Assembly (NCBI RefSeq): GCF_029962485.1 | Contig: NZ_CP073637.1 | Span: 3,286,001 to 3,350,000 of the forward strand | Source: Burkholderia cepacia | Lineage (GTDB): Bacteria; Pseudomonadota; Gammaproteobacteria; Burkholderiales; Burkholderiaceae | Direction: 5' to 3' | DNA length: 64,000 nt | Shown: positions 1 through 64,000 of the stretch, piece after piece | How the letters are laid out: each line of letters begins with the position of its first letter | Numbering within the stretch: the first letter of the stretch is position 1 | Made by a program: the position numbers and the translations under genes | The notes under the pieces: generated by a model | Databases searched by the model: none | Told to the model about the DNA's origin: nothing | Seen by the model: only the letters and a program-made list of their open reading frames with translations

Positions 1-2
1 GC

Positions 3-1202
3 GCGAGCGGCTTCCCGCACGCGCAGTCGATGGGCCTCGTGAAGCTCGTCAAATCGGTCACGAAGGTCGACGACAGCACGGTGAAGTTCGTGCTGAACGA
101 GCCGAACGCGACGTTCGTGCCGATCCTGACGATGGGCTTCGCCTCGATCTACTCGGCCGAATACGCGGACCAGCTGCTGAAGGCCGGCAAGCAGGCCGAC
201 CTGAACGCGAAGCCGGTCGGCACGGGCCCGTTCATGCTGAAGAGCTATACGAAGGACGCGCTGATCCGCTACGACGTGAACCCGGCGTACTGGGGCGCGA
301 AGCCGAAGGTCGACCGGCTGATCTACGCGATCACGCCCGACCCGTCGGTGCGCCTGCAGAAGGTGAAGGCCGGCGAATGCCAGATCGCGTTGTCGCCGAA
401 GCCGCAGGATGTGCTCGCCGCGAAGGGCGAAAGTGCGCTGAAGGTCGTGCAGACGCCCGCGTTCATGACCGCGTTCGTCGCGCTGAACACGCAGAAGAAG
501 CCGCTCGACAACGACAAGGTGCGCGAGGCGCTGAACCTCGCGTTCGACCGCGCGACCTACCTGAAGGTCGTGTTCGACAACACCGCGACGGCCGCGAACA
601 ACCCGTATCCGCCGAACACGTGGAGCTACGCGAAGGACGTCTCGCCGTATGCGTACGATCCCGCGAAGGCGAAGCAGCTGCTCGCGCAGGCCGGCTTCCC
701 GAACGGCTTCTCGACGACGATCTGGACGCGCCCGACCGGCAGCGTGCTGAACCCGAACCCGAAGGTCGGCGCGGAACTGCTGCAGGCCGACCTCGCGAAG
801 ATCGGCGTGAAGGCGGAAGTGAAAGTGATCGAATGGGGCGAACTGATCAAGCAGGCGAAGCTCGGCCAGCATGACATGCTGTTCATGGGCTGGGCCGGCG
901 ACAACGGTGATCCGGACAACTACCTGTCGCCGCTGTTCAGCTGCAACGCGGTGAAGTCGGGCATCAACTTCGCGCGCTTCTGCGATGCGCAGCTCGACAA
1001 GCTGATCGCCGACGGCAAGTCGACCGCGGACCAGGCCAAGCGCGCGAAGCTGTACGAATCGGCGCAGAAGATCATCCACGACCAGGCGCTGTGGATCCCG
1101 CTCGGCTACCCGACCGCCGCGGCACTGACGCGCACGAACGTGAGCGGCTATCACGTGAGTCCGTTCGGACGCCAGAACTTCACGACGGTCGCCGTACAGT
1201 AA
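3..1202 (+). CDS. Periplasmic peptide-binding protein of an ABC transporter (5' end missing)
   Basis: The reading frame is open from the window edge and ends at TAA 1200-1202, so only the C-terminal 400 or so residues are present and the true start is outside. The visible part fits the SBP_bac_5 (DppA/OppA) family: a stretch around GTGPFMLKSY followed by NPAYWGAKPKVDRL, the hinge segment seen in dipeptide and oligopeptide receptors, and the late LGYPTAAALTRTNVSGY segment. Such proteins bind short peptides in the periplasm and pass them to a Dpp/Opp-type permease. The signal peptide and the permease genes must lie to the left, so substrate (dipeptide versus longer peptide) cannot be decided here. 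Family assignment is firm, substrate is inference. Confidence 0.9.
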   Translation, partial: ASGFPHAQSMGLVKLVKSVTKVDDSTVKFVLNEPNATFVPILTMGFASIYSAEYADQLLKAGKQADLNAKPVGTGPFMLKSYTKDALIRYDVNPAYWGAKPKVDRLIYAITPDPSVRLQKVKAGECQIALSPKPQDVLAAKGESALKVVQTPAFMTAFVALNTQKKPLDNDKVREALNLAFDRATYLKVVFDNTATAANNPYPPNTWSYAKDVSPYAYDPAKAKQLLAQAGFPNGFSTTIWTRPTGSVLNPNPKVGAELLQADLAKIGVKAEVKVIEWGELIKQAKLGQHDMLFMGWAGDNGDPDNYLSPLFSCNAVKSGINFARFCDAQLDKLIADGKSTADQAKRAKLYESAQKIIHDQALWIPLGYPTAAALTRTNVSGYHVSPFGRQNFTTVAVQ

Positions 1203-1215
1203 CCGCGCGTGGCGC

Positions 1216-1246
1216 GCAAGCGACGGCGTTCGCGCCGCTCGCTTGC
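1216..1246 (+). terminator. Hairpin after the peptide-binding protein gene
   Basis: Fourteen bases after the stop codon a strong stem forms: GCAAGCGACGGCG pairs with CGCCGCTCGCTTGC around a TTCG tetraloop, with one bulged base. There is no clear T-run behind it, so it may be a stabilising 3' hairpin rather than an intrinsic terminator. Confidence 0.45.
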
Positions 1247-1394
1247 AGCCCGCGCGTTTCGCTTGCTACACTGCGCGCCTATTCCTCATACCGGACGCCA
1301 GCCAAAGTGAACAACTAAGCCTTCCCGAAATGTTTTCGCCGCCCGTGCCACGCACGCCGCGCGCGAAGGTCTTCACGCATTTTTGGAGGTGCTT

Positions 1395-3041
1395 ATGGCT
1401 GCAGCCACGCCCACCGGCGCGCTCGTCGCGCTTCATCACGTTTCCTTCCGCTTCGACGACGGCGTCACGCTGTTCGATTTGCTCGACCTGTCCATCGATC
1501 GCACGCCGACCGGCATCGTCGGCCGCAACGGCATCGGCAAGAGCCTGCTCGCGCAACTGATCGCGGGTCGCCGCGCACCGGGCGCGGGGACGATCGAGCG
1601 GCACACGCCCGTCGTCTACGTCGCGCAGCAGCACGACGACGACAACGCGAAGGCAAACCCGCTAACCGTCTCGCAGATCGCCGCGCTCGATGCGCCGCTC
1701 GGCGCGCTCGCGCGTCTCGCGGAAGGCCGCGCGGAACCCCACGACTTCGACCTGATCGGCGATCGCTGGGATCTCGCCGAACGGCTGCGCACGGCCCTCG
1801 ACGCGGCCGGCCTGCACGACGTCCGCCCCGACACGCCCGCACGCGCACTGAGCGGCGGCCAGCTCGCGCGCGTCGCGCTGATCGGCGCGTTGCTGTCCGG
1901 TGCCGGGCTGCTCGTGCTCGACGAACCGACCAACCATCTCGATGCGCCGGGCCGTGCATGGTTGCGCGCGGCGCTCGACGGCTGGCGCGGCGGCCTCGTC
2001 ATCGTGAGCCACGATCGTGCGCTGCTCGCCGGTGTGCAGCGCGTCGTCGAGCTGACGCCGCAAGGCGTGCGCTCGTATGGCGGCAACTACGCGTTCTACC
2101 GCGCGCAGCGCGACGCGGATCAGGATGCCGCGCAAGCGGCGCTCGACAACGCGCGAGCCGAACGCGGACGCGTCAGGCGCAGGCTCGAACAGGAACACGA
2201 CACGATCCAGCGCCACGCGGCCGCATCGCTGCGCGATGCAAAGACGGCCAACCTGTCGTCGATGGCAAAACAGAGCCGCAAGGGCGCGGCGCGCAACATC
2301 ATGGGGCAGGTCCGGCGCCACCAGAACGAATTCAAGGTAACGCTCGACGAACGCGTGCAGCAGGCGGCCGCGCGCGTCGAAGCCGATGCGCCCGTGCTGG
2401 TGTCGCTGCCGGGCACCGAGGTCAGCGCGCGCCGCCAGCTGTTCACGCTCGAACGCGCGCAACTGCCATGGCGCATCGCCGGCGCGGCCGATGCGATCAC
2501 GTGGTCGGCGAGCGGCCCCGTGCGCATCGCGCTGACGGGCCCCAACGGCTGCGGGAAATCGACGCTGCTGCGGATACTCGCGGGCGAGCTCGCGCCGCAC
2601 TCAGGCGCCTGCACGACGCACGTGAGCACCGCGTATCTCGACCAGCGGCTCGCACTGCTCGATCCGGAGCGCTCGATCGTCGAGCAACTGGGGCTGCTCG
2701 ATACGCCGCTCGCCGAAGGCGACCTGCGCAGCCGGCTCGCGCTGCTGCAGCTCGACGCGGCGCGCGCGACGCAGCCGACGCGACAACTGAGTGGTGGCGA
2801 ACGGCTGAAGGCCGCGCTCGCATGCGCGTTGTGGCGCGGCACGCCCGCGCAACTGCTGCTGCTCGACGAGCCGACCAACCATCTCGATCTCGAATCGGTG
2901 CGTGCGATCGAAGCCGCCTTGGCCGGCTTCCCCGGTGCGATCGTGATCGCATCGCACGACACCGCGTTTCTCGCGGCGCTCGACCCGACGCACACGATGC
3001 AATGGCATCGCGACGGGTGGCGCTACGAACCCGTCGCATGA
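1395..3041 (+). CDS. ABC-F family ATPase (duplicated ATP-binding cassette, no membrane domain)
   Basis: A soluble protein of 548 residues with two ABC cassettes. Cassette one has Walker A GRNGIGKS (about 43-50), signature LSGGQ (about 152) and Walker B leading into DEPTNHLD (about 172-183). Cassette two has GPNGCGKS (about 382), LSGGE (about 465) and LLLLDEPTNHLD (about 487). A charged linker rich in Arg, Gln and Ala (about 225-300) lies between them, as in ABC-F proteins that act on the ribosome. No transmembrane segment is visible. I chose ATG 1395 because GGAGGT sits at 1385-1390; a TTG at 1383 overlaps that site. ABC-F members tune translation or protect ribosomes; which subgroup this belongs to is not clear. 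It converges with the next gene, 16 bases away. Confidence 0.92.
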   Translation: MAAATPTGALVALHHVSFRFDDGVTLFDLLDLSIDRTPTGIVGRNGIGKSLLAQLIAGRRAPGAGTIERHTPVVYVAQQHDDDNAKANPLTVSQIAALDAPLGALARLAEGRAEPHDFDLIGDRWDLAERLRTALDAAGLHDVRPDTPARALSGGQLARVALIGALLSGAGLLVLDEPTNHLDAPGRAWLRAALDGWRGGLVIVSHDRALLAGVQRVVELTPQGVRSYGGNYAFYRAQRDADQDAAQAALDNARAERGRVRRRLEQEHDTIQRHAAASLRDAKTANLSSMAKQSRKGAARNIMGQVRRHQNEFKVTLDERVQQAAARVEADAPVLVSLPGTEVSARRQLFTLERAQLPWRIAGAADAITWSASGPVRIALTGPNGCGKSTLLRILAGELAPHSGACTTHVSTAYLDQRLALLDPERSIVEQLGLLDTPLAEGDLRSRLALLQLDAARATQPTRQLSGGERLKAALACALWRGTPAQLLLLDEPTNHLDLESVRAIEAALAGFPGAIVIASHDTAFLAALDPTHTMQWHRDGWRYEPVA

Positions 3042-3057
3042 GGAGAACGAAGCGGTG

Positions 3058-4137
3058 TCAGCCGGCGGTGCGGAACCGCAGCACGCCGTCGTCGCCCTGC
3101 TCGCGCACGAGTTCGCCCGCGAGCCACAGGAGGTTCAGGTGCGCGAGCGCCTCGCCGAGCGCGAACGTCATCTGATGGATGTCGAGCTCGCGGCGGCGGA
3201 ACATGATCGGCACGACGTCCGCTGCGCTCATCGGCTTCTCCGCGCACGCGACGCGCACTTCCGCGAGCCGCGCGTCATGGTGTTCGCGCAGTTGGGCAAT
3301 GCGCGTGCGCACGCCGCGGAACGGCTTGCCGTGCGACGGCAGCACGAGCGTATCGGGCGCCATCGTCTCGTAGCGGCCGAGCGACTGCAGGTACAGCGCG
3401 AGCGGGTTTCCTTCGGGCTCAAGGTCGAACACGGACACGTTCGTCGAGATGCGCGGCAGCACCATGTCGCCGGAGATCAGCACACCGTCCGCTTCGCTGT
3501 GGAGCGCGCAATGTTCAGGCGAATGGCCGAAGCCCGTGACGACGCGCCACGTACGCGCGCCGATCGTCACCGCATCGCCTTCGCGCAGGCGCCGGTAGCG
3601 CGGCGGCACGGCCGGCACGAGATCCGAGTAGTAGTTGCGGCGGTTGCGCAGCTTGTCGAGCGCGGCCGGATCGGTGAGCCCGTGGCGCGCGAAGTGATCG
3701 GCGGCTGCGGCGCCGCCCGCGTTCGAGCCGTTGCCGGCCGCCATCAGGCAGCCGAACATGTATTCGCCGAGCGTCATCCACAGCCGCACGTTCCAGCGGC
3801 CCTGGTCGCCGCCTTCGCACAGCCAGTTCGCGAGGCCGAAGTGATCGGGGTGGCAGTGCGTGACGAGCACGCGCAGCACGGGCAGGCCGTCGAGATGCGT
3901 GTCGAAGATCTTTTCCCAGTGCGTGCGGATCGCGTCCGACGAGATCCCGCAATCGACGATCGTCCAGCCGGCCTGCCCGTCGATCTCGTCGCGCAGCAGC
4001 CAGAGGTTGATGTGGTCGAGCGAGAACGGCAGCGGCATGCGCAGCCAGCGCACGCCGGGCGCGACCTCGAACGTGTCGCCCGCGGCGGGCAGCGTATCGG
4101 CGAAGGGGTAGTCGAGTTGGTGTTCCAGTGCGTTCAT
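3058..4137 (-). CDS. MBL-fold metallo-hydrolase
   Basis: A 359-residue metallo-beta-lactamase-fold protein. The metal ligands are visible: H94-x-H96-x-D98-H99 (THCHPDH), H205 and H209 in GHSPEH, D224 in SGD and H269 in LPSHG, so a binuclear metal site should be intact. The C-terminal 80 residues form a helical extension with a winged-helix look, as in the glyoxalase-II-like/LACTB2 branch of this superfamily. Substrate is unknown; the neighbours (ABC-F, aceK) do not help. It is transcribed convergently with the ABC-F gene and divergently from aceK. The start ATG has no strong ribosome-binding site, so the exact N-terminus is less sure. Confidence 0.88.
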   Translation of the reverse strand: MNALEHQLDYPFADTLPAAGDTFEVAPGVRWLRMPLPFSLDHINLWLLRDEIDGQAGWTIVDCGISSDAIRTHWEKIFDTHLDGLPVLRVLVTHCHPDHFGLANWLCEGGDQGRWNVRLWMTLGEYMFGCLMAAGNGSNAGGAAAADHFARHGLTDPAALDKLRNRRNYYSDLVPAVPPRYRRLREGDAVTIGARTWRVVTGFGHSPEHCALHSEADGVLISGDMVLPRISTNVSVFDLEPEGNPLALYLQSLGRYETMAPDTLVLPSHGKPFRGVRTRIAQLREHHDARLAEVRVACAEKPMSAADVVPIMFRRRELDIHQMTFALGEALAHLNLLWLAGELVREQGDDGVLRFRTAG

Positions 4138-4441
4138 CGGTGGGGCGTCTCGTCGTTATCGGTGCGGATGCACGCCGGCGGCAGGCACGGCGGGCGTTGC
4201 GTCGATTCTATCGCCGTCGCGCGAAACGCGTGCCCGGCGGCGGCCGGGCGGTCAAAAAAAGTTCGTGCCAGAATCGGTTCCGTACCCGTATCTTTACGCG
4301 AAGATGCACCGAACCGCACGCAACGGCGAACAACGCGCCGATTGACGGCCGCCGGCGCGTCACCCCGAAAGTCATTGAAACGCCGACTTGGGCGCTAAAA
4401 TGGCGAGTGCTTACAGCCCCTCCCGAACGAGCCTGCACGCG
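4138..4441. other. Divergent intergenic region (MBL hydrolase / aceK)
   Basis: Holds the promoters of two divergent genes. On the + strand a possible aceK promoter is TTGAAA at 4375-4380 and TAAAAT at 4396-4401, with a short 15-base spacer. A run of seven A at 4256-4262 gives a T-run on the minus strand without a convincing stem. No gene, repeat or RNA was recognised. Confidence 0.4.
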
Positions 4442-6259
4442 ATGAATCACTTCCCCAAACTGCTGTCGTCGCAGATCGGTTTCGACGTCGCGCAGACGAT
4501 GCTCGAATACTTCGATCGCCATTACCGGATCTTCCGCGAGGCGGCGGTCGAGGCGAAGACGCTGTACGAGCATTCCGACTGGCACGGGCTGCAGCGGCTC
4601 GCGCGCGAGCGGATCACGTCGTACGACGATCGCGTGCAGGAATGCGTCGAGGTGCTGGAAGACGAATACGACGCGGAGAACATCGACGACGAAGTGTGGC
4701 AACAGATCAAGCTGCACTACATCGGCCTGCTCACGTCGCACCGCCAGCCCGAGTGCGCGGAGACCTTCTTCAATTCGGTGTGCTGCAAGATCCTGCATCG
4801 CTCGTACTTCAGCAACGATTTCATCTTCGTGCGCCCGGCGATCTCGACCGAGTATCTGGAGAACGACGAGCCGGCCGCGAAGCCGACCTACCGCGCGTAC
4901 TATCCGGGCACCGACGGGCTCGCCGCCACGCTCGAGCGCATCGTCACGAACTTCCAGCTCGAGCCGGCGTTCGAGGATCTCCCGCGCGACATCGGCTGCG
5001 TGATGCAGGCGATCGACGACGAATTCGGCCGCTTCGACGAAGCGCCGAATTTCCAGATCCACGTGCTGTCGTCGCTGTTCTTCCGCAACAAGAGCGCGTA
5101 CATCATCGGCCGCATCATCAATGCCGATCGCGTGCTGCCGTTCGCGGTGCCGATCCGCCACGTGCGGCCGGGCCTGCTCGCGCTCGACACGGTGCTGCTG
5201 CGCCGCGACCTGCTGCAGATCATCTTCAGCTTCTCGCACTCGTACTTCCTCGTCGACATGGGCGTGCCGTCGGCGTACGTCGACTTCCTGTGCACGATCA
5301 TGCCGGGCAAGCCGAAGGCCGAGATCTACACGTCGGTCGGCCTGCAGAAGCAGGGCAAGAACCTGTTCTATCGCGACCTGCTGCACCACCTGTCGCATTC
5401 GAGCGACCGCTTCATCATCGCGCCCGGGATCAAGGGCCTCGTGATGCTCGTGTTCACGCTGCCGTCGTTCCCGTACGTATTCAAGATCATCAAGGATTAC
5501 TTCCCGCCGCCGAAGGAAACGACGCGCGCGCAGATCATGGAGAAGTACCAGCTCGTGAAGCGCCACGACCGTCTCGGGCGGATGGCCGACACGCTCGAGT
5601 ATTCGAGCGTCGCGCTGCCGCTCGCGCGGCTCGACCACGCGCTCGTGCGCGAGCTCGAGAAGGAAGTGCCGTCGCTGCTCGAGTACGAGGACGGCAACCT
5701 CGTGATCAAGCACCTGTACATCGAGCGCCGGATGACGCCGCTCAACCTGTACCTGCAGAACGGCAGCGACGCGGACGTCGAGCACGGCGTGAAGGAGTAC
5801 GGCAACGCGGTGAAGGAGCTGATGAAGGCGAACATCTTCCCCGGCGACATGTTGTACAAGAACTTCGGCGTCACGCGCCACGGCCGCGTCGTGTTCTACG
5901 ACTACGACGAGATCGAGTACCTGACCGACTGCAACGTGCGCCGCGTGCCGCCGCCGCGCAACGAGGAAGACGAGCTGTCCGGCGAACCGTGGTATACCGT
6001 CGGCCCGCACGACATCTTTCCGGAGACCTACGGACCGTTCCTGCTCGGCGACCCGCGCGTGCGCGGCGTGTTCATGAAGCATCACGCGGACTTTTTCGAT
6101 CCCGCGCTGTGGCAGGCGAGCAAGGACAAGCTGCTGCAGGGCGAATTGCCCGATTTCTACCCGTACGACGCATCGCTGCGCTTCAGCGTGCGCTACCCCG
6201 CGCGCTTCGGCGCGACGGACCAGAACGACGGCGAAGGCGACGCGCAGCGCGCTGCCTGA
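4442..6259 (+). CDS. aceK: Isocitrate dehydrogenase kinase/phosphatase
   Basis: A 605-residue protein, close to the usual 570-610 of AceK. AceK is a bifunctional cytosolic enzyme that phosphorylates isocitrate dehydrogenase to shut it down during growth on acetate or fatty acids, and dephosphorylates it again, thereby steering carbon into the glyoxylate shunt. The family's hallmark nucleotide-binding segment is present at about 325-355 ([15 protein letters not shown] then VFKIIKD), followed by the kinase-like C-terminal half with [16 protein letters not shown] 4442 gives the expected MNHFPKLL start; an upstream ATG at 4388 would add 18 residues without family support. Unlike in enterobacteria, aceA and aceB are not adjacent. 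The gene is followed 56 bases later by a carbonic anhydrase. Confidence 0.96.
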
Positions 6260-6315
6260 CGCCGGTGACACCGAATCAGATACAGACCCGATTTCCGCCA
6301 ACGGAAGCCACACCG

Positions 6316-7083
6316 ATGAACACCCAAGACAATCCGCTTTCACATCTGTTCGACAACAACGAAGCCTGGGTCAAGCGCAAGCTCGAGGACGATCCGCAGT
6401 TCTTCGCGCGCCTCGCCGACCAGCAGGCGCCGGAATACCTGTGGATCGGCTGCTCGGATTCGCGCGTGCCCGCGAACCAGATCATCGGCCTGCCGCCGGG
6501 TGAAGTATTCGTGCACCGCAACATCGCGAACGTCGTCGTGCACAGCGACCTGAACTGCCTGTCGGTGATCCAGTTCGCGGTCGACATCCTGCGCGTGAAG
6601 CACATCATGGTCGTCGGCCACTACGGCTGCTCGGGCGTGAACGCGGCGTTGCTCAACCGCCGTGTCGGCCTCGCGGACAACTGGCTGCATCACGTACAGG
6701 ACGTGCGCGAGCGCCACGCGGCGCTGCTCGACGACTGGCCGGTCGGCGAAGCGCGTTATCGCCGCCTGATCGAGCTGAACGCGATCGAGCAGGTCGTCAA
6801 CGTGTGCCGCACGACGATCGTCAACGACGCATGGGCCCGCGGCCAGTCGCTCACCGTGCACGGGCTCGTGTACGGCGTGCACGACGGCCGGATGCGCAAC
6901 CTCGGGATGGCCGTGTCGAACTTCGAAGCGCTCGACGAGACCTACAAGCGCTGCGTGGCCGCCCTCACCGCCGGCGGCGAACATGCGCCGGACAACGACA
7001 TGATCGCGGCGGACGCCGCGCGGCTCGAAGGCGTCGCGCAGGCGGTCGCCGCCACGCTGAAGCCCTGCGACGACGCGAAGTAA
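6316..7083 (+). CDS. can: Beta-class carbonic anhydrase
   Basis: A 255-residue beta-carbonic anhydrase that interconverts CO2 and bicarbonate in the cytoplasm and supplies bicarbonate to carboxylases. The zinc ligands are seen as C46, H102 and C105, and the D48/R50 dyad is present in CSDSRVPA; the second motif is GHYGCSGV. The length (220-255) is normal for the Can/CynT2 type. It lies 56 bases behind aceK on the same strand and may share its transcript; the link makes metabolic sense because both respond to carbon supply, but that is inference. Confidence 0.95.
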   Translation: MNTQDNPLSHLFDNNEAWVKRKLEDDPQFFARLADQQAPEYLWIGCSDSRVPANQIIGLPPGEVFVHRNIANVVVHSDLNCLSVIQFAVDILRVKHIMVVGHYGCSGVNAALLNRRVGLADNWLHHVQDVRERHAALLDDWPVGEARYRRLIELNAIEQVVNVCRTTIVNDAWARGQSLTVHGLVYGVHDGRMRNLGMAVSNFEALDETYKRCVAALTAGGEHAPDNDMIAADAARLEGVAQAVAATLKPCDDAK

Positions 7084-7185
7084 CGCGAAAGCCGCCGGGC
7101 GGCCGTCGCCACGCGGCCGCGACACGCATCGAACGGATCTGACACCGGCACCGCCAGGGCGGCGCCACGGAAAGGAGCGACGGGC

Positions 7186-7863
7186 ATGAAAACCGTATTG
7201 ATCGTCGGCGCATCGCGCGGCCTCGGCCGCGAATTCGTCCGGCAATACCGGCGCGACGGCTGGAACGTCATCGCCACCGCGCGCGACGAAGCCTCGCTCG
7301 ACGCGCTGCGCGCGCTCGGTGCGCAGGCGCATGCGCTCGACATCGCGCAGCCCGAGCAGATCGCGGCGCTCGGCTGGAAGCTCGATGGCGAACGGCTCGA
7401 TGCGGCCGTGCTCGTGTCGGGCGTGTACGGGCCGCGCACCGAAGGCGTCGAGACGATCACCGCCGAGGATTTCGACGCGGTGATGCACACGAACGTACGC
7501 GGGCCGATGCAGCTGCTGCCGATCCTGCTGCCGCTCGTCGAGGACGCACGCGGCGTGCTGGCCGTCGTGTCGAGCCGGATGGGCAGCATCGCCGAGGCGA
7601 CCGGCACGACCGGCTGGCTGTACCGCGCGAGCAAGGCCGCGCTGAACGACGCGCTGCGCATCGCGTCGCTGCAGACGCGCCATGCCGCGTGCATCTCGCT
7701 GCATCCCGGCTGGGTGCGCACCGACATGGGCGGCGCGCAGGCCGCGATCGACCCGGAAACCAGCGTGACCGGCATGCGCCGCGTGATCGCCGAGTCCGGC
7801 TCGGACGTGTCGCAGGCCAATGGCCGCTTCTTCCAGTACGACGGCATCGAGCTGAGCTGGTGA
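7186..7863 (+). CDS. Short-chain dehydrogenase/reductase
   Basis: A 225-residue classical-type SDR. The cofactor motif GASRGLG lies at 8-14, the catalytic serine region at about 129-130 (VVSSRMG) and the YRASK motif at 146-150 supplies the Tyr and Lys. The N-terminal Rossmann fold with an Arg after the GASRGLG suggests NADP(H) preference. These proteins resemble the CsgA/sniffer-like subgroup, which lacks a clear single substrate. A clean ribosome-binding site (AAAGGAG) precedes ATG 7186. The next gene follows after 39 bases on the same strand. Confidence 0.9.
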   Translation: MKTVLIVGASRGLGREFVRQYRRDGWNVIATARDEASLDALRALGAQAHALDIAQPEQIAALGWKLDGERLDAAVLVSGVYGPRTEGVETITAEDFDAVMHTNVRGPMQLLPILLPLVEDARGVLAVVSSRMGSIAEATGTTGWLYRASKAALNDALRIASLQTRHAACISLHPGWVRTDMGGAQAAIDPETSVTGMRRVIAESGSDVSQANGRFFQYDGIELSW

Positions 7864-7902
7864 GCCGAACCGACAACCGATCGTCGTTAATTCCCGTTTC
7901 GC

Positions 7903-8340
7903 ATGATTTTGAACCGACCTGACGCGTGCCCGTGCGGCGGCGCGTCCCCCTCACCCGCCGGCAAGGCGCCGACGCCGCGCTATGCGGCCTGCTGCGGCCG
8001 CTTCATCGACGGCGGCGAAACCGCGCCCACCGCGCTCGAGTTGATGCGTTCGCGGTACAGCGCGTACGTGCTCGGCGCGACCGACTACCTGCGCGCGACC
8101 TGGGCGGCGCGCACCTGCCCGCCCGATCTCGATACCGACCCCGAAGCACCCGACGCGCCGCGCTGGCTCGGCCTCGCGGTCAAACGCCATGCACCGCTCG
8201 ACGAACGCCACGCGGAGGTCGAATTCGTGGCCCGCTACAAGGTCGGCGGACGCGCTTACCGGCTCCACGAGACGAGCCGTTTCGAGCGCGACGAGCACGG
8301 TTTCTGGCGCTATGTCGACGGCGAAGTAAGTGAACGCTGA
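7903..8340 (+). CDS. YchJ-family protein (UPF0225)
   Basis: A 145-residue protein of the YchJ family. The N-terminus carries a SEC-C-like zinc motif (CPCGG followed by CCG about 20 residues later), then the family's LMRSRYSAYV segment, WLGL and a C-terminal NTF2-like half with FVARYK and ETSRFER. Function is unsettled; SEC-C motifs usually bind zinc and mediate protein contacts. It starts 39 bases after the SDR stop, probably in the same transcript. Confidence 0.9.
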   Translation: MILNRPDACPCGGASPSPAGKAPTPRYAACCGRFIDGGETAPTALELMRSRYSAYVLGATDYLRATWAARTCPPDLDTDPEAPDAPRWLGLAVKRHAPLDERHAEVEFVARYKVGGRAYRLHETSRFERDEHGFWRYVDGEVSER

Positions 8341-8446
8341 CAAATAGTTGCTGTGTCAGACGCCGGGTAATTCCCGCATTGCACAACCCGATTTTGTCGG
8401 GCTACGATGACCTCGAATTGGTCATGTTGCATGGCAGGGCTTACGA

Positions 8447-9721
8447 ATGGCGTTCAGCAAGGTATTGGTGGGATGGATGGCGGCCTGTGCGCTGTCGGCC
8501 GCTCAGGCCGGTACGCTGCCGAACGCAAATACGGGTGCGGGCACCAGCGGGTCGCTCGCCCATGCCGAGCGCTTCGATTACGGCGACTCGAACCTGCCGC
8601 AGGTCGCGGCCGACCTCAACGAACAGATTCTCCGCATCCCGGCCGATGCTTCGGGCTCCATCACGCTCGAGGCGACGCTCTTCAAGCCGGACGGCCCCGG
8701 CCCGTTCCCGCTCGTCGTCTTCAATCACGGCAAGAACACCGGCGATCTCCATCTTCAGCCGCGCAGCCGGCCGCTCGCGTTCGCGCGCGAATTCGTGCGT
8801 CGCGGCTATGCGGTGATCGCGCCGAACCGCCAGGGCTTCGCCGGCTCGGGCGGCACGTACCAGCAGGAAGGCTGCAACGTCGGCAAGAACGGCCTCGCGC
8901 AGGCCGCCGACGTTGACGCGACGGTGCGCTACATGTCGCACCAGCCGTACGTCGATGCGTCGCGCATCGTCGTCGCCGGCACGTCGCACGGCGGCCTCGC
9001 ATCGGTCGCGTACGGCACCGAAGCCGCACCGGGCGTGCGCGGCATCATCAATTTCTCCGGCGGGCTGCGCCAGGACCTGTGCGACGGTTGGCAACGCAAC
9101 CTCGTCGATGCGTTCGACCAGTACGGCGCGCACACGGCCGTGCGCTCGCTGTGGCTGTACGGCGACAACGATTCGGTCTGGACGCCCGCACTCGTCGCAC
9201 AAATGCACGACGCGTACGTGTCGCACGGCACGCAGGCGCAGTTCATCGATTTCGGCCGCTACAAGGATGACGCGCACCGGCTGATCGTCGATCGCGACGG
9301 CGTGCCCGTGTGGTGGCCGGCCGTCAGCGCGTTCCTCGCGCAACTGAACCTGCCGACCTCGGTGCACTATGCGGTCGCGAACCCGCACGAACCGAAGGCC
9401 ACCGGCTACGCGTCGATCGATGCGGTCAGCGCGGTGCCGTATGTCGACGAAGCCGGCCGCGAAGGCTATCGCCGCTTCCTGAACCAGCATCCGAGCCGCG
9501 CGTTCGCGGTGTCGTCCGAAGGCGCCTGGTCGTGGGCGGAAGGCGGCGACGATCCGATGGCACTCGCACTCGACAACTGCGCGAAGCAAGGCGCGGGCGC
9601 GTGCCGGCTGTACGCGGTCAACGACCGTGTGGTGTGGAACACGACGCAGACGGCCGACAACGGCGACGCCAGCACGCGCGACACCCGCGACACCGATACG
9701 CACGCACTGGCTTCGCGCTGA
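8447..9721 (+). CDS. Exported alpha/beta hydrolase (dienelactone-hydrolase/peptidase-like)
   Basis: A 424-residue protein with an N-terminal signal peptide (MAFSKVLVGWMAACALSAAQA, probable cleavage after AQA), so it should act in the periplasm or outside. The alpha/beta-hydrolase core has the nucleophile elbow GTSHGG with Ser at about 180, a strand-plus-acid YGDNDSVW and a late DDAHR histidine. The strand NHGKNTGDL gives the oxyanion side. The fold is close to the dienelactone hydrolase and S9-like esterases; the substrate cannot be read. The last 90 residues (SVHYAV onward) form an extra domain containing a Cys pair. The gene is preceded and followed by long spacers, so it is probably monocistronic. 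Confidence 0.85.
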   Translation: MAFSKVLVGWMAACALSAAQAGTLPNANTGAGTSGSLAHAERFDYGDSNLPQVAADLNEQILRIPADASGSITLEATLFKPDGPGPFPLVVFNHGKNTGDLHLQPRSRPLAFAREFVRRGYAVIAPNRQGFAGSGGTYQQEGCNVGKNGLAQAADVDATVRYMSHQPYVDASRIVVAGTSHGGLASVAYGTEAAPGVRGIINFSGGLRQDLCDGWQRNLVDAFDQYGAHTAVRSLWLYGDNDSVWTPALVAQMHDAYVSHGTQAQFIDFGRYKDDAHRLIVDRDGVPVWWPAVSAFLAQLNLPTSVHYAVANPHEPKATGYASIDAVSAVPYVDEAGREGYRRFLNQHPSRAFAVSSEGAWSWAEGGDDPMALALDNCAKQGAGACRLYAVNDRVVWNTTQTADNGDASTRDTRDTDTHALASR

Positions 9722-10192
9722 CGCGCGGCGGGGCCTCCGCCGCGCCACTTTCCGTCCGATCCGGTTTCTCCTTCCGCTTTTCTTCCGCTTGCGGCCACGC
9801 CGCGCGCCGTCTCGCCTGCCGTTCCGGCCGCCCGTTTTCGCCCCTGATTCCGTAGACCATTCGGCCGCTGCCGTGCGGGTGTGACGTCACCCCGCGCCAC
9901 CGCGCCCGCCTTCGATCCCCGTTTTTTCCCGGTCTTGCCGGCGCGCGGCCCGCGATTTTTTTCTGTCAGGGGGGCTCACTCGAACGTCGTCAACTACGGT
10001 CATTTCCCCGCATCCGCCGCGTTCGGTTCCGAGCACCCCCGAACTGCACCGAACTCCCGCCCGGCAAGGCTTTGCGGGGTTTGTAACCGCTAGTGCAACG
10101 TCCCGCGGAACACGCTAATCTCAGCGCGTTTCGTGTCCCGCCGCGCGGCATCCCTTCGATGCCGCGCGGTCGTTTTACCCCCCGGAGTCGCC
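9722..10192. other. Intergenic region upstream of the biotin operon
   Basis: About 470 bases without a convincing gene. A short GC stem at 9944-9954 followed by seven T (9956-9962) could end the upstream hydrolase transcript. The stretch TTGTAACCGCTAGTGCAAC near 10082 lies where a biotin operator might be expected, but it is not a good match to the BirA palindrome known from enterobacteria. Nothing else was recognised. Confidence 0.35.
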
Positions 10193-11539
10193 TTGAGTAC
10201 GCCAGCCACCGACGACTGGGTCGCGCGCAGCCTGCGCGCGGTCTGGCATCCCTGCACCCAGATGAAGCATCACGAGCGCCTGCCGCTCGTCCCCGTCGCG
10301 CGCGGCGCGGGCGTGTGGCTGTACGACCGTGACGGCCGCCGCTACTTCGACGCGATCAGCTCGTGGTGGGTCAACTTGTTCGGCCATGCGAACCCGGACA
10401 TCAACGCGGCGCTGAAGGACCAGCTCGACACGCTCGAGCACGCGATGCTCGCCGGCTGCACGCACGAGCCCGCGATCGAGCTCGCCGAGCGGCTGCACGC
10501 GCTCACCGCGCGCACGCTCGGCCATGCGTTCTTCGCATCGGACGGCGCGTCGGCCGTCGAGATCGCGCTGAAGATGAGCTTCCACGCGTGGCGCAACCGC
10601 GGCCGCGCGAGCAAGCAGGAATTCGTCTGCGTCGCGAACAGCTATCACGGCGAGACGATCGGCGCGCTCGGCGTGACCGACGTCGCGCTGTTCAAGGATG
10701 CGTACGACCCGCTGATCCGCCACGCGCACGTCGTCGCGTCGCCCGATGCGCGCGGCGCGCTGCCGGGCGAGACGGCCGCCGACGTCGCGGGCCGCGCGCT
10801 CGAGGACGTACGGCGCCTGTTCGTCGAACGCGGCAACCGGATCGCCGCGCTGATCGTCGAGCCGCTCGTGCAGTGCGCGGCCGGCATGGCGATGCACGAT
10901 CCGTCGTACGTGCGCGGGCTGCGCGCGCTGTGCGACGAATTCGGCGTGCACCTGATCGCCGACGAGATCGCGGTCGGCTGCGGCCGCACGGGCACCTTCT
11001 TCGCGTGCGAGCAGGCCGGCGTCTGGCCCGATTTCATGTGCCTGTCGAAAGGCATCAGCGGCGGCTACCTGCCGCTGTCGCTCGTGCTCACGCGCGACGA
11101 CGTGTACGCGGCGTTCTACGACGACGACACGACGCGTGGCTTCCTGCACTCGCATTCGTACACGGGCAACCCGCTCGCGTGCCGCGCGGCGGTCGCGACG
11201 CTGGACCTGTTCGCGCGCGACGACGTGCTCGCGAGCAACACGCGCAAATCGGCAACGATGCGCGCCGCGCTTGGCTCCCTCGACACGCATCCACAGGTGC
11301 GCCACCTGCGCGAACGCGGCACGCTGTTCGCATTCGACGTCGCACTCGACAGCGACGCGGCACGCGGCTTCTCGCGGCGCTTCTTCGAACGCGCGCTGGA
11401 GCGCGAGCTGCTGCTGCGCCCGATCGGCACGACCGTGTACCTGATGCCGCCGTACGTGATGAGCGACGACGACATCGCATGGCTCGCGCAGCGCACGCGC
11501 GACACGCTCGACGCCACGCTGGAGGAAATCGGCCGATGA
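10193..11539 (+). CDS. bioA: Adenosylmethionine-8-amino-7-oxononanoate aminotransferase
   Basis: A 448-residue PLP-dependent class III aminotransferase that converts 8-amino-7-oxononanoate (KAPA) to 7,8-diaminononanoate with S-adenosylmethionine as amino donor, the third-last step of biotin synthesis. Family landmarks: WHPCTQMK near the N-terminus, ISSWWVN, the DGASAVE cofactor segment, [11 protein letters not shown], and the PLP lysine at about 286 in [14 protein letters not shown] chose the TTG at 10193 because a GGAG site lies 6-9 bases upstream and the product then begins like family members; an ATG at 10133 adds 20 unsupported residues. First gene of bioA-bioF-bioD-bioB; its stop overlaps the bioF start (ATGA). 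Confidence 0.94.
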
Positions 11540-12720
11540 GCCTGCTCGACACCCTGCAACGCGGCCTCGCCGATCTCGACGCCCAGGGGCTGCGCCGCGT
11601 GCGCCGCATCGCCGACACCGCGTGCGACGCACGCATGACCGTGAACGGCCGCGAGATCATCGGCTTCGCCAGCAACGACTACCTCGGCCTCGCCGCGCAT
11701 CCGGCGCTCGTCGCCGCGTTCGCCGAAGGCGCGCAGCGCTACGGCTCCGGCAGCGGCGGCTCGCACCTGCTCGGCGGCCACTCGCGCGCGCACGCCACGC
11801 TCGAGGACGAACTCGCGGGCTTCGCGGGCGGCTTCTCCGATGCCCCGCGCGCGCTGTACTTCAGCACCGGCTACATGGCGAACCTCGCCGCGATGACGGC
11901 GCTCGCCGGCAAAGACGCGACGATCTTCTCCGACGCGCTGAACCACGCGTCGCTGATCGACGGCATGCGCCTGTCGCGCGCGAGCGTGCAGGTCTATCCG
12001 CACGCGGATACGGCCGCGCTCGCCGCGCTGCTCGACGCATCGGATGCCGAAACGAAACTGATCGTCAGCGACACCGTGTTCAGCATGGATGGCGATGTCG
12101 CGCCGCTCGCCGAGCTCGTCGCACTGGCCGAACGCCACGGTGCGTGGCTCGTCGTCGACGATGCGCACGGCTTCGGCGTGCTCGGCCCGCAGGGCCGCGG
12201 CGCGCTCGCGGCCGCCGCGCTGCGTTCGCCGAATCTCGTGTACGTCGGCACGCTCGGCAAGGCGGCCGGCGTCGCGGGCGCATTCGTGATCGCGCATGAA
12301 ACCGTGATCGAATGGCTGATCCAGCGCGCGCGCAGCTACATCTTCACGACGGCCGCACCGCCGGCCGTCGCGCATGCGGTGTCAGCAAGCCTGAAGGTGA
12401 TCGCCGGCGACGAAGGCGACGCGCGCCGCACGCATCTCGCCGCGCTGATCGAGCGCACGCGCGCGCTGCTGCGCAACACGCGCTGGCAGCCGGTCGATTC
12501 GCACACGGCCGTGCAGCCGCTCGTGATCGGCAGCAACGACGCAACGCTCACGGCGATGCGCGCGCTCGACGCGCACGGCCTGTGGGTGCCCGCGATCCGG
12601 CCGCCGACGGTGCCCGCCGGCACGTCGCGGCTGCGCGTGTCGCTGTCGGCCGCGCATTCGTTCGACGATCTCGCACGGCTCGAAGCCGCATTGATCGAAG
12701 CCAGCGAGGCCGCAGCATGA
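11536..12720 (+). CDS. bioF: 8-amino-7-oxononanoate synthase
   Basis: A 394-residue alpha-oxoamine synthase. BioF condenses pimeloyl-thioester with alanine, releasing CO2, to give KAPA. Visible marks are the [13 protein letters not shown] pocket, [10 protein letters not shown] with the PLP-contacting Asp and His, and the PLP lysine at about 242 in [12 protein letters not shown]. The start ATG overlaps the bioA stop by four bases and its stop overlaps the bioD start by four bases, so the three are translationally coupled. Confidence 0.95.
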
Positions 12721-13439
12721 ACGCCGCCCCGCTCTCCCTGTTCGTCACCGGCACCGACACCGAAATCGGCAAGACCTTCGTCTCGGCCGCGATGCTGCAC
12801 GGCTTCGCGCGGCACGGCCTGCGCGCGGCCGCGTTGAAACCCGTCGCGGCCGGCGCGTACGAACGCGACGGCGTCTGGCGCAACGAGGATGCCGACCAGC
12901 TCGACGCGGCCGCGAACGTCGCGCTGCCGCCCGAGCTGCGCACACCGTTCCTGCTGAAGGCACCGGCCGCGCCGCATATCGTCGCCGCGCGGGAAGGCGT
13001 GACGCTCGACATCGACACGATCGTCGCGTGCCATCGTGAAGCGCTGACGCGCGCGGATATCGTCGTCGTCGAAGGCGCCGGCGGCTTGCGCGTACCGCTG
13101 AACGATACGCAGGACATGGCCGATCTCGCGGTCGCGCTCGGCCTGCCGGTCGTGCTCGTGGTCGGCGTGCGGCTCGGCTGCATCAACCATGCGCTGCTCA
13201 CCGCCGACGCGATTCGCCAACGCGGCCTCACGCTCGCGGGCTGGGTCGCGAACCACGTCGACCCGGCCATGTCGTTCCCCGACGAGAACGTCGCGACGAT
13301 GCGCGACTGGCTCGCGCGCGAGCACGGCGCGCCGCTGCTCGGCCGCATTCCGCACATGAGCCCGGCCACCCCCGAATCCGCAGCGGCGATGCTCGACATC
13401 GCCGCGCTCGTCGAAACGCTGCGCGCTGCGCAGCATTGA
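12717..13439 (+). CDS. bioD: Dethiobiotin synthetase
   Basis: A 240-residue ATP-dependent enzyme that closes the ureido ring of dethiobiotin from diaminononanoate and CO2. The modified P-loop GTDTEIGKT is at 12-20, KPVAAG follows at about 41-46, and [12 protein letters not shown] marks the second nucleotide-binding strand. Length is typical (about 225-240). Coupled to bioF by the overlap ATGA. The product feeds BioB, encoded next. Confidence 0.95.
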
Positions 13440-13480
13440 CCCAACCGATCCCCCAATCCCGCCCAGGACAGGAAACCGAA

Positions 13481-14500
13481 ATGACCCAAGCCCAGACCGC
13501 CGCCGTGCAACCCGACGCGATTCCCGTGGCTGCGCCGGCCTCGCAGCGCTGGCGCGTCGCCGACGTCGTCGCGCTGTTCGCACTGCCGTTCAACGACCTG
13601 CTGTTCCGCGCGCAGCAGGTGCATCGCGAGCACTTCGACGCGAACGCGGTGCAGCTGTCGACGCTGCTGTCGATCAAGACGGGCGGCTGCGAGGAGGATT
13701 GCGGCTACTGCTCGCAGTCGTCCCATCACGACACGGGCCTGAAGGCCGAGAAGCTGATGGACGTCGACGCGGTGCTCGACGCCGCGCGCGCGGCGAAGGC
13801 AAACGGCGCGAGCCGCTTCTGCATGGGCGCCGCGTGGCGCAACCCGAAGGAGCGTCACATGCCGGCACTGACCGAGATGGTGCGCGGCGTGAAGGAACTC
13901 GGCCTCGAAACCTGCATGACGCTCGGCATGCTCGAGGACGAACAGGCGCAGCAGCTCGCGACCGCTGGCCTCGACTACTACAACCACAACCTCGACACGT
14001 CGCCGGAGTTCTACGGCCAGGTGATCTCGACGCGTACGTACCAGGACCGCCTCGACACGCTCGACCGCGTGCGCGACGCCGGCATCAACGTGTGCTGCGG
14101 CGGCATCATCGGGATGGGCGAATCGCGCCGCGAACGCGCGGGCCTGATCTCGCAGCTCGCGAACCTGAACCCGTATCCGGATTCGGTACCGATCAACAAC
14201 CTCGTCGCGATCGAAGGCACGCCGCTCGAAGGCACCGCGCCGCTCGACCCGTTCGAGTTCGTGCGCACGATCGCCGTTGCGCGCATCACGATGCCGAAGG
14301 CCGTCGTGCGCCTGTCGGCCGGCCGCGAGCAGCTCGACGACGGGCTGCAGGCGATGTGCTTCCTCGCCGGCGCGAACTCGATGTTCTACGGCGACCAGCT
14401 GCTGACGACCAGCAACCCGCAATCGCAGAAGGATCGCGCGCTGTTCGAACGCCTCGGCATCCGCGCGAGCGACGCGGACGCGATGTCGGCGAACGCGTAA
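13481..14500 (+). CDS. bioB: Biotin synthase (radical SAM)
   Basis: A 339-residue radical SAM enzyme that inserts sulfur into dethiobiotin. The cluster-binding cysteines are C70, C74 and C77 (CEEDCGYC); further conserved segments are [31 protein letters not shown] and LLTTSNP. ATG 13481 follows an AGGAcaGGAAA site; a TTG at 13436 would overlap bioD but is less likely. Last gene of the biotin operon, closed by a terminator 40 bases downstream. Confidence 0.96.
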
Positions 14501-14540
14501 GCGACATCAGCCGGCGGGCCGGGCCCGCCGACGCAAAAGC

Positions 14541-14561
14541 CGGGGCATGCCCCGTTTTTTT
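14541..14561 (+). terminator. Intrinsic terminator of the biotin operon
   Basis: The self-complementary CGGGGCATGCCCCG is followed directly by seven T, a classic factor-independent terminator. It sits exactly at the end of the converging SUFU-domain gene, so the T-run overlaps that gene's stop codon. Confidence 0.85.
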
Positions 14562-15649
14562 CACCCGATCGTCTGCACCGGGTTGCCCTTCGCGTCGCGG
14601 ATCACCGTCTTCTCGACGCGCCAGCGCACGCCGTCGAGCCCGTCGATCGCATACTCGCCGGCGCGCGGCTTCAGCGTGCGCGCCAGCGCCTGCACCGTCG
14701 CGTCGGTCAGGCGCAGCGTCAGCGTGCCGTCTTCGTCGGTCACGCCGTTCGCGTCGCCGTGCACGAACCGCACCGCGCCGTCGTGACCGACCAGGCGGAA
14801 CGGGCGGTCGAACGGCAGCCGCAACGGCAGCAACGCGACGAGTTCCTCGACCTGCCGCGCGCCGACGGTGATCTCGATCACGGGCGCGCGCAGCAGCCGC
14901 TTGCGCGTCTCCCATCCGAGCACGTCGGTGAACAGGTAGCCGCTCGCCGAGCCGTCGCGCTGCGTGCCGGCGTCGACCTGCGCGCGCACGTCCGCGCGCT
15001 CGAGCAGCGACGCGCGGCCGAGATCGGTCACCCAGAGCGGCATGTGCGGCGCCAGCGTGTCGAGCAGCGCGCGCGTGCGCCAGCGCTTCGCGGCACGCTC
15101 TTCGTCGAGCGTCAGCCCGACCACCTGCAGGAACGCGAGGCGGCCATGCGGCGTGTCGATCGCCGGCAGTTCCGGATCGAACGCGAACCCCATCGAGCAG
15201 AGCGCCGTGCCGGTATCGAGCGCGATCGGGCCGTTGGCCGTCATCCAGTGGCCGTCGTCGAATGCGTTGCCGCTCTGGAACACGTAGCGCGCGAGATTCT
15301 GCAGGAAGCTAAACACCCAGCGCGGCGGCTCTGCGTCGCCGGCCGCGCACGCGACGCGCATCGTCAGCTCGAACCCGAAGCCGCTGACGGCCGGATCGTC
15401 GGACTCCTTCGCATACAGCTCGCTCAACCCGTACGTGACGAAATGCCAGTGCGGGACGGGCTCCGCGCGCTTCCACACGCTGATCCCGTCCAGCGGATCG
15501 GGACCGCCGAGCCGCCACTTGACCAGCGTGCCGTAGTGCTTCGGCTCCTGGCCCGGATAGAGGCGGGCGAGCGCACCGTCGATCGCGTCCCAGCCGGGCG
15601 CGGCGTCATCGTCCGCGCCGCCCTGCTCGTCGTGTGTTGCGTCGGTCAT
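14561..15649 (-). CDS. SUFU (suppressor of fused) domain protein
   Basis: A 362-residue protein. The first 200 residues match the bacterial SUFU domain: GQEPKHYGTLVKWRLGG, DGISVWKR, PHWHFVTYGLSELY and SGFGFELTMRV are its typical blocks, and LLQVVGLT-like segments follow (FLQVVGLTLDE). The C-terminal part from about 220 (GYLFTDVLGWETRK onward) is a less conserved extension. There is no signal peptide, so it is cytosolic. SUFU domains in bacteria are often immunity proteins of polymorphic toxin systems, but no toxin gene is next to this one; its job is unknown. A GAGAGG ribosome-binding site precedes the ATG. Confidence 0.85.
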   Translation of the reverse strand: MTDATHDEQGGADDDAAPGWDAIDGALARLYPGQEPKHYGTLVKWRLGGPDPLDGISVWKRAEPVPHWHFVTYGLSELYAKESDDPAVSGFGFELTMRVACAAGDAEPPRWVFSFLQNLARYVFQSGNAFDDGHWMTANGPIALDTGTALCSMGFAFDPELPAIDTPHGRLAFLQVVGLTLDEERAAKRWRTRALLDTLAPHMPLWVTDLGRASLLERADVRAQVDAGTQRDGSASGYLFTDVLGWETRKRLLRAPVIEITVGARQVEELVALLPLRLPFDRPFRLVGHDGAVRFVHGDANGVTDEDGTLTLRLTDATVQALARTLKPRAGEYAIDGLDGVRWRVEKTVIRDAKGNPVQTIG

Positions 15650-15723
15650 GTGGCCCTCTCTCGCGAATCATGTTCTGTTGCGTAGCGCCGGCGCGTGCGG
15701 CGGCGGCCGCCGCCCCGGGCACG

Positions 15724-16449
15724 TCACACGTGCGCCGCCGCGCCGTCGAGCGCCGCGCGCACGCGCTCGACGCGCTGCTCGTCGACGGGCGCCAGTACCT
15801 CTCCGCGCGGCCGCACGCCCGAGCCGAAATGCACCGCGCGCACGCCGGTCGCCCGGACGAAATCGCCGACCGCGTCGATCGTGAGCCCCGAGCCTGCCAG
15901 CACCGTGCAGGTCGAGCCGGCCGCCTGCCGCACGAGCCGCGTGATCGTCGCGACCGCGTCGAGCACCGACGGATGGCCGCCCGACGTCAGCACCGACGTG
16001 ACGGCCGGCACGCGCAGCAACGCGTCGAACGCGGCGTTGAGATCGCGCGCGACGTCGAACGCGCGGTGGAACGTGAGCGAACGGCCGTCGGCGGCGGCCG
16101 CGACGCGCGCCAGCGCGCCGAGATCGACGTCGCCGCGCGCGTCGAGCGCGCCGAACACGACACCGTTCGCACCGGCCGCAACCGCCGCGCGCACATCGCG
16201 CTCGATCACGCGCAGGTCGTCGGCGTCATAGACGAACGACCGGCTGTGCGGGCGCACGATCACGTTGACGGGAATCGGCACCGCGGCCACGACGGCCTCG
16301 ATCAGGCCGACGCTCGGCGTCAGCCCGCCTTCGGTGATCGCGGTCACGAGCTCGAGGCGGTCGGCGCCCGCGCGGGCGGCGGCCTTCGCGTCGCCGACGG
16401 TCGTGGCGATCACTTCGAGGAGGACGGAAGAAGCGGCGTTTCGGTTCAT
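15724..16449 (-). CDS. cutC: CutC family protein (copper homeostasis / TIM-barrel hydrolase)
   Basis: A 241-residue TIM-barrel protein of the CutC family. Typical blocks are LLEVIATTVGDAKAAARAGADRLEL, EGGLTPSVGLIEAV, IPVNVIVRPHSRSFVY and SVLTSGGHPSVLD, ending in the conserved AVHFGSGVR. CutC was linked to copper tolerance in E. coli, a role since questioned; the biochemical activity is uncertain. Separated by 74 bases from the SUFU gene on the same strand, so the two may be co-transcribed. Confidence 0.92.
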   Translation of the reverse strand: MNRNAASSVLLEVIATTVGDAKAAARAGADRLELVTAITEGGLTPSVGLIEAVVAAVPIPVNVIVRPHSRSFVYDADDLRVIERDVRAAVAAGANGVVFGALDARGDVDLGALARVAAAADGRSLTFHRAFDVARDLNAAFDALLRVPAVTSVLTSGGHPSVLDAVATITRLVRQAAGSTCTVLAGSGLTIDAVGDFVRATGVRAVHFGSGVRPRGEVLAPVDEQRVERVRAALDGAAAHV

Positions 16450-16580
16450 GGGCGGCCCGCGAATCGTCAGGACAATTCGCGCATCCTAGCCGAGCCGCGC
16501 GACAGGCGCCAGCGTGCCGGCCGGCGCGTACGTCAGCCGCGCCGCCGCGCCTCCGGTGGCCGCATGCGATCCGTGCGGCG

Positions 16581-17867
16581 CTAGGCGGCGTCCGCTTCGT
16601 CGTCGACCCAGTCGATATCGCCGCACAGCACGCGCTGCGCATCGCCGACGCGCACGGCCACCGACAGCGTCACGCACGGCTGCGCCTCGTTGATCGACAG
16701 GTACGGCCGCGTGACCTGCACGCGCCCCGGCTCGGCGATCGCCGAACGGAAATACGGCCGGCGCAGCCAGTTCGCGCCCTGCGCGTCCGCGAGCGGCGAA
16801 AAGCGCGCCTCGGCGAGCGCGCGATCGGCGCGCAGCACGACGTTGCGGCCCGACTGGCGGCCGTGCGCGTCGAGCAGGAAGCAGCGCGCGGCCGCATCGA
16901 GCGCGAGGAAGTTCCAGCACACCTCGTCGAGCGGCTCGCCGGCCGCGAGACGCTCGGCCGCCCGCTCGAACGCGCGCAGGTACGGCGCGAGCCGCTGCGC
17001 GTCGCGCCGCTCGCGCGCTTCGGTCTGTTGGCGAAAGCGCTCGGTCAGCTCGCCGATGCAGCCCGTCGCGGTCGCGCTGTCGGGCAGCCCCGGCGCCGGG
17101 CGCCCGAAGTAGTAGCCCTGCACGAAATCGGCCTCGCACGACAGCGCGATCTGCGCCTCGTGCTCGGTCTCGATCCCTTCGACGAGCACGAGCTTGCCGG
17201 CCTCGTGCAGCAGCGTGACGAGCCCGTGCAGGATCGCGGTGAGCCCGGTGCGGTGCGCCGCGTGCGAGAGCATGATCCGGTCGAGCTTCACGATGTCCGG
17301 GTTCAACTGCCAGATCCGTTCGAGGTTCGAATGACCGGCGCCGAAATCGTCGAGCGCGATCAGGAAGCCGTGCGTGCGGAATTCGCGCACGGCCTCCGCA
17401 AGCCGCTCGACGTCTTCCGCGCGCTGTTCGAGCACTTCGAGCACGACGCGGCGCGGCGGCATGCCGATCCGCTTCAGGTTAGCGAGCAGCGCGGCGGCCT
17501 GGAACGGGTCGGTCAGCACGCCCGGATGGACGTTGAGGAACAGCCACTCGCGCTCGGCGCCGAGCAGTGCGAAGTTCTCGAGATGCAGCGCCTGCGCGAG
17601 CCGGTCGAGTTGCAGCAGTTCGCCCTGGCGCGCGGCTTCGCCGAACACGTCGAGCGGCGACACCGCGCGGTCGAGCGCATCGTGCGCGCGCAACAGCGCC
17701 TCGTAGCCGACCGCACGCTGATGCGACAGGCTGAATATCGGCTGGAATACGGTCGTCAGCGTCAGGTCGTGATGCTGCGTGGCCAGACGTTCGAAGCCGG
17801 AACTCATCTCCCGCTCGAACCGGTACGGCGACGCGGCGGACGGACGCTCCTGTTGAACGATCGTCAT
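16581..17867 (-). CDS. Cyclic di-GMP phosphodiesterase: EAL domain with C-terminal PDC-like sensor
   Basis: A 428-residue cytosolic protein. The EAL domain (about 35-275) keeps the residues needed for hydrolysis: E56-A-L, the Asn of LNVHPG, the Glu of EVLEQ, the DDFGAGHSN acidic pair, Lys in IVKLDR, VEGIETE and the Gln of VQGYYFGRP. It should therefore hydrolyse c-di-GMP. The C-terminal part (about 300-428) with FLLDAHGRQSGRN, LRRPYFRSAI and RPYLSINEAQPCVTLSV looks like the YkuI_C/PDC sensory fold and may bind a small ligand. I chose the ATG at 17867 because a perfect AGGAGGAAGG site precedes it; an upstream start at 17894 would run through that site. Divergent from the antiporter gene. Confidence 0.92.
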   Translation of the reverse strand: MTIVQQERPSAASPYRFEREMSSGFERLATQHHDLTLTTVFQPIFSLSHQRAVGYEALLRAHDALDRAVSPLDVFGEAARQGELLQLDRLAQALHLENFALLGAEREWLFLNVHPGVLTDPFQAAALLANLKRIGMPPRRVVLEVLEQRAEDVERLAEAVREFRTHGFLIALDDFGAGHSNLERIWQLNPDIVKLDRIMLSHAAHRTGLTAILHGLVTLLHEAGKLVLVEGIETEHEAQIALSCEADFVQGYYFGRPAPGLPDSATATGCIGELTERFRQQTEARERRDAQRLAPYLRAFERAAERLAAGEPLDEVCWNFLALDAAARCFLLDAHGRQSGRNVVLRADRALAEARFSPLADAQGANWLRRPYFRSAIAEPGRVQVTRPYLSINEAQPCVTLSVAVRVGDAQRVLCGDIDWVDDEADAA

Positions 17868-18163
17868 GCCTTCCTCCTGGTGATGCCTTCGCACGTACCG
17901 CCCGGCGCAGCGGACGGCGCGTGCAATGTCATGGTTGGACCCTCGGTTGCCCGGTCGATGCCGGGCGGCTGCCCACCTTCAAGCAAGCTCCGTGCAAGGT
18001 GCCGACAACCCGTACGCCATGTGGCTGCACCGGGCCATTGCACCACCGTGGCGCACGCCAGATGCACCATCTTCGTGCGCGCGCACCGGCCACTCGAGCG
18101 CAGCCGTCACGTCAGCACGCTACACTCCGTACGATCGTTTCATTCCCCGTATTCGCCGTATCG

Positions 18164-19831
18164 ATGGAAATCGTCTTCACAGTCCTGATCCTGCTGCTGA
18201 CCGTCGCGCTGTCCGGCGCCGTCACGCGCATCCTGCCTTTGCAATTGCCGCTGCCGCTGATGCAGATCGCGTTCGGCGCGATGCTCGCGTGGCCGAAGCT
18301 GAACCTGCACGTCACGTTCGACCCCGAAATCTTCATGCTGCTGTTCATTCCGCCGCTGCTGTTCGCGGACGGCTGGCGGATTCCGAAACGCGAGCTGTAC
18401 CTGCAGCGCCGCGCGATCCTGATGCTCGCGTTCGGGCTCGTGTTCATGACGGTACTCGCAGTGGGCTACTTCGCGCATTGGCTGATTCCCGAGTTGCCGC
18501 TGCCGATCGCGTTCGCGCTCGCGGCCGTGCTGTCGCCGACCGACGCGGTCGCGCTGTCCGGCATCGCGGGCAAGGGCCGGATCCCGCCGCAACTGATGCA
18601 CATCCTCGAAGGCGAGGCGCTGATGAACGACGCGTCGGGCCTCGTCGCGCTGAAGTTCGCGATCGCGGCCGCGCTGACGGGCGTGTTTTCGCTGCGCGCC
18701 GCGTCGGTCACGTTCGTGATCGTCGCCGCCGGCGGACTCGCGACGGGCGCGATCGTGTCGTGGGTGTTCAGTGCGCTGTCGACGCGCTTCCTGAACGCCG
18801 AGCAGGAAGGCGATCCGGCCCCCGGCATCGTGATGACGCTGCTCGTGCCGTTCGCGGCCTACCTGTTCGCCGAGCATCTCGACCTGTCGGGCGTGCTCGC
18901 GGCCGTATCGGCCGGGATGATGATGAATTACACGAGCTTCTCGCGCAAAAGCACCGTCGCGTCGCGCGTACGCGCCGAAAGCACGTGGGCGATGATCGAG
19001 TTCGTGTTCAACGGCATGGTGTTCATCATGCTCGGGCTGCAGTTGCCGCACATCATCGGCCGCGCGCTCGTCGACGCGCACCACACGAGCGACGCGCTGG
19101 TCGGCCGGATGATCTTCAACGTGTGCGCGATGATGCTCGCGCTGTATGCGATCCGCTTCACGTGGGTGTGGCTGCTGCGGTGGTTCGCGAGCCGCCGCGC
19201 CGCGCGCCAGGGCCTCGCGGGCACGATGGCCGGCGTGCGCACGATCGCGGTGATGACGGTCGGCGGCGTGCGCGGCGCGGTCACGCTCGCCGGCGTGCTG
19301 TCGATTCCCGTCGCGCTGTCCGACGGCGCGCCGCTGCCGGGGCGCGACACCGCGATCTTCGTCGCGTCGGCAGTGATCCTCGGCTCGCTGATCGTCGCGG
19401 TGATCGGGCTGCCGCTGCTGTTGCGCGGCGTGCGCTCGACGCGCAACCCGCTCGGCGACGAGGAGCGCGTCGCACGCTCGGCCGCCGCGCAGGCCGCGAT
19501 CCGCGCGATCGACTCGTCGCACGACGCGATCTCGGCCGATCTCGACGAATCGGGCGCGGCGCGCTGCGCGGACATCTCCGCGCGCGTGATGGACCAGTAT
19601 CGCCGCCGGCTCTCGGCGCTGGCCGAGGACGGCCCCACGCCGCGCGCGGAAGCGAAGCAGGCCGAAACGATGGAACTGCAGATGCGGATCGCGGCCGTGC
19701 GCGCGGAACGCTCCGCGCTGTATCGGCTGCGCGGCGACAGCAAGATTTCCGACGAGACGCTGACGAAGCTGCTCCGCGAGATCGACCTGTCGGAAACCGC
19801 GCTGTCGACGCGCAAGAAAGGCATTCTTTGA
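18164..19831 (+). CDS. Na+/H+ antiporter, CPA1 (NhaP-type) family
   Basis: A 555-residue inner-membrane protein with about twelve transmembrane helices in its first 430 residues and a charged cytosolic tail rich in Arg and Glu. The ion-binding segments of CPA1 exchangers are visible: LSPTDAVALSG (about 123-133) and GEALMNDASGLVALKF (about 150-165), plus TVGGVRGAVTLA late in the membrane part. It should exchange Na+ (or K+) for H+ in pH and salt homeostasis. ATG 18164 gives a hydrophobic first helix as in relatives; no strong ribosome-binding site is seen. Closed by a bidirectional terminator shared with the next, convergent gene. Confidence 0.93.
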   Translation: MEIVFTVLILLLTVALSGAVTRILPLQLPLPLMQIAFGAMLAWPKLNLHVTFDPEIFMLLFIPPLLFADGWRIPKRELYLQRRAILMLAFGLVFMTVLAVGYFAHWLIPELPLPIAFALAAVLSPTDAVALSGIAGKGRIPPQLMHILEGEALMNDASGLVALKFAIAAALTGVFSLRAASVTFVIVAAGGLATGAIVSWVFSALSTRFLNAEQEGDPAPGIVMTLLVPFAAYLFAEHLDLSGVLAAVSAGMMMNYTSFSRKSTVASRVRAESTWAMIEFVFNGMVFIMLGLQLPHIIGRALVDAHHTSDALVGRMIFNVCAMMLALYAIRFTWVWLLRWFASRRAARQGLAGTMAGVRTIAVMTVGGVRGAVTLAGVLSIPVALSDGAPLPGRDTAIFVASAVILGSLIVAVIGLPLLLRGVRSTRNPLGDEERVARSAAAQAAIRAIDSSHDAISADLDESGAARCADISARVMDQYRRRLSALAEDGPTPRAEAKQAETMELQMRIAAVRAERSALYRLRGDSKISDETLTKLLREIDLSETALSTRKKGIL

Positions 19832-19870
19832 CGCGCGGGTGGCTGCCGGCGCGCGGCAGCCGAGACGCGT

Positions 19871-19905
19871 AAAAAAAAACGGCGACGCACGAGCGTCGCC
19901 GTTTT
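19871..19905. terminator. Bidirectional intrinsic terminator
   Basis: CGGCGACGC at 19880-19888 pairs with GCGTCGCCG at 19893-19901, with nine A on the left and four T on the right. It can end the antiporter transcript on the + strand and the indolepyruvate oxidoreductase transcript on the - strand. Confidence 0.9.
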
Positions 19906-19925
19906 CATATCCACTCGCGTTCGCG

Positions 19926-22900
19926 TTATTTCGCGACGACGACCGGAATCCCCTTCAGCATGCCCGCGCCCTTCATCTCGTCGAGCGCGTGCTGCACCGC
20001 CGCGCTGGTCGCCGCATCGATGCCGAGCGCCAGCGCGAGCTCACGCTCCGCGCGCTTCACGCCGGCCAGGTTGCGCACCTTCACGTGACCGAAGCCGCGC
20101 ACGCGCGCGTGCAGGTCAGCCAGTTGCGCGACCTGCGCCGCATTGCCGGCCGTCATCGCGGCGAACGCACGCGCAAGCGTCGTCTCGTAATCGTCGGCGA
20201 GCGCGCGCTCCATCTTGCGCTCGACGGTGCGGCCGAACGGATCGAGCCACGTGCCACGCAGGCTGCGCACGCGCGCCAGCACGCCGAACACCGGCCACAT
20301 CCACTGGCCGAACACACGCTTTTTCGGCGCGCTGCCGTCGCTGCCGGCTTTCGCGACCGTCGGCGGCGCGAGGTTGAACTTCACGCGGTACGCCTGCCCC
20401 GGCACGCCTTCGAACTGCGCTTCAAGCGACGTGCGGAATGCATCGTCCGTGTACAGCCGCGCAACTTCGTATTCGTCCTTGACCGCGAGCAGCCGGTAGA
20501 ACGTCGTCGCGACCGCGCGCGTCAGCGCGTCGTCGCCTTTCGCGCGTGCGGCGTTCACGAGCGCACGGTAGCGCTCGACGTAACGCGCACCGCCGTACGC
20601 GTCGAGCCGCGCTTCGCGATCGGCGATCAGTTCCGCGAGCGTCTCCGGCGCGGCGTGCGTGACCACTGCGTGGCGTGCATTCCACAACGCGTCGAGGCCC
20701 GCCGCGTCGCCGGCCGCCATCCGGCCGATCGAGAACGCGAGCTTGTTCATCGGCACCGCGACGTTGTTCAGCTCGATCGCGCGCATCATCGCGGCGAGCG
20801 ATACCGGCACGAGGCCGAGCTGCCATGCGTAGCCGAGCATCAGGATGTTCGCGCCGATCGAATCGCCCAGGAACTTCGCGGCGAGCGCCTGCGCGTCGCA
20901 GCTCGACAGGTAGCCGTCGCCGGCCGCGTGGTGCATCTTCTCGAGCAGCGCGTCCGCATGCAGGTTCGCGTCGGGGTTCTGCACGAACGACGCGTTCGGG
21001 ATCCGGTGCGTATTGACGACGATCCGCGTGCGCTCGTGACGCACCGTCTGCAGCGCTTCCGCGCTCGCGCCGACGACCATGTCGCACGCGAGCAGCACGT
21101 CGGCCTGCTGCGTGTCGATGCGCACCTGGTTCAGCCACCGGTCGCTCGACGCGATCCGCACGAACGACAGCACCGAGCCGCCCTTCTGCGCGAAGCCCAT
21201 GAAGTCGAGCACCGATGCGCTCTTGCCTTCGAGGTGCGCGGCCATGCTGATCAGCGCGCCGACCGTCACGACGCCCGTGCCGCCGACGCCCGTCACGAGC
21301 ATGTCGAACGGCGCGGCGTCGAGATGCGTCGCCGGCACCGGCAGCCCGTCGACGCGCGCGGCGAGCGCCGCTTCGTCGAACGCCGCGCCGGCGGCCTTCT
21401 TCAGCGCCGCGCCTTCGACCGTCACGAAGCTCGGGCAGAAGCCGTTCACGCACGAATAGTCCTTGTTGCACGACGACTGGTCGATGCGGCGCTTGCGGCC
21501 GAGCGGCGTCTCGAGCGGCTCGACCGACAGGCAGTTCGATTGCACGCCGCAGTCGCCGCAGCCTTCGCACACCGCGTCGTTGATGAACAGGCGCTTGTCC
21601 GGGTCGGGGAATTCGCCTTTCTTGCGGCGGCGGCGCTTCTCGGCGGCGCAGGTCTGGTCGTAGATCAGCACGGTGACGCCCGGCGTCTCGCGCAACTCGC
21701 GCTGCACCGTGTCGAGCTCGCTGCGGTGATGGAACGTCGTGCCTTTCGGGAACAGCCCGTGATGGCCGTCGTACTTCTCCGGCTCGTCGGACACGACGAC
21801 GAAGCGCGACACGCCTTCCGCCTCGACCTGCCGCGCGATCTGCGGCACCGAGATGCTGCCGTCGACCGGCTGGCCGCCCGTCATCGCCACCGCGTCGTTG
21901 TAGAGGATCTTGTACGTGATGTTCGCTTTCGCGGCCACGGCCTGGCGGATCGCGAGGATGCCCGAGTGGAAGTAGGTGCCGTCGCCGAGGTTCTGGAACA
22001 CGTGCTTCGTGTTGGTGAACATCGCGTGCGCGGCCCAGTCGACGCCCTCGCCGCCCATCTGGATCAGCCCCGTCGTGTCGCGCTCCATCCACGACGCCAT
22101 GAAGTGGCAGCCGATGCCGGCCTGCGCGATCGAGCCTTCCGGCACCTTCGTCGACGTGTTGTGCGGGCAGCCCGAGCAGAAGTACGGCGTGCGCTTCACC
22201 GCGTCGGCCTCGTTCGACAGGATCTGCGGCGCGACGAGATCGACGACGCGTTCGCGGCGGTCGAGCGCCGGCTTGTGGCGCGCGAGCCAGTCGGCGAACA
22301 CCGGCAGGATGCGCGACGGGCGCAGTTCACCGAGTTCGGACAGCAGGCATGCGCCGGCGGCGTCATGCTTGCCGAGCACGCGCGGGCGCGCGCCTTCGGT
22401 GCGGTTGTACAGGTAGTCCTTGATCTGCTGCTCGATGACCGGGCCCTTCTCCTCGATCACGAGCACTTCGGCGAGCCCGTCGACGAAGGTCTCGATGCGC
22501 GTCATCTCGAGCGGATACGACAGGCCGACCTTGTAGATCCGCACGCCGGCCGCGTCGAGATCGGCCACCGTCAGGTCGAGACGGCGCAGCGCTTCCATCA
22601 GGTCGAGGTGCGCCTTGCCGCAGGTGACGATGCCGACGTTCGCGTGCGTGCTCGGCGCGATCCACTTGTCGATGCTGTTGGTGCGCGCGAAATGGCGCAC
22701 CGCGTCGAGCTTCGCGGCGAGGCGCGCTTCGATCGTCAGGCTCGGCAGGTCGGGCCAGCGGTTGTGCAGGCCGCCCGACGGCGGCGTGTAGCCTTCAGGC
22801 GCCGGCCACTGCGTCTGCAGCGCGTCGAGGTCGACGGTCGAGCCCGACTCGACCGTTTCCGAGATCGCCTTGAAGCCGACCCATGCGCCCGAGTAGCGCG

Positions 22901-23498
22901 ACAGCGCCCAGCCGTACAGGCCGAATTCGAGCATGTCGGCGATGTTCGCCGGGTTCACGACCGGCATGTGCCACGCGATCATCGCGAAGTCGCTCTGGTG
23001 CGGCATCGACGACGACACGCAGCCGTGATCGTCGCCCGCCACCACCAGCACGCCGCCATGCGGCGACGAACCGTACGCGTTGCCGTGCTTCAGCGCATCG
23101 CCGGCGCGATCGACGCCCGGGCCCTTGCCGTACCACATCGCATACACGCCCTCGACCGTGCGCTCGGGATCGGCCTCGACGCGCTGCGTGCCGAGTACGG
23201 CCGTGCCGCCGAGTTCCTCGTTGATCGCGGGCAGGAAGCGCACGCCGCCGGTGTCGAGCAGTTTCTTCGCCTTCCACAGCTGCTGGTCGACCATGCCGAG
23301 CGGCGAGCCGCGATAGCCGCTGACGAAGCCTGCGGTGTTGAGCCCCTGTTCGGCGTCGACCGCGCGCTGCATCAGCAGCAGGCGGACCAGCGCCTGCGTG
23401 CCGGTCAGGAAGATCCGGCCGCGCGTCGCGGTCAGGTTGTCGGTCAGTCGGTAGTCGGACAGGGCAGGCGTGCCATCGACGGGCAGGCGGGCGGTCAT
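19926..23498 (-). CDS. Indolepyruvate ferredoxin oxidoreductase, single-chain type
   Basis: A 1190-residue fused enzyme of the 2-oxoacid:ferredoxin oxidoreductase class, which decarboxylates aryl pyruvates from aromatic amino acid breakdown to aryl-acetyl-CoA, using thiamine diphosphate and passing electrons to ferredoxin. Order: pyrimidine-binding-like N-terminal domain (GFVSGYRGSPLG), TPP domain with CSGCPHNTSTKVPEGS and GGEGVDWAA, an Fe-S segment with cysteine clusters CEGCGDCG (about 643-650) and SCNKDYSCVNGFC (about 675-690), then the gamma-type domain (GVGGTGVVTVGALI) and a C-terminal helical region. Fusion of IorA- and IorB-like parts is normal in beta-proteobacteria. The ATG at 23498 follows GGAGAC and fits the relatives' start; the frame stays open about 100 codons further upstream, without support. 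The 2-kb repeat array lies directly upstream. Confidence 0.93.
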   Translation of the reverse strand: MTARLPVDGTPALSDYRLTDNLTATRGRIFLTGTQALVRLLLMQRAVDAEQGLNTAGFVSGYRGSPLGMVDQQLWKAKKLLDTGGVRFLPAINEELGGTAVLGTQRVEADPERTVEGVYAMWYGKGPGVDRAGDALKHGNAYGSSPHGGVLVVAGDDHGCVSSSMPHQSDFAMIAWHMPVVNPANIADMLEFGLYGWALSRYSGAWVGFKAISETVESGSTVDLDALQTQWPAPEGYTPPSGGLHNRWPDLPSLTIEARLAAKLDAVRHFARTNSIDKWIAPSTHANVGIVTCGKAHLDLMEALRRLDLTVADLDAAGVRIYKVGLSYPLEMTRIETFVDGLAEVLVIEEKGPVIEQQIKDYLYNRTEGARPRVLGKHDAAGACLLSELGELRPSRILPVFADWLARHKPALDRRERVVDLVAPQILSNEADAVKRTPYFCSGCPHNTSTKVPEGSIAQAGIGCHFMASWMERDTTGLIQMGGEGVDWAAHAMFTNTKHVFQNLGDGTYFHSGILAIRQAVAAKANITYKILYNDAVAMTGGQPVDGSISVPQIARQVEAEGVSRFVVVSDEPEKYDGHHGLFPKGTTFHHRSELDTVQRELRETPGVTVLIYDQTCAAEKRRRRKKGEFPDPDKRLFINDAVCEGCGDCGVQSNCLSVEPLETPLGRKRRIDQSSCNKDYSCVNGFCPSFVTVEGAALKKAAGAAFDEAALAARVDGLPVPATHLDAAPFDMLVTGVGGTGVVTVGALISMAAHLEGKSASVLDFMGFAQKGGSVLSFVRIASSDRWLNQVRIDTQQADVLLACDMVVGASAEALQTVRHERTRIVVNTHRIPNASFVQNPDANLHADALLEKMHHAAGDGYLSSCDAQALAAKFLGDSIGANILMLGYAWQLGLVPVSLAAMMRAIELNNVAVPMNKLAFSIGRMAAGDAAGLDALWNARHAVVTHAAPETLAELIADREARLDAYGGARYVERYRALVNAARAKGDDALTRAVATTFYRLLAVKDEYEVARLYTDDAFRTSLEAQFEGVPGQAYRVKFNLAPPTVAKAGSDGSAPKKRVFGQWMWPVFGVLARVRSLRGTWLDPFGRTVERKMERALADDYETTLARAFAAMTAGNAAQVAQLADLHARVRGFGHVKVRNLAGVKRAERELALALGIDAATSAAVQHALDEMKGAGMLKGIPVVVAK

Positions 23499-23833
23499 GG
23501 GGGATGTCTCCGGATTGTGCTGTTCTGGGCTGCGCGGCGGGGCGTCGGGCGACGCGTGACCGGCGGCAGCGAATGGCTCTATTTTTTCGTGCGCAGCCGA
23601 GAATGTTTTTTCTCTTCTTGCTCGGTCGGGGCGGTAGCGAGAAAAACTGCGCAGGTTTTTGCCCAGATTTGAGAGAGTTTTCGCGCGCGGTGGCGTGGGG
23701 CCGGTTGGCGGGTGTCGCGGCGGCCGGGTGGCTTGCCGGGGAAACCGGTGTGCGCTCGATGGCGCCGCCGCAGCCGCGCCGCGGGTGCTCAAGCCCCGTG
23801 TGGCAAGGGTTTCGGGCGCTTCGGGCGGTCACT

Positions 23834-25530
23834 CTCACCGTTGAATTGCACAGTCTTCCGATTGGTCAGCCGCGCCGGATGTCCACAACGCCGCGCCCCT
23901 CTGCCGACCGGGTTCGCGTGCTCACCGTTCGATTGCACAGCGTTTCGAGTGGCGTCGGGGCCGGGATGTCCACACCCGGAACCGGCATGCGGTTCGCCCG
24001 GGCGCCGATGCTCACCGTTGGAATTCACAGCGCGGCGAGTGGGTCCTGGCGGCGGATATCCACATCCTGGGCAGCTCACCTCGTCGATCTGCTGCGCGCC
24101 TCACCTCGCGAATACACAGGGTCGGGAGTGAGTTTGTCTCGCGGATATCTACGCCGGGATACGCGCGCTGCGTGGCTACCGCTTCGCACTCACCGTTGAA
24201 ATACACAGTGCCACGAGTCGTTTCGGCGGCCGGATATCCACATCGGAGAGCATCGGCCGATCGAGCGCAGAAGCGCGTTTCAACGCGCACCGGCGAGCGG
24301 CAATGCCTACCGGCAGCGGGTTGTCACCCGATCGGCCACTGACGCTCATCGTTGAAATACACAGTGTCACGAGTCGTTTCGGCGGCCGGATATCCACATC
24401 GGAGAGCATCGGCCGATCGAGCGCAGAAGCGCGTTTCAACGCGCACCGGCGAGCGGCAATGCCTACTGGCAGCGGGTTGTCACCCGATCGGCCACCGACA
24501 CTCACCGTGTAAATTCACAGTGCCGCGAGTCGTTTCGGCGGCCTGATATCCACATCGGAGAGCATCGGCCGATCGAACGCGGAAGCGCATTTCAAAGCAC
24601 ACCGGCGGGCGGCAATCCCTGCCGGCAGCGGGTTGTCACCCGATCGGCCACCGACACTCACCGTGAAAATACACAGTGCCGCGAGTCGTTTCGGCGGCCG
24701 GATATCCACATCGGAGAGCATCGTCCGATCGAACGCGGAAGCGCGTTTCAACGCGCACCGGCGAGCGGCAATGCCTGCCGCCAGCGGCTTGTCACCCGAT
24801 CGGCGACCGACGCTCACCGTCGAAATACACAGTGCCGCGAGTCGTTTCGGCGGCCTGATATCCACACTGAAATGCGCACGGCGCTCCTGATCGGGCACGT
24901 GCCCCGGGCGACATCGTCGGCCGGACAGCCGCGTCCGGACGGGCCGCCAGCCAATCGGATGCTCATACTCACCATTGAATTCCACGGCGTGTCGAGTCGC
25001 TTGAGAGATCGCGAATGCGCGATGAAATTCGCACGTTTCGGACCACGTGCTCGCGCTCACCGTTAGAATGCACGACCCTTCGATCGGGATCCGGACCCGG
25101 ATGCCGGCGTCGCGACGCACGCGTGGCCTGGCCACACATTCGTGCGTTCCGTTAGAATGCGCGGCGCCTCGAATCACTGCAAAGGCCTGCGAGCCTTGCT
25201 GGAACTGGCGCAGCGCGCGATCGGGCGTCGACGCTCACCATTGGATTTCACAGCATTTCGCTTCGTCTCGTGGCGAGTTGTCCACAACCCTCTTCACGTA
25301 TTGCGCGACATCCGGCGATCCTCACCGGTGAAATCCACAGCGCGTCGAGTCGTTTCGGGGTGAGGATATCCACAACTGGTTGCGCGACGAGATCGCGATG
25401 TCCACATCGGCGAACGCGTCGGCGCACCGCAACCGGGGAAAGCCGGAAAGGCTTGTCCGGTCAGCCTCGGCGGCACCCTCACCATTCAAATGCACAGCGT
25501 TTCGAGTCGCCGTAGGGCAGGTTGTCCACA
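23834..25530 (+). repeat. Array of fifteen direct 54-bp two-part repeats
   Basis: Elements start at 23834, 23921, 24011, 24100, 24189, 24345, 24501, 24657, 24813, 24968, 25056, 25145, 25234, 25321 and 25478; all face the same way. Consensus: left block CTCACCGTTGAAATNCACAG, a middle often reading GAGTCGTTTCGGCGG, and right block GGATATCCACA ending at base 54 (53 in the elements at 25234 and 25478). Twelve elements keep both ends at fixed spacing, although the right block of the one at 24100 is degenerate; those at 24968, 25056 and 25145 keep only the left block. A lone right block (GATGTCCACA) is at 25397-25406. Steps between starts are 87-90 bp or 155-157 bp only. The right block resembles a DnaA box (TTATNCACA), matching 8 of 9. 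Function unknown. Confidence 0.9.
24189..24967 (+). repeat. 156-bp tandem repeat, about five copies
   Basis: From the element at 24189 the 54-bp repeat and its 102-bp spacer form a 156-bp unit, repeated at exact 156-base steps to 24813; the fifth spacer has kept the length (101) but lost the sequence. In the first spacer GGCCGATCG (24255-24263) faces CGATCGGCC (24329-24337), and inside are the hairpins GCGCGTTTCAACGCGC and CGGGTTGTCACCCG. Copies differ by scattered substitutions, so the duplication is not brand new. Confidence 0.9.
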
Positions 25531-25577
25531 TCCGTCCGACGATGCCCGCCGCGCCGACAGGTGCTCCCGAGCGGACG

Positions 25578-26135
25578 CTATTCCGCAATCGACCGGATGA
25601 CCGTCGCAGGATTACCGCCGACCAGCGTATTCGGCGGAACGTCGCGCGTGACGACCGCAGCGGCCGCGACGACCGAATTCTCGCCGACCGTCACGCCGCC
25701 GATGATCGTCGCGCCCGCGCCGATCCACACATTCCGTTCGATCACGATCGGCTTCGCGACGACGCAGTCGCGCCGCCGCGAAGGCTCGACCGGATGACCG
25801 GACGTGATCAGGCTGACGTTCGGGCCGATCATCACGTCGTCGCCGATCTCGAGCCCGCCCAGATCGTAGAACGTGCAGTTCTGGTTGACGAACACGTTGC
25901 GCCCGAGCTTCATGCCGGTGCCGCCCGTGGCATGAAACGGTGGGATCAGCACGAAGCCGTCGTCCACCTGCGTGCCGATCAGCTCGCCAAACAATGCGCG
26001 CACTTCCGCTGCATCGTCGAACGTCAGACGGTTGAGCCGCGCGGTGATCGCCATCGCTCGCCTGACCTCGGCCACCATGGCCGCCGATTCGGGCGTTCTT
26101 CGCGGAATGATCGTGGTGCGATCGTCGTTTGCCAT
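25578..26135 (-). CDS. Sugar O-acetyltransferase (NodL/LacA/Maa type, left-handed beta-helix)
   Basis: A 185-residue hexapeptide-repeat acetyltransferase. After a short helical N-terminus (about 20-60, LNRLTFDDAAEVRALFGELIG) come the acceptor-site segment and beta-helix: GRNVFVNQNCTFYDLGGLEIGDDVMIGPNVSLITSGHPVEP contains the catalytic His of the family, and NVWIGAGATIIGGVTVGENSVVAAAAVVTRDVP closes the helix, ending GGNPATVIR. It should transfer acetyl from acetyl-CoA to a sugar hydroxyl. The ATG at 26135 follows GGAGGC; a longer frame reaches 26309. Downstream lies the repeat array. Confidence 0.9.
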   Translation of the reverse strand: MANDDRTTIIPRRTPESAAMVAEVRRAMAITARLNRLTFDDAAEVRALFGELIGTQVDDGFVLIPPFHATGGTGMKLGRNVFVNQNCTFYDLGGLEIGDDVMIGPNVSLITSGHPVEPSRRRDCVVAKPIVIERNVWIGAGATIIGGVTVGENSVVAAAAVVTRDVPPNTLVGGNPATVIRSIAE

Positions 26136-26282
26136 GCGTGACTTGCCTCCGGTGATTTCCGTGTTCGCGATGCGTCGGCGGTCGTGGTCGAATGCCTGCG
26201 AGGTCATGTGCAAGGATGCTGCAGGATCGGTGGCGCCCATGGGTAGTGATGCCGCTTTCAGCCAGGGTTTTGACCAAATTCC

Positions 26283-26306
26283 ATAACTAGTTTCTATATA
26301 ACTAGT
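26283..26306. promoter_or_regulatory. Direct repeat ATAACTAGT, candidate operator
   Basis: ATAACTAGT occurs at 26283-26291 and again at 26298-26306, 15 bases apart, within an AT-rich island in very GC-rich surroundings; each copy contains the palindrome ACTAGT. It lies 148 bases upstream of the acetyltransferase start and 233 upstream of the GST start. No regulator gene is adjacent. Confidence 0.5.
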
Positions 26307-26404
26307 CATGACTTAACCTCGTTGTGCCATCGGGCTTTGCCCGATTTTCTGCCCGACTCACGCTCGACATACAACGCCTCAACCGGTCTTGCTCAGCCGA
26401 ACCG

Positions 26405-26466
26405 CCCCTGGCCGGGCGCCCCTGGCCGGGCGCCCCTGGCCGGGCGCCCCTGGCCGGGCGCCCCTG
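26405..26466. repeat. 14-bp tandem repeat, four full copies
   Basis: CCCCTGGCCGGGCG is repeated exactly at 26405, 26419, 26433 and 26447, followed by a partial copy. Perfect identity suggests recent slippage; copy number is probably variable between strains. Confidence 0.9.
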
Positions 26467-26538
26467 TCCGAACCTCCTGCGCTCGGGTACGCTTGAGCAT
26501 CGACCGGACCGACACCTGCACCCAAACGCGGAGGCGCG

Positions 26539-27153
26539 ATGAAGCTCTACTACTGGCCGAAGACCCGGGCATTCCGGGCGTTGTGGATGCTCGAGGAAAT
26601 CGGCGTGGTGTACGAACTCGTGCCGATCGACCTGCGCTCGCACGAACAGGGCAGCGACGCATTCGTGCAGGTCAATCCGATGGCCAAGCTACCCGCGCTC
26701 GACGACGGCAGCGCGCCGTTCGCCGAATCGGGCGCCGTGCTGCTCTACCTCGCCGACTGCTGCCCGGGCGCCGGGCTCGGCATCGCGCCCGACGATCCGC
26801 TGCGCGGCCGTTTCCTCCAGTGGATGTTCTTCACGCCTACCTGCCTCGAACCGGCGATGGCCGAGAAATTCACCGGCGCGTCGGGCAATCCGGTCGCATT
26901 CGGCTGGGGCAACATCACGCGCGTGCAGCGCGCACTCGCGCAAGCGCTCGCCCACAACCCGTGGCTCGTCGGCGACCGTTTCACCGCAGCCGACCTGCTG
27001 CTCGCCAGCACGTTGAAGATCGCGTTCGACGCACATTTGCTGCCGCACGAAGGCGTGCTCGGCGACTACGTCGCACGCGCCGAGGATCGCGACGCGTTCC
27101 GTCGCGCCGTTGCGATCGAACAACGTGAAGCCGCGCGATTGCTGCACGCGTGA
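26539..27153 (+). CDS. Glutathione S-transferase family protein
   Basis: A 204-residue GST. The thioredoxin-like N-terminal domain (1-80) has MKLYYWPKTRAFRALWMLEEIG, the cis-Pro segment AKLPALDDG and the glutathione-binding FAESGAVLLYLAD; the helical C-terminal domain has the N-capping box segment VGDRFTAADLLLAS. It should conjugate or reduce electrophiles with glutathione in the cytosol; the substrate is not predictable. GGAGGCGCG precedes the ATG. Confidence 0.92.
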   Translation: MKLYYWPKTRAFRALWMLEEIGVVYELVPIDLRSHEQGSDAFVQVNPMAKLPALDDGSAPFAESGAVLLYLADCCPGAGLGIAPDDPLRGRFLQWMFFTPTCLEPAMAEKFTGASGNPVAFGWGNITRVQRALAQALAHNPWLVGDRFTAADLLLASTLKIAFDAHLLPHEGVLGDYVARAEDRDAFRRAVAIEQREAARLLHA

Positions 27154-27176
27154 CGCTTGAGGGGTGGGCCCCGCGA

Positions 27177-28145
27177 TCACGCCGGTGCGCCCGGCCCCTG
27201 CGCCGACGCGCCCGCCTCGACCACCACGCCCGGCGAGCCGCGCTCGTCGGTGTCGACGTCGATCGGCACGACTTCGTGAAAATGCGTGTAGTCGATGTGC
27301 GTGATGCCGTCTTCGTCGTGCATCAGGTCGACATAGCGGTGACGCCAGCGGATCTCGCCATGCGCCCATGAGTGACGCGCCTGCATGACCTGCGCGGTCG
27401 TTTCGTCCGAGCCCTCGATCGTGATCAGCAACGATGCGTCGCGCGCGGCGAGCGATTCGGGCGTCTCGCCGAACAGCGCGCTCGATTCGTCGATCACGTG
27501 CATCAGGTTCCAGCCGAGCAGGAAGATCGGGTGCTCGCTGCGCACGAGCGCCAGGTCATGGATCTTGCGCAACGAGTAACCCTCGTGCGTGCCTTCGACG
27601 CGCATCAGCCGCAACTTCGCCTGCGCCTCGGCAATCACGTTCTGGCGCGCATTCGCGGCGCGCACCATCAGCGTCATCCGGCCGTTCAGCGGCCGTATGA
27701 TCGCGTTGCGCGCGAACAGGATCTTCGCCTGCGGCCGCGAAAAGCGCGCGAACACGAGCCCCGTGGCCAATGCGATGCTCGACATCCCGACGAAGATCTC
27801 GAACGTCGCGACGAGGTGCGCATAAATGGTCTGCGGATGCATGTCGCCGTAGCCGACGGTCGCGAGCGTCTCGACGCTGAAGAAGAACGCGCCGCCGAAG
27901 CCGGCCGGCGACTGGTTCGCGATCGGCGTATTGCCGAGCATGTAGAGCGTCGCGAAGCCGCCGTTGAGCAGCAGGAACAGCACCGCGAGCGACAGGAAGA
28001 ATACGGGCCAGCTCACCGTCAGCGCGCGATGGTAGAAATCGCGCCAGCCGAGCGGCGGCATCCCGTACGCGATCACCGGGCGGGTGCCCGACCAGATCTT
28101 GCGGCCACGGCCGCGGGGGGCTGGGGAGGACGAATCGACGTTCAT
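27177..28145 (-). CDS. Inward-rectifier potassium channel, KirBac1.1 type
   Basis: A 322-residue channel subunit. TVGYGD at 96-101 is the K+ selectivity filter, preceded by the pore helix (GFGGAFFFSVETLA); the slide helix is at about 33-45, TM1 at about 44-68 and TM2 at about 107-137. The C-terminal half is the Kir cytoplasmic domain (GRMTLMVRAANARQNVIAEA, IHDLALVRSEHPIFLLGWNLMHVIDESS, EGSDETTAQVMQARHSW). It is very similar, from memory, to KirBac1.1 of B. pseudomallei, whose structure is known. It should form a tetrameric K+ channel in the inner membrane. The ATG at 28145 matches the MNVD start of KirBac1.1; the last 30 residues are divergent. Confidence 0.95.
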   Translation of the reverse strand: MNVDSSSPAPRGRGRKIWSGTRPVIAYGMPPLGWRDFYHRALTVSWPVFFLSLAVLFLLLNGGFATLYMLGNTPIANQSPAGFGGAFFFSVETLATVGYGDMHPQTIYAHLVATFEIFVGMSSIALATGLVFARFSRPQAKILFARNAIIRPLNGRMTLMVRAANARQNVIAEAQAKLRLMRVEGTHEGYSLRKIHDLALVRSEHPIFLLGWNLMHVIDESSALFGETPESLAARDASLLITIEGSDETTAQVMQARHSWAHGEIRWRHRYVDLMHDEDGITHIDYTHFHEVVPIDVDTDERGSPGVVVEAGASAQGPGAPA

Positions 28146-28243
28146 CGCGCGGCGCCGGTTGCAGGAAGGCGATGAGCGTAGCACGCGCGGCGGCGGCCGG
28201 GAATGCGTGCCGGCGCGCAACGGCAATCGGCCGCGCGATGCCG

Positions 28244-28272
28244 AAAAAAAGCCGGCCGCGTATGCGGCCGGC
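28244..28272 (-). terminator. Intrinsic terminator of the sulfate-binding protein gene
   Basis: GCCGGCCGC at 28251-28259 pairs with GCGGCCGGC at 28264-28272 around a GTAT loop; read on the minus strand it is followed by seven T. It lies 43 bases beyond the stop codon at 28315. Confidence 0.9.
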
Positions 28273-28314
28273 TGCGTCGTCATCATGCGGACCCGCGCGC
28301 AATGCGCGCCGCGG

Positions 28315-29334
28315 TCACTTCCGATCGACGATCACCTGGTCGAACGTGCCGCCGTCGGCGAAATGGGTCTTCTGCGCGTTCGCCCAGCTGCCGAAAACCT
28401 GCTCGACGCTGAACGTCTTCAGCGCCTTGAACTCGGCCGCATGCTTTTTCAGGACGTTCGCATCGCGCGGGCGCAGGTGGTGTTGCGCGATGATCTCTTG
28501 CGCTTCCGGCGTGTACAGGTAGTCGAGATAGGCCTGCGCGATCTTGCGCGTGCCCTTCTTGTCGACGACCTTGTCGACGACGGCGACGGGCGGCTCCGCC
28601 AGGATGCTCGCCGACGGATACACGGCGTCGAACTGTGCGCCCGATGCGCCGGTGTCCATCAGCGCGACTTCGTTCTCGAACGTGACGAGCACGTCGCCGA
28701 TGCCGCGCTGCGTGAACGTCGTCGTCGCACCGCGACCGCCCGAGTCGAGCACCGGTACGTTGCGGAAGATCGCCTTCTCGAAGTCGAGCGCCTGCTGGTC
28801 GGTCGCGCCCTTCTGCTTCTGGAAGCCCCACGCGGCGAGATACGCATAACGACCGTTACCCGACGTCTTCGGGTTCGCGATGATCACCTGGACACCCGGC
28901 TTCGCGAGATCGCTCCAGTCCTTGATCGCCTTCGGATTGCCCTTGCGCACGAGGAACACCATCGTGGTCGAGTACGGCGAGCTGTTGTCCGCGAAGCGTG
29001 TGCGCCAGTCCTTCGACAGCAGCTGGCCGCGCTCGGCGAGCAGGTCGATGTCGTTCGGCTGATTCATCGTGACGACGTCGGCCTGCAGGCCCTGCAGCAC
29101 CGACAGCGCCTGCGCGCTCGACGCGCCGTGCGACTGTTTGATCGTGACGGTCTCGCCGGTCTTCTGCTTGTACGCAGCGGCGAAGCTCGTGTTGATGTCC
29201 TTGTACAGCTCGCGCGTCACGTCGTACGACACGTTCAGGATCGACGTATCCGCGTGCGCAGCCGTCGCCGCCACGACCAGCGCCGCCGCCGCGCCCGTGT
29301 GCAGCCAGCGGCCGATCCCCTTGATGCTTGCCAT
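28315..29334 (-). CDS. sbp: Sulfate ABC transporter, periplasmic sulfate-binding protein
   Basis: A 339-residue exported protein with a signal peptide (hydrophobic GAAAALVVAATAAHA, probable cleavage after AHA). The mature part matches the Sbp/CysP family: ILNVSYDVTRELY, QSHGASSAQALSVLQGLQADVVTMNQPNDIDLLA, the sulfate-contacting loop SGNGRYAYLAAWG, DSGGRGATTTF and FENEV. It captures sulfate for the CysTWA permease, which is not in this window. A terminator follows; the gene appears to stand alone. Confidence 0.94.
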   Translation of the reverse strand: MASIKGIGRWLHTGAAAALVVAATAAHADTSILNVSYDVTRELYKDINTSFAAAYKQKTGETVTIKQSHGASSAQALSVLQGLQADVVTMNQPNDIDLLAERGQLLSKDWRTRFADNSSPYSTTMVFLVRKGNPKAIKDWSDLAKPGVQVIIANPKTSGNGRYAYLAAWGFQKQKGATDQQALDFEKAIFRNVPVLDSGGRGATTTFTQRGIGDVLVTFENEVALMDTGASGAQFDAVYPSASILAEPPVAVVDKVVDKKGTRKIAQAYLDYLYTPEAQEIIAQHHLRPRDANVLKKHAAEFKALKTFSVEQVFGSWANAQKTHFADGGTFDQVIVDRK

Positions 29335-29550
29335 CGTGATATGCCCCGTTTCCAGTGGTGGTGAATGTGCGTGACGGCACGCGTACGCGCTGTCATCGAA
29401 ACGTAAGCGGGCATTCTAGCGGCCGGGCGCGGCGCGCTTTCCAATCAGTCGTGGAAAGCAAATCTCGAATCCTGCTAAACCGCGGCGGACGCTCGCGCGC
29501 GCCGCCGATCCGGTGTTAAGATCGCCGCTCAGCCCACTCACGGTTCATCC

Positions 29551-29646
29551 ATGTCCGCTACCCTGCGCTCGCTTCCGATCCTCGCCGCCGTCGCGGCAGG
29601 TACGCGCGCGGCCGGGCTGAAACAGAAAAAACGACTCCTCGACTGA
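29551..29646 (+). CDS. Possible 31-residue ORF (uncertain)
   Basis: ATG 29551 to TGA 29644-29646 would encode a short basic peptide starting MSATLRSLPILAAVAAG with a mildly hydrophobic centre and a basic tail (KQKKRLLD). A TAAGAT at 29517-29522 could be a -10 element. There is no Shine-Dalgarno sequence. It may be a leader ORF in front of the DapA-like gene or chance. The inverted repeat CTGACGGG/CCCGTCAG (29643-29668) overlaps its stop codon. Confidence 0.25.
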   Translation: MSATLRSLPILAAVAAGTRAAGLKQKKRLLD

Positions 29647-29668
29647 CGGGGACGTCGCGTCCCGTCAG
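29643..29668 (+). promoter_or_regulatory. Perfect inverted repeat upstream of the DapA-like gene
   Basis: CTGACGGG (29643-29650) and CCCGTCAG (29661-29668) form an 8-bp stem with a 10-base loop in the leader region, 118 bases before the DapA-like start. No T-run follows, so it is not a standard terminator. The wider spacer 29335-29785 shows nothing else. Confidence 0.45.
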
Positions 29669-29785
29669 GCGAATGCCGGACGGGATGCCCGCAGGTCGTT
29701 TCATTCTCCTTGCACGCATGCCTCGCTCCGGCTCTCCGCCGGCGGAACGGTTCCTTCCCACTCCGTTTCCACCATGAGGCTTTGC

Positions 29786-30679
29786 ATGAACACACGTTTC
29801 GAAGGTATCTGGCTGCCGATCATTACGCCGTTCCAGCACGGCGAAGTCGACCATGCGGCGCTCGCGCGGCTTGCGCGTCACTATGCGGGCGCAGGGATCG
29901 CGGGCTTCGTCGCGGGCGCGACGACCGGTGAAGGCGTATTGCTCGATGCACGCGAACAGGATGCGGTGTTCGCGACGCTGCGCGACGCAGCGCCCGGGCT
30001 GCCGATCGTTGTCGGGCTGACCGCGAGCGCGACGCATTTCGCGGCCGCGCGTGCGCGCGAACTCGCGGCATCGCGGCCGGACGGGCTGCTCGTCACGCCG
30101 CCCGTGTACGTGCGACCCACGCAGGACGGTATCCGCCGCCATGTCGAGGCGATCGTCGAGGCGGCCGACCTGCCGGTGCTCGTCTACAACATCCCGTACC
30201 GCACGGGCGTGAACGTCGAACTGGACACGCTGCAGGCGCTCGCGCGCGACTCGCGCGTTGCCGGCATCAAGGAATGCGGCGGCACGCTCGACCGGATGAG
30301 CCGGCTCGTGCACGACACGCCGCTCGCGATCCTGTCCGGCGACGACAACCAGAACTTCGCGGCGATGTGCGCCGGTGCGCACGGCGCGATCGCAAGCAGC
30401 GCGCACGTGCTGCCCGAATGGCATGTGCGCATCCATGCGCTGCTGCGCGACGGACGGCTCGCCGACGCGCGGCGCCTGTCGGTCGTGCTGCAACCACTTG
30501 TGGCGGCGCTGTTCGCGGAGCCGAACCCGGCGCCGGTGAAGGCCGTGCTCGCCGAGCAAGGGTGGTGCGAGGACGGGTTGCGGCTACCGTTCGTGCCGGC
30601 GAGTGACGGGTTGCGGGAGCGGCTGGCAACGATCTGTGTGGCGCTCGAAGCAATCGAGCCGGACGTCGCAGTGGCGTAA
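29786..30679 (+). CDS. Dihydrodipicolinate synthase family lyase (DapA-like)
   Basis: A 297-residue class I aldolase-type protein of the DapA/NanA superfamily. The GATTGEG motif at about 44-50, Tyr134 in VYNIPYRTG and the Schiff-base lysine at about 162 in GIKECGG are all present. I chose ATG 29786 because GAGG sits six bases upstream; ATG 29774 would overlap that site. It could be a 4-hydroxy-tetrahydrodipicolinate synthase; a role as another pyruvate-type lyase is equally possible because the main dapA of Burkholderia usually lies elsewhere. Confidence 0.88.
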   Translation: MNTRFEGIWLPIITPFQHGEVDHAALARLARHYAGAGIAGFVAGATTGEGVLLDAREQDAVFATLRDAAPGLPIVVGLTASATHFAAARARELAASRPDGLLVTPPVYVRPTQDGIRRHVEAIVEAADLPVLVYNIPYRTGVNVELDTLQALARDSRVAGIKECGGTLDRMSRLVHDTPLAILSGDDNQNFAAMCAGAHGAIASSAHVLPEWHVRIHALLRDGRLADARRLSVVLQPLVAALFAEPNPAPVKAVLAEQGWCEDGLRLPFVPASDGLRERLATICVALEAIEPDVAVA

Positions 30680-30735
30680 CCCGCGACACCCCATGACGAG
30701 CTGGCGACCGATGGATTTCGTGCCGACAAATTGCT

Positions 30736-31116
30736 TCAGACTGTCAGAACGAGAGAGAGGCCGTACCGTGCAAGAAGGGTATCGGCCGTCACGAGCTGAA
30801 GCGGCTCGAGCCGGGCCTGCGCGACCAGCAGTCGATCGAACGGATCGCGATGGTGGTGAGGCAAATCACGCACCGCAGCTCCATGCACGGCCCGAACCGG
30901 CAGCTCACGAATCCCGCTTGCTCCGATTGCCCGGATCAGCTTGCCCACGTCGATATCGAGCTTCCCCAGGCCGGCCTTGATGGCGGCCTCCCAGATACTC
31001 GCGCTGCTGACGAAACGCTCGTCGGCAGCCGAGATCAGCCTGCGCGCCCGTGTGCTGAGTCTGGGGTCATTGGTCACGATCCACAAGAAGATGTGCGTAT
31101 CGAGCAACAGTCGCAT
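30736..31116 (-). CDS. PIN-domain toxin (VapC-like ribonuclease)
   Basis: A 126-residue PIN-domain protein. The acidic residues of the nuclease site are visible: D6 in LLLDTH, E43 in SIWEAAIK and D91/D94 in HRDPFDRLLVAQA. VapC-type toxins cleave specific tRNAs or rRNA when their antitoxin is degraded. The ATG at 31116 overlaps the stop codon of the preceding antitoxin gene (TGATG), giving translational coupling; a GTG three bases upstream is an alternative. Confidence 0.9.
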   Translation of the reverse strand: MRLLLDTHIFLWIVTNDPRLSTRARRLISAADERFVSSASIWEAAIKAGLGKLDIDVGKLIRAIGASGIRELPVRAVHGAAVRDLPHHHRDPFDRLLVAQARLEPLQLVTADTLLARYGLSLVLTV

Positions 31117-31325
31117 CACCGCCCTTCGAATGCATCCAGCAGGTAATCGGGCAGCGGCGCATCGAAGTCGTCTGCGATTCGGACTTGTCCCTGCAGGACT
31201 CCGAATCGAATGGGTAGCGAAGCAGGCGCGCGCTGATCGGCGGATTCCCCGCCATTGCGGATCGACACATCCGCCCGTTGCGACGGATCGATGGCGCCGG
31301 CACCGGGAACGTTCGTTTTGTGCAT
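31116..31325 (-). CDS. Short antitoxin partner of the PIN toxin
   Basis: A 69-residue protein. The C-terminal 30 residues (FGVLQGQVRIADDFDAPLPD and on to LLDAFEG) match the toxin-neutralising tail common in Phd/VapB-type antitoxins paired with PIN toxins. The first 40 residues do not look like the Phd DNA-binding fold and are rich in Ala, Ser and Asp. The gene has its own good ribosome-binding site (ACGGAGGTCATC before ATG), so it is not simply a frameshifted remnant of a longer gene. It overlaps the toxin start. Confidence 0.8.
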   Translation of the reverse strand: MHKTNVPGAGAIDPSQRADVSIRNGGESADQRAPASLPIRFGVLQGQVRIADDFDAPLPDYLLDAFEGR

Positions 31326-31440
31326 GATGACCTCCGTATCAGGTGACCATCACTGTAGTCAGGTTCGCTCGATCGATCCATTCGGCCGATCGGCAGAGGG
31401 ACGAATGGATCGCGGCCCGCGACGGCAACGGAAGGTGCCA

Positions 31441-32490
31441 TCATGCCGCCAACGCCACCTCCCCCTCCGTCGCCTCCCGCACCGCCTGCGTCACGATCCG
31501 CGCGAGCCGGTCGACGGTCGGCGTCGCCGACGACGCGCGCCGCAGCAGGATCAGCGGCAGGCTCGGCAGCACCGGCAATCCGAGCGAAGCCGCATCGAGC
31601 ACGCGCACCGACGCGGGCAGCCCGTAGTGCGAACGCACCGTCAGCCCGAGGCCGGCCGCCGCCGCGGCCCATAACCCGGCGAGACTCGGCGTCGTGAACG
31701 CGATGCGCCACGGCACGCCCGCGCGATCGAGCGCATCGGTCGCGGCGCCGAAGAACCGGCACGGCCGGTCGAACACGACGAGCGGCAGCGCCTCGCCCGC
31801 GGCACGGCCGCCCGCCGCGGCGTGCGCGGCGCCCGCCCCGCCTTGCGCGCCCTCGTCGCCCCCACCTGGCATGCCGAACTCGCCCGCCCCCGTTGCCCCG
31901 ATCCACTGCATCGGCACCTGCGCGATCACATCGCTGTCGATACCCGGCCGCGACAGCAGCGCGGCCGACACCGGATCGCCCCATACCAGCGCGAGATCGA
32001 GCTGGTTCGCGTCGAGCCGGTCGAGCAGGTCGGCGTTGCGCGCCACGCGCGCCTCGATCCTCACCTTCGGATGCGCGCGCGCGAACCGCCCGAGCACGTC
32101 GGGCAGAATCGCCTCGCCGAAATCCTCCTGCAGCCCGACGCGTACCCAGCCGTCGAGATTCACGCCGCGCACGGCCGCAGCCGCCTCGTCGTTCAGTTCG
32201 ATCATCCGCCGCGCATAGCGCAGCATCGCGTCGCCGGCATCGGTCAACGCGAGCCCGCGCCCGGCTTTCACGAACAATGGCGTACCGGCCTGCTCCTCGA
32301 GCTTGCGGATCTGCGCGCTCACCGCCGACGACGAGCGTGCGACGCGGTCGGCCGCCTTCGCAAAACTGCCGAGATCCACGCCCGCGACGAGGCTGCGCAG
32401 CGCCGCCACATCGAAGTTGGGCCGGGCCAGCGCGGCATCGGCCAGCGCGAGCGATTCGCCGTCGCCACGTGGAATGTCATGTCCGGGCAT
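31441..32490 (-). CDS. LysR-type transcriptional regulator
   Basis: About 349 residues. The winged helix-turn-helix is at about 22-85 (SLVAGVDLGSFAKAADRVARSSSAVSAQIRKLE), followed by the periplasmic-binding-protein-like effector domain. Between about 200 and 240 the protein has an unusual low-complexity Gly/Ala insertion (GGGDEGAQGGAGAAHAAAG) in the effector domain, which relatives would not need. The ATG at 32490 has AGG nine bases upstream; ATG 32499 has none at a workable distance. It is divergent from the MFS transporter gene, its likely target. Confidence 0.9.
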   Translation of the reverse strand: MPGHDIPRGDGESLALADAALARPNFDVAALRSLVAGVDLGSFAKAADRVARSSSAVSAQIRKLEEQAGTPLFVKAGRGLALTDAGDAMLRYARRMIELNDEAAAAVRGVNLDGWVRVGLQEDFGEAILPDVLGRFARAHPKVRIEARVARNADLLDRLDANQLDLALVWGDPVSAALLSRPGIDSDVIAQVPMQWIGATGAGEFGMPGGGDEGAQGGAGAAHAAAGGRAAGEALPLVVFDRPCRFFGAATDALDRAGVPWRIAFTTPSLAGLWAAAAAGLGLTVRSHYGLPASVRVLDAASLGLPVLPSLPLILLRRASSATPTVDRLARIVTQAVREATEGEVALAA

Positions 32491-32495
32491 ATCAA

Positions 32496-32549
32496 TCATC
32501 CTGTTTTATCGAACGATTCATCAAGAACTTTCCGATTTTCAGGATGAAT
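32496..32549. promoter_or_regulatory. Inverted repeats in the LysR/MFS divergent promoter
   Basis: TCATCCTG (32496-32503) faces CAGGATGA (32540-32547), and nested inside, ATTCATC (32516-32522) faces GATGAAT (32543-32549). They lie in the 106-base spacer between the LysR start and the MFS start, where a LysR-type regulator is expected to bind. Which repeat is used cannot be told. Confidence 0.5.
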
Positions 32550-32596
32550 GTAGGCCGCCAGACTGTGGATGTCAATTTCCAACCGGGCCTGCCGTC

Positions 32597-33868
32597 ATGG
32601 ATACCTCGTGCATCGCTTCCCCCTCCTCACCCGAGCGCGACGTGCGCGGCCCTGCCCATCGCTGGCGCGTGCTGGCGGCCGGTGTCGCCGCGAACATGAG
32701 CTTTTCGGCCGCCGCGGCCGGCATTCCGACCACGGCTGTCTGGATGCGCTCGGCCTACCACCTCGATAACGGCGCGCTCGGCCTCGTGCTCGGCGCGCTC
32801 GGCTTCGGCGTCGCGCTGTCCGAGCTGCCGTGGGGGATGGCCGCCGACCGCTTCGGCGATCGCCGCGTGCTGCTGACCGGGCTCGTCGCGACGGCCGCGA
32901 TGCTCGCGCTGATGGTGTGCACAATCGTCCCGAGCGCGCATGCGGTGCCGCCGCTTGCGCGTGTCGTCGCGGCGATGTGCTGCGTCGGCCTGCTCGGCGG
33001 CAGCGTGAACGGGTCGAGCGGACGCGCGGTGATGCGCTGGTTCGGCGAGCGCGAACGCGGGCTCGCGATGAGCATCCGCCAGACGGCCGTGCCGCTCGGC
33101 GGCGGCGTCGGCGCGGCGCTGCTGCCGTCGCTCGCGTCGCATCTCGGCTTCGCCGCGGTGTTCGGTGCGCTGATGCTGCTGTGCGCCGGTTCGGCCGCGC
33201 TCACGTGGCGCTGGCTGCACGAGCCGCCCGCCGAGCCGGCCGTGGCGCACCTCGCCACGCATCGCCCCGTCGCGCGGCAACCGGACGCGCCGCACACGCG
33301 CAACCCGCTCGCGAGCGGCACCGTGTGGCGCATCGTGCTCGGCATCGGCCTGCTGTGCGCGCCGCAGTTCGCGGTGCTCACGTTCGCGACGGTGTTCCTG
33401 CACGACTTCGGCCGGCTCGGCCTCGCCGGCATCAGCGCGGCGATGGTCGTGCTGCAGCTCGGCGCGATGGTGATGCGCGTGTGGAGCGGCCGTCATACCG
33501 ACCGGCACGGCAACCGGCGCGCGTATCTACGCGGCTCGGTGCTCGTCGCGGCCGGGTCGTTCACGCTGCTCGCGGCCGCGACGGCCGGCGGCGCGCACGT
33601 GCCGCTCGCGGCGATCGTCGCGATTCTCGTGTTCGCCGGCATCTGCGTATCGGCGTGGCACGGCGTCGCGTACACGGAGCTGGCGACGCTCGCGGGCGCG
33701 AACCACGCAGGCACCGCGCTCGGGATGGCCAACACGATCGTCTACCTCGGGCTGTTCGCGACACCGCTCGCGATTCCGCCGCTGCTCGCCGTCAGTTCAT
33801 GGGGCGTGGTGTGGCTCGCGGCCGCGCTGGTCGCCGGCGCGACCTATCCGCTGTTCGCCGCGAAATAG
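32597..33868 (+). CDS. Major facilitator superfamily transporter
   Basis: A 423-residue inner-membrane protein with about twelve hydrophobic helices. The MFS signature after helix 2 reads GMAADRFGDRRVLLTG, and its counterpart in the second half is GRHTDRHGNRRAYLRG. The family looks nearest to the cyanate/NimT-like or general 'MFS drug/metabolite' branch, substrate unknown. ATG 32597 gives a short cytosolic N-terminus. Divergent from a LysR gene that probably controls it. Confidence 0.9.
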   Translation: MDTSCIASPSSPERDVRGPAHRWRVLAAGVAANMSFSAAAAGIPTTAVWMRSAYHLDNGALGLVLGALGFGVALSELPWGMAADRFGDRRVLLTGLVATAAMLALMVCTIVPSAHAVPPLARVVAAMCCVGLLGGSVNGSSGRAVMRWFGERERGLAMSIRQTAVPLGGGVGAALLPSLASHLGFAAVFGALMLLCAGSAALTWRWLHEPPAEPAVAHLATHRPVARQPDAPHTRNPLASGTVWRIVLGIGLLCAPQFAVLTFATVFLHDFGRLGLAGISAAMVVLQLGAMVMRVWSGRHTDRHGNRRAYLRGSVLVAAGSFTLLAAATAGGAHVPLAAIVAILVFAGICVSAWHGVAYTELATLAGANHAGTALGMANTIVYLGLFATPLAIPPLLAVSSWGVVWLAAALVAGATYPLFAAK

Positions 33869-33923
33869 CAGCCGCTCGTCACACGCGGGCGGCGCGGCAC
33901 ACACCACGACGCCCGCGCATCCG

Positions 33924-34562
33924 TCAGGCCGCCTCGCGCGCCAGCGCGCGCCGCGCGGCCGGCCGCTCGGCCTCGCGCTGCGCGTGCGCTGTCCACGCCG
34001 CATGCTGCGTCATGTCGAGTCCGATCGCGACGCCCCAGCGATACAGCACGAACAGGAACGGATCGACGATCGAATGCGCACCCGGTTCAGCCCACGTGCG
34101 GCCATCGGCGAGCCCAGCTTCGATCGAAGCATTCGCGGCTTCGATCGTGCCGCGCCCGTGCGCGCTCACTGCGCCGTGCAGCGCCGGATCGCCGATGAAA
34201 CGGCCCGGCCGCCACAACGCGCCGTAGCCGACGCCGTGCACCCAGCCGACCAGCCAGGCGAGCCATTCGTGGCATCGTGCCTCGCGCAGCGGATCGCCGA
34301 GCGGCAGCAATTGCGCATCCGGATAGCGGCGCGCGAGATACGTGAGGATCGCCGGCGTTTCGGTCAGCACGCGCGGCTCGCCCGGAATCGCGAGCGCGGG
34401 CACGCGCGCCTTCGCGTTGATCGCCAGATAGGGCGCCGCGAGGTTCTGCTGCTTCTGCACCGAGACGATCTCGACGTCGAACGGCGCGCCGGTTTCCTCC
34501 AGCGCGATGTGAGCGGCAAGCGAGCAGGCGCCCGGCGAAAGATAGAGACGATATGCGTTCAT
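33924..34562 (-). CDS. Glutathione S-transferase family protein
   Basis: A 212-residue GST. The thioredoxin-fold domain carries YLSPGACSLAAHIALEE, as in beta-class bacterial GSTs (catalytic Ser/Cys region), the cis-Pro segment ARVPALAIPG and LTETPAILTYLARRYP; the helical domain follows. It is divergent from a GcvA-like LysR gene across a 111-base spacer that holds a perfect palindrome, so it is the probable target of that regulator. Confidence 0.9.
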   Translation of the reverse strand: MNAYRLYLSPGACSLAAHIALEETGAPFDVEIVSVQKQQNLAAPYLAINAKARVPALAIPGEPRVLTETPAILTYLARRYPDAQLLPLGDPLREARCHEWLAWLVGWVHGVGYGALWRPGRFIGDPALHGAVSAHGRGTIEAANASIEAGLADGRTWAEPGAHSIVDPFLFVLYRWGVAIGLDMTQHAAWTAHAQREAERPAARRALAREAA

Positions 34563-34652
34563 GGTGTGGGGCCCGACGGGGCTGTGGAAGACGGAACCGA
34601 GTGTAGGAACGCGTACCGATGCGCGGCAAACGATGAATTGTCGTGCTCGGAC

Positions 34653-34667
34653 ATTAGTGTTACTAAT
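34653..34667. promoter_or_regulatory. Palindrome ATTAGT-GTT-ACTAAT, GcvA-type operator
   Basis: A perfect 15-bp palindrome with a T-N11-A core ends six bases before the ATG of the LysR gene. CTAAT is the known recognition core of GcvA in E. coli, and the adjacent regulator is of the GcvA subgroup. Its place over the leader implies autorepression. Confidence 0.75.
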
Positions 34668-34673
34668 ACCCGC

Positions 34674-35594
34674 ATGCGACGCATCCACCTCCCTCCGCTG
34701 CAGACGCTGCGCGCGTTCGAGACCGCCGTGCGGCTGCAGAGCTTCACGCGCGCGGCCGACGCCCTCGCGCTCACGCAAGGCGCGGTCAGCCAGCACATCC
34801 GCGCGCTCGAGGCGCAGCTCGGTTACCCGCTCTTCACGCGCGAACGCAACGGCGCGACGCCGACGCATGCCGCGCACGCGCTCGCGCTCCAGGTGCGCCA
34901 GGGCCTGAGCGTGCTCGAACGCGCGTTCGAGCCGGCGCTCGCCGTACGCAGCCGCTCGCGTACCTGCGACGTGACGCTGAACGTCAGCGTGCTGCCGAGT
35001 GTCGCCGAGCGCTGGCTCGCGCCGCGCCTGCCACGCTTCGCGGTCGCGCATCCGCACATCGCGATCGCGCTGCACCCGGACGTGGCGCTCGCGCCGCTGC
35101 GCAAGCGCGACCGCATCGACGTCGCGCTGCGCTACGGGCCCGGCACGTGGCCAGGCGTCGTCGCCGAAAAGCTGATGAACGAAACGATCTTTCCGGTCGC
35201 GAGCCCCGTGTACCGCAATCGCGACGGCGTTGCGCCACGCGTGCCGGCCGATCTCGTGCGCGCGACGCTGCTGCGCCATCCCGCGCAGCCGTGGGAGCCA
35301 TGGCTCCAGGCCGCGCGGCTCGACCTCACCGAATCCGCGCGCGCGCCGCGCTTCACCGATGCGAACGCGCTGATCGACGCGACGCTGAAAGGGCGCGGCG
35401 TCGCACTCGCGCGCCGCTCGCTGATCGAACCCGAGCTCGCGGACGGCACGCTCGTGCGCGTATCGACGGTGCGCGTGACCGACGTGTATGCGCACTACGT
35501 CGTCTGGCGCCCCGGCCATCCGCACGAAACGGCGATCCGCACCTGGCTCGACTGGCTGCGCAGCGAGGTGCGGCGCAGGACGCCGCGGCGCTGA
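34674..35594 (+). CDS. LysR-type regulator, GcvA-like subgroup
   Basis: A 306-residue regulator. The N-terminus LPPLQTLRAFETAVRLQSFTRAADALALTQGAVSQHIRALEAQLG is typical of GcvA/AmpR-like LysR proteins. The effector domain contains RYGPGTWPGVVAEKLMNE, which GcvA-like proteins share. It probably represses itself and controls the divergent GST gene through the palindrome at 34653. Confidence 0.93.
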   Translation: MRRIHLPPLQTLRAFETAVRLQSFTRAADALALTQGAVSQHIRALEAQLGYPLFTRERNGATPTHAAHALALQVRQGLSVLERAFEPALAVRSRSRTCDVTLNVSVLPSVAERWLAPRLPRFAVAHPHIAIALHPDVALAPLRKRDRIDVALRYGPGTWPGVVAEKLMNETIFPVASPVYRNRDGVAPRVPADLVRATLLRHPAQPWEPWLQAARLDLTESARAPRFTDANALIDATLKGRGVALARRSLIEPELADGTLVRVSTVRVTDVYAHYVVWRPGHPHETAIRTWLDWLRSEVRRRTPRR

Positions 35595-35860
35595 CGCCAC
35601 GCAATCGGCCGCATGCGTCCATCATGAACGGTCAGGCCGCCGTGGACGCGCTTACGCGTCGCATCGCGTGCCCGGGTAAAAGTGCCCGGCTCGCATCGTC
35701 GGCCGGGAAATATTGCGCACCCGCCACCTCGCGCAAGCGAATGGTCAGGATATCGAAAGCATTCCGCGATCACGCACCGGACGCAAACGATTCACCGAAA
35801 CGTCGCATCGGATCGGCATACTCGAAAACGTTTCCCGATCAGCCTGCCAGGAGAGAAGTC

Positions 35861-36145
35861 ATGCGTCGCGTTTCCGTCGTCGCCGTTCTTTGTGCCGCCG
35901 TTTTCGTCGCCGCCTGCAGCGACGACGCGCCGCACGACGTCCACACGACCGACGCGTCGCAACCGGCCGGCGCATCGGCCGGCTCCGCCAGTGCGTTCAA
36001 CAACGATGCCTCCGCGAATACCGCCGCGTCCGATGCCGCACCGCTCGCGCCGCCCGTCGTGCACTACCCGCCCGATGACGACGACGACGCGAAGCCTGCG
36101 ACGAACGCGGCCGCGTCGAGTGCCGCGGCGTCGTCGCCGGGCTGA
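35861..36145 (+). CDS. Small lipoprotein, low complexity
   Basis: A 94-residue protein with a type II signal peptide: MRRVSVVAVLCAAVFVAAC, lipobox VAAC with Cys at 19. The mature part is rich in Ala, Ser and Asp and holds a run of acidic residues (DDDDD) near the C-terminus. GGAGAG precedes the ATG. It is 45 bases upstream of the phospholipase C gene on the same strand and probably co-transcribed. No family was recognised; a role as partner of the phospholipase is only a guess from position. Confidence 0.75.
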   Translation: MRRVSVVAVLCAAVFVAACSDDAPHDVHTTDASQPAGASAGSASAFNNDASANTAASDAAPLAPPVVHYPPDDDDDAKPATNAAASSAAASSPG

Positions 36146-36190
36146 TCCCGCCGCTTCCGTCCCCCGACCGCAGAACCGAGGTGAAATAAC

Positions 36191-38311
36191 ATGACGTCAT
36201 CGAGCCGCCGCCGTTTCCTGCATACCGTCGCACAATCCGCGGGCGCCGCCGTTGCGCTCAACGCCTTTCCCGAATCGATCCGCCGCGCGCTCGCGATTCC
36301 CGCCGCGCGCGGCACCGGCACGATCCGCGATGTCGAGCACATCGTCGTGTTCATGCAGGAAAACCGTTCCTTCGATCATTACTTCGGACACCTGCGTGGC
36401 GTGCGCGGCTACAACGACCGCTTCCCGATCCCGCTGCCGAACGGCAAGCCGGTGTGGTACCAGCCGTCGAAGGCCGATCCGGGCAAGCCCGTGCTGCCGT
36501 TCCGGCTGAACACGCTGACGACGAGCGCGCAGTGTGTCGGCGATCTCGACCACTCGTGGTACAAGACGCACGCGGCGATCGACGGCGGCCGCTACGACCA
36601 GTGGCCCGCGAACAAGACCGACATGACGATGGGCTATCACGTGCGCGAGGACATCCCGTTCCACTACGCGCTCGCCGATGCGTTCACCGTGTGCGACAAC
36701 TACTTCTGCTCGCTGCCGGGGCCGACGCACCCGAACCGCTCGTACCTGATGACGGGCACGGTCGACCCGACCGGCAAGTTCGGCGGCCCGCTGCTCGACA
36801 ACAGCGACTACGTCGACGGCGACGGGCCGCCCGCGTACCAGCTGCTGTCGTGGACGACCTTCCCCGAACGCCTCGAAGCGCGCGGCGTATCGTGGCAGAT
36901 CTATCAGCAAGGGACGACGGGCAACGATCCGTACAACGGCAACTACGGCACGAACGTGCTGCAGAACTTCGCGAACTTCATCAACGCGAAGCCCGGTTCG
37001 TCGCTGTACCAGCGCGCGCAGACCGTGCGCACGCTCGACAACCTGAAGGACGACGTGATCAACGACCGGTTGCCGCAGGTATCGTGGCTGTGCCCGCCGG
37101 CCGCGTTCTCCGAGCATCCGAAATACACGCCCGCGTACGGCGCGAACTACACGTCGCAGATCCTCGATGCACTCACGTCGAACCCGGACGTGTGGCGCAA
37201 GACCGTGCTGTTCATCATGTACGACGAAAACGACGGCTTCTTCGACCACATCGTGCCGCCGCAGCCGCCGACGTCGGCCGCGCAGGGCGCGTCGACCGTG
37301 ACGACCGACGGCGAGCTGCATACGGTCGTGAACCCGGGGCGCGGCGGCAGCTACACGGCCGACGGCCTGCCGTACGGCCTCGGGCCGCGCGTGCCGATGA
37401 CGGTCGTGTCGCCGTGGACCAAGGGCGGCTACGTGTGCTCGCAGGTGTTCGACCACACGTCGGTGATCCGCTTCATCGGCGAACGCTTCGGTATCGACGA
37501 ACCGAACATCACGCCGTGGCGCCGCACCGTATGCGGCGACCTCACCGCCGCATTCGACTTCCGTTCGTCGGATGCGTCGTTCCCGCCGCTGCCCGACACG
37601 AGCCAGTACCGCTCGATCGCGGACCAGCAATGCACGTCGCAGCCCGCGCCGACCGTCCCCGCGACGCCGTCGCCGGTTGACCCGCAGGAGCCCGGCGTGC
37701 GGCCCGCGCGCGCCCTGCCGTACGAGCTGCACGTGAACGCGAGCCTCTACGCCGGGACGAAGCTGCGCATCGAATTCGCGAACCGCGGCAACCAGGGCGC
37801 GCACTTCCACGTGTATGCGACGAACCGCACCGACGGCCCGTGGCGCTATACGGTCGGCGCGCGCCGCGTGCTGCATGCGGACTTCGACCTGACGGTGACG
37901 AACGGTGCGTATGCGTTCTCGGTGTACGGGCCGAACGGCTTCGTGCGCGTGTTCTCCGGCAACGTGTCGGCCACGGCCGCGCCTCACCGCAACCCGGCGC
38001 AGCCGGAGGTCAAGGCCGGCTACGACATCGCGAACGGGAACCTGTACCTGAAGCTGCACAACCACGGTGGCGCCCACGTCACACTGACGCTGGCCGACAA
38101 CGCGTACGGCGCGCCGTCGCGGCAGGTGACGCTGCACGGCGGCGACGAGCATGTCGAGCAGTGGGCGCTCGCGTCGAGCCACCAATGGTATGACGTGACG
38201 GTCAGCGACGGCGCGAACGGCACGTTCTCGCGCCGCTTCGCGGGCCACGTCGAGAACGGCCGGCCGAGCTATTCGGATCCGGCCGCCGTCAAGCCCGTCG
38301 CCGCGTCGTAA
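36191..38311 (+). CDS. Phosphocholine-type phospholipase C, Tat-exported
   Basis: A 706-residue phospholipase C of the PlcH/PlcN family. The N-terminus has a twin-arginine motif (SRRRFLH, 5-11) with a hydrophobic core, so it is exported folded by Tat. The catalytic domain includes QENRSFDHYFG (about 56-66), PLPNGKPVWYQP, the histidine-rich segment LDHSWYKTHAAIDGG, GPTHPNRSYLMTGT and FIMYDENDGFFDHIVPP; two C-terminal domains of the DUF756 type follow from about 510. It should hydrolyse phosphatidylcholine and possibly sphingomyelin. Several Burkholderia species carry two or three such enzymes; the paralogue cannot be named here. Confidence 0.94.
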   Translation: MTSSSRRRFLHTVAQSAGAAVALNAFPESIRRALAIPAARGTGTIRDVEHIVVFMQENRSFDHYFGHLRGVRGYNDRFPIPLPNGKPVWYQPSKADPGKPVLPFRLNTLTTSAQCVGDLDHSWYKTHAAIDGGRYDQWPANKTDMTMGYHVREDIPFHYALADAFTVCDNYFCSLPGPTHPNRSYLMTGTVDPTGKFGGPLLDNSDYVDGDGPPAYQLLSWTTFPERLEARGVSWQIYQQGTTGNDPYNGNYGTNVLQNFANFINAKPGSSLYQRAQTVRTLDNLKDDVINDRLPQVSWLCPPAAFSEHPKYTPAYGANYTSQILDALTSNPDVWRKTVLFIMYDENDGFFDHIVPPQPPTSAAQGASTVTTDGELHTVVNPGRGGSYTADGLPYGLGPRVPMTVVSPWTKGGYVCSQVFDHTSVIRFIGERFGIDEPNITPWRRTVCGDLTAAFDFRSSDASFPPLPDTSQYRSIADQQCTSQPAPTVPATPSPVDPQEPGVRPARALPYELHVNASLYAGTKLRIEFANRGNQGAHFHVYATNRTDGPWRYTVGARRVLHADFDLTVTNGAYAFSVYGPNGFVRVFSGNVSATAAPHRNPAQPEVKAGYDIANGNLYLKLHNHGGAHVTLTLADNAYGAPSRQVTLHGGDEHVEQWALASSHQWYDVTVSDGANGTFSRRFAGHVENGRPSYSDPAAVKPVAAS

Positions 38312-38329
38312 GCGCGACGGCCCGCGCCG

Positions 38330-38953
38330 TCAGACCGCGTGCGCGAGCGCGCGGTCGACGAGCGCGGTTTCGAAACCGTCGTCCGCGTCGCGAAAGCGCA
38401 GCGGCGCCGCGCAATGCACCAGCGTGTCGATGAAGTATTTCGCGCGCGGCCACGGCCCGAAGCCGGCCGCCGTGTTGATGTGCCCGGCATCGCCAAGGTT
38501 CACGAACGCGCTGCCGAGGCGCTGCGCGAGCGTGCGCGCATCGGCGAGCGGCATCCACGGATCGGTCTCGCTGCCGATCACGATCGACGGCACCGCGAGC
38601 CGGCGCGCGTCGAACGGCCCGGCGAACGTGAATTTTTTCGGGCTGGCGGGCGCGACGAACAGCACGCCCGCGACATCGCCCGTATGCGGCCCCTGCGCGA
38701 GCGCATGCGCGGCCGCGAGGCAGCCGAAGCTGTGCGCGGCGAGCACGAACGGCCCGCGCTCGCGATCGAGCAGTGTGCGCACCGAATGCGCCCAGCCCGC
38801 GAGGTCGGGCGCGTCCCAGTCGTCCTGCTCGACGCGCAACGAACGCGGAAACTGCCGCTCGAGCCAGGTCTGCCAGTGAGCGCCTTCGCTGCCGTGCAGG
38901 CCCGGAACGGTGACGAGCCGCGGCGGCCACGCCGATTTGCTGCATGCGCTCAT
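38330..38953 (-). CDS. RBBP9/YdeN-family alpha/beta hydrolase
   Basis: A 207-residue serine hydrolase of the RBBP9/YdeN family. LVTVPGLHGSEGAHWQTWLE at the N-terminus is the family signature; the nucleophile is S75 in AHSFGC, the acid lies in GSETDPWMP and the histidine in GDAGHIN. The start ATG follows GAGGGCAATC; the frame extends 63 residues further upstream through a repetitive GC-rich stretch without family similarity. Convergent with the phospholipase gene, 18 bases apart. Confidence 0.9.
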   Translation of the reverse strand: MSACSKSAWPPRLVTVPGLHGSEGAHWQTWLERQFPRSLRVEQDDWDAPDLAGWAHSVRTLLDRERGPFVLAAHSFGCLAAAHALAQGPHTGDVAGVLFVAPASPKKFTFAGPFDARRLAVPSIVIGSETDPWMPLADARTLAQRLGSAFVNLGDAGHINTAAGFGPWPRAKYFIDTLVHCAAPLRFRDADDGFETALVDRALAHAV

Positions 38954-39321
38954 GATTGCCCTCGCTTGCTTGAAGACGAGGTTCGATTGTGGCGCGGCGC
39001 TCCCGGCGGCCGAACCAATATTTTGTGCTTTGCTTTTGCGCGGGGCGGCCATCCGGGGGGCGGCCGTCCGCGGGCCGGCCATCCGGGGGCGACCGTCCGG
39101 ACGGCGACCCGCGGCCGGCCGGACCGCGCGACGGCGCAACATGCCGCGAAACCGTAGAATGTGGGCTTCCCGTCAGCTTCACACCGAGCCGGGCCGGGCG
39201 CCGATGCGCCGGGCCCGGTCGTCAGGAGACGCCCGATGTCCGCTACGCCCGCCGGCGCGCTGCGCCCGGCCCCGCTCGCCTTGCCCGTGACGCGCCCCGC
39301 TGGCGCGCCCGCCATCGCGCC
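38954..39321. other. Intergenic region with GC-rich repeats and ghrA leader
   Basis: From about 39040 to 39120 an imperfect short repeat (variants of GCGGCCATCCGGG and GCGGCCGTCCG) fills the space between divergent genes. A -10 element TAGAAT is at 39155-39160, followed by the leader hairpin and leader ORF listed separately. Confidence 0.6.
39189..39218 (+). promoter_or_regulatory. Leader hairpin before ghrA
   Basis: CCGGGCCGGGCGC (39189-39201) pairs, with one mismatch, with GCGCCGGGCCCGG (39206-39218) around a CGAT loop. It ends four bases before the AGGAG site of the leader ORF and could hinder ribosome loading. Confidence 0.5.
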
Positions 39322-39325
39322 ATGA
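39236..39325 (+). CDS. 29-residue leader ORF coupled to ghrA
   Basis: ATG 39236 is preceded by AGGAG at the ideal distance (39223-39227). The ORF encodes MSATPAGALRPAPLALPV and a further proline-rich tail, and its TGA overlaps the ghrA ATG (ATGA at 39322-39325). ghrA itself has no Shine-Dalgarno sequence, so its translation probably depends on ribosomes finishing this ORF. The peptide (rich in Ala and Pro) has no recognisable family. Confidence 0.55.
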   Translation: MSATPAGALRPAPLALPVTRPAGAPAIAP

Positions 39326-40263
39326 AGATCCTGTTCTACTCCCCGCATCAGGAAGCCGGCGCATGGCGCGACGAGATCGCGCACGCGCTGCCGGAAGCCG
39401 AACTGCGCGCGTGGCAGCCGGGCGACACGGCCGCCGCCGACTACGCGCTCGTGTGGCGCGCGCCGCGCGAATTCTTCGCCCCGCGCGACGGCCTGCGCGC
39501 GATCTTCAACCTCGGTGCGGGCGTCGACGCGCTGCTTGCGCTCGATCGTGCGCATCCGGGCACGCTGCCCGCGCACGTGCCGCTGGTGCGGCTGGAAGAT
39601 TCGGGCATGGCGCAGCAGATGGTCGAATACGTGACGCACGCGGTGCTGCGCTACCTGCGCCGCTTCGACGAATACGACGCGCTGCAGCGCGCGCGCCGCT
39701 GGCAGCCGCTCGAACCGCATCCGCGCGCGAGCTTTACCGTCGCCGTGCTCGGCCTCGGCGTGCTCGGCACGCAGGTCGCGCGCGCACTCGCCGCGCTCAG
39801 CCTGCCCGTGCGCGGCTACAGCCGCAGCGCGAAGCAGCTCGACGGCGTCACGACCTTCGCCGGCGACGGCGCATTCGACGCGTGCATCGACGGCGCGAAG
39901 GTGCTCGTCAATCTGCTGCCGAGCACGCCCGACACCGACAGCATCCTGTCCGCGCGCGCGTTCGCACGGCTTGCGCCCGGCGCGTATGTCGTCAACGTCG
40001 CGCGCGGCGCGCATCTCGTCGAGGCCGACCTGCTCGACGCGCTCGCGAGCGGCCGGATCGCCGCGGCCACGCTCGACGTGTTCCAGCACGAACCGCTGCC
40101 GGAAGACCATCCGTTCTGGCACGCGCCGCGTATCACCATCACGCCGCACAGCTCGGCCGAAACGCTGCGCGCGGAGGCCGTCGAACAGATCGCCGGCAAG
40201 ATCCGTGCGTTCGAGCGCGGCGAGCGCGTCGGCGGCATCGTCGACTACGCGCGCGGCTACTGA
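39322..40263 (+). CDS. ghrA: Glyoxylate/hydroxypyruvate reductase A
   Basis: A 313-residue D-2-hydroxyacid dehydrogenase that reduces glyoxylate to glycolate and hydroxypyruvate to glycerate with NAD(P)H. It matches GhrA closely from memory: FNLGAGVDALL, VRLEDSGMAQQM, the Rossmann motif LGLGVLG (143-149), NLLPSTPDT, NVARGAHLVEADLL with the catalytic Arg, LDVFQHEPLP with the Glu, and ITPHSSAET with the His. It is followed 32 bases later by the HMG-CoA lyase gene. Confidence 0.94.
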   Translation: MKILFYSPHQEAGAWRDEIAHALPEAELRAWQPGDTAAADYALVWRAPREFFAPRDGLRAIFNLGAGVDALLALDRAHPGTLPAHVPLVRLEDSGMAQQMVEYVTHAVLRYLRRFDEYDALQRARRWQPLEPHPRASFTVAVLGLGVLGTQVARALAALSLPVRGYSRSAKQLDGVTTFAGDGAFDACIDGAKVLVNLLPSTPDTDSILSARAFARLAPGAYVVNVARGAHLVEADLLDALASGRIAAATLDVFQHEPLPEDHPFWHAPRITITPHSSAETLRAEAVEQIAGKIRAFERGERVGGIVDYARGY

Positions 40264-40295
40264 ATTCCGCCCTACCGAAAAACCAGGAGACAACC

Positions 40296-41228
40296 ATGAC
40301 ATTCCCCACCGCCGTCAAGATCGTCGAAGTCGGCCCGCGCGACGGGCTGCAGAACGAGAAGACCTTCGTGCCCACCGACGTGAAGATCGCGCTCGTCGAC
40401 CGGCTGTCGCGCGCCGGCTTCCGCAATATCGAGGCCGCGTCGTTCGTGTCGCCGAAATGGGTGCCGCAGATGGCCGACGGCGCCGACGTGATGGCCGGCA
40501 TCGAGCGTCGCGCGGGCACCGTGTACTCGGTCCTCACGCCGAACCTGAAGGGCTTCGAGAACGCGGTCGCCGCACGCGCGGACGAAGTCGTGATCTTCGG
40601 CGCGGCGAGCGAGGCGTTCTCGCAGCGGAACATCAATTGCAGCATCGCCGAGAGCATCGCGCGCTTCGAGCCCGTTGCGAAGGCCGCGAAGGACGCGGGC
40701 CTGCGGCTGCGCGGCAGCGTGTCGTGCACGCTCGGCTGCCCGTACCAGGGTGAAGTGCCGGTCGCATCGGTCGTCGACGTCGTCGAACGCTTCGCGGCGC
40801 TCGGCTGCGACGAGATCGACATCGCCGACACGATCGGCGTCGGCACGCCGAAGCGCACGCGCGAAGTGCTCGCGGCCGTCACGCGCGTGTTCCCGCGCGA
40901 ACGCCTGTCGGGCCACTTCCACGACACCTACGGCCAGGCGCTCGCGAACATCTACGCGGCGCTGTTCGAAGGGATCGAGATCTTCCACGCGTCGGTCGCG
41001 GGCCTCGGCGGCTGCCCGTACGCGAAGGGCGCGACAGGCAACGTCGCGACCGAGGACGTGCTGTACCTGATGCACGGCCTCGGCATCGACACCGGCATCG
41101 ATCTCGCACAGGTCGTCGCCGCCGGCGACTTCATCTCGAACGCGATCGGCCGCGCGAACGTCTCGCGCGCCGGTCGCGCACTCATCGCCAAGGCACAAAG
41201 CGCGGCCGACGACGCGACCTGCGTGTAA
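40296..41228 (+). CDS. Hydroxymethylglutaryl-CoA lyase
   Basis: A 310-residue TIM-barrel lyase that splits HMG-CoA into acetyl-CoA and acetoacetate, the last step of leucine catabolism. Marks: VEVGPRDGLQNE with the catalytic Arg15 and Asp16, NIEAASFVSPKWVPQMAD, SVSCTLGCPYQGEVP, the metal-binding HFHDTYG and the signature VAGLGGCPYAKGATGNVATEDV with its catalytic Cys. AGGAGAC precedes the ATG. Likely in an operon with ghrA and the two small genes behind it. Confidence 0.95.
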   Translation: MTFPTAVKIVEVGPRDGLQNEKTFVPTDVKIALVDRLSRAGFRNIEAASFVSPKWVPQMADGADVMAGIERRAGTVYSVLTPNLKGFENAVAARADEVVIFGAASEAFSQRNINCSIAESIARFEPVAKAAKDAGLRLRGSVSCTLGCPYQGEVPVASVVDVVERFAALGCDEIDIADTIGVGTPKRTREVLAAVTRVFPRERLSGHFHDTYGQALANIYAALFEGIEIFHASVAGLGGCPYAKGATGNVATEDVLYLMHGLGIDTGIDLAQVVAAGDFISNAIGRANVSRAGRALIAKAQSAADDATCV

Positions 41229-41254
41229 CCGCGGCACTCCACGGATTCCTCGAC

Positions 41255-41761
41255 ATGACGACACCTGCTTCATTCGATTCCCTCCCCGATTCCGCGCGAC
41301 GCGTCGCGCTGCTGCTGCGCGAGCGCGGCCATGCGAACGGCATCGTGATGCTCGCCGAAACCGGCAAGACGTCGGCCGAGGCCGCAGCCGGGCTCGGCTG
41401 CTCGGTCGCGCAGATCGCGAAGTCGATCCTGTTTCGCCGGCAGTCGGACGGCGCGCCCGTGCTGGTGGTCGCGAGCGGCGTCAATCGCGTCGACGAGAAG
41501 AAGGTGGCCGCACAGGTCGGTGCGGTCGGCCGCGCGGACGCGAAATTCGTACGCGACAACACGGGCTACGCGATCGGCGGTGTCTGCCCGATCGGCCATC
41601 TCGTCGAACCCGTCACGCTGATCGACGCCGACCTGCTCACGCTCGACAGCCTGTGGGCCGCGGCCGGCCATCCGCACGCGGTGTTCAACCTGTCGCCGCA
41701 TGAACTCGTGTCGCTGACGGGCGCGCCGGTCGCGGATGTCGCGTTGCGGGATCCGGCATGA
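41255..41761 (+). CDS. YbaK/EbsC-type aminoacyl-tRNA deacylase domain protein
   Basis: A 168-residue protein with the YbaK/ProX editing fold: KTSAEAAAGLGCSVAQIAKSILF, then DEKKVAAQVG, TGYAIGGVCPIGH and the late AGHPHAVFNLSPHELVSLTG. Relatives hydrolyse mischarged aminoacyl-tRNAs. It begins 26 bases after the HMG-CoA lyase and overlaps the next gene by four bases. Confidence 0.92.
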   Translation: MTTPASFDSLPDSARRVALLLRERGHANGIVMLAETGKTSAEAAAGLGCSVAQIAKSILFRRQSDGAPVLVVASGVNRVDEKKVAAQVGAVGRADAKFVRDNTGYAIGGVCPIGHLVEPVTLIDADLLTLDSLWAAAGHPHAVFNLSPHELVSLTGAPVADVALRDPA

Positions 41762-41964
41762 GCGACGTGCCGCTGCCGGTCGGCACGGTCGCGTCGCCGT
41801 GCACCGACGTATGCCGGATCGATCCGCGCACCGACTGGTGCGCGGGCTGCCTGCGCACGCGCGACGAGATCAAGGGATGGCGGGCGTCGGACGACGACGC
41901 GAGGCGCGTGCTGCTCGCGCGGCTCGATGCGCGGCGGCGCCTGCTCGCCGGAAGCGAAGCATAA
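41758..41964 (+). CDS. DUF1289 small Cys-rich protein
   Basis: A 68-residue protein of the DUF1289 (YdhL-like) family: SPCTDVCRIDPRTDWCAGCLRTRDEIKGW has the four conserved cysteines, presumably a metal or Fe-S site. The ATG overlaps the stop of the YbaK gene (ATGA). Function unknown. Confidence 0.9.
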   Translation: MSDVPLPVGTVASPCTDVCRIDPRTDWCAGCLRTRDEIKGWRASDDDARRVLLARLDARRRLLAGSEA

Positions 41965-41996
41965 AAAAAAGCCGTTCAGCCTCACGGGCGAACGGC
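41963..41996 (-). terminator. Intrinsic terminator, minus strand
   Basis: GCCGTTC (41971-41977) pairs with GAACGGC (41990-41996); read on the minus strand it is followed by eight T. It can end the EamA transporter transcript, 210 bases beyond its stop, and lies just behind the DUF1289 stop codon. Confidence 0.75.
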
Positions 41997-42207
41997 GTCG
42001 AGATCGGAATCCTGTGAACGTGATCAACGTCACAGCCCGCATCATACGAGCGACGCGCACCGCTCGCATCGGGTGTTTCCCTACAACTTCTTACAGCGTC
42101 TTTCACGCCTGCGCGCGAGCCGCTTTCGCGCGCAATCATCGTGCCTCGATTTCGCGTTCGGCGAGCCGCGGCGGCATCGCGCAGCGGCGCCGAAGCGTAC
42201 GACCGTT

Positions 42208-43110
42208 TCAGTTGCCGACCGCCGCGCGACGCGCGGGCACGATGCGCCAGCCGAGGTTCACGCCGGCCGCCGCGAGCAGGATCAGCAGCGCGCCGAACAC
42301 CTGCGTCCACGCGAGCGTCTGCCCGAACGCGACGTGATCGACGACGATCGCGACGACCGGATAGACGAACGACAGCGCGCCCGTCATCGCGGTCGGCAGC
42401 TTCTGGATCGCGCCGTACAGCAGCACATACATCAGGCCCGTGTTGACGACGCCGAGCACGATCAGGTCGAGCCATTGCGCGGCCGTCGCGGGCAGCGTGC
42501 CGAAGTGCGCGAACGGCGCGAGCAGCACGACGCCGAGGCCGGCCTGCAGCAGCGCGAGCAGATGCGGCGGCGTGCCCTTCAGGTGCTTCGTGACGATCGA
42601 CGAGATCGCATACAGGAATGCCGCGCCGAGCGACAGCGCAACACCCTCGAGATACTCGCCGGGTACGGCGAGCACGGACGGCTCGACGCGCACCACGAAC
42701 ACGAGCCCGGCGAACGCGAGCGCGAGCCACGCGACCGTCGACGCGGTGATCCGTTCGCGGAACACGATGGCGCCGAGCGCGACGAGCATGAACGGCTGCG
42801 TGTTGTAGACGGCGGTCGCCATCGAGATCGACGCACGCGAATAGGCGGCGAACAGCAGCAGCCAGTTCGCGACGATCGCGACGCTGCCGAGCGTCGCGAG
42901 CGCGAGCATCCGCGGCGAGAACAGCGAGCGGCGCAGGAAGCCGAACGCCGCGCAGACGATCGCGAGCGTCGCGGCGCCGAACAGGCAGCGGAAGAACACG
43001 ACATTCGTCAGCGGCTGCTGCGACGACATCACGAGCCAGCCGATCGTGCCGGACATCAGCATCGCGACGATCATCTCGGCGGCGCCGCGGCGAATTTCAT
43101 TCGAGGCCAT
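42208..43110 (-). CDS. EamA/DMT-family transporter
   Basis: A 300-residue membrane protein with ten hydrophobic helices in two EamA repeats; the second repeat begins near LAALLQAGLG-like segments (HLLALLQAGLGVVLLAPF). Relatives export amino acids or metabolites. The second of two adjacent ATGs (43110) is at a better distance from GGAG than the first (43113). It is divergent from an Lrp/AsnC regulator gene that probably controls it. Confidence 0.9.
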   Translation of the reverse strand: MASNEIRRGAAEMIVAMLMSGTIGWLVMSSQQPLTNVVFFRCLFGAATLAIVCAAFGFLRRSLFSPRMLALATLGSVAIVANWLLLFAAYSRASISMATAVYNTQPFMLVALGAIVFRERITASTVAWLALAFAGLVFVVRVEPSVLAVPGEYLEGVALSLGAAFLYAISSIVTKHLKGTPPHLLALLQAGLGVVLLAPFAHFGTLPATAAQWLDLIVLGVVNTGLMYVLLYGAIQKLPTAMTGALSFVYPVVAIVVDHVAFGQTLAWTQVFGALLILLAAAGVNLGWRIVPARRAAVGN

Positions 43111-43154
43111 CATGAACTCCGTTGAAGAGAGTGGATGACTTCGATTCTAGAAAC

Positions 43155-43215
43155 TTGCTTTCGCCACAACCACGGCTAAACTGAAGTGAATCAGCCGATT
43201 GACCTTCGAAAGCAA
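43155..43215. promoter_or_regulatory. Inverted repeat TTGCTTTCG/CGAAAGCAA in the EamA/Lrp promoter
   Basis: TTGCTTTCG (43155-43163) and CGAAAGCAA (43207-43215) form a perfect 9-bp inverted repeat 43 bases apart in the divergent spacer. Lrp-family octamers often bind paired sites spaced by several helical turns, so this is a candidate operator. Confidence 0.55.
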
Positions 43216-43222
43216 AGCGATC

Positions 43223-43714
43223 ATGCCGAAACGCCTTTCCCCGCCCGCCATCGCGTCGCTCGACGCGACCGACCGCGCGATCCTCGCGGCGCTCGCCGAC
43301 GACGCGCGCATCGCAACCAGCGAACTCGCGCGGCAGATCGGGCTGTCGGCGCCCGCAACCGCCGACCGCGTGCGGCGACTCGAAGCGCAGGGCGTGATCG
43401 CCGCGTTCACCGTCGAGCTCGACCCGCGCGCGCTCGGCTACACGCTGCAGGCGATCGTCCGCGTGAAGCCGCTGCCGGGCCAGTTGCACCTGGTCGAGGA
43501 GTTGCTGCGGCGCATTCCCGAGTTCGTCGAATGCGACAAGGTCACCGGCGAAGACTGCTTCATCTGCCGGCTCTACCTGCGCACGATCGAGCACCTCGAC
43601 GACATCCTGTCGAAGGTGACGGAGCGCGCGGAGACGAGCACCGCGATCGTGAAATCGACGCCGGTGCCGCGCCGCCTGCCGCCGCTCGTCGAAGACGACC
43701 ACGCGCATCGATGA
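43223..43714 (+). CDS. Lrp/AsnC-family transcriptional regulator
   Basis: A 163-residue regulator. The helix-turn-helix is at about 14-60 (LDATDRAILAALADDARIATSELARQIGLSAPATADRVRRLEAQGVI) and the RAM ligand-binding domain follows (VRVKPLPGQLHLVEELLRRIPEFVECDKVTGEDCFICRLYLR). ATG 43223 was chosen over a TTG at 43199. Probably controls the divergent EamA exporter in response to an amino acid. Confidence 0.93.
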   Translation: MPKRLSPPAIASLDATDRAILAALADDARIATSELARQIGLSAPATADRVRRLEAQGVIAAFTVELDPRALGYTLQAIVRVKPLPGQLHLVEELLRRIPEFVECDKVTGEDCFICRLYLRTIEHLDDILSKVTERAETSTAIVKSTPVPRRLPPLVEDDHAHR

Positions 43715-43717
43715 GCA

Positions 43718-43737
43718 GCGGGCGGCGCGCGCCGCCC
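43718..43737. terminator. Palindrome between convergent genes
   Basis: CGGGCGGCGCGCGCCGCCCG is a perfect 20-bp palindrome just behind the Lrp-type gene and before the dehalogenase stop. No T-run is present; a role as terminator is possible. Confidence 0.4.
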
Positions 43738-43751
43738 GTCCGTCCGCCCGC

Positions 43752-44648
43752 TTATGCAGCCGGGTCGCGCGCCTCGAAGAACGCGAGCAGTTCGTCGATC
43801 AGCGCGACCGGCGCCTCTTCCGGAATGTAGTGCCCGCAGTCGAGCGCGCGGCCGCTGACGTCGCGGGCAACGCGACGCCATTCGTCGAGCGGATCGAAAC
43901 AGCGGCCGACGATCCCGTGCTCGCCCCACAGCACGCGCAGCGGGCACGCGACCTTGTTGCCGCGCTCGAGATCCGCACGATCGTGCTCGAGGTCGATCGT
44001 CGCCGACGCGCGGTAGTCCTCGCACATCGCATGCACGGCGCCCGGCTGCGCGAGCGCGGCGCGATACGCGTCGAGCGCTTCGGGCGCGAACGGCGCGAGC
44101 CCGGCCGACCGGTTGCCCATCACGCGCTCGATGTACGCATCGGTATGCGCGCCGACCAGCGTCTCTGGCAGCGGCGCCGGCTGGATCAGGAAGAACCAGT
44201 GGAAATACGCGGTCGCGAATGCGCGGTCGGTTTTCTCGTACATCGCGAGCGTCGGCGCGATATCGAGCAGCATCATCCGCTCGACGGCGTCCGCGTGATC
44301 GAGCGCGAGCCGGTGCGCGACCCGCGCGCCGCGATCGTGCGCGCATACGTGGAAGTGCTCGAAGCTGAAATGCCGCATCACGGCGACCTGGTCGGCCGCC
44401 ATCGCCCGTTTCGAGTACGGCGTGTGCTGCGCGTCGCTCGGCGGCTTGCCCGACGCGCCGTAGCCGCGCAGGTCGGTGGCGATCACCGTGAAATGATTCG
44501 CGAGCGTCGCGGCAACGCGATGCCAGATCATGTGGGTTTGCGGATGTCCGTGCAGCAACAGCAGCGGCGGACCCGCGCCTCCTTTGACACCGAAGATGTC
44601 GGTGTCCTGCACCGTCACGCGAAACGGTGCAAACGCCTCAAACGACAT
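43752..44648 (-). CDS. Haloacetate (fluoroacetate) dehalogenase-like alpha/beta hydrolase
   Basis: A 298-residue alpha/beta hydrolase. The nucleophile is Asp, D105 in CAHDRGARVAHRLALDH, as in haloalkanoate dehalogenases and epoxide hydrolases. The residues of fluoroacetate dehalogenase from Rhodopseudomonas are present by position: R106 and R109 for the carboxylate, acid D129 in LLDIAPT, and the halide pocket H150-W151 (YFHWFF) and Y212 (EDYRAS); the late His is in LDCGHYIPEEAP. Defluorination or dechlorination of haloacetates is therefore likely. It is divergent from the nitronate monooxygenase gene. Confidence 0.87.
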   Translation of the reverse strand: MSFEAFAPFRVTVQDTDIFGVKGGAGPPLLLLHGHPQTHMIWHRVAATLANHFTVIATDLRGYGASGKPPSDAQHTPYSKRAMAADQVAVMRHFSFEHFHVCAHDRGARVAHRLALDHADAVERMMLLDIAPTLAMYEKTDRAFATAYFHWFFLIQPAPLPETLVGAHTDAYIERVMGNRSAGLAPFAPEALDAYRAALAQPGAVHAMCEDYRASATIDLEHDRADLERGNKVACPLRVLWGEHGIVGRCFDPLDEWRRVARDVSGRALDCGHYIPEEAPVALIDELLAFFEARDPAA

Positions 44649-44800
44649 GGTTTGTTTCTCGTTGGTTTGTTATGGCGGCTATTTTAGGAGCGCTCGTGCA
44701 TCTACACAGCGTGGCAACAGCCAGAAACCCTAGAAAGAGAACACTCACTCGATTGCCGCCACACCGCGCATTTTGTTAAGCTCGCGTAGAATCGCACGAC

Positions 44801-44820
44801 CGTTCGTATTAATATGAACG
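44801..44820. promoter_or_regulatory. 20-bp near-perfect palindrome, candidate operator
   Basis: CGTTCGTATT AATATGAACG is symmetrical except for one base pair, AT-rich at the centre, and lies midway between the divergent dehalogenase and nitronate monooxygenase genes. The form suggests a TetR-like dimer site; no regulator gene is directly adjacent. Confidence 0.6.
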
Positions 44821-44938
44821 TCCTCGAACGCGTCCGGTTCGCAGCTACACTCGAATCACCGTTCGAATGCAAAGCATGGTGTCGGCATCCGCGCGATGCG
44901 CGCGGGCGCCGGCGCCCCCTGGAGACTGGAGACATCAC

Positions 44939-45898
44939 ATGGCATTGCCCGCTGTCCTGCAGAACCTGACGCTGCCCGTCATCGCGTCGCCGATGTTCAT
45001 CGTCAGCTATCCCGAACTCGTGCTCGCGCAATGCAAGGCGGGCATCGTCGGTTCGTTCCCCGCGCTCAATGCGCGTCCGGCCGAACTGCTCGACGAGTGG
45101 CTCACGCAGATCCAGTCGGAGCTGGCCGACCACAAGGCGAAACACCCCGACGCGGTGATCGGCCCGATCGCGGTCAACCAGATCGTCCACCAGTCGAACG
45201 CGCGGCTCGAACACGACGTGCGCGTATGCGTCGAGCACAAGGTGCCGATCTTCATCACGAGCCTGCGCGCGCCGGCGCGCGAGATCGTCGACGCGGTGCA
45301 CAGCTACGGCGGCATCGTGCTGCACGACGTGATCAACCTGCGCCATGCGCAGAAGGCGCTCGAAGCCGGCGTCGACGGGCTGATCCTCGTCGCGGCCGGC
45401 GCCGGCGGCCATGCAGGCACGACCTCGCCGTTCGCGCTGGTCGGCGAGGTCCGCAAGATCTTCGACGGCCCGATCGTGCTGTCCGGCTCGATCGCGAACG
45501 GCGGCTCGATCCTCGCCGCGCAGGCGATGGGCGCCGACTTCGCCTACATGGGCACGCGCTTCATCGCGACGCAGGAAGCGCACGCGATCGACGACTACAA
45601 GCACGCGATCGTGAACGCGAAATCGTCAGACATCATCTACACGAACCTCTTCACCGGCGTGCACGGCAACTACATCCGCGAGAGCATCGAGAAGGCTGGC
45701 CTCGATCCGGACGCGCTGCCGGAATCGGACAAGACGAAGATGAATTTCGGCAGCGACAAGACGAAGGCGTGGAAGGACATCTGGGGTGCCGGCCAGGGCG
45801 TTGGCCTGATGGACGACCTGCCGAGCGTGGGTGCGCTCGTCGAGCGACTGAAGCGCGAGTACGACGACGCGAAGGCGCGGCTCGGCATTCCGCGCTGA
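44939..45898 (+). CDS. Nitronate monooxygenase (2-nitropropane dioxygenase-like)
   Basis: A 319-residue FMN-dependent TIM-barrel enzyme. Marks are PVIASPMFIVSYPELV, GIVGSFPALNAR, the FMN-binding LVAAGAGGHAGTTSPFALV with the likely catalytic His, VLSGSIANGGSILAAQAMGADFAYMGTRFIAT. It oxidises nitronates such as propionate-3-nitronate to the carbonyl compound and nitrite. ATG 44939 follows GGAGAC at eight bases. A bidirectional terminator follows. Confidence 0.92.
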   Translation: MALPAVLQNLTLPVIASPMFIVSYPELVLAQCKAGIVGSFPALNARPAELLDEWLTQIQSELADHKAKHPDAVIGPIAVNQIVHQSNARLEHDVRVCVEHKVPIFITSLRAPAREIVDAVHSYGGIVLHDVINLRHAQKALEAGVDGLILVAAGAGGHAGTTSPFALVGEVRKIFDGPIVLSGSIANGGSILAAQAMGADFAYMGTRFIATQEAHAIDDYKHAIVNAKSSDIIYTNLFTGVHGNYIRESIEKAGLDPDALPESDKTKMNFGSDKTKAWKDIWGAGQGVGLMDDLPSVGALVERLKREYDDAKARLGIPR

Positions 45899-45951
45899 AG
45901 GAAGCGGCGGCCCTCGCGGCCGCCATCGACACGCCAACTGTCGGACCAAAC

Positions 45952-45986
45952 AAAAAGCGCGAACCGCAGCGGTTCGCGCTTTTTTA
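45952..45986. terminator. Bidirectional intrinsic terminator
   Basis: GCGCGAACCGC and GCGGTTCGCGC form an 11-bp stem, flanked by five A on the left and six T on the right. It separates the convergent nitronate monooxygenase and LysR genes. Confidence 0.92.
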
Positions 45987-46013
45987 TTGCCCCGCCGCAG
46001 CGGGAAGCATCGC

Positions 46014-46976
46014 TCAGACCGCGCGCTTCATCCGCGTGATCGGCAGCACGCGCAGGCGCGATTCGATCGACGGGCACAGCGACTGCCCTTCGAAACGCGC
46101 CGCCAGGAAGTCGACGAACGAACGCACCTTCGCCGACACGTGGCGACGGCTCGCGTACACCGCATAGATCGGCGCTTCGTGCGGCGGCACGGAATCGAGC
46201 AGCACCGGCACGAGCCGGCCCGATTCGATGTCGTCGCCAACCACCTCGGTGCCGAGCAGCGCGATGCCCGCGCCGGCGAGCACGGCTGCGCGCAGCCCTT
46301 CGAGATGATTCACGATCAGGTTGCCGTTCAGGTTCACGCGCGACGCAGCGGCCGCGTCGATCACCAGCGAATCGAGCATCGTCGAATTCGAATCGCGCCG
46401 CAGGTAGTTGTGGTGCGCGAGATCGGCGATCGTCTGCGGCGTGCCGTGCTTCTCGAGATACTCGGGCGACGCGACCAGCAGGATGTGCGCGGTCGCGATC
46501 TGCCGCGCGACCAGCGACGACGATTTCAATCCGTTCGGCGCCGCGCGTACCGCGACGTCGTAGCCTTCCTCGATCAGGTCGACCACGCGATCGGACAGCG
46601 TCATGTCGACGGTCACGTCCGGGAACCGGCCCGCGTAATCGGTGACGGCCTGCATCACGTGCCGCAACCCGAACGCGGATAGCGACGTCACGCGCAGCCT
46701 GCCTTGCGGCACCACGCTCGCGGCGCCGACAGCCTGCCCGGCTTCGTCGAGTTCCGACAGCGCCTGCACAAGGCGCTCATAGTATTCGCGTCCCGCCTCG
46801 GTAGGCGCAACGCGTCGTGTCGTGCGATGCAGCAGCCGCGCGCCGAGCTGTTGCTCGAGATGCATCACGTGCTTGCTCGCCATCGCAGCCGACATCTGCA
46901 TGCGCTCGGCCGCGCCGACGAAGCTGCCCACTTCGACGACGTAGCGAAACACATTCATGCTGACGAGGGTATCCAT
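46014..46976 (-). CDS. LysR-type regulator, CrgA-like subgroup
   Basis: A 320-residue regulator. MDTLVSMNVFRYVVEVGSF with ERMQMSAAMASKHVMHLEQQLGARLLHRTTRRV is the N-terminal DNA-binding domain of the CrgA/AaeR-like group. The effector domain is complete (SDRVVDLIEEGYDVAVRAAP). Start chosen at ATG 46976; the frame extends 11 codons upstream. An inverted repeat lies directly in front. No divergent target gene; the porin gene upstream reads the same way. Confidence 0.92.
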   Translation of the reverse strand: MDTLVSMNVFRYVVEVGSFVGAAERMQMSAAMASKHVMHLEQQLGARLLHRTTRRVAPTEAGREYYERLVQALSELDEAGQAVGAASVVPQGRLRVTSLSAFGLRHVMQAVTDYAGRFPDVTVDMTLSDRVVDLIEEGYDVAVRAAPNGLKSSSLVARQIATAHILLVASPEYLEKHGTPQTIADLAHHNYLRRDSNSTMLDSLVIDAAAASRVNLNGNLIVNHLEGLRAAVLAGAGIALLGTEVVGDDIESGRLVPVLLDSVPPHEAPIYAVYASRRHVSAKVRSFVDFLAARFEGQSLCPSIESRLRVLPITRMKRAV

Positions 46977-46985
46977 CGAACTAGC

Positions 46986-47017
46986 TCGTAATGACGGGGA
47001 ATGGTCCAATTACGAGA
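46986..47017. promoter_or_regulatory. Inverted repeat CTCGTAAT/ATTACGAG, candidate LysR operator
   Basis: CTCGTAAT (46986-46993) and ATTACGAG (47010-47017) are perfect inverted copies 16 bases apart, 10 bases upstream of the LysR start. The position suggests autoregulation. Confidence 0.65.
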
Positions 47018-47059
47018 TAGGGTAACAAAGGCGAGGAAACAGAAAGGTCAAGAAAGGCA

Positions 47060-47088
47060 AAACGGCGCCGCGAGTGGCGGCGCCGTTT
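47060..47088 (-). terminator. Terminator of the porin gene
   Basis: AAACGGCGCCGC (47060-47071) pairs with GCGGCGCCGTTT (47077-47088). Read on the minus strand it ends in four T, 71 bases beyond the porin stop. Confidence 0.75.
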
Positions 47089-47158
47089 CTGGCGGGAATA
47101 CATGCAGCCGGAACGCGCGATTTACGCGCGCGGCCGGCGCACCGTTCGCGCGTGCGCG

Positions 47159-48235
47159 TCAGAACTTCGCGCGAATGCCTGCGCCGAACGTGTTGCCGGA
47201 CGACAGGCCGCTGATGTGGTCGTTCATGTACGCGGCGTAGACGTCCGTGCGCTTGGACAGCGGATAGTCGTAGCCGACGGCCCAGGTCTGGCGCGTCTGG
47301 TCGAGGCCGCCCGCGTCGCGCGAGTATGCGTACGACGCCATCGCGTTGCCCACGCCGAGCGGCACCGACACGCCGCCCTGCGCGGTGTTCACGTGCCAGC
47401 TGCCCGCGACCTGGTCATTCTTCGTATACATGTACTGGCCGAACAGCTTCACGAGCTTCAGGTCGTAGGTCGCGCCGACCAGCGCGATGCCCTGGCTCTT
47501 CATGCCGGTGACGAGCGCGCTCAGATCCTGCGGGCCGTTGTTGAAGTTCACGTACTGGTACACGGCGGTCGCCGCGAACGGGCCGTTCGCGTAGTTGAAC
47601 TGCGCGCTCCACTTCTTCGAACGGTTGTCGCCGGCCTGGTTGCCGAGCGCGTACATCGCGCCGAAGTTCAGGCCACCGAACGAAGGCGACGTGTACGACA
47701 GTGCGTTGTTCCAGCCCGAATCACCCACCGCGCCCTGGTCGCTCGGATAGGTCGGGAACGTGCCGAGGCCGAGGAACACGTGGTACACCATCGGCGAGAA
47801 GGTGTACGAGTCGTAGAACGGGTTGAACAGGATCGTCGACAGGAACAGGTGCGTCGTCAGGCGGCCCGCCGTCACCGTGCCGTACGGGGAGCTGATGCCC
47901 ACGTACGCGTTGCGCGCGAAGAACGTGTCGCCCTGGAAGCGGCCGAACTGGCCGTTCTGCGCGCGGAAGAAGCTCTCCATCGTGAAGATCGCCTTGTAGC
48001 CGCCGCCGAGATCCTCGGCGCCGTGCAGGCCCCAGTACGACGTCGACATGCCGCCGCCCGACACGTTCCACGCGCGATTGCCGCCCGGGAACTTGGTTGC
48101 GCCGACCCATTCGTCGACCTGACCGTAGAGCGACACGCTCGACTGTGCGTGGACGGGCGCAGTGGCCGCCACGCAGGCGGCCGCGGCGATCAGCTTGACG
48201 GACGTGCGCGACGCACGGCGAGCAAATGCTTTCAT
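47159..48235 (-). CDS. Trimeric outer-membrane porin
   Basis: A 358-residue general porin of the beta-proteobacterial OmpC/Omp38-like type. The signal peptide (KLIAAAACVAATAPVHA, cleavage before QSSVSLYG) is followed by sixteen amphipathic strands; the C-terminus ends in Phe (GAGIRAKF), required for outer-membrane insertion. Typical blocks are SVSLYGQVDEWV, SYWGLHGAEDLGGGYKAIFTMES and TDVYAAYMNDH. CTGGAGATCCC precedes the ATG. It should form a channel for small solutes. Confidence 0.94.
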   Translation of the reverse strand: MKAFARRASRTSVKLIAAAACVAATAPVHAQSSVSLYGQVDEWVGATKFPGGNRAWNVSGGGMSTSYWGLHGAEDLGGGYKAIFTMESFFRAQNGQFGRFQGDTFFARNAYVGISSPYGTVTAGRLTTHLFLSTILFNPFYDSYTFSPMVYHVFLGLGTFPTYPSDQGAVGDSGWNNALSYTSPSFGGLNFGAMYALGNQAGDNRSKKWSAQFNYANGPFAATAVYQYVNFNNGPQDLSALVTGMKSQGIALVGATYDLKLVKLFGQYMYTKNDQVAGSWHVNTAQGGVSVPLGVGNAMASYAYSRDAGGLDQTRQTWAVGYDYPLSKRTDVYAAYMNDHISGLSSGNTFGAGIRAKF

Positions 48236-48615
48236 GGGATCTCCAGATTTTGTCGAATAGTCGATAAGTGGCGCGAGCGTTGTTTTTTGGAGCCGAGTGC
48301 TTGCGTCGTATGGGGCGCAGCCATCTTTACGGATCATTCGTCCGGTCAAAATTGCGCACACTTATTGCTGGTATAGCGGCAGCATTAACTTCGCGGATTT
48401 GATACATGGCCGGATGCACGGCAGCGGCCCGGCGCGAACGCGGTCGCGCGGCGGGGCGGCCGCGTGGCATACGCGTGCCGGGCGCGAAAGATAGCGCAAT
48501 GTGGCGGGAAAATCAGCGGAAATCTGCGCGCGACTGTGGCGAATTCGCATCAGCCGGCGGGGGCTAGGGCCTGTTCCCGCTAATAACGGGAACCGGCCCT
48601 ATAGCGCCGGGGCGC
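48236..48615. other. Region upstream of the porin gene
   Basis: Contains the porin leader and promoter (not precisely located) and, at 48566-48600, a long imperfect hairpin: AGGGCC-T-GTTCCCG pairs with CGGGAAC-C-GGCCCT around CTAATAA. The hairpin lies 15 bases behind the stop of the glycine-rich protein gene and may act as its terminator, although no T-run follows. Confidence 0.55.
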
Positions 48616-49101
48616 TCAGTTTCGGTAGAACGGGGAGAAATACGGCGAGTGCGCAGGCTCTTCCTGCGAGCGGGGCGGCGGCATCGGACGGCCGCCGCGC
48701 TCCTCGTTGTAGCGCGCGACGTCGGCGCGGATCGAACCGGCACGCAGCGGCACGTTGCCACCGCCCGGAGGCCGCGGCATCTGGCGCGCGTCGGCACTGA
48801 TCGGGCGATACGGGCTTTGCGCGGCGTAATGGCCGTACGACGGCGTCGGCCGCAGCCCCCAGCGGGAACCGTAGCTGCTCACGCCGCCGGGACGCACGCC
48901 TGCAGGGGGTGGAACGCGGCGCCAGACCGGCCCGCCGCCATTGGGCTGACCGTATGCACGCATGTCGCCGCCACCGAAGCCGTGGCCGCCGAACCCATGA
49001 CCGCCGCCGTGGGGTGGCTGGGCGAGCGCGAGCGGCATCAGCAACGCGCCGAGCACGCCTGCCAACCATCGTCCGATCTTCCGTTTCACCCGTTCCGTCA
49101 T
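48616..49101 (-). CDS. Secreted glycine/proline-rich protein of unknown function
   Basis: A 161-residue protein with a signal peptide (RWLAGVLGALLMPLALA, cleavage before QPPHGGG). The mature part starts with a His/Gly-rich segment (HGGGHGFGGHGFGG) that could bind metal, then is basic and rich in Pro, Arg and Tyr, ending YFSPFYRN. No family recognised. A GTG at 49119 is an alternative start; ATG 49101 has GGAACG upstream. Confidence 0.7.
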   Translation of the reverse strand: MTERVKRKIGRWLAGVLGALLMPLALAQPPHGGGHGFGGHGFGGGDMRAYGQPNGGGPVWRRVPPPAGVRPGGVSSYGSRWGLRPTPSYGHYAAQSPYRPISADARQMPRPPGGGNVPLRAGSIRADVARYNEERGGRPMPPPRSQEEPAHSPYFSPFYRN

Positions 49102-49447
49102 CGTTCCGTGCCTGTCCACGCCCGCCGCCGGCTCCTTTCGGTCGGCCCAAGGCTTTCAGCAGTAATTTATGAGCGGCCCGAAACCGTGTCGAGCCAAAAA
49201 GTGTTATGTCGCGGGCATCGGTGTAACACCATGTTACTGCTAGGTTTTTTCACTTCAGGGTGCGATCGCGACAGAACATTTTTCTGCCGTTTTGCGCATC
49301 GTCGGGCCGGTGCGGCGGCCGCTGCCGCATGCAATCGATTCATTAATCGATTCCCACAATGAATTTGTGTAGTGAATCGTCAACCGGGACAATGACGCCA
49401 TCCGCGCGCGCGACGCGCGCCTTTGTCGTTTCCGAATCGAGTTCCCG
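49102..49447. other. Divergent intergenic region (glycine-rich protein / SBF transporter)
   Basis: No gene. Two copies of the palindrome AATCGATT stand at 49333-49340 and 49345-49352, and GTAAC/GTTAC form a small palindrome near 49222-49236. Both could be regulatory sites. Confidence 0.4.
49333..49352. promoter_or_regulatory. Paired palindromes AATCGATT
   Basis: AATCGATT occurs twice, 12 bases apart, about 100 bases before the symporter start, in an AT-richer patch. A related GAATCG follows at 49374. Candidate protein-binding site; regulator unknown. Confidence 0.4.
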
Positions 49448-50479
49448 ATGGCCCGTCCCCGTTTTCTTCCCGACAACTTCACGCTCGCGCTCGTCGGCAC
49501 CGTCGTGCTCGCGAGCCTCCTGCCCTGCCGCGGCCCGGCCGCCCACGCGTTCAACTGGGCGACCAACATCGCCGTCGGCCTGCTGTTCTTCCTGCACGGC
49601 GCGAAGCTGTCGCGCGAAGCCGTCGTCGCGGGTGCGACCCACTGGCGGCTGCACGCGGTCGTGCTGCTCAGCACGTTCGCGCTGTTCCCGCTGCTCGGCC
49701 TTGCACTGAAACCCGTGCTGCAGCCGCTCGTCACGCCCACGCTGTACGCGGGCGTGCTGTTCCTGTGCACACTGCCGTCGACGGTCCAGTCGTCGATCGC
49801 GTTCACGTCGATCGCGAAGGGCAACGTGCCGGCCGCCGTGTGCGCGGCCTCCGCGTCGAGCCTGCTCGGGATCTTCGTCACGCCAGCGCTCGTCGGGCTG
49901 ATGATCACATCGCAGTCGGCCGGCGCGGCGTCGCCGTGGAGCACGGTCGGCAGCATCGTCATGCAATTGCTCGTGCCGTTCATCGCCGGCCAGTTGCTGC
50001 GGCCCGTGATCGGCGGCTGGATCGACCGCAATCGCGGCGTGCTGCGCTTCGTCGACCAGGGCTCGATCCTGCTGGTCGTCTACGTCGCATTCAGCGAAGC
50101 CGTCAACGAGGGCCTGTGGCACCAGATTCCGCCGCGCGCGCTCGGCGGCCTGCTCGTCGTCAACCTCGTGCTGCTCGCGATCGCGCTGCTGCTGACCGCA
50201 TTCGTCAGCAAGCGGCTCGGCTTCAACCGCGCCGACCAGATCACGATCATCTTCTGCGGATCGAAGAAGAGCCTCGCGGCCGGCGTCCCGATGGCGAAGG
50301 TGATCTTCTCGGCGAACGCGGTCGGCGCGGTCGTGCTGCCGCTGATGCTGTTCCACCAGATCCAGCTGATGGCGTGCGCGGCGCTCGCGCAGCGCTGGGG
50401 TGCGCGCGACATGAGCGGCGAGCACGACGAGGGCGACGCGACGTCCGCGCCCGGCGCGCTGAGCGCGGGCAAGCGCTGA
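49448..50479 (+). CDS. Bile acid:sodium symporter family protein (SBF, YfeH-like)
   Basis: A 343-residue membrane protein with about ten helices of the SBF/BASS superfamily, nearest to the YfeH/SLC10A7-like branch. Marks: ATNIAVGLLFFLHGAKLS, LCTLPSTVQSSIAFTSIAKGN with the ion-site residues, and FCGSKKSLAAGVPMAKVIF. Relatives move organic anions with Na+. A heptanucleotide repeat begins 46 bases downstream of its stop codon. Confidence 0.92.
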   Translation: MARPRFLPDNFTLALVGTVVLASLLPCRGPAAHAFNWATNIAVGLLFFLHGAKLSREAVVAGATHWRLHAVVLLSTFALFPLLGLALKPVLQPLVTPTLYAGVLFLCTLPSTVQSSIAFTSIAKGNVPAAVCAASASSLLGIFVTPALVGLMITSQSAGAASPWSTVGSIVMQLLVPFIAGQLLRPVIGGWIDRNRGVLRFVDQGSILLVVYVAFSEAVNEGLWHQIPPRALGGLLVVNLVLLAIALLLTAFVSKRLGFNRADQITIIFCGSKKSLAAGVPMAKVIFSANAVGAVVLPLMLFHQIQLMACAALAQRWGARDMSGEHDEGDATSAPGALSAGKR

Positions 50480-50525
50480 CGATCAGAGCGGCGGGACGGC
50501 CATCGGGTGGCGCCGTCCCGGCGTT

Positions 50526-50700
50526 CCGCCCTCCGCCCTCCGCCCTCCGCCTCCCGCCTCCCGCCTCCCGCCTCCCGCCTCCCGCCTCCCGCCTCCCGCC
50601 TCCCACCTCCCACCTTCCGCCTTCCGCCTTCCGCCTTCCGCCTTCCGCCTTCCGCCTTCCGCCTTCCGCCTTCCGCCTTCCGCCTTCCACCTTCCACCTT
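50526..50700. repeat. Heptanucleotide repeat, 25 units
   Basis: Exactly 25 tandem 7-bp units in blocks: three CCGCCCT, eight CCGCCTC, one CCACCTC, one CCACCTT, ten CCGCCTT and two CCACCTT. One strand is nearly pure pyrimidine. The block order shows stepwise slippage; copy number should vary between strains. It ends 57 bases before the first possible ATG of the EAL-GGDEF gene. Confidence 0.95.
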
Positions 50701-50856
50701 CCCGTCATACCGTCGTACCACTCGTCCAACCGCGCACCGACAAGCCCCCCGGGCGCGATGCACCATCAGCGCCCATCGCGTCACGAAATCTTCATTCAAT
50801 TCCCCGCGAGCGGTGCCGTTAAGCCGGGCGTCCCGTCGATTCGGCTGCCCTCGCCC

Positions 50857-52695
50857 ATGCCCGCGCCCCACCCCGACTCCGCTGCCGCCCGCACCACGCG
50901 CCTGATCGCGGATCGCGCGCTCGCGGCCGTCTTCCAGCCGATCGTCGACCTCGGGTCGGGGACGGTCGTCGGTTACGAAGGGCTGATCCGGGGCCCGCGC
51001 GGCACCGACCTCGAGCCGCCCGCCGCGCTGTTCGCGCAGGCCGCGCGCGAAGGCGAGACCATCGCACTCGAGCAGGCTGCCGCGCTCACCTGCCTCGATG
51101 CGTTCGCGGCGCTCGGCTGCGACGGCAAGCTGTTCCTCAATTTCAGCGCCGGAACGATCCTCAAGCTCGCCAGCGAACGCGAGCGCGCACGCCAGTTCCT
51201 CGGCCGCGCGCGGGTCGGCGCCGAGCGCATCGTGATCGAGCTCACCGAGCAGAACACGATTCCCGATGTCGCGCACATCGGCCCGGCAGTCGCCTCGCTG
51301 CGCGACGCCGGCATCCAGTTCGCGCTCGACGACTACGGCACCGCGAACGCGAGCATGAACCTGTGGCTGCGCCTGCATCCGGACGTCGTCAAGATCGACC
51401 GCTTCTTCATCCACGACATCGCGCGCGACCCGCTCAAATTCGAGGCCGTGAAGGCGATGCAGCACTTCGCGCAGGCCAGCGGCGCGCAACTGATCGCGGA
51501 AGGCATCGAGAACGAATGCGACCTGATCGTCGTGCGCGACATGGGCATCTGCTGCGTGCAGGGCTTCCTGCTCGGCCGGCCGAACGCGCAGCCGTCGCGG
51601 GTCGTCGCGCCGGCCGCGCGCGATGCGATCCGCGCGCCGCACATCGCGGTATTTCCCGGCGCGACGCGCTCGGTGCGGCCGGCCGGCACGATCGCCGGGA
51701 AGATGCTGGTTCCCGCGCCGGCCCTGTCGCGCGACGCGACCAGCAACGACGTGCTCGACCTGTTCAACCGGATGCCCGACCTGCACGCGGTCGCGCTCGT
51801 CGAACGCGGCCGGCCCGTCGCGCTCGTGAATCGCCGCGGCTTCATGGACCGCTTCGCGCTGCCGTATCACCGTGAGGTGTTCGGGAAGAAACCGTGCCTG
51901 CAGTTCGCGAACGACGCGCCGCTGATGATCGACAACGCGACGACGTTCGAGCAGCTCGCGACGCTGCTCGCGAGCCACGACCAGCGTTATCTCGCGGATG
52001 GCTTCGTGATCACCGAACACGGCCGCTACGTCGGGCTCGGCACCGGAGAAAGCCTGGTGCGCGCGGTGACCGAGATGCGCATCGAGGCCGCGCGCTACGC
52101 GAATCCGCTGACGTTCCTGCCCGGCAACATTCCGATCACCGCGCACATCGACCGGCTGCTGCAGCGCGACGCGGGCTTTCATGCGTGCTACGTCGACCTG
52201 AACCAGTTCAAGCCGTTCAACGACCAGTACGGCTACTGGCAGGGCGACGAGGTGCTGAAGTTCGCCGCGACGGTGCTGGCCGGCGTGTGCGATCCGCAGC
52301 GCGACTTTCTCGGCCACGTCGGCGGCGACGATTTCCTCGTGCTGTTCCAGCGCGACGACTGGCGCGAACGCGCCGCCGACGCGATCGCGCGCTTCAACGA
52401 CGGCGCGCAGCTCTTCTACACGCAGGCCGACCGGCAGGCGGGCGGGCTGCACGGCGAGGACCGCCACGGCAACCCGGCGTTCTTCGGCTTCGTGACGATG
52501 GCGATCGGCGCGGTCGGCGTGCCGGCCGGCGCGCACGGCGCCCAACGCTACGGCAGCGACGAGATCGCATCGGTCGCGGCGCTCGCGAAACGGCGCGCGA
52601 AACAGCAGCCGGACGGGCTGGCGGTCGTCGATCTCGACGCCGGCCGCGCCGCGCTGCGCCATCGCGGCGAACCGCCCGCCGCGGCCGTGGGCTGA
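50857..52695 (+). CDS. EAL-CBS-GGDEF cyclic di-GMP protein
   Basis: A cytosolic protein of 612 residues (645 if it starts at ATG 50758; neither ATG has a clear ribosome-binding site). Order: EAL domain (about 25-255), a CBS pair region (about 275-395, DLHAVALVERGRPVALVNRRGFMDRF and FVITEHGRYVGLGTG), then GGDEF (about 410-570). The EAL part reads EGL rather than EAL but keeps the catalytic Glu, Asn, DDYG acids, Lys and the final VQGFLLGRP. The GGDEF motif is GGDDF, changing the usual catalytic Glu to Asp, so cyclase activity is doubtful and the domain may act as a GTP or product sensor. Upstream lies the heptanucleotide repeat. Confidence 0.88.
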   Translation: MPAPHPDSAAARTTRLIADRALAAVFQPIVDLGSGTVVGYEGLIRGPRGTDLEPPAALFAQAAREGETIALEQAAALTCLDAFAALGCDGKLFLNFSAGTILKLASERERARQFLGRARVGAERIVIELTEQNTIPDVAHIGPAVASLRDAGIQFALDDYGTANASMNLWLRLHPDVVKIDRFFIHDIARDPLKFEAVKAMQHFAQASGAQLIAEGIENECDLIVVRDMGICCVQGFLLGRPNAQPSRVVAPAARDAIRAPHIAVFPGATRSVRPAGTIAGKMLVPAPALSRDATSNDVLDLFNRMPDLHAVALVERGRPVALVNRRGFMDRFALPYHREVFGKKPCLQFANDAPLMIDNATTFEQLATLLASHDQRYLADGFVITEHGRYVGLGTGESLVRAVTEMRIEAARYANPLTFLPGNIPITAHIDRLLQRDAGFHACYVDLNQFKPFNDQYGYWQGDEVLKFAATVLAGVCDPQRDFLGHVGGDDFLVLFQRDDWRERAADAIARFNDGAQLFYTQADRQAGGLHGEDRHGNPAFFGFVTMAIGAVGVPAGAHGAQRYGSDEIASVAALAKRRAKQQPDGLAVVDLDAGRAALRHRGEPPAAAVG

Positions 52696-53067
52696 ACGGC
52701 ACACGGCCGGCGTTCGCGGGGACACGCTGCGCGCCGCGCAATGGCGGCCGAGGCTCACCGGCCGGACAGCGGGATCGTTGTGCACCGGCTTCCGGCCTGC
52801 CCGCGCAGGCCGCCACGCACACCGCCCGGACACGCGAAGCACACTCGCGTTCCGCCCACCTCCCGCCCGCGGCGCGCCGCCCGGCACCCGCACACTCACC
52901 TTGCCTTTTTCGTGTTTTGTTTAGTATTTTTAGTAACGGCGTTTTCGCAGATTAGCGCTTAAAAACCCGTTATTCGCGGGTATTCCCCGGCTATCCGGCC
53001 CGAATTCCGCAATGCGTTTTACTATACAATCGCTTCCACCCTAAACAAACCGGACCCCGAACCAACG
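52696..53067. other. Promoter region of the lacI-epimerase-kinase operon
   Basis: No gene. An AT-rich island (52905-52975) contrasts with the surroundings; TTTGTTTA (52916-52923) is the inverted copy of TAAACAAA (53042-53049), a possible pair of half-operators. A -10-like TATACAAT lies near 53023-53030. Confidence 0.4.
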
Positions 53068-54087
53068 ATGGGTACGACCATTCGCGATGTGGCGCGGGCG
53101 GCCGAGGTCTCGATCGGCACCGTCTCCCGTGCACTGAAGAACCAGCCGGGCCTGTCCGAAGCCACGCGTGCGCGCATCGTCGAGATCGCGCAGCAGCTCG
53201 GCTACGATCCCGCCCAGTTGCGGCCGCGCATCCGCCGGCTCACCTTCCTGCTGCACCGCCAGCACAACCGCTTTCCCGCCAGCCCGTTCTTCTCGCACGT
53301 GCTGCACGGCGTCGAGGACGCGTGCCGCGAGCGCGGCATCGTGCCGACGCTGCTGACGGTCGGCCCGAACGACGACGTGCTGCGCCAGATGCGCCCGCAC
53401 GCGCCCGACGCGATCGCGGTCGCCGGCTTCATCGAGCCCGAGACGATCGAGGCGCTGGCTGCGACCGGCCGGCCGCTCGTGCTGATCGACCTGTGGGCGC
53501 CCGGGCTGCGTTCGGTCAACATCGACAACGCGACGGGTGCCGCGCTCGCGATGCGCCACCTGCTCGCCACCGGCCGCACGCGGATCGCGTTCATCGGCGG
53601 CTCGCCCGCGCACTACAGCATCGCGCAGCGCGCGATCGGCTACCGGCGCGCGTTCTTCGAAGCCGGGCGACTGTTCGATCCCGCCTACGAGGTGACGATC
53701 GACGCGGGGCTCGACCCCGACACGGGCGCCTCGCGTGCGATGGAGCAACTGCTCGACGCGCCGGGCCCGCGCCCCGAAGCCGTGTTCGCGTACAACGACG
53801 CGGCCGCGCTCGCCGCGCAGCGCGTGTGCACCGCGCGCGGCCTGCGGATTCCGGACGACATCGCGATCGTCGGCTTCGACAACATCCCGGCCGCCGCGCA
53901 CGCGAGCCCGCCGCTCACGACGCTCGCGGTCGACAAGGAAGCGCTCGGCCGCCGCGGCGTCGAGTTGCTGCTCGCCGACTCGCCCGAGCGCACCGAGATC
54001 TCCCTGCCCGTCGAGCTGATCGTGCGGGCCAGCAGCCAGCCCGCCGCCTCCCCGGCACTCGATACCGCAATGGCCAACGAATCATGA
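53068..54087 (+). CDS. LacI-family transcriptional regulator
   Basis: A 339-residue regulator. The helix-turn-helix and hinge are TIRDVARAAEVSIGTVSRALKN (about 4-25) with LGYDPAQLRPRIRR; the sugar-binding domain has IRVSSxx-like segments including AFIGGSPAHYSIAQRAIGYRRAF and AIVGFDNIPAAAHASPPLTTL. First gene of a three-gene operon; its stop overlaps the epimerase start (ATGA). It probably represses the operon in the absence of its sugar. Confidence 0.94.
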   Translation: MGTTIRDVARAAEVSIGTVSRALKNQPGLSEATRARIVEIAQQLGYDPAQLRPRIRRLTFLLHRQHNRFPASPFFSHVLHGVEDACRERGIVPTLLTVGPNDDVLRQMRPHAPDAIAVAGFIEPETIEALAATGRPLVLIDLWAPGLRSVNIDNATGAALAMRHLLATGRTRIAFIGGSPAHYSIAQRAIGYRRAFFEAGRLFDPAYEVTIDAGLDPDTGASRAMEQLLDAPGPRPEAVFAYNDAAALAAQRVCTARGLRIPDDIAIVGFDNIPAAAHASPPLTTLAVDKEALGRRGVELLLADSPERTEISLPVELIVRASSQPAASPALDTAMANES

Positions 54088-55364
54088 ACATGCCCCCGGT
54101 CCAACCCTGCACGGCCGCGCCGGCCGCCCACACGCAAGCCGCACCGTTCGTCGCGAGCTTCCGCGATCCGTCGTTCCTGCTGTCGCACATCGAGGACACG
54201 CTGCGCTTCTACGCGACCAACGCGTTCGATCCGACCGGCGGCTTCTACCATTACTTCCGCGACGACGGCAGCATCTACAACCGCACATCGCGCCACCTCG
54301 TCAGCAGCTGCCGGTTCGTCTTCAACTACGCGATGGCATACCGGCATTTCGGCGATCCGCGCCACCTGGAATACGCGCGCCACGGGCTGCGCTTCCTGCG
54401 CGACGCGCACTGGGATGCCGAACTGCAGGGCTACGACTGGGAACTCGACTGGCGCGACGGCGCGAAGCGCGAGACGCTTGACGGCACGCGCCACTGCTAC
54501 GGGCTCGCGTTCGTGCTGCTCGCGGCCTCGCACGCGACGATGGCCGGCATCGACGAGGCGCGCCCGCTGATCGCGGCGACCTACGAGCTGGCCGAGCACC
54601 GCTTCTGGGATGCGGCCGCGGGCCTGTATGCGGACGACGCGACGCCGAACTGGATCGTGTCGTCGTACCGCGGCCAGAACGCGAACATGCACATGACCGA
54701 GGCGCTGCTCGCCGCCTACGAGGCGACCGGCCATCTCACGTACCTCGATCGCGCGGAAAAGCTCGCGTCCCACGTCACGCAGCGCCAGGCCGCGCTGTCG
54801 GGCGGGCTCGTGTGGGAGCACTACCATGCGGACTGGTCGGTCGACTGGGACTACAACAAGGAAGACAGCTCGAACATCTTTCGCCCGTGGGGCTTCCAGC
54901 CCGGGCACCAGACCGAATGGGCGAAGCTGCTGCTGATCCTCGAGCGGCACCGCCCGCTCGACTGGCTCGTGCCGCGCGCGGCCGAGCTGTTCGACGCGGC
55001 GCTCACGCATGCATGGGACGCCGATCACGGCGGCCTGTACTACGGCTTCGGCCCCGACTTCACGATCTGCGACCACAACAAGTACTTCTGGGTGCAGGCG
55101 GAAACCTTCGCGGCGGCCGCGATGCTCGGCGCGCGCACCGGCAGCGAACGCTTCTGGGACTGGTACGACGAGATCTGGCGCTACAGCTGGACGCATTTCG
55201 TCGATCACCGCTACGGCGCGTGGTACCGGATCCTCACCTGCGACAACCGCAAGTACAGCGACGAGAAGAGCCCGGCCGGCAAGACCGACTATCACACGAT
55301 GGGCGCGTGCTACGACGTGCTCGCGACCCTCGCGCACACCGCACGCAGCGAGCCGACGCAATGA
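54084..55364 (+). CDS. AGE-family epimerase/isomerase (mannose isomerase-like)
   Basis: A 426-residue (alpha/alpha)6-barrel protein of the N-acylglucosamine 2-epimerase superfamily. Marks: GGFYHYFRDDGSIYNRTSRHLVSSCRFVFNYA, the His-containing RHCYGLAFVLLA, YRGQNANMHMTEALLAAYE, FRPWGFQPGHQTEWAKLLLIL and KYFWVQAETFAAA. These fit aldose-ketose isomerases such as mannose isomerase or YihS. Coupled to lacI and kinase genes by 4-base overlaps. With the kinase next door, conversion of a free aldose (for example mannose) to fructose is a sensible reading. Confidence 0.88.
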   Translation: MNMPPVQPCTAAPAAHTQAAPFVASFRDPSFLLSHIEDTLRFYATNAFDPTGGFYHYFRDDGSIYNRTSRHLVSSCRFVFNYAMAYRHFGDPRHLEYARHGLRFLRDAHWDAELQGYDWELDWRDGAKRETLDGTRHCYGLAFVLLAASHATMAGIDEARPLIAATYELAEHRFWDAAAGLYADDATPNWIVSSYRGQNANMHMTEALLAAYEATGHLTYLDRAEKLASHVTQRQAALSGGLVWEHYHADWSVDWDYNKEDSSNIFRPWGFQPGHQTEWAKLLLILERHRPLDWLVPRAAELFDAALTHAWDADHGGLYYGFGPDFTICDHNKYFWVQAETFAAAAMLGARTGSERFWDWYDEIWRYSWTHFVDHRYGAWYRILTCDNRKYSDEKSPAGKTDYHTMGACYDVLATLAHTARSEPTQ

Positions 55365-56269
55365 GCGGCGGCACGTTTCCGGCTTTCGTGTCGGCGGGCG
55401 ACATCCTGACCGACATGGTGCGCGCGGGCGATGCGCAATGGACCTCGGTGCCGGGCGGCGCCGGCTGGAACGTCGCGCGCGCGGTCGCGCGGCTCGGCGT
55501 GCCGAGCGCGCTCGCGGGTTCGATCGGCGAAGACTGCTTCTCCGACGAACTGTGGCGCACGAGCGAAGCAGCCGGGCTCGACCTGCGTTTCCTGCAGCGC
55601 GTCGCACGGCCGCCGCTGCTCGCGATCGTCCACGAGACGCGCCCGCCCGCGTACTTCTTCATCGGCGAAGCGAGCGCCGATCTCGCGTTCGATCCCGCGC
55701 GGCTGCCGGCCGGCTGGACCGGCCACGTGAAATGGGCGCATTTTGGCTGCATCAGCCTCGTGCGCGAGCCGCTCGCAGGCACGTTGGCCGCGCTCGCGGC
55801 CGATCTGCACGCACGCGGCGTGAAGATCAGCTTCGATCCGAACGTGCGGAACCTGATGACGGCCGCGTACCGGCCGACGCTGGAGAAAATGGCGGCGCTC
55901 GCCGACCTGATCAAGGTGTCCGACGAAGACCTGCGGCACCTGTTCGGCGGCGACGGCCCCGACGCGATCGCGGCGGTGCGTGCGCTGAACCCGCGCGCGG
56001 CCGTTCTCGTCACGCGCGGCGCGCAGGCCGCGACGCTCTACGCGGACGGCGACGTGCACGAGGCCAGCCCGCCGCGCGTCGAGGTGGCCGACACCGTCGG
56101 CGCGGGCGATGCATCGATCGGCGGCATGCTGTTCAGCCTGATGGCCGCGCCGCAGCGCACGTGGCGCGAGCATCTCGTGTTCGCGCTGGCGGCCGGCGCC
56201 GCCGCGTGCCGGCATACGGGCGCGCATGCGCCGACGCTCGACGAGGTCGTCGCACTGATCGAACGCTGA
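55361..56269 (+). CDS. PfkB-family sugar kinase (fructokinase-like)
   Basis: A 302-residue ribokinase-type kinase. The N-terminal PGGAGWNVARAVARLG segment and the C-terminal DTVGAGDASIGGMLF with the catalytic Asp at about 250 are the two PfkB signatures. It likely phosphorylates the ketose made by the upstream epimerase/isomerase, giving fructose-6-phosphate. The start overlaps the epimerase stop (ATGA). Confidence 0.9.
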   Translation: MSGGTFPAFVSAGDILTDMVRAGDAQWTSVPGGAGWNVARAVARLGVPSALAGSIGEDCFSDELWRTSEAAGLDLRFLQRVARPPLLAIVHETRPPAYFFIGEASADLAFDPARLPAGWTGHVKWAHFGCISLVREPLAGTLAALAADLHARGVKISFDPNVRNLMTAAYRPTLEKMAALADLIKVSDEDLRHLFGGDGPDAIAAVRALNPRAAVLVTRGAQAATLYADGDVHEASPPRVEVADTVGAGDASIGGMLFSLMAAPQRTWREHLVFALAAGAAACRHTGAHAPTLDEVVALIER

Positions 56270-56277
56270 GGGAAAGA

Positions 56278-56304
56278 CGGTGACCGGACACTGTTCGGTC
56301 ACCG
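56278..56304 (+). terminator. Hairpin after the sugar kinase gene
   Basis: CGGTGACCG (56278-56286) pairs perfectly with CGGTCACCG (56296-56304), nine bases behind the stop. It lacks a T-run; probable 3' end of the sugar operon. Confidence 0.6.
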
Positions 56305-56369
56305 ATAAGCGACGCTGTACATGTTGCGCCGCAGTGCTACGATGAAGTGTCCTTTTGCGGGAGAGCACG

Positions 56370-56591
56370 ATGGACACGAACACGTTCACGAAAGGCATCT
56401 ACACGGCCAAGGCGCATACCCAGCATGCGGGCAACGGGCAGTTCCAGGGTTACGTGATCCTCGCGCGCGACGACGGGGACGACACCGAGAACACACGTTA
56501 CGACGTCCACTCGACGAGCCCCAGCGAGGAAGAGGCGTTCGACGAGGCGAAGGCGCTCGCGCACCGGATCCTCGGCGAGATCGAGCTGTAA
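56370..56591 (+). CDS. Small acidic protein of unknown function
   Basis: A 73-residue cytosolic protein. It reads TYVILARDD-like strands (GYVILARDDGDDTENTRYDV) and an acidic helix (SPSEEEAFDEAKALAHRIL). GGGAG precedes ATG 56370; a TTG at 56355 is less likely. It looks like the short conserved hypothetical proteins common in Burkholderia; function unknown. Confidence 0.7.
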   Translation: MDTNTFTKGIYTAKAHTQHAGNGQFQGYVILARDDGDDTENTRYDVHSTSPSEEEAFDEAKALAHRILGEIEL

Positions 56592-56616
56592 CGCGCCCCC
56601 CCCTTTTCGGCGCGGC

Positions 56617-56811
56617 TCAGAGCAGCCGCACCACCATCGATAGCAGCATCGTCAGCACCAGCGTCGACATGAACGGGAACGGGTAGCGCCGCCCGCCGAG
56701 CGTCAGCGTGACGTCGCCCGGCATCCGCCCGATGCCGAGCTTGCCGAGCCACGGCCAGCAGCGCGTCAGGATCATCACCGCGATGAACGTCGTCAACAGC
56801 CAGCGCAGCAT
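56617..56811 (-). CDS. DUF2905 small membrane protein
   Basis: A 64-residue protein of the DUF2905 family: two hydrophobic helices (LLTTFIAVMILTRCWPWL and STLVLTMLLSMVVRLL) with the conserved GRMPGDVTL and YPFPF between them. Function unknown. Its start is 12 bases behind the stop of the MidA gene, same strand, so the two are co-transcribed. Confidence 0.88.
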   Translation of the reverse strand: MLRWLLTTFIAVMILTRCWPWLGKLGIGRMPGDVTLTLGGRRYPFPFMSTLVLTMLLSMVVRLL

Positions 56812-56823
56812 GCGGGGCTCCCG

Positions 56824-58017
56824 TCAGAGTGCGTGCGAGCGGTCGCCGCGCGCGAACGCGTCGAGCGTGCCGTCGATACCGCGCGAGAACGCGATCACCT
56901 TGAACAGTTCGCCCATTTCGGCTTCCGAGATCAGCTTCTGCACCGCGTTCGCGGCCGGCAGGAACGCGTGGATGTCGGACGGATCGATCGCGGCCAGCGC
57001 GTCGGTAATGCCCGCGTTCAGCAGGAAGCGCGCCTGCGACGTGTAGCCGAGCAGGTCGGCGCCGGTCGCGACAGCCGCGTCGTAGATGCCGGTGAATTCG
57101 ACGTGTGCGGTGATGTCCTGCAGCCCCGGGTACAGGAACGGGTCGTCGTGTGCATGGTGGCGGTAGTGGCACATCAGCGTGCCGCGGTCGCGCTGCGGAT
57201 GGTAGTACTCGTGCGCCGGAAAGCCGTAGTCGACCAGCAGCACCGCGCCGCGCCCGAGCATCGTGCAGACGGTGCGCGTGAACGCCAGCGCGGCCTCGTG
57301 CGTCTCGGTCACGTAACCGTCGTGCGCGTCGTCGAAACCCGCGAGCACCGGCGGCAGGCCGGCCGGCGCGGCGGGTCGGTCGTCGAACACGAACGCCTGG
57401 CGCGCGTCGAGCGCGACACCGCGCTCTTGCCATGCGCCGCCCGCCTTCGCGAACAGCCGCACGGGCATCGCATCGAGCACCTCGTTGCCGACCACGACGC
57501 CGTCGAACCGTTCGGGCAGCGCGTCGAGCCAGCGCACCTTCGCGGCGAGCGCCGGCGCGGCGGCCTCGATCGTGTCGCGCTGCCGTTCGCGCAGCTCGCC
57601 GGACAGGTCGACGATCAGGTATTCGTCGAGTTCGACGCCCTGCGCGTCGAGCGCGGCGAGCAGCCCGGCCGCGAGCTTGCCCGTGCCGGCGCCGAATTCC
57701 ATCACGCGGCGCGTATCGCTCGCCGCGAGCGCTTCCGCGACCGGTTGCGCGAGCGTCTGCGCGAACAACGGCGACAGCTCGGGCGCGGTGACGAAGTCGC
57801 TGCCGTCGTCGGCGCGGCGCCCGAACTTGCGTGCGCCGCCGCTGTAATAGCCGAGGCCCGGCGCATACAGCGCGCGCTCCATAAAGCGGTCGAACGGCAG
57901 CCAGCCGCCGGCCGCCGCGATCTCGTCGCGCAGTTGCGCGGCAAGGGTTTCGGACTGCGCGAGCGCGTCAGGGCCGGGAGCAGGTAAACTAGCGGGTTCG
58001 TGAGCTTTCGGGTTCAT
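56824..58017 (-). CDS. MidA/NDUFAF7-type SAM-dependent methyltransferase
   Basis: A 397-residue class I methyltransferase of the DUF185/NDUFAF7 family. GLGYYSGG and DFVTAPELSPLF lead to the SAM motif MEFGAGTGKL (106-115), then VGNEVLDAMPV and the late LLVDYGFPAHEYYHPQR and GLQDITAHVEFT. In mitochondria NDUFAF7 methylates a complex I arginine; the bacterial target is not established. Divergent from the SDR-like gene, 13 bases apart start to start. Confidence 0.92.
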   Translation of the reverse strand: MNPKAHEPASLPAPGPDALAQSETLAAQLRDEIAAAGGWLPFDRFMERALYAPGLGYYSGGARKFGRRADDGSDFVTAPELSPLFAQTLAQPVAEALAASDTRRVMEFGAGTGKLAAGLLAALDAQGVELDEYLIVDLSGELRERQRDTIEAAAPALAAKVRWLDALPERFDGVVVGNEVLDAMPVRLFAKAGGAWQERGVALDARQAFVFDDRPAAPAGLPPVLAGFDDAHDGYVTETHEAALAFTRTVCTMLGRGAVLLVDYGFPAHEYYHPQRDRGTLMCHYRHHAHDDPFLYPGLQDITAHVEFTGIYDAAVATGADLLGYTSQARFLLNAGITDALAAIDPSDIHAFLPAANAVQKLISEAEMGELFKVIAFSRGIDGTLDAFARGDRSHAL

Positions 58018-58030
58018 CCCGGCATTGTAA

Positions 58031-58774
58031 ATGACCGTTTCAGCCGATACGTCGACCCCGCGCGTGGTGCTCGTCACGGGCGCCCTGGGCAGCGCGGCCG
58101 ACGCCGCGTCGATCGGCCGTGCGCTCGCGACCGGTTTCGCGCGCCGCGGCTGGGACGTCGCGCTGCAGCGCAGCCAAGGCGCGCCGCGCGCGGCCGCCGA
58201 TGCGCTCGTCGCCGAAGTCGCGGCGCTCGGCCGCCGCGCGGCCGTGCTCGACGCCGATCTGGCCCTGGAAGCCGATGCGACCGCGCTCGTCGCCGCGTGC
58301 GGCGAAGCGCTCGGCCGGCCCGCGTGCGCGGTGTTCGTCAGCGCCAGCGCGGGCGACGACGACGCGCAGACGGTGGACGCCGCGTCGCTCGCCGGCGCGC
58401 TCGCGCGCAACGTGACGGCGCCGCTCGCGCTGGCCCGCGCGCTCGCCGATGCAACACCCGACGCCGCGCGCGAGCGTGAAGCGCTGCGCGCGTGCGCGAT
58501 CCACGTGCTGGATCAGGCCCTGTTTCACCCGGCACCGGCGCAGCTGTCTCACGCGCTGATGCAGGCCGCGCTGAACCGCGCGACGTCCGCGCTGGCGGTG
58601 GCGCTTGCGCCCAAGGTGCGGGTCGCGGCGCTCGTGCGCGGCCACGCGCCGCACGCGGACGACATCGCGGCGGCCGCCTGCTATCTCGCAAGCGCGCCCG
58701 GCGTCACGGGCGCGACGCTGACCGTCGACGGCGGCGAGCACCTCGTGCCGCCCGCCGCCGGCCCGAATGAATGA
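58031..58774 (+). CDS. SDR-fold protein with degenerate catalytic residues
   Basis: A 247-residue Rossmann-fold protein of the SDR family, upstream of folB. It keeps the fold pattern (VVLVTGALG, AVLDADLAL, NVTAPLALARAL, GVTGATLTVDGGEHL), but the glycine motif is broken by an insertion (GALGSAADAASIG) and the YxxxK pair is replaced: H174 and Q178 stand where Tyr and Lys should be (SHALMQAALN). So normal oxidoreductase chemistry is unlikely. Position beside folB recalls FolM-type pteridine reductases; it may be a decayed or regulatory relative. Confidence 0.8.
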   Translation: MTVSADTSTPRVVLVTGALGSAADAASIGRALATGFARRGWDVALQRSQGAPRAAADALVAEVAALGRRAAVLDADLALEADATALVAACGEALGRPACAVFVSASAGDDDAQTVDAASLAGALARNVTAPLALARALADATPDAAREREALRACAIHVLDQALFHPAPAQLSHALMQAALNRATSALAVALAPKVRVAALVRGHAPHADDIAAAACYLASAPGVTGATLTVDGGEHLVPPAAGPNE

Positions 58775-58852
58775 ACTGCGCGGATCGCGCGGCCTGACTG
58801 CCGCCGCCCGCGCCGCTTTGCGTGCGCGCACGCCAATTTGACTGGGACGACC

Positions 58853-59257
58853 ATGTTTTCCGCTCTCCTGCACCCCCGCCTCGCGGATTGCCGCAGGCTC
58901 TACCTGCGCGACTACGAGGTGCACATCAACATCGGGGCCTTCGAACACGAGAAGCGCGGCGAGCAGCGCGTCGTCATCAACGTCGACCTGTTCGTGCCGC
59001 TCGCGCTGTCCACCCCCGTCGACGACCGGCTGCATGAAGTCGTCGACTACGACCTGATGAAGCAGAGCGTCGCGCAGTGCGTGGCGCGCGGCCACATCCA
59101 TCTGCAGGAAACGCTGTGCGACGCGATCGCCGCGCACCTGCTGGCGCACGCTGCCGTGCGCGCGGTACGCGTCTGTACCGAGAAACCGGACGCCTATCCG
59201 GACTGCGACGCCGTCGGCGTCGAAGTCTTTCGCATCAAGGACGAGGAGCGCGCATGA
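58853..59257 (+). CDS. folB: Dihydroneopterin aldolase
   Basis: A 134-residue enzyme of folate synthesis that splits 7,8-dihydroneopterin into 6-hydroxymethyl-dihydropterin and glycolaldehyde. [23 protein letters not shown] with the conserved Glu, [13 protein letters not shown], and the late [21 protein letters not shown] with the catalytic Lys are present. ATG 58853 gives MFSALLHP; a TTG lies 15 bases upstream. The stop overlaps the ttcA start (ATGA). Confidence 0.93.
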
Positions 59258-60246
59258 ACGCCCCCCACATGAATGACACGGCGGCCGATGCCGCCACCCT
59301 CGACGACGCCGCCCCGGCCGGCCGCCAGGCGCTGACGCGCCGCGAGCAGAAGGAAGCGTACGAGAACAACAAGCTGTACAAGCGGATCGTGCGCCAGGTC
59401 GGCCAGGCGATCGGCGACTACAACATGATCGAGCAGGGCGACAAGGTGATGGTGTGCCTGTCGGGCGGCAAGGACAGCTACGCGATGCTCGACGTGCTGC
59501 TGCGCCTGCGCGAGCGCGCGCCGATCGATTTCGACATCGTCGCGGTGAACCTCGACCAGAAGCAGCCGGGCTTCCCCGAGCACGTGCTGCCCGAGTACCT
59601 GAAGCAGGTCGGCGTGCCGTTCCACATCGAGAACCAGGATACCTACAGCATCGTCAAGCGGCTCGTGCCCGAAGGCAAGACGACCTGCTCGCTGTGCTCG
59701 CGGCTGCGCCGCGGGATCCTGTACCGCGTGGCCGGCGAGCTCGGCGCGACCAAGATCGCGCTCGGCCACCACCGCGACGACATCGTGCAGACACTGCTGC
59801 TCAACATGTTCTACGGCGGCAAGCTGAAGGGGATGCCGCCGAAGCTGCAGTCGGACGACGGCAAGAACATCGTGATCCGCCCGCTCGCGTACGTAAAGGA
59901 AACCGACCTCGAGAAATACGCGGAGCTGCGCGAATTCCCGATCATCCCGTGCAACCTGTGCGGCAGCCAGCCGAACCTGAAGCGCGCGGAAATGAAGGCG
60001 CTGATCCGCGACTGGGACAAGCGCTTCCCGGGCCGCGTCGAGAACATGTTCAACGCGCTCGCGAAGGTCGTGCCGTCGCACCTGATGGACACCACGCTGT
60101 ACCCGTTCCAGTCGCTGCGCGCGACGGGCGAAGCTGATCCGCAAGGCGACATCGCGTTCGACGAAGAACCGTGCGCATCGGGCGACGCCGCCGCCGTGTC
60201 GGGCACCGCCAAGCCGATTTCGATCGTCCAGTTCGACGACCTGTAA
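59254..60246 (+). CDS. ttcA: tRNA 2-thiocytidine(32) synthetase
   Basis: A 330-residue PP-loop enzyme that thiolates C32 of certain tRNAs. The PP-loop [11 protein letters not shown] begins at 69-70; the Fe-S cysteines are C145 and C148 ([10 protein letters not shown]) and C233 (with C236, CNLCGSQ). Downstream blocks [19 protein letters not shown] and [10 protein letters not shown] are typical. The N-terminus is about 25 residues longer than in E. coli. Coupled to folB by a 4-base overlap. Confidence 0.96.
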
Positions 60247-60341
60247 ACGGGGCCCGAACCCCTGCCGGAACGGCGCGCCAGCCGCCCGTTCCGGCGTTGC
60301 TGCCGCGCCGCAGCAGGCCCGGAACGACGGGGGCCGCATGC

Positions 60342-60347
60342 TAAAAT
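60342..60347 (+). promoter_or_regulatory. -10 element of glmU
   Basis: TAAAAT in the context TGCTAAAATGG lies 35 bases before the glmU start, the form common in front of Burkholderia housekeeping genes. No clear -35 box was found. Confidence 0.5.
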
Positions 60348-60381
60348 GGTCGGCTTCGAACTCCTCAAACTAGCTGGCGCC

Positions 60382-61743
60382 ATGAATATCGTGATTTTGG
60401 CGGCAGGCACTGGCAAGCGCATGCGTTCCGCGCTGCCGAAAGTGCTTCACCCCCTGGCCGGCAGGCCGCTCCTCTCCCACGTCATCGACACCGCGCGCAC
60501 GCTGCAGCCGTCCCGGCTGGTCGTCGTCGTCGGTCACGGCGCCGAGCAGGTCGAGGCCGCTGTCGCCGCGCCCGACGTCCAGTTCGCGGTGCAGGCCGAG
60601 CAGCTCGGCACTGGCCACGCGGTGCGCCAGGCGCTGCCGCTCCTCGATCCCGCGCAACCGACGCTCGTGCTGTACGGCGACGTGCCGCTCACCCGCGCGT
60701 CGACGCTGCAGCGTCTCGTCGATGCCGCGCGCGAGGGCCGCTACGGGATTCTGACCGTCACGCTCGACGATCCGACCGGCTACGGCCGCATCGTGCGCGA
60801 TGCATCGGGCTTCGTCACGCGCATCGTCGAGCAGAAGGACGCATCGCCGGACGAGCTGAAGATCGCCGAGATCAACACCGGCATCATCGTCACGCCGACG
60901 GCCCAGCTGTCGATGTGGCTCGGCGCGCTGAAGAACGAGAACGCGCAGGGCGAGTACTACCTGACCGACGTCGTCGAACTCGCGATCGAGGCCGGTTTCG
61001 AGGTCGTCACCGCGCAGCCCGACGAGGAATGGGAAACGCTCGGCGTGAACAGCAAGGCGCAGCTCGCGGAACTCGAGCGCATCCACCAGCGCAATATCGC
61101 CGATGCGCTGCTCGTCGACGGCGTCACGCTCGCCGATCCGGCGCGCCTCGACGTGCGCGGCACGCTGCGCTGCGGCCGCGACGTGTCGATCGACGTGAAC
61201 TGCGTGTTCGAAGGCAACGTGACGCTCGCCGACAACGTGACGGTCGGCGCGAACTGCGTGATCCGCAACGCGTCGGTCGGCGCGGGCACGCGCATCGACG
61301 CGTTCACGCACATCGACGGCGCCACGCTCGGCGCGCACACCGTGATCGGCCCGTACGCGCGACTGCGCCCCGGCGCGCAGCTCGCGGACGAAGCGCACGT
61401 CGGCAACTTCGTCGAGGTGAAGAACGCGGTGATCGGCCACGGCTCGAAGGCGAACCACCTCACGTACATCGGCGACGCCGACATCGGCGCGCGCGTGAAC
61501 ATCGGCGCGGGCACGATCACCTGCAACTACGACGGCGCGAACAAGTTCCGTACCGTGATCGAGGACGACGTGTTCGTCGGCTCCGACACGCAGCTCGTCG
61601 CGCCCGTGCGCGTCGGCCGCGGCGTGACGATCGCCGCAGGCACGACGATCTGGAAGGACGTGGCCGACGGCGTGCTCGCGTTGAACGAGAAGACCCAGAC
61701 CGCGAAGAGCGGCTACGTTCGCCCGGTCAAGAAGAAGAGCTGA
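60382..61743 (+). CDS. glmU: Bifunctional UDP-GlcNAc pyrophosphorylase / glucosamine-1-phosphate acetyltransferase
   Basis: A 453-residue enzyme making UDP-GlcNAc for peptidoglycan and lipid A. The N-terminal nucleotidyltransferase has [22 protein letters not shown] (about 5-26), LYGDVPL and EINTGI; the C-terminal left-handed beta-helix carries the hexapeptide turns and the acetyltransferase site ([34 protein letters not shown]). ATG 60382 matches the usual MNIVIL start. It is followed by glmS after 54 bases that form a GC hairpin (61751-61773). Confidence 0.97.
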
Positions 61744-61797
61744 ACCTTTTGCGGGCGCCCCGGCGGCGCCCGCGTCGACTTACAGGATTGACCATTC

Positions 61798-63615
61798 ATG
61801 TGCGGCATTGTCGGCGCAGTTGCGCAGCGTAATATCGTTCCGGTGCTGATCGAAGGATTGCGGCGCCTCGAATACCGTGGCTACGACTCGTGCGGCGTCG
61901 CCGTGCTCGAGCCGGGCGCACCGAAGCGCGCGCGCAGCGTCGCGCGCGTCGCCGATCTCGACGCGCAGGTGCAGGAATCGCACCTCGAAGGCACGACGGG
62001 CATCGCGCACACGCGCTGGGCCACGCACGGCGCGCCCGTCACGCACAACGCGCACCCGATCTTCTCGTCGAACGCGCTTGCGCTCGTCCATAACGGCATC
62101 ATCGAGAACTTCGAGACGCTGCGCGAAGCGCTGCGCGCGAAGGGCTACGAATTCGTGTCGCAGACCGACACCGAGGTGATTGCCCACCTCGTGCACAGCC
62201 TGTATCGCGGCAACCTGTTCGACGCCGTGCGCGAAGCCGTGCAGCAGTTGCATGGCGCGTATGCGATCGCCGTGATCCACAAGGACCAGCCGCATACCGT
62301 CGTCGGCGCGCGCCAGGGTTCGCCGCTCGTCGTCGGCCATGGCGACGGCGAGAACTTCCTCGCGTCCGATGCGCTCGCGCTCGCGGGCAGCACCGACCAT
62401 TTCACGTTCCTCGAGGAAGGCGACATGTGCGAGCTGTCGCTCGACGGTGTGAAGATCGTCGATCGACATGGCGCCACCGTGCAGCGCGAGATCCGCGTGG
62501 TCAGCGCATACGGCGGCGCGGTCGAGCTCGGCCCGTATCGCCACTTCATGCAGAAGGAAATCTTCGAACAGCCGCGCGCGATCAGCGATACCGTGCCGCA
62601 GACGGAAGCCTTCGACGCGACGCTGTTCGGCGACGCCGCGCCCGCCGCGTTCGCGGAGATCGACAGCCTGCTGATCCTCGCGTGCGGCACGAGCTACTAC
62701 TCGGGGCTCACCGCGAAGTACTGGCTCGAATCGATCGCGAAGATCCCGACCCAGGTCGAGATCGCGAGCGAGTACCGCTACCGCGAATCGGTGCCGAACC
62801 CGCGCCAGCTCGTGCTCGTGATCTCGCAGTCGGGCGAGACGGCCGATACGCTCGCGGCGCTCAAGCATGCGCAGTCGCTCGGCCACGCGCATACGCTCGC
62901 GGTCTGCAACGTCGCGACGAGCGCGATGGTGCGCCTGACCGAAATGCAGTTCCTGACGCATGCGGGCACCGAGATCGGCGTCGCGTCGACGAAGGCGTTC
63001 ACGACCCAGCTCGTCGCGCTGTTCGTGCTGGCCGCGACGCTCGGCAAGCTGCGCGGGCACGTCGACGCCGTGCAGGAAGCCGAATTCCTGAAGCAGCTGC
63101 GCCACCTGCCGGCCGCGTTGAACAGCGTGCTTGCGCTCGAGCCGCAGATCATCGCGTGGTCGGAAGAATTCGCGCGCAAGGAAAACGCGCTGTTCCTCGG
63201 CCGCGGGCTGCACTACCCGATCGCGCTGGAAGGCGCGCTGAAGCTGAAGGAAATCTCGTACATCCACGCCGAGGCCTATCCGGCCGGCGAACTGAAGCAT
63301 GGGCCGCTCGCGCTCGTCACGGAAGCGATGCCGGTCGTCACGGTCGCGCCGAACGACACGCTGCTCGAGAAGCTGAAGTCGAACATGCAGGAAGTGCGTG
63401 CGCGCGGCGGCGAGCTGTATGTGTTCGCCGATGCCGATACGCAGATCGTCAACGACGACGGCCTCCACGTGATCCGGATGCCGGAGCACTACGGTCAACT
63501 GTCGCCGATCCTCCACGTCGTACCGCTGCAGCTGCTCGCGTATCACACCGCATGCGCGCGCGGCACCGACGTCGACAAGCCGCGGAACCTCGCGAAATCG
63601 GTGACGGTGGAATAA
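61798..63615 (+). CDS. glmS: Glutamine-fructose-6-phosphate aminotransferase
   Basis: A 605-residue enzyme that makes glucosamine-6-phosphate from fructose-6-phosphate and glutamine, the entry to amino-sugar synthesis. The glutaminase nucleophile Cys2 is exposed after Met removal (MCGIVGAV); the two SIS domains hold [22 protein letters not shown] and the late [10 protein letters not shown]; the protein ends in KSVTVE as usual. No glmS ribozyme-like leader is seen, as expected outside Firmicutes. Confidence 0.97.
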
Positions 63616-63630
63616 GGCTGGCCGCCGATC

Positions 63631-63663
63631 GGCGCGGCCGGCCAGGCGCGGCCGGCCAGGCGC
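63631..63663. repeat. 14-bp direct repeat after glmS
   Basis: GGCGCGGCCGGCCA occurs twice in tandem (63631, 63645) with a third partial copy. Same unit length as the repeat at 26405 but a different sequence. Confidence 0.7.
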
Positions 63664-63687
63664 GCCGCTGAGACAGACGGAGAGACA

Positions 63688-64000
63688 ATGGTAAGACTGA
63701 TTGGATGCGGTTTGCTGGCGCTGACGTTCGCGTCGACGGGCTGGGCCGCCGAGCATTACGTCGAGGTCTGGAACCCGCCCGAGGCGCGACATCCGGCGGC
63801 ACGTACGCCGGATGCCCGTATGCCGGATGCCCGTGCACCGGCCGCGCGCACGGGCGCCGATGCGCGCACCGGCAAGAGCGCGGAGAAGCACGCGAGCGTC
63901 ACGCCGAAAACCGCCGCGAAGCCGCACAAGCGCCGTGTCGCGCAAGCCGTGAAAGCCGGTTCGCATCACCCGGCCGCAACCGCGACTGAAACGCCAGCCG
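63688..64000 (+). CDS. Secreted basic protein, 3' end missing
   Basis: ATG 63688 follows AGACGGAGAG. The first 20 residues are a signal peptide (MVRLIGCGLLALTFASTGWA, cleavage before AEHYVEV). Then comes EVWNPPEARHPA, a short repeat of PDAR (TPDARMPDARAPAAR) and a Lys/Ala-rich basic tract resembling histone-like or DNA-coating tails. The frame runs out of the window. No family recognised. Confidence 0.6.
   Translation, partial: MVRLIGCGLLALTFASTGWAAEHYVEVWNPPEARHPAARTPDARMPDARAPAARTGADARTGKSAEKHASVTPKTAAKPHKRRVAQAVKAGSHHPAATATETPA

Follow-up and report, generated by a model that had tools for sequence, protein, structure and literature searches.

Why does a 2-kb stretch between two genes of Burkholderia cepacia hold fifteen copies of a conserved motif? 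The initial annotation of the 64-kb stretch of DNA analyzed here (hereafter the window; C1:3286001-3350000 in a genome of 7.70 Mb in three contigs) had presented these copies as a candidate for an unrecognised system. This wording is too strong, as DnaA-box clusters near the origin are already a known kind of element; the initial annotation had included neither the match of the repeats to the DnaA box, nor their CACAG motif, nor a second array on the same chromosome.

Structure of the array

Pattern searches and direct reading placed 15 elements on the + strand throughout (array 1; Table 1), in a gap of 2.08 kb (23499-25577) between two genes with Pfam domains, and thus bore out the number, the single orientation and the 2-kb gap described initially. 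The twelve elements said to have end blocks 54 (or 53) bases apart were also recovered, i.e., the right block is kept at 53-54 bp in 12 of the 15 elements (11 with an exact WTRTCCACA, element 4 with GATATCTACG), while the right box is gone in elements 10-12. Fourteen of the 15 left blocks show ≤5 mismatches from CTCACCGTTGAAATNCACAG, the remaining one being degenerate. At ≤3 mismatches, this left pattern matched 12 times on the + strand and 0 times on the - strand of the window; none of 10 mononucleotide shuffles gave a match. A Pfam scan of five proteins of the window revealed neither a transposase nor a cas gene, as had been stated. We take the flanking oxidoreductase to be of the indolepyruvate ferredoxin oxidoreductase type; in 6 of 17 fetched loci, nothing that matches the acetyltransferase on the other side was seen next to the array.

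Table 1. Features of array 1 and its surroundings (positions in the window)
Feature	Position	Strand	Description
Array 1	23834..25530	+	15 composite 54-bp elements (CTCACC - TNCACAG - CGAGT - WTRTCCACA; genus consensus)
Element 1	23834..23887	+	left CACAG, right ATGTCCACA
Element 2	23921..23974	+	left CACAG, right ATGTCCACA
Element 3	24011..24064	+	left CACAG, right ATATCCACA
Element 4	24100..24153	+	left block diverged but with CACAG; right box GATATCTACG
Element 5	24189..24242	+	opens the set with 156-bp steps
Element 6	24345..24398	+	156-bp-step set
Element 7	24501..24554	+	156-bp-step set
Element 8	24657..24710	+	156-bp-step set
Element 9	24813..24866	+	156-bp-step set
Element 10	24968..25021	+	degenerate: left CACGG, without right box
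Element 11	25056..25109	+	degenerate: left CACGA, without right box
Element 12	25145..25198	+	degenerate: left CGCGG, without right box
Element 13	25234..25286	+	53 bp, right TTGTCCACA
Element 14	25321..25374	+	right ATATCCACA
Solitary DnaA-box-like ATGTCCACA, without left block	25398..25406	+	twelfth exact WTRTCCACA
Element 15	25478..25530	+	53 bp, right TTGTCCACA
Element-free upstream region of the oxidoreductase	23499..23833		first ~190 bp align in 3 of 6 array-free genomes tried
POR / TPP-enzyme oxidoreductase	19926..23498	-	flanking gene outside the array; Pfam
Hexapeptide-repeat acetyltransferase	25578..26135	-	flanking gene; Pfam

A logo built from 371 unique elements of 30 loci reads CTCACC-GTTGAAAT-N-CACAG-nn-TTTCGAGT-...-GG(A/T)T(A/G)TCCACA, where the right-box columns come only from elements with TCCACA (110 of the 371 lack it), so that the core is perfect by selection, and where the matrix used to find elements included the CACAG positions and thus favours CACAG. 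Each element hence contains four conserved blocks, i.e., CTCACC, TNCACAG, CGAGT and WTRTCCACA; the conserved CGAGT block refutes the freely drifting middle that had been described for the element.

The steps between elements had been reported to take only two values (87-90 and 155-157 bp). This is correct for the present genome but is a local property, as relatives show further values, including 56, 72-76, 165-170, 175-182 and 190 bp, besides others. Elements 5 to 9, with their 156-bp steps, are repeated together with their spacers (300-nt copies are 93% and 91% identical to the reference, falling to 76% and 61% for the outermost copies), which indicates that part of the regular spacing, previously ascribed to selection or ancient tandem growth, reflects tandem duplication in this genome. 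Helical phasing of the steps was borderline at best: an ~11.2-bp period appeared only when repeated steps were counted (0 of 1000 random sets equally strong), and related arrays repeat steps. With distinct steps, 129 of 1000 random sets were equally strong for array 1 (12 layouts), 772 for array 2 (see below) and 111 for both, in a test that omitted L054, L055, L058, L059 and L067 (mixed orientation) and L061 (single orientation); for array 1 of the 17 fetched loci plus the home array, using same-strand distinct steps, the number was 35 of 1000. Both tests dropped steps ≥300. Elements occur in both orientations in seven of the 17 fetched loci (L054, L055, L056, L057, L058, L059 and L067), which suggests inversions inside the array.

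Several other identities of the array were rejected. Steps such as 88, 89 and 178 are not multiples of three, which argues against coding DNA; the consensus fold contained no pairs and Rfam gave no match up to E = 1, which argues against a structured RNA; and a distant-mode search (E ≤ 1e-5) gave 0 matches in 72,556 plasmid and 50,697 phage records, which argues against a plasmid- or phage-borne array.

DnaA-box-like sequences, a second array and the CACAG motif

DnaA reads its box through residues of domain IV. The right block resembles such a box, its commonest form, ATATCCACA, being one base from the E. coli consensus. All 12 exact WTRTCCACA in the window lie inside array 1. Genome-wide, this pattern occurs 72 times, as compared to 45 times for the reversed control pattern, with 12 occurrences in array 1, 6 in array 2, 12 in a chromosome-2 cluster and 42 elsewhere. 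In the left block, the free base of the ATNCACA core (logo position 15, 0.11 bit) corresponds to the N of the DnaA box TTATNCACA. The stricter TTWTNCACA has no exact match in the window; with one mismatch it occurs 9 times in array 1 and 13 times in the other 62 kb. By sequence, array 1 thus qualifies as a DnaA-box cluster, i.e., boxes with ≤1 deviation concentrated in a short non-coding stretch. Domain IV of the DnaA of this strain aligns with E. coli 1j1v over 86 residues, including GGRDHTTVLHA, and a figure legend in PMC4948915 likewise assigns reading of the box to residues of this domain.

A model built from the sequences of the 15 elements alone, searched against the home genome at E ≤ 1e-3 (150 of 6431 candidates scored), matched array 1 and C1:17129-17808 only. 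Both places are on chromosome 1, and the repeats are thus not scattered at random through the genome, which had been named initially as a sign of a passive repeat. The second place (array 2, C1:17131-17808) contains six elements, all six with right boxes matching at 9 of 9 positions and one exactly TTATCCACA; it also contains six boxes within one mismatch of TTWTNCACA, one of them exact, and nowhere else in the 170 kb scanned are such boxes grouped as densely. By eye, its spacers show no apparent relation to the spacers of array 1. It follows a sigma-factor gene (Pfam) and a frame that by eye resembles an anti-sigma factor (no Pfam match). Array 2 was present with at least 2 elements in 11 of 13 genomes (G000, G002, G010, G012, G018, G022, G030, G033, G034, G042 and G049), in which 40 of 44 unique elements have a 9/9 right box, some exactly TTATCCACA. 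It was not found in the stretches read in G024 (5-25 kb) and G040 (5-45 kb), where the right place may lie outside; in these two genomes the methylase gene described below is further out (162 kb and 85 kb, respectively).

The dnaA gene spans the start of C1 and parB is found at 105.8 kb. Within the 170 kb examined (-20 to +150 kb), the cumulative GC skew has its minimum near C1:77 kb, with a nearly flat course from 30 to 80 kb, and DnaA boxes, including TTATCCACA, are present at C1:74.6-77.9 kb. This local minimum and these boxes make C1:74.6-77.9 kb the likely origin region of chromosome 1; the J2315 study, in the part of its text available (PMC4948915), left the exact chromosome-1 origin open, and array 2 may lie inside a published origin map. 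Seen from the likely origin, both arrays lie in one direction, array 1 ~310 kb to the left and array 2 ~60 kb. The distance between array 1 and the methylase gene, itself near the likely origin, was 261-341 kb (6.1-9.2% of the replicon) in 18 of 20 chosen genomes, with G058 (877 kb) and G009 (533 kb) as outliers; this conserved position is partly due to general synteny.

Other DnaA-box-like sequences were observed elsewhere. On chromosome 2, a locus (L217, C2:3127001-3139000) with LysR-type and class A beta-lactamase-like genes (frames, by eye) carries, at C2:3129909-3135262, nine copies of a different repeat of ~84 nt with the layout GATCAA..TTAG..GGATATCCACA nGCTTGCCAACA..CTGTGGACAAG, i.e., with two inverted DnaA-like boxes. 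All 12 genomes searched with a model of this repeat gave matches (6-12 per genome), four of these genomes being without array 1; weaker matches fell on a second replicon, which in G000 is the main chromosome. A head-to-head pair of DnaA boxes, TTGTCCACA-CCTCG-TGTGGATAA, was found at a single place (L219, C1:2686654-2686676).

According to the accessible text of PMC4948915 and PMC7364216, CACAG is the motif in which BCAL3494 of Burkholderia places m6A (fourth base, forward strand). It was present in 515 of 575 unique elements (471 of 531 in array 1 and 44 of 44 in array 2), counts that favour CACAG because the finding matrix included these positions; with these positions ignored, 323 of 351 elements still carried it. 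Conversely, a G that would complete CACAG followed only one of 384 exact 9/9 right boxes (1/344 in array 1 and 0/40 in array 2) and, among right boxes matching at ≥7 of 9 positions, 11 of 454 in array 1 (3 of them giving CACAG) and 0 of 44 in array 2, as compared to 8 of 18 TCCACA and 19 of 74 CCACA in the window outside the array; Fisher tests on these numbers assume an independence that related elements do not have. In the home array, CACAG is found in all 12 elements with the right block and is missing in the three without. Among the 351 elements found without the CACAG positions, 274 had both CACAG and the right box, 49 only CACAG, 9 only the box and 19 neither. CTCACC follows the box in the same way (275, 54, 8 and 14, respectively), and these data thus show that elements decay as a unit, not a special link between CACAG and the box.

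Between array 2 and the likely origin, a type III restriction-modification-like gene pair is located at C1:34453-39599 (L072). Its methylase gene (C1:37482-39599; Pfam N6_N4_Mtase; all NCBIfam matches far below cut-off) lies beside a type III Res-like gene and, by type and place, is the presumed counterpart of BCAL3494. As matches to this gene were found in 65 of 65 Burkholderia genomes, its presence does not predict that of the array. Identity to the home copy was 88-100% in the 52 genomes with array 1 and 68-84% in the 13 array-free genomes, a split that phylogeny alone may explain.

Distribution and conservation

Of 65 Burkholderia genomes, 52 proved to have array 1, with 8-21 matches each; a fifty-third genome that matched at E ≤ 0.01 (G016) was excluded as it gave a single weak match with no array upstream of the oxidoreductase gene. 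Since these searches used stricter filters and scored 83 candidates per genome (18 in the family-wide sample), the counts are lower bounds. The upstream stretches fetched from the 13 genomes without the array (3.1-10 kb) contained no WTRTCCACA. Among the best 80 named loci listed, 10 carried the array (B. cenocepacia, B. latens, B. territorii, B. ubonensis, B. pseudomultivorans and five further Burkholderia). No array was seen in the other 70, among them loci from Paraburkholderia, Caballeronia, Trinickia, Mycetohabitans, Pandoraea and some Burkholderia, with L187 represented without upstream DNA and L131, L155, L175 and L196 by only 1.2-3.1 kb.

In the family sample, 39 of 299 genomes matched at E ≤ 1e-3, i.e., 36 in the genus and three others with one match each. 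The matching stretches of these three held no full element; two of them hold a left-block-like stretch without a right box. In all, 13 weak model-match stretches (L200-L212) were read for right boxes and with the left-block matrix, and none contained a full element. The two left-block-like stretches just mentioned are those of L200 (G156, about 280) and L207 (G139, about 344), one in each, from another genus of the family, and they are alike; L210 and L211 (G010 and G000) were rejected as elements, as by eye the pair reads as coding sequence. The initial annotation had also regarded absence from close relatives as a sign of a passive repeat: the array was not found in more distant relatives and is thus lineage-specific, yet 52 of the 65 Burkholderia genomes have it.

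Pairwise divergence was 0-9% for CTCACC, 1-14% for the right box and 2-18% for TNCACAG, as compared to 19-37% for the spacers and 17-44% for lost boxes, across nine overlapping pairs drawn from 7 sequences and picked for similar layout; elements were called on one sequence per pair, which favours conserved positions. Indel events per substitution ranged from 0.020 to 0.062 in the arrays and from 0.054 to 0.099 in neighbouring intergenic DNA, and were lower in the arrays in all 9 pairs (overlapping, from 6 loci, likewise picked for similar layout). As the blocks are conserved, the spacers diverged and indels few, the elements behave as selected protein-binding sites. The part of the initial proposal (two contact sites for one protein complex) that concerns binding is thus supported by these sequence comparisons, while the free middle that it assumed is not.

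Candidate roles of the arrays

We favour, with moderate confidence, the interpretation that array 1 is a lineage-specific, origin-side cluster of composite sites, predicted to bind DnaA, that would titrate or inactivate this protein. The match of the right box, the two places near the likely origin, the conservation of the blocks, the joint loss of CACAG and box and the conserved position all point to DnaA. Each element would offer a strong-looking DnaA box (WTRTCCACA, right) and a weaker DnaA-like site overlapping the methylatable TNCACAG (left), with CTCACC and CGAGT as two further blocks at fixed distances. The ~12 intact elements of array 1 and the 6 of array 2 would be duplicated soon after the origin fires, and the duplicated elements would then capture DnaA as it becomes free and so restrain re-initiation, through simple titration or, in the manner of datA, through stimulation of ATP hydrolysis. 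In this way, the arrays would probably contribute to setting the time at which chromosome replication starts. Several observations count against this interpretation, i.e., DnaA does not explain CTCACC and CGAGT; the array was not found in 13 of 65 Burkholderia genomes, nor in other genera, so that Burkholderia can evidently do without it, whereas DnaA is, to our knowledge, universal; the window contains no exact TTWTNCACA; and 7 of the 17 loci hold elements in both orientations.

Known systems offer partial parallels. In the available descriptions (PMC4585315, PMC5742627), datA of E. coli is a non-coding DnaA-box cluster near, not at, the origin, on one replichore and at a conserved relative distance, much as the array probably is, and we regard the array as possibly datA-like in its working without claiming identity; datA consists of a single site that combines a few boxes with an IHF site, whereas here 15 + 6 composite units carry extra blocks and a methylation motif. 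DnaA-box clusters close to oriC, which repress untimely initiation, are also described for B. subtilis and S. coelicolor in the accessible parts of the same papers, but these descriptions mention no composite unit whose parts keep fixed distances and include a methylation motif. DARS1 and DARS2 of E. coli share intergenic DnaA-box cores with fixed box spacing; their box I is opposed to boxes II and III, as outlined in PMC5742627, whereas the two boxes of each array element read on one strand, and the chromosome-2 repeat with inverted boxes is closer to DARS in layout than the array elements are. The origins of B. cenocepacia share the 7-mer CTGTGCA and the methylated CACAG (TGCACAG ends the commonest left-block core), but the sections of PMC4948915 and PMC7364216 available describe motifs at origins, not composite arrays.

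A second explanation, which we consider unlikely, is that the elements are sites of another lineage-specific DNA-binding protein, e.g., a nucleoid or segregation factor, and that the match to the DnaA box is coincidental. DnaA would explain only one or two of the four conserved blocks, and the arrays are restricted to a lineage, both as this explanation would predict. On the other hand, the right box varies (W T R T CCACA) as expected of a DnaA box, and the different chromosome-2 repeat has the same 9-mer.

Somewhat more doubtful still is binding of the chromosome-2 initiator RepA, with or instead of DnaA, which would couple the chromosome-1 fork to initiation on chromosome 2 in the manner of crtS of V. 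cholerae, a chromosome-1 site tied to the initiator of the second chromosome (PMC4948915, in part). The arrays, like crtS, are on chromosome 1; CTCACC in the left block is identical to the 3' half of the chromosome-2 iteron CCCGAAAANNCTCACCT (its consensus as given in a legend of PMC4948915), and the same paper, in the text available, proposes that a link between chromosomes 1 and 2 is worth looking for. A cluster of this iteron was observed at C2:2354827-2356118 (L078, L218), beside the chromosome-2 parB. However, only the six bases of CTCACC are common to element and iteron; the CCCGAAAA half is missing from the element, and its best match in the array region has 4 mismatches and lies on the other strand, off the left block. 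Moreover, crtS is described, in the same partial source, as one short site (a 70-bp sequence) well away from the origin, not an array of repeats, and genomes without array 1 are likewise multi-replicon.

The array could alternatively be a cis-regulator of the oxidoreductase gene, which we judge very unlikely. It is located upstream of this gene in all 17 fetched loci, a regularity that had been proposed for checking; 16 are within 335-482 bp, with 335-348 bp in 15 loci and 482 bp in L054. Array 2, however, sits away from any such gene, which makes the link improbable; 3.3 kb separate gene and array in G010, and the gene is retained in the 13 genomes without the array. The G010 locus (L053, G010:C2:3464000-3482000) has an element-free 3.3 kb at 6500-9835, unlike the other 16 loci. 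In six array-free genomes measured, 243-351 bp separate the oxidoreductase from the next matched gene; the first ~190 bp upstream align in L104, L106 and L107, the other flank aligning only at a glutathione-transferase gene, and the upstream DNA of L108-L110 aligns poorly. The least probable explanation, a passive minisatellite, is suggested by the 156-bp-step set and by variation in copy number and orientation, but is largely refuted by the conservation of blocks between spacers diverged by 19-37%, the blocks common to both arrays and the scarcity of indels.

Returning to the arrays as putative DnaA-binding sites, we infer that their CACAG sites are methylated in this strain and that the arrays affect initiation. 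A tentative and rather unlikely extension is that each CACAG, methylated on one strand only and placed beside a CACAG-free DnaA box, forms a methylation-marked replication timer. If so, the passage of the fork through one-way arrays would leave one sister marked and the other unmarked, and a time-limited change in the binding of DnaA, or possibly of the chromosome-2 initiator, would set the next initiation.

A survey of the main text of the open-access literature found no published description of the arrays, and the composite repeated unit, the motif pattern and the lineage restriction appear to be new so far as these searches show. The arrays would extend the known DnaA-box clusters by a form that is repeated, composite and associated with methylation. 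For multi-chromosome Burkholderia, in which the limits on origin firing are of interest, two conserved, deletable and apparently non-coding arrays would offer a direct test of how these limits are set.
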